From Lobosporangium transversale (lineage: Eukaryota; Mortierellomycota; Mortierellomycetes; Mortierellales; Mortierellaceae), in the NCBI RefSeq assembly GCF_002105155.1, contig NW_019029083.1:1-35435 (forward strand): a DNA stretch of 35,435 bases, written 5' to 3'. Position 1 is the stretch's first letter, and each line of letters opens with the position of its first letter. The notes under the pieces are model-generated. The model saw only the letters and a program-made list of their open reading frames with translations. It searched no databases and was not told the origin of the DNA. Made by a program: the position numbers and the translations under genes. Shown here in pieces: positions 1 through 35,435 of this stretch.

Positions 1-90
1 AAGAAAAACACGAATGCACTAACAGATTAAATGCAACAACAATAATAATAACAATAAAAAAAAGAAATAGTTAAATCAATCCATTCTTTT

Positions 91-1365
91 TTAGATGCTC
101 TTGCCAATGGTCTCGACACGGAAACCAATCTCTCTGAGCTTGGGAGCATCCAAGATCAAACGACCATCGAAAATGAAGGCGGGCTTCTGCATAGAATCAA
201 AGACCTTCTGGTAATCGAGCTGATGCATCTTGAACTCATCCCATTCAGTGCAGATGACAATGGCAGCAGCATCGGCGCAAGCCTCATATGCAGTCTTGCA
301 CACCTGGATATGTTTCTCAACCGTCGCCTCGTTGGTCCCGACACCGGGCTCAGTAAGGTCCATCTTGATCTGCGCAGCACTGACCTTGGGGTCGTAAATA
401 GCAACATTGGCGCGCTCCTGAATAAGATAGCTGCAGAGAGTAATCGCCGCAGACTCACGCGTATCACCAGTGTCCTTCTTGAAGGCGAATCCGAGAAGGG
501 CAATGCGCTTGTGTGTGACCGTGTTGAAGAGGGTACGAACGATACGATGGGTGAAACGCATCTTTTGATATTCATTCATGGTCACAACAGACTTCCAGTA
601 GGCAGCGACCTCGGGCAAGTGAAGTTGTTCACTCAAGTAGACCAAGTTGAGGATATCCTTCTGGAAGCATGATCCTCCAAATCCGACCGAAGCCTTCAAG
701 AACTTGGGTCCGATACGCGAGTCAGTACCACAGGCATAGGCAACCTCATCAACATCAGCGCCAGTGGCCTCACAAATGGCCGAGAGGGCGTTGATAGAGG
801 AGATACGCTGGGCGAGGAGGGCATTGGCAGCCAACTTTGACAGTTCGGATGACCACAAGTTCATGGTAATGACCTTCTCCTTGGGGATCCAGCGAGTGTA
901 AATATCGACCAACTTTTGCTGAGCTGCAAAGCCCTCTGGGGTTTGGAGGCATCCGATCAAGACACGGTCGGGATTGGTCAAATCGTTGATAGCAGTACCT
1001 TCGGCCAAAAACTCGGGGTTGGACAGGATGTCGAAACGAATGTTCTTGTTGGAGTTGGCCTCAAGAATAGTACGCATACTCTGGGCAGTACGGCAAGGGA
1101 CCGTCGACTTTTCAATGACGACCTTGGAAGAGGTGGCAACCTCGGCGATACGACGGGTCGCTCTCTCAATATATCTAATAGAATCAGAACAAATTGCAAT
1201 GTGAACATTAGACTCTGCAGGGTCCCACGTCTATTTTTGGATATGATTCGATTAAAAAGGTCCAAAAGAACAATAGATCAAAAAGAATCACAAGTAAAGG
1301 GAGGATGTACTTGAAAAAAGTTTTCACCTTCGACCTCAAACGCGTTTCTTTCTCTATAACTGCAC

Positions 1366-1398
<33 letters not shown>

Positions 1399-1774
1399 CT
1401 TTGTCTCTGCAATTGCCCTCACTCGTTCTTAGCTTAAGAGACAAATAGATAAATCACGATCACGTGAATAACACTTACGCAAGGTCGGCTGCCATACCAG
1501 CACCCATACCAGTCTTCTTAGTAGGAGTATTAACGGAGACAAAGATGAGATCGGCATCAATGATGGCTTGATCAACATCGGTTGTGAAGAACAAGTTCTT
1601 GCCACGACGAGCAAAGACGATCTCATCAAGACCGGGTTCGTAAATAGGAAGCTCGTCCGAGTTCCAGGCGTCAATACGGGCCTGGTTCAAGTCCACGATG
1701 GTGACCTTGACGTCATGGCACTGATAGGCAATAACAGCACAGGAAGGACCACCTATTTAAGAGGGAAAGGAGGA

Positions 1775-1805
<31 letters not shown>

Positions 1806-2260
1806 CGCGTATTTAGAATGATTTGCTGATAAAAACACGCAGTTCAAACTGCAAGGTGGAAGAAGTTAAAGATGCTTTATAACGAGCAGGGATCATTTAT
1901 GGTAGCAAGAATCACGTTCTTGCGAACCATGTCCTTCGTGAACAGGGGAACAAAAAAAAAAAAAATTTGTAACACCCAATTTTATGACGTCCTGTGAGAA
2001 TTCAGGGCACCTCCATCATCTTTTTGTCAATTGACTGCAGATATTGGGTTCCGAGTGTCCAGTGATTACTCGCTGGGTCCAGAGATTGGTATCCGATCTT
2101 TCCAACTGGTCAATCAATATGGTCATGGCTTCCTTAAGGGAGACTTCCATTGGGAGGGAGGAAGAGGGGAGATCTCAAAGCAAAGTCATTTGAACAAGTG
2201 AAGAAAAAAAAAAAAAATCTTACCGACATAACCGGCACCAATGCAGCAGATGTTGACCAT
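91..2260 (-). CDS. UDP-glucose 6-dehydrogenase (3 exons)
   Basis: Oxidises UDP-glucose to UDP-glucuronate with two NAD+ in the cytosol, supplying glucuronate for wall polymers. Hand-spliced exons on the minus strand are 2260-2224, 1752-1479 and 1174-91; phases close to give 464 residues, matching the family (about 460-490). The 37-nt first exon encodes [13 protein letters not shown], the start of the Rossmann dinucleotide-binding motif GxGYVG. Exon 3 carries [11 protein letters not shown] with the catalytic cysteine at about residue 273, close to the cysteine known in animal enzymes, and the NPEFLAEG and AACGTDxRIG-type family motifs. Donors are GTAAGA and GTAAGT, acceptors TAG. Both introns (471 and 304 nt) are long and each holds a 26-28 nt homopolymer. 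The start is fixed because the Rossmann motif begins at once after it. The identity is not in doubt; only the lineage-specific role is inferred. Confidence 0.95.
1753..2223 (-). other. Long intron 1 of the UDP-glucose dehydrogenase gene
   Basis: 471-nt intron between the 37-nt first exon and exon 2. It contains an A tract at 1773-1800 (plus strand), smaller A runs at 1952-1965 and 2203-2217, and about 230 bases of normal-complexity sequence with a short open frame on the minus strand that resembles nothing I know. Confidence 0.8.
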
Positions 2261-2392
2261 TGTGGAGATATTAGAGTTGAAAGGAGGAGTAGTGGTGAGA
2301 AAAAAAAGAAGTTGGAGTTGTGATGCGATGGAGATGAGGATTCAGAAGAAAGGAATGAAAGAAAAAGAAAAGAGATGGCCCTTGTCCAAATA

Positions 2393-2400
2393 TTTTTATA
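2393..2400 (-). promoter_or_regulatory. TATA box of the UDP-glucose dehydrogenase gene
   Basis: Minus-strand TATAAAAA, 133 nt upstream of the start codon at 2260. A CCAAT box (plus ATTGG, 2453-2457) lies about 55 nt further upstream. The pairing and spacing fit a fungal core promoter; the assignment is by motif only. Confidence 0.5.
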
Positions 2401-2452
2401 CTCTTTGAGGTGCAGGGTCCCCCTTCTTCTCCCTTTTACAGTACGGACGCTG

Positions 2453-2457
2453 ATTGG
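2453..2457 (-). promoter_or_regulatory. CCAAT box upstream of the UDP-glucose dehydrogenase gene
   Basis: CCAAT on the minus strand in the context CAGGCCAATCAGC, upstream of the TATA box at 2393-2400. The extended GGCCAATCAG matches the consensus bound by the HAP/NF-Y complex. Confidence 0.45.
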
Positions 2458-2973
2458 CCTGGTTGTCTTGATTCAATTGTTCCTTTTGTTCCTTTGGGAT
2501 CTTAGGGGTGTATGTGTGTCCTCCTTATCGTCGAAAATGTATAATAAGAAAATAAATTGAAAACAAGCGGTTATTTTTGGTCAAAGGTTATTAATAAAAA
2601 CTTTGATTCGTCTTTATTCCTTTCTGACTATCTTTGTGCACACTCCAACACTTTTTATTGGACTTTCTTTTTTTTTTTCCTTTTTTTATCCACTGTGCAC
2701 TCCCTTACATCGATGCAATTCGTTCTTCATATACTCACTCTTATACTCCTGTGCTCTTTTACTCAGCAGATCCATTCAACTTTTTAATCAGTTCCTCTTG
2801 CCAATGAGCATCCATCCTTCCTCCCTTCCTTCCTTCCCGCTGCCTTTTATTTTATCTTATTTTATTTCATTTCATCTTATTTATTCCATACTATTTTCTC
2901 GGAGGCAAGAAAAGAGGGAGACAAAGAAGGGGGGGGGGAAGGAAATGGCGGAAACCACGACTATGCAAAAGGG

Positions 2974-3006
<33 letters not shown>

Positions 3007-3409
3007 CTATCAAAATATCTGCCTTCTTCCGACATGCCGATCTTTCCTCGCCTCTCCACCTTGCTCCTAGTCTACTCTGACACAATCGCGAAAAATCTAG
3101 GCCGGAGCAACAAGGGTGATCCATCTATCTCTACAACCAATACAGGTTTAAACTTTCCTTTCTATAACAATGATCGGAGCAAGACGCTTAATGGATTGAT
3201 GAAACCAGTAAAGGAAATGATGCTCACTTCTTAATGGGATATAAGATATATTAACATTGTTATTACATATATAAATATACCACAATCATTCCAAAGGACC
3301 GTGAATATGTAACTCAATGGATGTCTGTTTTGACGCGATCAGTTTTTTCTGGTTCTCAAAATCGATTACGTAAATTAATTCTTTACATCTTTGAATGTCT
3401 GTTCCCAGG

Positions 3410-3440
<31 letters not shown>

Positions 3441-4030
3441 CATGTACATTGAATGTTCTTCCTTCTTTTTCTTCCTTCCCCCCCTTTTTTTTTTTTTTTT
3501 TTTTTATCAAATGGCTTGTGCACGGATATCGGAGCAAGCTTATGATGGATTAGAATAGTCAGATGTGAGAAGTGTTCTTATCAATTTCGTCTTCTATCAC
3601 CTTCATAGAAAGATATTAGCAAAAAAAAAAAAAAAAATAATAGAAAGAGAGATAAGGAATGGGAGGCGTAAGCAAGCATGAGACAATGATGAGTTGGTTG
3701 TGTTAAGGAGAAGCTTTTCAAAAAGGTTGTCCGAGCTTCGTTCGATCTAGCTCTGAGGAGACAAGTCATAGTCCTACATCTGATTACCCAACAAGGCCTC
3801 TCCTTTTAATATCTCTCTCTCAAAAAAAGCATTTTATATACAAGGAAAAAAAAAAAAAAAAAAAAGAAACAAATAATAATGATAATAATAATGATAATAA
3901 TAATGATAATAATAATGATAATAATTGACAATAGTTATTACATTTATTGCTTTCTAAAAATCGAATTTTTTCTTGAACCATGCCACACCCATAATTGCAT
4001 AGCTCGTTCAAAAAGTACTGTAGACTGAGC
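2458..4030. other. Gene-free interval between two minus-strand genes
   Basis: About 1.6 kb between the UDP-glucose dehydrogenase promoter and the 3' end of PEX11. It holds pyrimidine-rich stretches (2640-2890), homopolymers (A at 2975-3000 and 3410-3437, T at 3485-3505, A at 3621-3637 and 3844-3865) and a short AT-rich tandem repeat. The open frames here are low-complexity and lack recognisable domains, so I annotate no gene. Confidence 0.6.
3872..3926. repeat. AT-rich tandem repeat, ATAATGATAATA-type 12-mer
   Basis: Four to five copies of a 12-bp unit (aataatgataat), directly downstream of a 22-nt A tract. It lies near the 3' end of PEX11, outside its coding exons. Confidence 0.8.
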
Positions 4031-5631
4031 TTATGCCTTGTTGACTTTGTTGACTTTCTCCCATTGAGTCTGAGCTCCCATGATGGCAGTAGCAGTACTA
4101 AACAACAAAAGGAAGAGCGAGGTATACATCAGATCCCAAATGCACGATTGAAATCAAAGTCTAGAAAGCATGGTACAAACAAACAAACAAAAAAAAAAAA
4201 AAAAAAAACCCTAAAACACAAAGTAGAACCCTTACCCAATAAGACCCACGGCCCCGTCGTCCAAGTTAAGGTAACCCAAACCAGTGGCAGGGATGAGCAT
4301 ATCCAAACCGTCTTGGAGGAGCTGTTTGTTGACAGTGTGCTGCTCCCTATAATAAAAGACGGAGAAATTAACCCACGTCAGTATAAATATTCATTAGCAA
4401 GACAAGACAATTAAAGTCATGGATGTCGACTGGGCTGATGAAGAGGCCGAATCGAAAGTCACGACATGTATAAATAAATAAGAAAGAATATGTTCTGCAG
4501 TATACGTACTTTGCAATAGCCTTAAGCTGAGCACGAGCGTCCGACTTCTCAGATTCACTGTTATTAGAGAGACCACGGGCGGCAGCCTCGCGACGGATCT
4601 GGAGCTGGCGAGTCTTGTACAATCCGCTGACGAATCCGAAAATGATTCCGGCCAACCAGAACCTGCTGGCGAGCTCGTTATACTTCTTGATATTCTTAAA
4701 CTTGTAGGCACCTGATCCATCGATCTAGTCACAAATATAACAAAACAAAATCAGCCAATCTGCACTTTCAGCGCAATGGGCGTAGGGAGGCTTTCAAGCA
4801 TGAAGATTATGACGCAATCAGCTACTTACAAAGATAATTCCATCAAAGGTCAAGTAACCGGCGTAGGCCAACTGCTTGCCAATGGTGAAGAATCGCAAGA
4901 TTTCATCCTTGACTGATGTGGCCTTGGCAGCGTTTTCCAAGTGCTCAATTGGCTTGCCTATTGGATAATGAAGAGGAGGAAGAAGAAGAAAACAGAACCG
5001 GATTTTTAAGACTCTTGAATCGCGGTTTTTGATGGACGTATTCATAAATATCTGAAAGATCGAGCAAGCTGCTCCTTACCGAAACGCATCACTAGATCGG
5101 ACATGGCACGTGAAGAATGAAGCAGAAAAGGCAGATCACAGAGGAATTAGTATCCGAGTCGAAGATTAAACAAATGATGGCAGTAAGGGCGTTTTCTGGA
5201 CATCCGGACATGAAGATACTCTTGGGGGAAGTACAAAGCAGCCCTCGGCTGCTTTAGTGTGTACTTGATGCAAAAGCATGAATAAAGTGAACAGAGTCAC
5301 TGTATTTTTTTTTTTTTTTATCATTTTCCAGAATTTTGTTCTCTCAAATAAAAAAAAAAAATGAATTTGCAATTCCTTGAAACATCTCATCCAGATTTCA
5401 AGAACAGAATGAATCCCATGGTCACTTACGCTTGCGAGACAAGCCGAGGGTCTTCTTGAGGTTGTTGAAGCGCGCGACAGTTTCCTTGGTGGCACCCTGG
5501 CGGAGAAGGTACCAAGCGAGGAAGCGGGAGAAATACTGAACAGCTCTGTAGATCTTGTCACGACCAACGGTTGTGGCTGTAAACTTGAGCCAAGGCTGAA
5601 CGTTGATAGGTAAGCTGACGGCAGTAGACAT
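4031..5631 (-). CDS. PEX11: Peroxisomal membrane protein PEX11 (6 exons, one of 12 nt)
   Basis: Peroxin that elongates the peroxisomal membrane and promotes peroxisome division and proliferation. Exons on the minus strand are 5631-5430, 5091-5080, 4957-4830, 4724-4510, 4346-4236 and 4097-4031; all phases close to 244 residues, a normal length. Family signatures seen are DKIYRAVQYFSRFLAWYL and RFNNLKKTLGLSRK near the N terminus, LMRFGKPIEHL across exons 1-3, FFTIGKQLAYAGYLTFDG, and a C-terminal membrane-adjacent block ending in VNKVNKA. Exon 2 is only 12 nt and supplies most of the LMRFG motif; without it the conserved helix breaks and the frame is not affected (12 = 4x3). Introns have GTAAGT/GTAAGG/GTACGT donors. 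The gene is divergent from the amino-acid transporter at 6754. Confidence 0.95.
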
Positions 5632-6753
5632 GGCGATTGAGTAATGAACAAGAGAGGATCAAGAAGTGGTGTAAAGGAATAGAATGAGTTGTTTCTTGGT
5701 GAAAAAGAGAAAGCGGGGGAGTTTTTTTTTTTTTTTTTTTTTTTTTTCGGTCTTTAATACACAATCCCGTGTCACTTGTGTTTCCTCAGTAGAACCCGCA
5801 TGGATGGAAAATATAAGATTTTCCATTGTGTGGGTGGGATGAAATCATAATCTTCAATTGTAAATTGTAATTGTAAATATATTTGTATCGTGTGGTCGGT
5901 CTTCACGTGAATCAGATCTGTTTGGAGCACCGAATCACCAACTAAGCCGAAGATTCAAAAGGAAATGGACAGTTACAGAAGGGAAACAAACTTGATCAAA
6001 CAGATATCCCACGGATTCACTCTCCAGCTTTTTTTTTTTTTCTTTTTCTAGCAAACGCACAGGACACATTCAAAAAAAAAAAAGAAAAAACAGCAAAAAT
6101 CAAGCCACGCTTGGATGAAGAAGGATGACAATGATCTGTCTAAATGACAAAGAAGAGCAACCCGTGTGGTTTTACCAAAGAAATTGACCATCCGAAATGA
6201 TCCTTTTTTGTCCTCAATCTCATCACTGCTTATTGGTAAATTGGTACAACGATACTGAGAAAGTCACCGATATTGCGATCAATAACTCACCAATTCCTCT
6301 TGTGCTTTCACTGACAGGGACAAAACATTTAACAGTTCATATTAATGAATTATTTGGGTGGGACTATTTTTTTTTTTTTTTTTTTTTTTTTTTGACCCAA
6401 TGGCCTTGCGTCTTTGTCATTGCCACTGGTATTCATGGCAGTTGTGTACCTAATTTTTCTTACTCCAAAATATCGTCCCTTTGCCCACCATTCACACATT
6501 CTCATCTTCCCATCTCTTTCATCGCACATCATCGACCTCTCTTGAACTTGCAGCTTTTACTGATCTCTACTCCACTTTGCTCTATTCTGCTTCACTTTAG
6601 TCTACTCCACTCAGCCCTTTACCTTGTCATAAAAGGCCTATATTTTCGCACACACATATATATAGATATATAGATATACATATTTCTGCATTGAATATAA
6701 TCGATATTCTCAGCAGAAACGAACCAAAGCCATAGAAGCAATCATAGCCATTG
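5632..6753. promoter_or_regulatory. Divergent promoter region between PEX11 and the amino-acid transporter
   Basis: 1.1 kb between two start codons facing apart. It contains T tracts at 5721-5747 and 6367-6393, a TATA-like cataaaag at about 6628-6635 some 120 nt before the transporter start, and a run of CA/TA/GATA dinucleotide-like repeats at 6652-6682. No coding sequence is supported. Confidence 0.5.
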
Positions 6754-8690
6754 ATGGCGAAGACTTATGGAACCATGTCTGAGGCCGACCCCGTCCTCTA
6801 TTCGTCGTCTTCCAACACAATTATCGCTCGTTCCGGTAGTCCTACCAGCGTTGGCAAGCAGACAAACGATAGTAGGAGTTGTAGTAGTCCAATCCGATCC
6901 AATATTGGTGGAAACCATGAGCGACACTCTTCTGACGAGTCCCCCTTGTTGAATCATGGATCACACGGTAATCATGATATTGGTCATGGTAACGAGGTTG
7001 GTCCATCTGCTGGCTTCTGGAGCTGTGTAAGTTCAAATCCTAATGATCCTAGTACACAATGGGGGTGTTGGGTGCAAGCATTTTTTGGAGTTACGTTGGG
7101 CGCTGTTAGATCCGCAGTTACGTTGGGCGTTATTGTATTAATAGTCCTATTATGTAACACATAAGAACTTTCCGCCATCTATTATATTCGCTAATTTTTT
7201 TTTTTTTCTTCTGTTTCGCTTTCTCCACAATGTGTTTAGACAATTAATTTGGCCAATACCATTCTAGGTACAGGCATGCTTGCCATGGTAAGTTCTGGCT
7301 GAGAATTCGCTTTTATGCCAGCAAAAGAATAAAGAATAAAAATATATAACCTTGACTCTGATTCCTGTGATCTTTTCATTATTCTTGATAGCCTGGAGCA
7401 CTAGCAGCTGTGGGAATGATCTTAGGAAGCTTCATGATAGTATTTTCAGCCTTTGCATCTGGACTTGGACTTTACTTTTTGACACGGAGTGCTAGTAGGA
7501 CTGAAGGCCGATCAGCGTCATTCTTTGCCTGTTCGAAACTCACATACCCTTGGGCAGCAGTGATTTTTGATTTTGCAATCGCAATCAAATGCTTTGGTGT
7601 CGGTATCTCTTACTTGATCATTATTGGAGATCTGATGCCTGAAGTCGTAAAATCTATGAGTACACTGGCGTTTGTTGCGGCAGGCGGTGATGGATCAGGA
7701 GATATGGATCCCATTCTCTGGTTCCTGATCGACCGTCGCTTTTGGATTACTATTTTCATGGGCATCATCGGTCCATTGTCCTTTTTGAAGAAGTTGGATT
7801 CGCTCAAGGCCACGAGCGCACTGGCTCTTGTTGCAGTTGTCTATTTGGTTTTCATCGTTATATATTATTATGTGAATCCGGAAGGACCTTTACCACCCAA
7901 GGAGGATATTCAGTATTTTAAATTTTCAGGACAGTTCTTTACAACGCTTCCGATCTTTGTCTTTGCCTTCACATGCCACCAAAACATCTTTTCTTGCTAC
8001 AATGAATTGACGGATAACGGCCAAAGTATGTTGAACAGGATCATCACAAGCTCTATTGGAGCGGCTGTTGGCGTGTACCATGTCATCGGTGTATTGGGAT
8101 ACTTGACGTTTGGAAATGCTGTCGGAAGTAATATTATCCAAATGTACAACTCTTCTATGTTGGTCACGATTGGTCGTATCGCCATTGTGGTTCTAGTGAT
8201 GTTCTCTTTCCCACTGCAGTGTCATCCCTGTAGGGCCTGTCTGGACAAGGTGCTATTCGCTTTTGGAGAGTATTGGCAAACGACACGTTTCGGCAAGGCC
8301 AAGAAATATAACTCACTAAACTCCCATGATGCTGATGAAGATCATGCCTCAAACACAGCTACTCTTATAGGCGCTCATCAACATGACGACCATGGTGGGG
8401 TTATCCCCGAGCCATCACAACTCAAATACATTGTTATGACCTCTGCAATTATTCTTGGAAGCTATATTGTTGCGATAACTGTTTCGGAGCTGGAACTTGT
8501 CCTGTCGCTTGTGGGCTCGACTGGATCGACAGCAATCTCGTTTATTTTACCAGGAAGCTTCTACTATAAACTACACGTAAACGACCCTTGGACTGTACGC
8601 AAGATGCTGTCAGTGGGTCTGTTGACCTATGGATGGCTTGTCATGATCATCTGTCTGTCAGCCAACATTCGCCGTATTATTAGTGGATAA
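6754..8690 (+). CDS. Vacuolar-type amino acid transporter, AAAP family (AVT-like, 3 exons)
   Basis: Probably moves neutral amino acids across the vacuolar membrane, coupled to protons. Exons are 6754-7026, 7240-7287 and 7392-8690; phases are all zero, giving 539 residues. Residues 1-85 are a Ser/His/Asn-rich cytosolic tail with DESPLL, an acidic dileucine-type sorting signal. The 48-nt exon 2 and the start of exon 3 encode the first membrane helix, INLANTILGTGMLAMPGALA, the hallmark N-I-x-G-x-G-x-L-x-x-P motif of the AAAP fold. About ten further hydrophobic segments follow, with a hydrophilic His/Asp-rich loop near residues 405-435. Dropping exon 2 would remove most of helix 1. It lies tandem to another likely vacuolar transporter. 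The exact substrate cannot be read from sequence; plasma-membrane location is possible but less likely. Confidence 0.9.
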
Positions 8691-9349
8691 GATGTATTAT
8701 ATATTTGGAACATGTATGGGAAATGCAACAAGAGCTGGGACGTTTGATTGATTGTTGCATAGATTTTTTTTTTTCGTTTCCTATAACAAATAGTGTATCA
8801 TTCGTTCATAATTAATACATGTATTTATTCCAAATCCTTTTTTGCACTGTTACAAAGCACTGTGGTAATGAAGATCCTTCGTGCTTTGTCTTTTTCTTTT
8901 CTTTTGATACTTCGCTCTTCTCCTTTTTCCTTCTTCCTCACTGCCAACCAGAACATGTAAAAAAAAATTTAAAAAAAAAAAAAAATGGCCCCTTACTTTG
9001 CGTGGCAAATTTGGGTGAACTTGACCATGATGCTTTGACCTGACTGACTTGTTCCCAACTGAGCCTCAAGTTTGGAATGAGATTCCCAATTGTCAGTTCA
9101 TTCAGTCTCATTTCACTCTTTCCCAACTCTCCTACTTTTTTTTCACTCGTTTGCATTTCCTTGGGTCTTTTTATTTTATTTTTTTTTTTTTTATTTTTTT
9201 TTATTTTTTTTTTATAAACGAATAAACGAATAAACGGTGCTGTACCGCCTACGGTTTTGCAACGAAAACCTGACCAAACAGTAAAGTCCGAACATCTTTC
9301 AAACAGAAATCCTTCCCATCCGCATCACTTGTTGGTAGCTTTGGTCAGG
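8691..9349. other. Intergenic region between two tandem transporter genes
   Basis: Holds the presumed 3' UTR of the upstream gene (AT-rich, with an aataaata-like stretch near 8810-8825), an A-rich run at 8957-8984, T-rich runs at 9165-9215 and three copies of ATAAACGA near 9214-9236. No gene is supported. Confidence 0.5.
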
Positions 9350-9967
9350 ATGGAGTCACCCCTACTCAATCATGTGAACGAGTTGAAGGACAAAGGACCC
9401 AGACGATGGTTTATTCTGGCCATGTCGTGCTTACTTCTTTTTGGCAATTACTTTGGTATGAAGAATTAGCGCGCGTGACTTTCTCTTAGTTTGCAGTATT
9501 TTGTCTGTACAGTTACAAGTTTGGCTCACAACCTTGCTAAAAACTAACTTGATGCATATGTCTTTTTCCCTGCATCTCCTGCATGTTCTGCATGCGGCAC
9601 CGAAAAAAAAAAAAAAAAAAAAAAAAAATAGCCTACGACAATCCTGCTGCACTCAACACCCAACTTCAGAAATACTTAGAAATCCCCTACAACGATTATC
9701 AATATCTTCTGTCTACGCTCTACAGTGTCTATTCTTTACCCAATACTATCCTACCTTTCTTGTTTGGGTCTCTTGTAGACAGATTTAGTCCTCAAAGGGT
9801 GTTGTTGATGCTCAGTGGCTGTGTCTGTATTGGTCAGACCATCTTCTCGATCGGAGTTCAATCTCGGAAGGTGTGGATGATGCTTTTGGGACGAGCCATC
9901 TTTGGAATTGGTGGTGAGAGCTGTAGTGTTGCACAAGCCAGTATCACAACTATGCAATTCAGGTGAG

Positions 9968-9998
<31 letters not shown>

Positions 9999-12186
9999 TC
10001 TGAGTTAAAGTATCATGGAGCTTCCTGTCAGAAACTCCCCCTTCCCCCATCTGCAAGATCCAACGTTCTTATGAGGGGGGTAATTTGTTCATCATTTACA
10101 AATAGGGGACATGAGCTTGCTCTTGCATTAGGACTAAATCTTTGTATTGCAAGATTTGGTAAGTAAGATTTAAGATTTGGGTCCAAGCGTTTTTTTTTTT
10201 TTTTTTTTTTTTTTTGAAAAAAATTTACCAAGACTATTTACAGCTTTTCAACTTTTATTCTTTGTTTGGTTAAGGATCTGTCGTGAACTCCATCATCACA
10301 CCATGGATTGAGCAACTATGGGGCGTCCCAACAGCAATATGGGTAGGAACACTCAGTTGTGTGGCGTCATTTTTATCCGCAGTTGCTCTGGTCTGGATGA
10401 TCAACAACCCTCCTCCATTCACACCAACTACACCCCAAAAGGAAGAGCAAGATGTAGCACCATTGCTTTTGGATGCACCAAACCCTAATACCAATAACAA
10501 TGCGAACAGCGGGCTTTGTCTTACAGTAATTGACCATACTGGAACGCCTCATGCACATGCACCGCTGCCCATTATCTGTCCCCCTACAGAGTTTGCTATC
10601 GTTCAGCACCTGCCTGGGGCTTTAATGCAAGAGGATAGCCTCGTAGGGTCGGTTGATAATACCCTGTTTACACCAGATACCGCTGAGTCATCCACACGAG
10701 CATCTCTTCATATCACTAACGCAGACTATCTACAGAAGCAAGAGCTTTGGTGGATGCAGTGGTGGGAAGGTCTCAAGTTCTTTCCATCTTCATTCTGGCT
10801 GCTCTGTGCCATGACTGTGCTGCTCTACAGCACGGTTGTACCATTCAATAATGTCGCAAGTGACTTCTTGCAATCAAAATGGTATCCTAATAACCCCCGA
10901 AAAGCCACTACAATCATGAGCATACCCGATACCATTGGCGCCTTCTTAGGTCCTTGTCTGGGCATTATAGTAGATCGATATGGAAGACGTGCAAGCATCC
11001 TGATCGCATCCACAATTGTTTTGGTGATTGTCCATACTACCCTGGGTTTTACTATGATCAATCCCATATTTGCGTTCTCATTACTTGGTATAGCCTATGC
11101 GATGTATGGTGTTGCTATCTGGCCTTCCTTTGCGTGGTAAGCAAGTGCTTCTTTTGATGCCAGTTAGAGAAACAGAGAGAAAAGGGAAATGGAAATTATA
11201 AATAGCTTTACAACACAACCATGCTATCGTTCTCAATGCTTTCAATTTATTCCTTTTAAATTAGTGTCATCACGAGCGAATTGCACCTTGGTAAAGGGTA
11301 TGGGATCGGTTCAAGTTTTCTCAACATCTCATTAACCGCGGTGCCTCCAATCGTGGCCACAATCCGTGTGTTGTGCGGAAGCTTCGTCCCCGTAGAGGTT
11401 TTCTTTATTTCAGTGGGGCTTGTGGGGACCGTAGTGGGATTCATACTGAAGGGGATCGATTGTCGGGATGGAGGTGCGCTGGAAGCACCGGAGATCCATG
11501 TTGAAGCACCGGTTATTATGTCACAGCCTTTAGCGGGCTCAGTTCCTCCCTCGGCAATTGCATCTCCAGCGATGTCTCTGGCTCGATACCAGCTTTCGGA
11601 GGATCAGAGGCGCCTTCGACTGATTATGCTTAGATCATCAATATCTGAATCTGGGCTTGGCTGGATGCCAAAACGCTTGGAGGATTATAGCGACGATGAT
11701 GGAGTTGATGATGGTAATGATAGCAATACTAACAAGTACAGCCAGCAGAACGCATTTCTAATTCAATGGGAAGCACAAGGCGAGAATTCATCAGCCAAAC
11801 CGTCGTCCGTCTATAGTCCAGATTCACCAGCACCTTCATCACTCATGCTGAAGAAGATGAGGAGGAGATATCGACGATGCCATGACCGGACACTACTATA
11901 TCAGGCGCTTGGGAAGATCAGAAGCCCATTACTTCGTCAGCATTCATCCAGCTCCCGTTATGGGTCAATACCATCGCCATCCACCGCTACAATGCAAGAC
12001 GAACAATGGAATATAGATGAAGAAGCAAAGACTCTCCTCGACCCAGAATGTTACAGCGTGAGTGAGTATCCTATTCTCTATAACCCATTACGGGGAAGCT
12101 CGGGTAGTTTTCGGATCAGTAGAAATGTACAGCCAGTGACATTGGATGAAGCCAGGGGAGAGGGACGAATTCCTCAAGATGACTAA
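9350..12186 (+). CDS. MFSD1-like major facilitator transporter (5 exons)
   Basis: Major facilitator superfamily carrier resembling the lysosomal MFSD1 group; animal MFSD1 is known to export dipeptides from lysosomes. Exons are 9350-9455, 9632-9962, 10106-10158, 10275-11136 and 11265-12186, closing to 757 residues. Signatures are YDNPAALNTQLQ after helix 1, the FGSLVDRF loop (MFS G-x-x-x-D-R motif), LGRAIFGIGGES, and GHELALALGLNLCIARFGS in helix 5, which is typical of MFSD1. The second half repeats the loop as DRYGRRASI. The central cytosolic loop is about 110 residues and the cytosolic tail about 250, much longer than in animal homologues (about 460-470 residues in all). The N terminus MESPLLNH looks like a dileucine sorting signal. 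The acceptor of intron 1 follows a 27-nt A tract. Confidence 0.9.
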
Positions 12187-12401
12187 GCGGTAGGGTCAGG
12201 AGAGTATGATAAGAATGAAGAATGAATCTGGTGAAGGCTCTGCTGCCCAAAAATTGAGGATTCAAGAATGGGAATGACAACTATGTATGACAGAATGACT
12301 GATACCAAAGCTGCATAGAAGTGAGAACAAGGTCTAATGCTTTAATGATTGGAGCGACACTCCCAAAGAAGCTCGGCTCTTTCTGTTGTAAACTGCTTAA
12401 C

Positions 12402-12449
<48 letters not shown>

Positions 12450-12583
12450 TTAAGAAAAATATTAAATAGCAATAATAAAGAAAAGTTGTATGAAATAACA
12501 ACTTTTTAAAATTGATATATTTATTCATTTATTCAAAGTAATGTAGTAAGATGAAGTTTTTTTTTTTTTTTTTTTTTTGCTGC
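12187..12583. other. Convergent intergenic region with an (ATT)n microsatellite
   Basis: Lies between the 3' ends of the MFSD1-like gene (+) and the MAPEG gene (-). It contains about 16 copies of TTA/ATT at 12402-12449 and a T tract at 12557-12578. Both genes probably terminate here. Confidence 0.7.
12402..12449. repeat. (ATT)n microsatellite
   Basis: About 16 uninterrupted ATT units in the region where two genes converge. Confidence 0.95.
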
Positions 12584-13153
12584 TCATGAGCGCGATACGA
12601 TTAGATCATAAGCAAACTTGCCCATAAAGCCCAAAAGACCAAACTCGCCAATGTGGCCAAATGCACCGATCAGTCGTGCAGAGGGTCTACCGGTGGTATA
12701 TCCGAAATAATAAAAGATCCTTCCTAGGCACCAAACACCACCCAGAACGGCTGAAGGGATCGGATAGACCACACCAATGAGCAAGAGCATTGCTAAGTAG
12801 CCCGTGAAGCCCTCAAGGGTATTTTGGTGAACGCGTTGGTAGCAGTTGAAGATGAGTTTTTGATGATCTTCTTTGCATTCTGCAGCATCTGCATAGAGGA
12901 ATGGTAAAGGGACTTGAGCGATTTTGCGGTAGCTGGTTACTCGTGCACCGAAGAATATGGTCAATGCAATTGAGAAAGCTGCAATGATCACAACCTGGGG
13001 TTGAGAGAGAGAGAGAGAGAGAGAGGAAGAAGAGAAGAACTTGTTTAGCTTCTAGTTCTTGAAAAGATAATTTGTAAAAAAAAAAAAAAGAAAAAGAAAA
13101 AGAAAAGTTCAACTTACATAACCGTATTCAGGGGTAAGTTTAAAAGCATCCAT
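12584..13153 (-). CDS. MAPEG protein, microsomal glutathione S-transferase 3-like (2 exons)
   Basis: Trimeric membrane enzyme of the endoplasmic reticulum or outer mitochondrial membrane, with glutathione transferase and peroxidase activity toward lipid hydroperoxides in characterised members. Exons on the minus strand are 13153-13118 and 12994-12584, closing to 148 residues (animal MGST3 has about 152). The N terminus MDAFKLTPEYGY matches the family's Y-G-(F/Y)-V entry into helix 1. The core FNCYQRVHQNTLEGF is the MGST3/LTC4-synthase signature that helps bind glutathione, and GRIFYYFGYTTGRPSARLIGA follows as in the family. Four hydrophobic helices are evident. The intron (123 nt) holds a GA dinucleotide run at 13005-13024 and a 13-nt A run. 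Substrate preference cannot be inferred. Confidence 0.93.
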
Positions 13154-13406
13154 GATGGCAAGAGAAGTAGAACAAATTAGTTCTTGTTTGTTGAGAGCGT
13201 TGATTAGTGATTAAGAGGAAGGGAATAAAATAAACTAAAAAGAGGAAGGGACTGTGGAGAAAGAAGGCTTTTATAAAGAAGGAGAATATACACGTTGAAA
13301 ATAAAATAAAATAAAATAAAAAAAAAATAAAAAAAAAAAAAGATCGAGGCGTGTATGATGACGCGCATCTTGCGCTTGTTGAAGACGCGTACTGATCGAG
13401 GCTTTT

Positions 13407-13440
<34 letters not shown>

Positions 13441-14551
13441 CGACTTTTTTCTGCGTGGCTCTTGCTCACAATTATCGATCGTTTTTTTTTTTTTTTTTTT
13501 TTTTTTTCTTGGCGTAGGTGGAAATGCGCTGCAGCACCGCCTAAATAAAAGGTACATTGTACACGATTTTTTTTTTTTTTTTTTTTTTTTTTCCAACGTG
13601 CTGGAGGGAAAACATGTCATATCTTTCATATCACTTTTTATATAAGAAAAAACTCTCTCATTATTAATAACCGACTAAGACAACAAAGAGCATGACGAGG
13701 CCGACTTTGTTAGCCACCCATTCGACTGTGAAAGAGTTTTGGATGAAGATTCTAGATTTCACAAGGCAAGGATGAGTGCGTAGTCGGGCAATGAAGATAA
13801 AACATCCATCGGATTAAAAACTTCGACAGCAACATTCTTTAACACCATTAAAGTGAAAAAAACACAACAATGTCTGCGAAACCAGCTCGTCTACATCTTC
13901 GGCGGTTAGTCATGAACATAAATTCTCGAGTGGTAGAGGAATAGCCCTCTATCTCCATTAAAGCAAGCCATCTATGCCTAGAGGATGGTCTCAATGCTTC
14001 AATACTTTTCAGGTCAAAAAAAAAAAATAAATAAAAAATAAACTAGAGCACCATATCATACATATATATCCGTCCTATGTAGTTTTTGTTTTCATTCATT
14101 TCATCATCATCACAATTACAATGAAAAATAGTGAATCATATAGATGTACTGAACATGTACGAACACAAGTATTTTTTCAGTAAAAAAAAAAGTCAAAGTT
14201 ACCTTTGTTTACCGATGTTTCAGCGGGGTCTCTGTCTGGACACTCTAATTACGTACTAGTAGACCAACACCACTTACTGGAGGCCCTCCATGTATGCATG
14301 GCAGAAAAAGTTATTTATGCCAGATCCAGCAGGAAATCAAATTCTATCGTATCCACCATTATTAAAAGCGTGATATATGCGCGGCATGGAAAAGTTTGTT
14401 GATCCTTAGTAAAATATCGATTTGGACTTGTCAGTGAGTGTCCATGCATTGCACTGAAGCCATTTAGGTTGGCGATGTGTCTGACCTAAGGTACCTTGGA
14501 AGGTTGCATCCCGATGCCATATCTTAAAAACCCTTCCTCCCCCTACAAAAC
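13154..14551. other. Gene-free region with dense homopolymers, left flank of the inverted repeat
   Basis: Upstream of the MAPEG gene there are an A-rich run (about 13318-13341) and three T tracts (13408-13440, 13482-13507, 13567-13592) within 275 bp. 13600-14551 has normal complexity. A 65-codon open frame at 14205-14402 and the outer part of a minus-strand frame ending at 14406 show no recognisable domain. I assign no gene. Confidence 0.5.
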
Positions 14552-15241
14552 CTTGAAGAATATCAATAAAGCCTTTTCTTTCAATGATTCCTATCATCAT
14601 CAGCTTTCCACAATCTTCATTAACCCCAATGTGCCTGGTACTTGGTACTCGGTACCTAACATCTAAATAGTGGTGCTTTCCACCATCTCCAACGTCATTG
14701 TACAGACATAGACACGCAGATAACACAGTAGATGTGAGTGTACAGCCAGACAAGCAGACAACTTGACAACTTGTGTGAGCTATCCCAAAACTCTTTTGCG
14801 GATCATGGCCAAGGAGACAAGAGTAAACTTTATGGAATAAGACAAAGACAAGCTCCGATTAATATTTGGTCTAGAGTGCCTATAACTAGCCATTAGAGGC
14901 ACCGTGTAAAACCAAAGACCTGTTGCTCTCGCTATATTGTATCCGTCTTCCTCAAAGGAGACGTGAAAAGGACTAGCAAAATGCCGATCAGAATCCTTGC
15001 TATGTTATGATCCAAGTCGAGTGAGATCCCACGCTTTATTTAAGAAGGCTTTTGATGATCCAAAGCACCAAGAGCAAGTCGTTTTATTCCCATGTAGACA
15101 TCCATTGATCAACTCAAAAGATTCCACCTCAATCCCAATGCTATGTCTCTGTCAAACACTCCCTCTCTTCAAATATCATAAGATCAGTCCTGGAGAGCGA
15201 TCTGTTTAAAAGCTCTATAAGGGATTCTCAAAAGATCGTTA
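14552..15241 (+). repeat. Left arm of a 690-bp inverted repeat
   Basis: Pairs in reverse complement with 16676-17365. Read by eye, the arms are the same length and differ at about two positions (near 14559 against 17359, and near 14998 against 16919), about 99.7% identity. Similarity fades over the next about 12 bases outside the arms and ends abruptly inside, at CGTTA|AATG. Open frames on both strands of the arm (for example 14997-15209) have mirror copies in the other arm but no recognised domain. Confidence 0.95.
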
Positions 15242-15604
15242 AATGTTACCAACGAATCATTGAGTGATAGGCGCTATTTATTTTTTCTATTTGCATTTCG
15301 GTGCTGCTTTTTTGTAACCCACTGAATGTATATATCATGTTTAACTGTTACTTAATACAGACGCTACACACTATTATTCCTTTTATCTCTTTTTTACAGC
15401 TCTCACAAAGGCACAGCATTGAATTTATTAGTGTGCTTCACGATGTTTATTTTTGGTCATAATAATGTCTTTATTATCGAAGTAGAGGTTCAAATAATTT
15501 TATACAGTTAGCAATTTCATGAGTGGTATGCTTGCTTCTTTGATGTCTGATGACAGGGGTAGACTCTGCGTCCGAGAGACTGGGATGTGCTCTGCTTTTT
15601 TGCC
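15242..15604. other. Left part of the inverted-repeat spacer
   Basis: Normal-complexity AT-rich sequence downstream of the small repeat-protein gene (which reads toward it). Probably holds that gene's 3' UTR. I see no other feature. Confidence 0.5.
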
Positions 15605-15872
15605 CTAAAATGGGATTAGGCCACCTTCACTTCGTGGAATGGCTACTTTTTCAGAGCCCTTGAAGGGGATCCCTGGCTTCTTTCTCAGAGCTCTTGAAGG
15701 GGATTGGCCCACCTTCACCTGGCGGGATGTCTACTTTCTCGGGACCTTTGAAGGGGATTGGCCCACCTTCACCTGGCGGGATATCTACTCTCTCGGAGCT
15801 CTTGAAGGGGATTGGCCCACCTTCACCTGGCGGGATGTCTACTTTCTCGGGGCCTTTAAAGAGGATTGGGCT
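15605..15872. repeat. 54-bp coding minisatellite
   Basis: About four to five units of 54 bp inside exon 2 of the repeat-protein gene. Units are nearly identical at the DNA level across GGCGGGATGTCTACTTTCTC and neighbouring bases. The last unit toward 15605 is diverged and one unit is shortened, which shifts the reading frame. Confidence 0.9.
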
Positions 15873-16040
15873 AGCTATAAGATTAAATATGGAAAATGAA
15901 GTAGTAGTGAGTCAAATGCGTACTTGAACAGTACAGATACCAACAAAGACAGGTGTGAAGATCCTACCGTCTGCCCTAGGGGTGACCACAACTAAGGCGG
16001 CAGCGACTACGGAAATGACAGCGGTGATTAAGAGCTTCAT
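15605..16040 (-). pseudogene. Secreted tandem-repeat protein gene, 2 exons, apparently frameshifted near its end
   Basis: Not recognised as a known family. Minus-strand exon 1 (16040-15941) starts MKLLITAVISVVAAALVVV, a clear signal peptide with a likely cut after TPRA. A 66-nt intron follows (GTATCT donor, TGACTCAC branch-like site, TTATAG acceptor). Exon 2 (from 15874) encodes tandem 18-residue units of the form PIPFKGPEKVDIPPGEGG. Units alternate between FKGPEK and FKSSE(R/K), so the larger period is 36 residues. The present frame stops at TGA 15653-15651 (107 residues), but the repeat resumes one frame over as IPFKGSEKVAIPRSEGG and ends at TAG 15607-15605, so a frame-shifting deletion in the fourth unit is likely. 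There are no dibasic Kex2 sites between units. It could be a secreted wall, signalling or effector protein; a functional truncated allele is also possible. Promoter elements are intact. Confidence 0.65.
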
Positions 16041-16128
16041 GACGTATAATGGATAATGGAGATTCGAGAATCTTGTTAAGTGTTGTAAGGTATTTGAAGA
16101 AAAGAGAAGAAAGACGTGAGATGTTCTG

Positions 16129-16136
16129 CTTTTATA
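16129..16136 (-). promoter_or_regulatory. TATA box of the repeat-protein gene
   Basis: Minus-strand TATAAAAG, 89 nt upstream of the start codon at 16040. The leader between them is rich in CT and TTC, as in many fungal 5' leaders. An A tract (plus, 16143-16168) lies just upstream. Confidence 0.6.
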
Positions 16137-16137
16137 T

Positions 16138-16140
<3 letters not shown>

Positions 16141-16168
<28 letters not shown>

Positions 16169-16675
16169 GATACATCAAGCTTGACACATCGAGAGAAATC
16201 AATAGCTTTCTACGTCAAAGGTGCTTTTCTGTTTTGTTATTTGTACTCTTTCAGATCATTTCAGTTACAGCGGAACCTGCTACGCTCAATTACGCTCAAT
16301 GAACCAAGAACGGTTGCATGTCTATAAATGTGTACTGGTATGACGATATAGTTTGACTTTGAAGCATGCGACAAGAACGTTTCATTGGTCTTGTACGGCT
16401 ATTCTCGTTTTATGCGGTTTGATGCATTTCCATGTCGACGTTTGGGTCAAACAGCCCAATGGAGGAGCTGTAGTCGTAATACATTTAAAATTAGAATGAA
16501 CTAATTAGCCTTATTTGGCTGCTTTACATAATCAGCCAGGCGAAGCTGCTTGCTTGTCTTTGTTACTGATGATTAATACATTTGTCTTGGGATACTCAAC
16601 CGTACCAAGTTGCTCACATTTTGGAGTATCAAACCAATGTGACGGCATACTATCGGCTCTTTTGCCCTTAATAGA
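16141..16675. other. Right part of the inverted-repeat spacer
   Basis: Upstream region of the minus-strand repeat-protein gene: an A tract at 16143-16168, then normal-complexity sequence with a small direct duplication (ACGCTCAAT twice near 16280-16298). No gene is recognised. Confidence 0.5.
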
Positions 16676-17365
16676 TAACGATCTTTTGAGAATCCCTTAT
16701 AGAGCTTTTAAACAGATCGCTCTCCAGGACTGATCTTATGATATTTGAAGAGAGGGAGTGTTTGACAGAGACATAGCATTGGGATTGAGGTGGAATCTTT
16801 TGAGTTGATCAATGGATGTCTACATGGGAATAAAACGACTTGCTCTTGGTGCTTTGGATCATCAAAAGCCTTCTTAAATAAAGCGTGGGATCTCACTCGA
16901 CTTGGATCATAACATAGCGAGGATTCTGATCGGCATTTTGCTAGTCCTTTTCACGTCTCCTTTGAGGAAGACGGATACAATATAGCGAGAGCAACAGGTC
17001 TTTGGTTTTACACGGTGCCTCTAATGGCTAGTTATAGGCACTCTAGACCAAATATTAATCGGAGCTTGTCTTTGTCTTATTCCATAAAGTTTACTCTTGT
17101 CTCCTTGGCCATGATCCGCAAAAGAGTTTTGGGATAGCTCACACAAGTTGTCAAGTTGTCTGCTTGTCTGGCTGTACACTCACATCTACTGTGTTATCTG
17201 CGTGTCTATGTCTGTACAATGACGTTGGAGATGGTGGAAAGCACCACTATTTAGATGTTAGGTACCGAGTACCAAGTACCAGGCACATTGGGGTTAATGA
17301 AGATTGTGGAAAGCTGATGATGATAGGAATCATTGAAAGAAAAGGCTTTATTGATATTTTTCAAG
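16676..17365 (-). repeat. Right arm of the 690-bp inverted repeat
   Basis: Reverse complement of 14552-15241 with about two visible differences. The inner end is TAACGATCTTTTGAG at 16676; the outer end is near TTTTTCAAG at 17365, beyond which alignment with the left flank decays through scattered G-to-A and T-to-C differences. Confidence 0.95.
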
Positions 17366-19002
17366 ACTTTATAAGAACCGTAGGTCGATAGCAGAGGGAA
17401 ACAATGAGCATTGGTAATATGTGAGCTAACAGGGCGATGATTAGAATGGTGTAATTGGAGGATGAAGGGCTTTTGAAATATGGCGCATCAGGGTACAAGC
17501 TTACTTCAGTCTGTGCCATGGAACCTGAAATTAAAAAGAAAGTTTTCACGTGCTTGCTACTCTATTACTTTGATGATCACTATGATCATCTTGGCAACCT
17601 CGAGTGGACTCAAATGGGGATGGCCCTATTTAAACTAATGTCTCACATGTTGGGGTCATTTATACTGTGATAAAAAGGGACTCGCCACTTTCTACAATAT
17701 TCACTGATTTTATTTTGGGTCAATCCATTTACGATATCTAAATCGGTTGCTGTTTGAATCTCTGTTCCAAAGAATGGTGAGGATAGGAAATAAAAGGTTG
17801 AAAATTTTCATTAATGCACACGTCGTATTAAATGATGTTTCATTTTACTGAATCAGCTCCTGGAATGCATAAGCAGTTTTACAAACATCAGGCTTGGTCA
17901 CAAGTCATGCATGGATCGAAGCATTGAGAGGGTTGATTGAATTTGCTGAAGCTGAAGCTAGGGCAGCTATCATTCATCTATCAACATTTCAATTGAGCTA
18001 TCTGCTGAGAATTAGGCTGCACATCAATAGATCGGCCAATGATCTCTATCCAGGTCTCTGTAGTCGTTGGAGTAAGTAAGCATCAACTCTCAATCTTGAG
18101 GATCATGCATGTCGTTCCTTGTGTTCCATTTTTCTTCCCCTGTTTTCGACGCCATTTCTTCTGTTTTCATTTCCTCCTGCATTTCATCTTTTTTTGCTTG
18201 CTTGGTTCTGTCCAATGATCAATTAGGGAGATAGCAGTAGACATGCATGTTGTCTTCCATTCTTTTGTTCCGCCCCCTCTCTCCTTTCTTCCGTCTCACC
18301 TGTCACTCATTCAGGACGTTGGTTTGTGTTCCCAGAAGAGGAGAACGTGTAATGTGTGCATGCACTGCTTTTCTTTCTACCGTTTGACTTCCATCAATTG
18401 CTTGTTGTGCCTGATCTCTTCCCGCCGTCCTTTGATATATATGACCCCAAACCCCTCATTCTCCCTTATCCCCATCTCCACCCTCTTTATATCCCGCAAT
18501 AAACCTTCTCTTCACTACGATTCAAAAATATATAATATTAATAATAAATACTAAAAAAACCACCAACAGCAGGGGGTTTTTTTTTTTTTCTTTTTTCTTC
18601 TTTTCTATATTGCCAAATTAAATAGCCGAATGGTACGCTTATGAAGTCGAGTCAATTGATCCTCGACCATGCTTCTATCATTCTTTTTTTAACTCTCTTT
18701 AAAACTGTTCTTCCCGCCCTTTTTTGCACACCTTTTTTTTTTTTTTTTTTTTTTTGCGGAAGGGCCCTTGTTGCTCTGATTTATATGTCTTTGTGCTCAG
18801 TTTTCTTTTTTGCCCTTTTTACTCTTTTTTATCTTTCACTTAATTCTCTCACTTTTTCACTTCATTCACTGATTCATTCTCTTTTTTCTTTTCCTCTCAT
18901 CTTGACATCGCTCTATTAGCCCATAATTTACATCCAACTAAAAGAGAAAGTTCTTTTTCTTTTCTTCAGAAACATAAAAAGTAGAGCTCATTCCCTCAAG
19001 TC
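17366..19002. other. Gene-free region upstream of the MIT-domain gene
   Basis: About 1.6 kb. 17366-18230 is normal-complexity sequence whose longest open frames (17455-17670, 17894-18079) show no known domain. 18120-19002 is strongly pyrimidine-rich on the plus strand with a T tract at 18731-18755, which fits the promoter and leader of the plus-strand gene that starts at 19003. Confidence 0.5.
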
Positions 19003-22000
19003 ATGTCCTTTGTGGACGACGTGATGGAATCTTCAATTCGCTCTAAACACACCTCAACTCCTCCACTTCACTCATCTTACCAACGGGTAGACTCATTCGA
19101 GCCCCAGAACAATCAGAGTCCGCGTGTAGTGGCAGAAGAAACACCGGTAGTGGGCGGAGGAGTCACAGGAGTAACAGAGGCTGAAGGTTCAACTACGGGA
19201 GGAACTAATAAACAGACTTCCCATCGTTCCAAACATGAATCGGCACCGGCTCCACCTAAAGGAATAGCAGCGTTAGGGAACCGGCCTCGATCGTCCTCTA
19301 GCACGAAGGCGCTACTGACAATGGCTTTACTTGAAGCTCAATCAGCAGTCCAAAAGGATAATGACGGCAATATCTCAGAGGCACTAGATTCCTATAGTAA
19401 GGCTGTTACACTCTTGGGGAAAGTCATGGAGGCAGCCTCTACACAAGATGAACGTGAACGATTAAAGATCATTGTAAGTTCATAGAAAAAAACAAAAAAG
19501 AGGAAAGATCGAACAGCAAGATCTTTCTCACAGCTGGTTCTTACGAGCTCAAAAGTACTCTTACTGTCATTCCTGCTCCAATTAACGTTTTTGGTTCACA
19601 TATTCTGACTTTCTCATCGCTCATCTCTGCTCTTGGAAAAAAAAAAAAAAAAGCACGACTCGTATCGGTTCAGAATGCATTTGCTTGCAACTCCGCCTTC
19701 ATTGCCAACACAACAGTCTGTAATAACACCCGAGACGAATAATGAGAGGCAATCAGAAGGGGCCATGGAAACTCAAGTAGTTCAATCAACGCTAGGGACA
19801 GAGACGGCACAGAATGTTCAAGAGTCACGAAAGATACAGAGCAACGATGAGGAAAAACCTCAGGCGACGGCGCCAGTGGAAGAGTACACAAAATCTACTC
19901 CTCCTCCAAGGCCACCACCACCACCGCCTGGCTCATTGGATCTTCCGCTTTCTTTGAAAGAGGCACTAAAGGAGCAAGGTGTGACTTTTGATGACCCTTC
20001 ACCACCACTACGACCACCAACTCTAGGGCTTCCACCATTGCCCATGTCCCCTCCCCCTATACCACCCCGGAATCCTCCCCCACCACCTCCACGGTCTCCC
20101 CCTCCCCTGGCGAGTATACTCGGACCAGCTCCTCTTCCTCCACAATCTGTAGCAGCCTCTGCATCAACGTCAACAATACGCTCCCATGCTCAGGCCACCT
20201 CAGTGCAGATGCACGCTATGCCACTGAATGCTATGGCCTCTGTAGAAAATACAGGAGCATCGACAACAACAGCAATGACAGCTATTTCTGGAGGTATATC
20301 ACAAATAGCAATGGTTCGAAAAGATGCACCACCTAAGCAGACCAAAAAAAATAGAGCTGTTTCACACGGACCTCCTGCTGCAGCCCCTGCACCTCCTACT
20401 GGCGAGCCAAAGACGCGTCGCTTAAGAGCAGAATCAGCTTCAGTAGGGTTATCAGGAACTAATAATTTCTCAAAGTTGGAAAATACGTCAAATGAAAATG
20501 GATCAAGTCTGGCAAGGAATCGCTATCGTACAAAAACCTTTGCAGGAGTACCTCGTACCGCCCAAACAGACCTTGAGCATCAGCCACAACCACAAGCACA
20601 TCCCTCACCCACACTACCATCCCAACAACAACCGCAACAACAACAGTTGCAACAGCGTCGTGTAAGAGACAAGGAGCAAAAGCCTAAATTCGTCATCTTG
20701 AAGAGCGCCCCTACTGTACCATTACCACCACCTCCACCACGGACATCGGGACCAACTACAGAGCCATTACAGGCCGCAGACTCAACATCAGCGCAAAGCA
20801 GAGATGTATCAGCTATGCATGCGATGCCCATGTCGCCCCTTATGTCACCACCTATGTCGCCACCCGTACCTCAAGTGCCACCATTAAGACCTAATCGAGT
20901 GAGCGCAGCATCTAAATTTACCAAATCAGGAACACCCACACTTACTGCTGCACACATGACGTTTTCGTCCATGGGTGACGGCAGTAACAATGGACGGCCA
21001 TTGTCACCTCCACCTACTTCTCCACCACCAATCATCCCTGTATCGCCACCATTATCGCCCACTAACCCTGGGCGACGAATCAGACCGCTCTATCAACAAT
21101 TAATGCCACAACCACCAATTAAGTCTCCTGAGCAACAACAACAGCAGCAGCAACAGCTTCCTGAGAGCCAAGCGGAAGTACAAGAGCAGAAGCAAGACGG
21201 AAAGGAGCAAAAAGGGCAGGTTGAAGGCTTAGCAACATTGCATGAAGACGAAAGAGAGGAAAGCCACTCATCGGAATCATCCAGTTCTCATCGTATATCT
21301 CATTCATCGGCAAGCTCTGTAGAAAAAGAGGCGTCTTTAACTATTAATTCTACTATGGCTAACCAAACTCAATCTACAACAAAAAAGGGGTTGGAATCAT
21401 CGGCTAATGCCTCGGCCGACCCAGACACTTTAGTCGAGGTGTGGCTACCCAATTTATTAAATACGAGCTTTGCTACGTCAAAGATCTTTTTAGATCATCT
21501 AGAGCAGCCTTCAGATTCTACTCCTCAGGATCAAGTTTTCCTTAAAGGTAAATTGATACTCCACCAGGCTATTTCCGCTTTTACTCTCCTTTTAATATCG
21601 TCCTAATTATATAATTCTATTGAACATCGTACGGGCAGGATGGTATAAATCTACGCAGCATGGTCAGGAAGATATACCACCAGTGCCATCGATGCCACCA
21701 GTACCGCCTTTGCCGGCAGGATATAGTCAACAGTCACCAGAAATGCAATCTGTAGAACAAATGCAATCACCTACAACATCAACCTTACCAACCTCATCCA
21801 CCATCACAACGAAGGCCTCGCCGCTCGCATTATCGCTTGAAAGCCAACAGCTATTGGACACATTGAGTCGAGCTACTGCAAATGCAATGGCAGCATTGGA
21901 ATCGCATTCTGGAGCAGCTACAACTAAACCTGCGACACGGACTCAAGAGGCTATTTCACCAAAGCTTCTTCCATCACGGACAATATCAGCTACGACTACA

Positions 22001-23684
22001 GCCACAAAAATCATGGACAGCAACAGCAGCAACAGCAGCAACAGCGACAGCAACAACAACAATAATTCCCCTATTAATGCCAACTTGAAACCAAATGGAA
22101 GTGGTAGTGGGAACTGTCAGAACAATGCTGATACCAATACCAACAGCAATAACAACTCTAAAGGTAGCAGCAGCAATAACCAAAATAGCCCGACAATAGC
22201 GGCACCAGCGACCATGGCTACTACAAACAATACTGGAACTGGACGAGAATTGAGTTTACAGGATGTAATCTCGCAAGATCCTTTCGCTGGGCTGAAAACT
22301 GTAGGGTTTAAACGAGTTTGTATGGACCTTATTTTTCGGTGACAATTGGGCCGCGCTAATTCTTCCTTTCCTTTTTTTTTTCTTTTTTTTTTTTTTTTTT
22401 TTTCCCTTCTTTACGATCACCAAAGCCAATCCCCCCACATGAACTGGACCCTCCTCCTCCTGCTGACCGATTCCTTCGATGCTTCTGGTTTATGCATTTA
22501 TTAGAACAAACCATGACTACTGGTGGCTTCCTCAGTCCTAAACTCTATGTACCTCGCAACATTTGGTATCAAAAGACAGCTGTCCGACTTCCTGCTATTG
22601 ATGCCAAGATTCATGCATGTCAGACTCTTTCCCAGACATTGGATCGAATGGTAGCCCAATCCAAAAGTGGCAAGCTCACATTGCTGGTCGAGCTTGGTGG
22701 ACGTGTCGAGAAGGGTGAAAAGGATAGAGCGATGCTTCTTCATGAACTAGCAGCCCTTGAGAACTTGACTCAGGAACTGTGGGTGAAGCTGAGCAAGAAA
22801 ATGTCATTTATTCATCGACCTAATAAGAATCAGAGTGTGGGTAGTGGCAGCGCAAACGGGGGCACTCTGATGCTGGGCTTACAGCAACAGGGATATCGCC
22901 CATCCCATCTTTACCAAAACCAAGCACTTTATAATCCTTCAACGCAAACACACCGTCATGGGGATCAAAACCAATCGGATGAGCATGGGCCTTCTTCCGC
23001 TTCAGATCCATATAGCTGGCTTGGCTCAGAAGAGATGTGGGCCTCAACATTACAGTCTGGAGGACTGACCGCTGGGTCAATATCCTCGGGATCAGTCTCC
23101 TCTGGTACCTTGACGGGCTCTTCCATGGTAACTTCACCGGTTTCAGAGAAAGGTAGCGGGAACAACAACAACACTAGCCATAAAAGAGTGACTTCTGGTG
23201 GTGCTGCCAGCGATCTAAAGAGCCAGTGGAAGAGTTTTTCAAAGTCGGTGCAAAAGTCCATCGCCACTGACAAAATGTAAATGTCTTTTTTCTTTCTTTC
23301 AGGGGTTGAAATGGAATATAACGACAGCTGTATTAAGGACAATCCAACTGACTTTTTTTTTTTTTTTTATTTTTTTTTTTTTTATTTTTTTTATTTTTTT
23401 TATTTTATTTTTTTTATTTTATTTTAATTGACTAATGTTTTAGTGAGGATACCACCAGCTACACAGAGGCTTTAATTCAGCTATTCCAATCTAGTTACAT
23501 CTTGGAGAGTATGCTCAAACATTTTGAAGCCTTACCACCACATCAAACTCATTTCAAGATCCTGGGTCGACTCCAACGGATTAGTGATTTCTACAACTTA
23601 GTTGTGTGTGCGTTTGTAATCCGTGATCTGGGTGAACTCATGTCAAAATATGTAAAGCGCATGGGCGCAGCAGTTGCTGAGTAA
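19003..23684 (+). CDS. Large fungal MIT-domain protein with proline-rich middle (5 exons)
   Basis: Exons are 19003-19473, 19654-21547, 21639-22300 (or 22315), 22426-23276 and 23444-23684, closing to about 1372 residues. Residues about 101-172 form an MIT domain (ALLEAQSAVQKDN...EALDSYSKAVTLLGKVM...RLKIIHDSYRFRM), a three-helix module that in other proteins binds ESCRT-III tails. A long disordered part (about 180-1005) has poly-proline blocks (PPPPPP-type, SH3/WW/profilin ligands), poly-Q and poly-N. The C-terminal part has a conserved fungal block including FMHLLEQTMTTGGFLSPKLY and VPRNIW, and ends in VVCAFVIRDLGELMSKYVKR, as in ascomycete MIT-domain proteins of unknown role. Exon 3's donor is uncertain (GTAGGG or GTTTGT, both keeping the frame). 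Function is probably endosomal or membrane-related, by inference. Confidence 0.85.
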
Positions 23685-23862
23685 CCAGGAAAAAAAAAGG
23701 AGAAAAAAGAAAAAAGAAAAAAAAAAAAAAAAAAAAACAAATAATAATAAAAAGCCAGAACATGTAGTATAGAATGAAGAAGCACGACTACAACTACAAA
23801 AAATGTTTCTACTGAGAAATCCATCATTTATTGTGTGAAGAAAAAAAAAAAATCACTTTTTT

Positions 23863-24876
23863 TTACAGGTAGCGTTGCAAGACAACAGCGTTCAAAAGCT
23901 CTGCATCCTTGATAGTCTGTTGTGTATCCACCAAATCCTTCCTTGGGAAACTCGTCTGGAGAGCATAAGCTCTTGAGGATTCGCCTGCACGAGATGCATT
24001 AATAAATCCACGGATATCATTGATCGTGTGTGTGTGGTTAAATCTCGCTACCATCCGTGTCCCATCTGCTAAACGGATCTGGATTGTTGTCACTGGCTGT
24101 GATTCATCAATGTTCAAGCTTCGAGGCGTAGGCTCAGACGATGATGATTCGCCTCCAGGGAAGGATCCAGGAGTTGACGAAGATGTAGATGCGGGTGTCG
24201 CAATGCTGCCAAGACGGTTTCCAGTACCCTCGAAAGGTTTTGGCGGAGCCTTGGGCGGTTCCTTGTAATCTTCATCCATACGTTTTGCAACTCGCATTTC
24301 CACTGGCTGACCCGGCCTAACGTTGAGATACTTGAGTGGGGCATGTCTGTAGAGGGTGACAATATGGTCATTATTAGTAATAATAAAAAATATATAAAAA
24401 AAGATTATATTATTAAAATAACATATTTTACAATATTAATCATCCTCTCTTCATTCAACATTTCTGTGGGACATCTGCATACCCTCTATTGATCGCATCC
24501 AAGAACTCTCTATTAGCTGGGTCGGTGTAGCTCATCAATGGGCCATCTTCAAGGCTATATCCATTTCTCCAGAATGTGAGCTGACGTGTAACCTATAAAC
24601 CCATTGATGGAAAATGGTTAGTTTTTTTTTTTTTTTTTTTTTTTTGTGATGGTTAAGCAGAGCGAAAACAAAAGCAAAAAAAAAAAAAAAAAGACATACA
24701 GTTTCCAAAATCTCTGGTGAAGGAGTTGAGCGCACTGGTGCCTGTGGTGCCTGAGAGGATGAAGAGGACGAACTCTCGCCTTCACTTCCCAAACGATTTC
24801 CAGATCCTGTGAAATATGGTTTCTTGGGCGCAGGTTGTTCTGCAGCCTCTTCCGCATGTCTTTGGCCACCCCTGAG

Positions 24877-24911
<35 letters not shown>

Positions 24912-25850
24912 AAAAGTGAAATTAGTCAGTCAACTGTACTAAGCCTTTATGTTTCTTTTTTTTTTTCCTCCCATAATTTTTAACATACTTGGCAGCCTTC
25001 TTCAAAATGTCCTCGACTAATGCATTGGAATCTTTCTTTCCAGGAGGGCCTTGAACCATCACACCTCTATAAAGTTGGGTAGAACAAGGAAATAGTAAAA
25101 AGTCAATGAAGTGCTTCATGATAAGGGGTATCTTTGATTGACACAAAAGGGTTTTTTTTCCTCCACACATACGATTTTTCTCCGCCAGCAAAGAAGTTTT
25201 GCGAATCCTCATCTGAGTCTTCTTCATCCGAGTCTTCATCCTTGTTCAAATCACGGAAAGTGGCGATGCCTCTGTGTATAAAGTAAGAAAATCAGTAAAT
25301 ATGCAGAGTATTCTAATCAGGTCGTAAAAAAAAGAGGAAACAGTCACTTTGTGCATCATCATCAACTGAACAGTACACGTACCCTTGTTTGCGACTAGAA
25401 CCAGCATTGGCTTTACGTTTGCCTTCTGAACTCGACGAAGTCTTTGGAGCTGTTCGAGCGATGATATCTTTCAAGTCATCGTCATCGTCCTCATCTTTCT
25501 CTGCTTTTGAAGCTGATGATCCGGTGTTGGCTCCTGCAGCGCTGGCAGCTTCTGGTTCCTCATAAAAGTTACTTAGAGCTTCCTGTTATGGTTATACGTC
25601 CATGAGTCCATGAATGAGTACGCAGTAAATTATAACAAATAAGTTAGAGGATTGGCGTTTATGGGTATTTAATCTCTCTTTTGTGAGACAGCAGAAAGCA
25701 GAAAGAAAGAAAAAGAAGTAAAAAGAAGATATTGTATTTATTATTTACATTGAGGTCCCAATTATTAGCTTCAAGATAAAACTGAGCTTGTTCAGGAGTT
25801 GAGTCAACAACGCCGACAAAGTTTGCAATCAGTTCTTGGTGATCTGCCAT
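23863..25850 (-). CDS. UBX-domain Cdc48/p97 cofactor of the p47/Shp1 type (7 exons)
   Basis: Adaptor that links the AAA ATPase Cdc48/p97 to ubiquitinated substrates, membrane fusion and phosphatase regulation. Exons on the minus strand are 25850-25749, 25582-25383, 25271-25173, 25066-24989, 24871-24700, 24592-24483 and 24346-23863; phases close to 414 residues (yeast Shp1 has 423). An N-terminal UBA-like domain ([15 protein letters not shown]) is followed by an acidic linker, [10 protein letters not shown], a SEP domain ([20 protein letters not shown] to about residue 280) and a C-terminal UBX domain (about 338-414) with the p97-binding FPR loop in TSFPRKDL. Two SHP-type boxes are present: FTGSGNRLG at about 180 and FEGTGNRLG at 292. 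It converges on the MIT-domain gene with only 178 bp between stop codons. Confidence 0.95.
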
Positions 25851-26015
25851 TAGTTAACACAATGTTGTTCTGTTGGAATGAAGAAGAATGGAAAATGGAA
25901 TAAAAAAAAAGGAAGGAAAGGAAGGGGTAGACAAATTTATTTCCTTCCTTGATGACGCACTTTTTTTTTTTTTTTTTTTTTTTTTTATATTTGGGTGAAC
26001 AAAAGGCCTCTTTGT

Positions 26016-26544
26016 CTAAAGTCTGGATGGGTTCTTGACGGACACAACAAGCTTTCCGAACTGGCTACCTGTCTTCATCGCTTCAAACGCGTGCTCAGAG
26101 AGTTCAAGCCCACGCCAGACTTGGCTTACAATTGGCCTCAGCTTATGCTTTGATACAAACTCCAACATCTGTTGGAACTCTAGACGCGATCCCTATTTAT
26201 AAAAATGTTGATTAACATTAATAATCATACTTCAAAAGCTTGCCAGTCTCACGCATTATGGATTATTGAGAGTAACGGACTTGTTTATTACTTACCATTG
26301 TGCTTCCACGGATTTCAATGTTTCGTAGGACAGCGGCCATAGTGTAGTCGACCTGAGGTTTGACAGTCATGCCATACGAGACAATGATACCTCCCAATCT
26401 CAGAATCCTTGTGAACGTTTTGGGACCGTCTCCTCCAGCACCATCAATTACTGCATCAAACAGTACTCCTCCAGTCAAATTTAGTAAGGCTTGGCCCCAT
26501 TTGGCTGAAATCGTAATATAAATAGTAGTGAGATTAACAATGTG

Positions 26545-26577
<33 letters not shown>

Positions 26578-27534
26578 CGAAAAATGGAGCTACTAGAACT
26601 TACGGTCTTTATAATTAACGCCTCCTGCAGCACCAAGACGGACAGCCTTGGCTATTTTTTCATCACTCGATGAAGTGACAAACACTTTGGCACCGATTGC
26701 TATAGCAAACATCAGTGCTTGTAGTGCAACACCTCCGCCTAAACAAATAAATATCGAAAGAAGTTAAAGCGGCATTTTGTCTTGTTAAAATAAAAATAAA
26801 AATAATAATAAAAAAGACACGCATTAATCCTTACCAATCCCAGTGATCAACACAATTTGGTCCTGAGCAACTTGACCTTTTGTAAACACAGCACGGAAGG
26901 CTGTCAAGCCGGCCAATGGCAAAGCAGCAGCTTCTTCATCCGACAAGTGATCAGGTGCCTTAAAGATGTTTTCTTGATCTGCTACAAAGTACTCGGAAAA
27001 CACACCTGGAAACAAGAAAAAGAATTAGAAAATAAATAAATAAAGAGGCACATTTATCCGGTTGCAAAGCGTTTATTTCCTTCATACCTCCAGCATGGCT
27101 TCCTCCAAGGATATAGTACGCTTCTTCAGGTCCACGAGGATCCTTGTCCCAACCCACAGAAGGCATCACCACAACACGGTCACCGATTTGGAGGTTCTTA
27201 GGAGAGCTACCCTTAATGTCGGCAACCTTGCCAACACAATCGGCGCCCATGACAGAGCCAAACACAATTCCCTATCAGTACAACGGAAATCAAGAAATTA
27301 GCAATGAGGAATGATGCACTACACAAAAATTTTCTTTTTGTGCTGACGATCTTTTGTCCAACATACTGGATATTGTCCCTTTCTGATCCAGAGCTCACGA
27401 TGGTTTAACGAGACTGCATTGATTTCTAATAGCGCCTGGTTGTTCTCAAGAGTTTCAGGCTTTGGTATATCTACGACTTTGGCAAGGTGATATGTCGGCT
27501 GTGCATCTGACTTTTCTATGATAAGTGCCTTCAT
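26016..27534 (-). CDS. Zinc-lacking MDR oxidoreductase, quinone-reductase/YogA-like (6 exons)
   Basis: Medium-chain dehydrogenase/reductase, probably NADPH-dependent, acting on quinones or enoyl/carbonyl compounds. Exons on the minus strand are 27534-27367, 27271-27088, 27005-26835, 26738-26604, 26504-26296 and 26192-26016, closing to 347 residues, normal for the family. The N-terminal GroES-like part has NAVSLNHRELWIRKGQYP, where zinc enzymes have a ligand cysteine, and GADCVGKVADI. The Rossmann part has VLITGIGGGVALQALMFA, then VFVTSSSDEKIAKAVRLGA and DAVIDGAGG. The structural-zinc four-cysteine loop is absent, so a zinc alcohol dehydrogenase activity is unlikely. Introns carry GTATG/GTAAG donors; the 99-nt intron 4 includes an A tract of about 30 nt. 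The substrate is unknown. Confidence 0.92.
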
Positions 27535-28331
27535 ATTGGAACCTTCTGCAAAATAGTAAACAGTAAAACAATAACAGTTGAAATGGAACGTCCAAGGTCT
27601 TCGTTGTCAACAAGAAAAAAAAAAACAAAAAAAAAAAAAAAAAAGTGGAATGAGAAATGAGGAGAGTTCGAAGACATGGCAAATTTAATTTGCCTTATTA
27701 AAAAAATAAATGACGTTCTTGTTCAACTGTGCAACCGATCGAAAATTTCGGATCGGAACCCATATTCACAAGCAGGATTCAGTATACCAAGCTTCTTTAT
27801 GCTTTGACACTACTTCTCTTTTTTCAATTTTCGACATACAAATAAACATAAATATATATCTTTTATTTTTATTGCGAGATCAAGATCACAAGTCAAAAAA
27901 AAAAAAAAAAAAAAGATTGGAGTTGAGGGGAGAAGTATGGATAAGCAGTTTAAAAGGTGATGGATCAATTGAAGGGGATATTTGCAAAAAAAAGTGAGGT
28001 GGTAAGGGTGGAAGGGAAGATACGATCCAGAATCTCGCTTCTATTTCCTTGCCTCTTCTATTTTTTTTTTTTTTTTTTTTTTTTTTTGCGCGTCTGAATT
28101 GAATGCTACTGTTGCTTTAGAAACATAATAATAAAGACGCAAAGAGTGATAGGAGTTAAAGACTGTTGTCTATTGATCATTAAATCCGTCAATTTTGTTG
28201 AGAAGGATCCAAATGCCGGTGCATAGCTGTTACTTACAATTGCAAATGAGGAAAGAATAAAAATGAAACAAACAGACAAAAAAAAAAAAAAAAAAAAAAA
28301 AAAACTTCGTAGCCGTTGTATAGCACACGAA
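27535..28331. other. Intergenic region, oxidoreductase promoter and ATP synthase 3' end
   Basis: About 0.8 kb with A/T tracts at 27609-27643 (interrupted), 27896-27914, 28062-28087 and 28279-28304. A 95-codon plus-strand frame crosses one A tract (poly-Lys) and is not credible. No gene is supported. Confidence 0.6.
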
Positions 28332-28975
28332 TTAATGGTGTCCAGCGTGGTCATCAGCACTCTTGACATCATAGCCAACAAAGTTCCTGCGTCCAATGAT
28401 CTCACCGATCAAGAAGAAGGTGTAAGCCTCAGCAGCAACAAGTCCTGCCTTCAAGTACTGATCCTTAGAGATGTTCTTCCAAGTATTGGTGGAGCGAGCA
28501 GACTGGACAAACTTAAGAGTCGCCTGCTTAGCAGCCTCAATCTGAGCACCAGTTGGGGGAGCCATGCCCTCGCGGATGTAGACCTGCTTGGCAATCTGTC
28601 CAGCGACCTTGGCATTGTAAACAAGAGGACCTACAAGATATATATATCAAAATAAAATAATTAGAACTTAGGAACATGTCCACGGTCGAAAGCAGTGGTA
28701 CCTCAACGAAGAGGCAATGTTGCTGGATCCAAATTATAAAAAATAAAAATAAAAAAGAATAAAGAAGCGATCTCTTCAATAAATTGAAACCCATTGTGAT
28801 GATTAAATTTCGATCTAGATCTTTGCTGATTGATTAGTTCAAAGAAAGATCGCCTGTTGAATCCTTGAAACCATGATCTGTGGATGTATACAGGTGTTAG
28901 ATTGAGATGAGACATACCAGACAGCTTGGTAGCGGTCGAAGTAACGGAAGAAAGAGCCTTGGTGACGTTGTTCAT
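28332..28975 (-). CDS. Mitochondrial ATP synthase subunit g (2 exons)
   Basis: Accessory membrane subunit of F1Fo ATP synthase, needed for dimerisation of the complex and cristae shape in yeast (Atp20). Exons on the minus strand are 28975-28918 and 28630-28332; phases close to 118 residues, matching the family (about 100-115). The sequence shows KVAGQIAKQVYIREGMAPP, the helical segment, and a single membrane helix with GEIIG, the GxxxG motif that in yeast subunit g mediates dimerisation, followed by RRNFVGY. The intron is 287 nt with GTATGT donor and TTGTAG acceptor. The tail DDHAGHH is His-rich. Gene order gives no operon-like information here. Confidence 0.93.
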
Positions 28976-29149
28976 GGCGATGGAGGCAGATGGGTAATGA
29001 TGAAAGAGGGTGATGGATGGTTAGTTAACGCGGTACACCTCGCTGATTATGGAGTGTGCCTGGAGTTTGCTTTTTTTTCTATTCGGAAGTACCCGTCACG
29101 GATTCGGCTTGGAACTGCTGCGCCACAAAATCGTGACTGCTTCTATTTA

Positions 29150-29379
29150 GGACTATCGGATGTCATTTGGCATCAAAGACGATATTTATCACATTTGGGG
29201 CTCTCGCCAACCTCGCGCGTCCGTACCTATGTACCCAGTCCACATCAACCGAATCTGAGCGTTTGTTCAGTAAGGCTGGGTTAGTTCTCCCACCATTCGG
29301 GACCAATCTCAGCGATCAAAATATGCGCAACATCATTTTTAGTCGCAGCTTTGAGAAAGTCCGGACTTTGTTAGACTAA
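29150..29379 (+). pseudogene. hAT-family transposase fragment, C-terminal dimerisation region
   Basis: The frame read as ALANLARPYLCTQSTSTE followed by SERLFSKAGL matches the hAT C-terminal dimerisation domain (L-A-R-x-x-L-x-x-x-x-T-S-x-x-S-E-R-x-F-S). The expected upstream W-x-x-x-x-x-x-Y-x-x-L element appears as IWHQRRYLSHL but in the next frame (tryptophan codon at 29168), so a frameshift lies near 29190-29205. It ends at a TAA/TAG after EKVRTLLD at 29379. The catalytic DDE part is not seen, so this is a fossil stump about 180 bp upstream of the ATP synthase subunit g gene, on the opposite strand. Confidence 0.7.
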
Positions 29380-30168
29380 TATAAAGTAATTAGCAATATT
29401 AAGTTTAAATCGCTTTATTATACCCCGTCAATGTTATACGCTATGTTTTCTTGTCTTTGCCTTGCTCTTTTCGTAATCGTTCATCTCCAATTTTATCTAT
29501 CTCTTTATCTTAGAGTTCCTGTCCTTTCAGATAGCATTCAATAAGTCCTAGCATCCAATAAATCGAAGCATCCAGGAAATATGGGCTTCAGTATTGCTAA
29601 TTCAGGGTAAGGCTTCTTTCACCAAACTCAAACAGTGGCGAGAGAAGAATCTAGCGCAGTCTTAGCATCAATGTTACTTGTTGTCGCAGGCGATGACTAT
29701 CGGTCTTTAAGATCTTTGAGATATAAAAATATAGAAGTCTGGCTATGGAAGTAGAATTTGGCCTTGACTATATAGACGATATTAGTAATGAAGAGAATGC
29801 AGAGGCAGAGACGCAATTAAAGTACATGGCGAGGTAAAATCAGGGAACTAAAGTTAATCTGTCAACTGTTCGTAGTATTAAGTGTGTCTTTAGAGATGAT
29901 GCAGAAGGTTCCCTGAGAATGGAAAGAGAATGATAATGGGGAGAAAGAAGCCTGCTATGCATGCAAATGATTGTGGGGACAAAAAGATCAAGGCTGTGTG
30001 CTTTTCTTACAGGTTCTGCAAGGGGTTTACTATTTTCATTACGTGATTATGTAAATCAGAATATTGATCTGTTGGCTGGTCTATCCTCATGCTTGTCATT
30101 ATTCCATTCGGGCTGCATATACGCTTGTCCTCTTTAAATGCTACTACTTCAACTCTATCTATTACGCG
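29380..30168. other. Region without recognised genes
   Basis: About 0.8 kb of AT-rich, normal-complexity sequence. It has a short plus-strand frame from ATG at about 29745 (MEVEFGLDYIDDISNEENAE) that ends within 90 nt and may be a relic exon. Homopolymers are absent here, unlike in the gene-rich parts. Confidence 0.4.
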
Positions 30169-30978
30169 ATGTCCCTTCGTCTTCCCGAAACCGCACGTAC
30201 CCCAAAAGGTCATCAACTTTTCATCGATCCCGCCACTCCTAATCCAACGTCTAGAGAGGGTCCCCAAAAAGTGGATCAGTTTTTTTATGATGAGGATCCC
30301 GTCCGTTGGCTACCAGAAAACTATGCTGCAGACCATGCAGGCGATACTAAAGGCTTTGTAGATGGTTTACGAATTATGTCAAAGTGGAGAGATTTCCCTT
30401 TGAGAGCATCCATTTTTCGATTGGCAGCTTGACTTGTTAGCCTCGTTCTATAGTTTTCAGATTGTGTCTGACCATCTTGCAGTCAATGCTGGAACATGCT
30501 CTGCAGATCAGCTCAAAGACGCTTTATACCCTTCACCTATAGACCCTACCTCTGAGAGAAGTAAACCTACAACTAAGAAGGGACTTGACGCCCAAGACAT
30601 ACAAACCCCAAAGAAAGCTCGCATTACCTCTTCCTATTCTGCTTCTTCCTACTCTGCCTCCCTAGAATCCTTAGACCCGCGACCATTGTCATTTACATTT
30701 CCTACTGAGGAACGGGGCGAAGCTGGTATGCATCCATATGTGTCAATATATTCATAAATGATGATAACCCAATGTAATAATGTCTAAAGCTCTTATCACT
30801 TCCGAAAACGTAGGACTCTCGCCACTCCTTCGTCACTCTCAATCTCTTGTCCAGCACGCAAATATGAACTCGTCACTCCCTTGCGGGGAGTCGATTCCGT
30901 CTTCGCCAGAGCAATCGACGCTTACACCGCCCTCGCCTCCAAAATTCAATCAAGAGTCGATTTTGGAGCAGGAGGCTG

Positions 30979-31014
<36 letters not shown>

Positions 31015-31491
31015 GCGCCGCTGGATCACTGCAAGATATCCTCCTCAGCGATCTCCACGAGGGTCGCAGCTTGCCTCCGTGGGCGAAGAATCGCCCATTG
31101 TATAAGTTCAAGCTACAGTTGCAAGGGGATTGGGGCCCTCGAGTGACTGACTTGTACGAGGCAACCAGGGCCAAAGCTATCCTTGATCACACTCATCTGG
31201 ATGAGATCGCGTATGTATCTATTCATAGCTTTCAAAGCTGTATAGTGTTTCTTTCAATATTTGTTCTCTACTCATGATTTTCATCAATTATGCAATAGCC
31301 TGCTCTCTGGAATCTTACATTTCAACCAAAAGCTTGCCGGATTTACCTCTGACGAAATATATTGTATATCCAGAGAGGTTCTCGAGGGCTTCTATAGCCA
31401 TGAGGATGAGGACAAGGACATTTTGCGGGGACAGGATGCAGCTTCTCTCTGGGTCAGCTAGGTGCAGGTTAGTCGCAAAATGATTCTAGTT

Positions 31492-31548
<57 letters not shown>

Positions 31549-32451
31549 CAGAAGAGCGTCTTAACCTTTGAATAAATAGATATGGAAATCGCTTCTCCTC
31601 AATGAGAAAGTGATGGCAAAGAGAGAAAAAAGAGATCCAATCGATGCTGTTAATGCAATGCCAGTCATCGAAGCAGTACTCGCAAGCTTTGGGGAGTGCA
31701 AAAGCAAAAAAATCACCTCGATCTTTTTCATTGCTTTGCACATATTCCGACACTTTAACGCTTGGTCCTCACTGGGTTCAGAATCAGACTGTGCAATGGC
31801 GGTCATTGGTCCTATCGTACAGCAGGTCATGGGCCTGCAGCATAAGATTAAGTTCGCCTGGTATGCATTCAATTTGGCTGTGCCATGATATTTTTCTTGT
31901 TTGACACGCACTAGTTGGTTTTATTTAGTGCAAATACGGGCAGGAAAAAATAGGAAGTGTGAACTCCAGCAGGATGGGCAATCCCGACAACCCGACATCA
32001 TTGGCAGGACGCAGTGCAATAAGGAAATCTTCTATGGGGAGCTCAAAGGGCCTTATTCGAATGGAGCACCAGTCAATACAGACATTCTTCGCCTCGCAAT
32101 TTTTTCCAAGGACTCACTTGATCAACTGAACAAGAATTTAGAACAGGGACTGCCACTCCTGACCTTTCAAGCTGTGGGGCGTGATATAACTTTTTTCTTA
32201 GGGGCCAAAGTCAACAACACTGTTGTCCATGCGCACCTGTCAACGATTAAGCTACCATCGCGTTTGACTGAACTGGATCTAGATCACGAATTTTTTTCCA
32301 TCTTCTGCAAGTAGAAACCTTAGTGAATATTGCCTATGGTCGCCTCCAGAATACGAGGAAGGAACCATTACAGGATGACCCTTTCCCGACTCTTGGGACA
32401 CCGGAGCGAAACGCAGCGTTGAAGGGCCCCGCCAAGGAGAAAGTCAAATAG
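30169..32451 (+). pseudogene. Broken multi-exon gene with a PD-(D/E)XK nuclease-like C-terminal part
   Basis: Unrecognised as a named family. Pieces that join in frame are: start at 30169 (MSLRLPETARTPKGHQLF), a one-base slip near 30401-30413 to EHPFFDWQLDLLASFYSF, then intron 30726-30789, a piece to 31210 read through a T tract, intron 31211-31298, ALLSGILHFNQKLAGFTSDE to a stop at 31459-31461, a piece from 31580 (IWKSLLLNEKVMAKREKRD), intron 31861-31914, and CWFYLVQIRAGKN. The last piece has QPDIIG, 12 residues later GELKG: a PD...ExK arrangement like restriction-type nucleases. A slip in the T run at 32290-32296 restores LQVETLVNIAYGRLQN and a stop at 32451. Correct splice phases say it was once a real gene. 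The nuclease reading is inference from two motifs. Confidence 0.6.
31494..31547. repeat. T34-A20 homopolymer palindrome
   Basis: 34 T directly followed by 20 A, a perfect self-complementary block, within the presumed intron between the stop at 31459 and the exon starting at 31580. Confidence 0.95.
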
Positions 32452-32677
32452 TGATTCTACTGAGAAGACAGTTTGTTCTGCGGTTCAAGTAGAGTCCTCG
32501 CCAAAAAGTTGTCGACTGATATATTTTTAAAATACCCAATTTGAATTAGAATCTGAAAAAATAGAATAAATTAGACTGCATTGGAAACCATTGTTTTTTT
32601 ATGAATGTGAAACTGATCGATCGAAGCAGACCCTCATTACGCTTACATATTCACTCATTCTCCAAAAAAATAGTCAA
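32452..32677. other. Spacer between the nuclease-like pseudogene and the transposase
   Basis: AT-rich, with a frame that is open upstream of the transposase start at 32678 but has no similarity I can name. It should contain the left end of the transposon; I could not find a matching terminal inverted repeat by eye. Confidence 0.4.
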
Positions 32678-34636
32678 ATGGCTTTCCCTGCTGATATCGA
32701 TGGTCACCTCCCACATAGTGATCTGAGTGATTTGTATAATGATCTAGGTGATACCGATCTAACATTTCTAAGAACACCCCGAAGATGCCGACAATCGCCC
32801 TCCAAACTCAATGTCACTCCCAATAGATCCCCCACACGATATCATTGGATCACTCCACCTAAGAACAGATCCAAAGGGTCCCCTCTAAAACAGTACTCCG
32901 AGGAGCTTCCCAGTGCTGCCGATCCAAATCCGTTCCTGTCAAATGGACAAGCTGCAGAGCTTCAGCAGGACATTGATGAGTTTCCTCGCAAAAAAGCGAC
33001 CATTACACATAACGAATACGTTATGATGGCTCGGACATTCAAGGCTATTACTGAGGGGCCACTGGAAGTTCGACAGTGGTTTATGCAGACACCAGACAGA
33101 GCGAACACCTTGTCGATTTTAATGGGTGTAGGAAGAGATGCATGTTTGACAGGAATTAAATTTGCCACCACTGGTGTCCTCGAGTTCAAAGACCGTGGAA
33201 AAGTTGGGCATGAGAGAACTAGGATGCCCAAAAAAAGAAATTGATCAGGATGTAGCCTCGAAAATTATGGCGGTCATAGTAGATTCAAACAAGCGTGGTG
33301 CACCTAATTCAGCAGCTATAGTTGCGAACCAACTCAAGGATGACTTTGGGATCGACAGATCAGCAAGGTCAATTACTCGTGATCTTCGCAGAAGGGTTTA
33401 TATTGGGGTAAAGGAATTCGACACTACTTCTTGCATGACTCCAAGGAAAATGTCGCATTCCGGACAACATACCTCAAGCGTTGCCTCAGTAATCTAAAAC
33501 TTGTGGATGACAATTGGGTTCCTAAAATGTCGGAAGTGTTCTTAGATAGGTCTTACTGTCACATCGATCATGCTGCAGCAAGACGTTGGGTGAAAAATAG
33601 TGGTGGTGTCGCAAACGATGCGGGAAGAAAGCCAATAGGTTATCTTTGCGGCATTCGTTGTTTACTACGATGAACTCAACAAAAAAGTTGAGGGCAAACT
33701 CGTGAAAGATAGTGTATATGTTTGGCCACCCAAAGGGCCAAAGCCATAGTCGAGGAAAGGCCAAGAACAGGAGGCAGAGTTGTAGAACGATGTGCTTGAA
33801 GGGATCAAGAGTGCAGGGGTTGTAGCAACAGGTCACGACTATCATGGGAATTTCAACGCCAATTTCTTTAAGCGACTTTGTGAGTACCTCAATGAGATGG
33901 GATTGGAACTTGCCAAATCTATCTTGATGGTGCTTCGTATCATTTCCATAAGAAAAACAAAGCACCAACCAAGAGTGAGACCGCGACAACTATCAAAGAG
34001 TGGCTCACCAACAAGGGCATTGCTATTCCAACCAAGGAAAATGGAAAAGCAGTGAATAAAGACGATCTTATGGAGTTGATCAAAGCCCTTCCTGACGAGT
34101 CGTATTTCTCTATTAGTAAAATCGCTCAGGAGAACAGTGGTCATGAAATTCTCAAGACTCCACCATATCACTGCGAGCTTCAGCCTATCGAGAAAATTTG
34201 GGCCGTCGTTAAAAACATTATTGTATCGAGAGCAAGGACAATGACAGCCCTTTTGTTGAAGAAAAAGTTACTCAGTTTATTTTCTCAAACCCCGGATAGA
34301 ATATTTTATTCTGTATGGAGAAAGTCAGTGAAAATTGGTATGAAATACTACAACGAGAGGAGTCGCGTGCAGGAACTGTTGGACGAGTTGGAAGAGAGGC
34401 ATTATCAAGAGACCAGTGATGGACAGGGGATAATTGAGGACATTGGTGAGGAGATTAGAGTCGACAGCAGTGAGTGGGACATAGAGATCGCTAAAATAGT
34501 AAACCGAGAGCAAGCTGAGCCTATTATCATGGGATCTGAGATAGAGGACCTTGCTCCAGATACTGGAAACGTGTTTGGTTTAGTAGGGTCTGAGGATGAG
34601 CCTCTTATCAATCGAAAGAGCTTTCGTAAAAATTAA
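32678..34636 (+). pseudogene. IS630/Tc1-mariner-type transposase, multiply broken
   Basis: DDE-type cut-and-paste transposase relic. The N-terminal part (32678 to about 33205) has MMARTFKAITEGPLEVRQWF and ATTGVLEFKDRGK. The frame then shifts near 33200 (GMRELGCPKKEIDQDVASKI, the helix-turn-helix part), again near 33393 (GLYWGKGIRHYFLH), again near 33640 (VIFAAFVVYYDELNKK) and again near 33920. Two in-frame TAGs lie at 33747 and 33783. The catalytic triad is traceable: Asp in EVFLDRSYCHIDH, Asp in LDGASYHF, and Glu in PPYHCELQPIEKIW (downstream of 34052), as in IS630/Tc1 elements. The last frame, 33923-34636, is long and intact, with an acidic C-terminal tail. At least four frame breaks plus two stops rule out a functional protein. 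Confidence 0.85.
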
Positions 34637-35435
34637 ATTTTGAGGAATTGTTCTTCCCCAACAGCTAACGCAATCTTGTTAAAAGAAAAAAGGATAAACA
34701 AACTTAGTGCAAACGTCTACCACATCGAGGAAGTATTCAGACGCTCGTCTTATATATCAATTTGCGATATGGTCGCCTGAGAGTTGCTCATATAAATCAC
34801 ATGGAATGAATATCTGTATCGACAATATTATATTTTTGATTAGGCAGGCCAGGACTTGGAGGTCTGGTTGATGAATGAATGGTACAGACCATTTTTATAT
34901 GCCGATATGGCCAGGATCACAGTATAGTCATACGTTTGAAGCCTAGATCACTATCCTACATTATATGAAGATTGGAGGATGAAATATGCTGAAGTAGTAC
35001 TCTGGTATATACGGTTCACAAAGGAAACAAAAAAAAGCTATTATCCTGTACCCAGTTAACCCAAAGGGAAGCTGCATCCCGTACCTCGTTCTCCTGATTA
35101 TAAGTAGACTCAAGAACTTCTTTTCATGTTTTCTCCACATGGTTTTGTAGAGTTGTATAGATAGATGAAAGTCCTGAGTTAGGCCTCTAACAGTACCGAA
35201 TCCTAAGCCACGATGTTGATGACGTAAGACTTGTCGAAAATTTTATCACTTTCACACTCGGTTATCGTCATGCTCCTCAATTCTGTGATCATTCGCTTGG
35301 ATGCCGACTTCCAAAGGTAATTCACATACAAGACTTCGATTGTTATTGTTCCTTCTTGTTCAGGAAGGGACTGTAACACCAGTAGTTGTTAACTATAGTA
35401 CCAGGGCCGGGCTTAGTGAGGGTGCGATGAGGATC
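34637..35435. other. Terminal region with no recognised feature
   Basis: About 0.8 kb downstream of the transposase relic. It is of normal complexity, has no open frame worth reporting and no homopolymer tract longer than about 9. The right transposon end should be in its first part, but no inverted repeat was identified. Confidence 0.5.

Follow-up and report, generated by a model that had tools for sequence, protein, structure and literature searches.

The minus strand of contig C8 of the Mortierellaceae fungus Lobosporangium transversale raises the question of whether a small secreted repeat protein is encoded there, and, if so, to what kind of gene it belongs. The window, i.e. the whole stretch of DNA that was analysed, is the entire contig (35,435 bases). 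Between 16138 and 15651 of its minus strand lie a TATA box, a CT-rich leader, a signal-peptide exon, a phase-1 intron and an array of 18-residue tandem units, described here as the C8 gene, the focal gene of this work. A previous sequence-only reading had proposed these elements together with an acceptor at 15875, and, apart from the 5' end of the intron and the end of the protein, they are present as it described them; its remark that no single frame reveals the gene is likewise borne out, since no frame is open across it. The features of the locus are:

14552..15241, plus strand: inverted arm on the 3' side of the gene, resembling paralogue 3' flanks in equal orientation
15242..15604, minus strand: 3' region, with AATAAA at 15475, 15451 and 15429
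15605..15650, minus strand: last part of the array, not in the frame of exon 2
15651..15874, minus strand: predicted exon 2, the mature region; 18-residue units (three DIPPGEGG), unit 4 frameshifted, ending in ...SSEKEARDPLQGL and a stop
15875..15967, minus strand: predicted phase-1 intron of 93 nt, GTAGGA...TTATAG, from the family alignment; acceptor at 15875
15968..16040, minus strand: predicted exon 1 of 73 nt, signal peptide MKLLITAVISVVAAALVVVTPRAD and the first base of the next Ala codon
16041..16127, minus strand: CT-rich 5' leader, with the block TCAARYACCTTACAACACT common to six aligned sequences
16128..16138, minus strand: TATA box (AATATAAAAGC), from paralogue alignment and sequence
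16676..17365, minus strand: inverted arm on the 5' side of the gene, read as an inverted copy; 688 of 690 positions identical to the 3'-side arm

The predicted protein begins at an ATG at 16040 with the signal MKLLITAVISVVAAALVVV, whose hydrophobic core reaches a 13-residue Kyte-Doolittle mean of 3.07 at its highest and precedes an Ala-Asp-Ala site. Tandem Repeats Finder places a 54-nt repeat at 15694-15869 (3.3 copies, score 294). Three whole units are followed by a fourth that is 20 nt short, with a period of 34 at 15640-15704, and translation stops at 15651 after the frame changes in this unit, giving a product of 98 aa including the signal peptide. The array down to 15605, which the earlier reading had taken as the C-terminus, is therefore not a single reading frame, and that end of its protein is probably wrong. 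With its frameshift, the C8 copy may be decaying.

The intron required closer attention, as its 5' end had been placed at 15940 to give a length of 66 nt. Donors and acceptors of all models were placed by hand from an alignment of the gene family described below. Within this alignment, the 20 bases from 15967 (GTAGGATCTTCACACCTGTC) match the start of the paralogue introns, e.g. GTAAGATCTTTACACCTGTC in C35_393, and the bases downstream of the C8 gene's GTAGGA continue to track the paralogue intron. Both candidate donors preserve phase. A donor at 15967 yields an exon 1 of 73 nt, the length also found in six further models (61 or 64 nt in the other seven), whereas 15940 yields 100 nt, a length found in no other model. 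The hexamer at the position equivalent to 15967 is GTAAGA or GTAAGG in 12 of the 13 other models and GTAGAG in one. The C8 donor is thus probably 15967 rather than 15940: the acceptor of the sequence-only reading stands, its 66-nt intron probably does not, and the residues GRIFTPVFV that it had included are probably intronic, since the paralogue comparison puts the donor upstream of them. Donor 15940 is disfavoured by the family alignment, though possible for the C8 copy. Two introns of a UDP-glucose dehydrogenase gene in the window (near 1477 and 2220, minus strand) apparently start with GTAAGT and GTAAGA; GTAAG therefore seems to be the common form, with the GTAGGA of the C8 gene weaker. We also considered the intron as part of a longer coding exon and rejected this, because the read-through frames stop at varied places and so give no sign of selection on the intron as coding sequence.

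To place the gene among its relatives, DNA searches and patterns were applied to the whole genome (42.7 Mb, 127 contigs). The leader and signal exon of the C8 gene have five other matches at 73-76% identity (E 1.8e-23 to 6.5e-18), so the gene is more than a chance arrangement, and the TATA-like element occupies the equivalent place in the five paralogues aligned with it. Within the same genome, a signal-exon pattern gave 14 matches and an intron pattern 11, each against none for the reversed control; the leader pattern gave 69 against 49, so it says little alone and most of its matches are due to chance. For 17 of 30 leader-pattern loci, the fetched sequence was then scored with a model, and seven members reached at least 60.9 bits; L034 (16.7 bits) and L032 (no score) were left out of the family count.

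In all, about 20 loci in this one genome share the leader, signal exon and intron. These are the C8 gene, four loci on C35 (337, 389, 393 and 616 kb), two on C97 (4 and 117 kb), one on C3 (22 kb), one each on C126, C85 and C70, and a group of nine on C62 (1002-1027 kb). The true number could be 19, as C3_22 may be an assembly duplicate of C97_4 (99.8% identical over 3.2 kb). Full models were built for 14 of the 20. The other six comprise four changed or damaged copies and two C62 copies known from the intron pattern only. Among the four, C126 has a changed donor and an exon 2 that by eye is like the one in C35_616, C62_1026 has a shortened exon 1, and the signal frame is broken in two more C62 copies. 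In every one of the 14 models, exon 1 measures 61, 64 or 73 nt, the intron is in phase 1 and exon 2 stays open downstream of the junction. The codon split by the intron lies at the predicted cleavage site and encodes Ala in nine models, and Asp followed by Ala in five, suggesting that the signal peptide comes from exon 1 and the mature product from exon 2. The proposal of a spliced, secreted tandem-repeat protein, which was to fall if there were neither a transcript or splice junction nor a homologue of equal exon structure in related genomes, is thereby supported on the second half of this condition by homologues that share this structure, as paralogues within the gene's own genome.

The mature exons of the 14 models fall into approximately eight types, of which five are tandem arrays; the others are a four-cysteine peptide, a short linear peptide and six-cysteine peptides. 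The arrays are built from 18-residue PIPFKGPEKVDIPPGEGG units in the C8 gene, HIKIPPVAESADSI units in C35_337 and C35_389, GPHLVDDSVKEA-like units in C35_393, DSVEEASIGCRLTNSCPANVKEA units in C97_4 and C3_22, and 46 copies of YTPRQE in the C85 member (L044, at 160 kb on the minus strand), where a 407-aa precursor has its copies grouped by KDTGAEA-like spacers. C70 encodes the four-cysteine peptide and C35_616 a linear peptide of 25 residues. Six-cysteine peptides with the spacing 3-6-8-6-3, counted for C62_1002 and C97_116, are assigned to four C62 genes (L049-L052) and C97_116. The latter is grouped with the C62 peptides by its equal cysteine spacing: an own-genome protein search with the C62 six-cysteine peptide matched only the four C62 genes and not C97_116, and the exon 2 pair did not beat shuffled sequences. 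The same C62 peptide has no PDB match at E <= 1. The symmetric spacing (L049-L052, L015) could pin a helical hairpin. Separately, the stretches CSGFHCPR and CRLTNSCP (L047, L004) resemble vasopressin-like peptides in their ring-plus-proline layout, perhaps by chance.

The regions of the gene were compared among nine representatives of the 14 models (near-identical copies dropped) by local alignment against 100 mononucleotide shuffles, with exon 2 entered minus its first 14 nt. Pairs scoring above all 100 shuffles numbered 36 of 36 for the leader, 36 of 36 for exon 1, 27 of 36 for the intron and 5 of 36 for exon 2. The five exon 2 pairs (C8-C85, C8-C70, C35_337-C35_393, C35_393-C97_4 and C85-C70) suggest that some mature exons are distantly related, such that the eight types are not all independent, although repeats can inflate exon 2 alignment scores. 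For the C8 gene itself, the leader and exon 1 exceed the shuffles in all eight pairs and the intron in six (the exceptions being C70 and C97_116), while exon 2 fails to do so in six of eight, beating them with C85 and C70; the failure was narrow against C35_393 (matched by 2 of 100 shuffles) and C35_616 (3 of 100). The match of the C8 gene to C35_389, C35_393 and C35_337 ends 11 nt into exon 2. Its match to C97_4 and C3, 1.26 kb long at 58%, extends across exon 2; for the C97_4 exon 2, 80 of 218 aligned columns are alike. The genes thus have a common module, a common splice phase in the models and no detectable similarity between most mature exons. These data suggest that paralogues with a common signal exon mostly carry unrelated mature regions, a point that the sequence-only reading lacked.

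Searches with the products themselves are consistent with the earlier remark that the family was not a recognised one. The C8 protein has no Pfam match at E <= 1, and none of the 242 word-sharing candidates from the protein database matches it at E <= 1. Pfam was run on seven of the 14 model proteins, of which five, C8 included, had no match at E <= 1 and C35_389 had two weak ones; the three matches of C97_4 (best oligo_HPY, E 6.2e-5, below the cut-off, with no single stretch passing) were taken as a repeat artefact. Of the 7999 database candidates with the most words in common with the C85 YTPRQE protein, none matched it at E <= 0.01. As a coverage control, the UDP-glucose dehydrogenase of the window matches Entomortierella, Gamsiella, Podila and Linnemannia at 91-94% among the best 120 of 8000 (94% to Entomortierella and Gamsiella among the matches listed), and the Mortierellaceae are therefore represented in this database, where short or unannotated genes could still be missing and no Lobosporangium entry was among the matches listed. 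A literature search, judged from bibliographic entries, returned no report of such a family in an early-diverging fungus.

Pairs of copies were then compared segment by segment. C62_1002 and C62_1008, a pair selected after looking at the data, have no differences across 433 positions of leader (110), exon 1 (73) and 3' flank (250), 5 of 129 in the intron, and 13 of 110 plus a 3-nt indel in exon 2 (Fisher p 1.3e-7 for exon 2 versus all the rest, 0.026 versus the intron). The residue is altered in seven of the nine changed codons, with all six cysteines kept; dN is 0.140 and dS 0.097, values that do not constitute a test of positive selection. For C62_1002 and C62_1023, exon 2 has just 4 differences in 110 positions, the intron 2 in 129 and the 3' flank 3 in 250; C62_1008 and C62_1018 do not differ in any segment. 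On C35, the leader, exon 1 and intron of C35_337 and C35_389 are identical at 295 of 295 positions, with exons 2 of 680 versus 242 nt that contain 15 versus 4 HI(K/R)IPP motifs. Between -111 and -1300, the inverted upstream regions of the divergent genes C35_389 and C35_393 (L002, L043) agree in 1,189 of 1,191 columns. Their leaders match at 93 of 109 positions, their first exons at 58 of 64 and their introns at 104 of 120, a difference of 9-15%, and there is hardly any alignment between the mature exons (105 of 227 aligned columns alike, 300 gap columns). The homogenised piece in this pair thus appears to be the upstream part and not the signal module, perhaps by conversion of that part. Exon 1 itself has a median dN/dS of 0.64, the ratio falling under 1 for 28 of the 35 pairs (out of 36) that could be used and for 5 of the 8 pairs involving the C8 gene, and its variable columns are distributed 13/9/12 over the codon positions. 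This points to weak purifying selection on exon 1, so the unusual feature of the family would be its fast mature exon and not an exceptionally constrained signal exon.

The C8 gene also lies between 690-bp inverted arms (two mismatches, 99.7% identical) that were absent from the sequence-only reading. The 3'-side arm resembles the 3' flanks of the C62, C97_4, C3 and C35_337 genes in equal direction; the 5'-side arm resembles those of the C62 and C35_337 genes in the opposite direction, and is therefore read as an inverted copy of the C8 gene's own 3' flank. The C62 match passes the inner end of this arm by 55 nt, so the copy may once have been longer. A whole-genome search with the arm, blind to diverged copies, found no third copy. 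A transposon bearing the C8 gene between terminal inverted repeats was considered and rejected on these grounds: with no further match genome-wide and a likeness to family 3' flanks, the arms are better read as a local inverted duplication. Promoter switching by inversion between the arms was also rejected, since the promoter lies in the spacer and would move along with any inversion. Inverted duplication is seen as well at C35_389/393 and in the C62 cluster. The C62 copies are arranged as inverted pairs recurring approximately 16 kb apart. Elsewhere in the window, an open frame at 33896-34636 (plus strand) resembles by eye part of an IS630/Tc1-type transposase. Inverted repeats may not be special to the family: L. 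transversale is also reported to carry a transposon whose terminal inverted repeats measure 1,362 bp (PMC8533490).

Several explanations of this family were weighed, not all of them exclusive of its structural description as a common 5' module joined to varying mature exons. The main rival to a role in antagonism or defence is that the products are wall or surface proteins: the arrays would be low-complexity wall, spore-coat or matrix polypeptides whose exon 2 varies through relaxed constraint and slippage. Five array types among 14 models and a copy number of 15 versus 4 in one pair fit this, and secreted tandem-repeat proteins are common in fungi, with repeats reported in 6.2% of signal-peptide proteins (PMC7329392). 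However, the same module carries six-cysteine peptides (3-6-8-6-3, on two contigs) and a linear peptide of 25 residues, neither of them a product of slippage, and the changes among C62 copies retain all six cysteines; we consider this explanation unlikely, if by no means negligible. We give the same weight to the C8 gene being a pseudogene or by-product without product, carried in a duplicated inverted-repeat region. The frameshift in unit 4, the inverted arms and the damaged relatives all speak for it, yet the copy retains an intact signal exon, an intact splice phase and three full units, and even the truncated frame yields a 98-aa product with a signal peptide.

Far less probable is a Kex2-processed repeat protein (KEP) or a ustiloxin-type RiPP precursor releasing one peptide per unit. 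The signal peptide, the regular short units and the 46 YTPRQE copies of the C85 member are reminiscent of such precursors, and the three DIPPGEGG copies of the C8 protein reach the threshold of at least three repeats given for the KEP pipeline of PMC6339444. However, KR, RR, KK and RK are absent from the mature region of C8 and of 10 others of the 14 models (C35_393 has three such sites, C70 one and C97_116 two), so release of units by Kex2, a defining KEP step, is not expected for the C8 array. UstYa (PF11807, DUF3328) has no match in the genome, a result that carries no information as the control was likewise without a match in all 14 control genomes. We regard an autocrine signal or pheromone precursor as the least probable of these. 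Repeat precursors of pheromones have the same general layout (PMC6339444), but the C8 protein lacks dibasic sites, and divergence of products between paralogues would be odd for a self-recognised signal.

The explanation that we favour, and judge reasonably probable as a whole, is that a Mortierellaceae fungus carries a superfamily of hypervariable secreted peptides, whose genes combine a conserved 5' module with a mature exon that varies strongly among members; that the C8 gene is protein-coding, spliced and encodes a small secreted repeat peptide belongs to this same overall judgement. The module consists of the TATA box, leader, one-exon signal peptide and phase-1 intron at the cleavage site, with further upstream sequence in most members. 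The structural part of this superfamily reading we consider very probable from the comparisons above. Under it, the genes would be expressed and spliced, and co-expressed through their common promoter. The module would drive ER targeting, signal peptidase would cut after the Ala at the junction, and the repeat polypeptide would thereby be released and secreted. Repeat gain and loss, recombination and clustered amino-acid changes would make the mature exon diversify faster than its surroundings, and the flanks would be kept alike by duplication and gene conversion. As a variant, which we hold to be somewhat less likely still than the surface-protein or pseudogene explanations, the module may be a socket for expression and secretion, with unrelated mature exons swapped by recombination via the intron and inverted duplications homogenising parts of the locus.

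The functional part of the superfamily reading is more tentative, at somewhat less than even odds: of the possible functions, the most likely is that the peptides are aimed at other organisms, in antagonism or defence, with bacteria, competitors, grazers or endobacteria as possible targets. Outward-facing, fast-changing peptides with a constant signal are argued in PMC4409773, for citrus SCAmpPs and conotoxins, to be typical of gene families that mediate contact between organisms, and antagonism or defence is favoured by analogy with such families. The fungal effector suggested by the sequence-only reading is one candidate role for the C8 product.

Known systems offer partial parallels, which for conotoxins and the citrus SCAmpP genes extend to gene design only. 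Cyst-nematode HYP effectors are secreted proteins in which conserved ends flank variable tandem repeats, from a nematode. Conotoxins within one superfamily usually have a common cysteine frame; they are animal venom genes, whereas here repeats and cysteine peptides sit on one signal module. Their superfamilies resemble this family in a conserved signal region, UTRs and intron combined with a hypervariable mature toxin (PMC6266589; hypervariability per PMC4409773). SCAmpP genes comprise two short exons around an intron of approximately 100 bp, with a hypervariable product region; one pair shows no difference from -2.5 kb, through promoter, exon 1 and intron, to a point 6 bp beyond the intron, yet encodes different products (PMC4409773). 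The two-exon layout, constant 5' part and hypervariable product are thus common to SCAmpPs and the C8 family; in the same account, however, SCAmpPs are plant genes, 100-150 in number, with precursors of approximately 50 residues and cyclic products of 5-10 residues, compared to the repeat arrays and cysteine peptides of a fungus. Fungal KEPs (PMC6339444, PMC7329392) resemble the C8 gene in having a signal peptide and tandem units, but its array has no dibasic cleavage sites between units.

Alone, the C8 gene would be an ordinary secreted repeat protein, and it is more interesting as a member of a superfamily within one genome. Such genes are easily overlooked, combining a short exon 1, an intron and a repeat exon with products for which homology searches fail. 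The constant 5' module provides a search handle, which found about 20 loci here and could retrieve the variable secreted peptides of other Mortierellaceae, making it testable how the family changes its product while keeping promoter and signal. The socket variant, if true, would represent a modular peptide-diversifying system in an early-diverging fungus. If the superfamily reading is confirmed, it would extend the design of conserved signal and hypervariable product to an early-diverging fungus.
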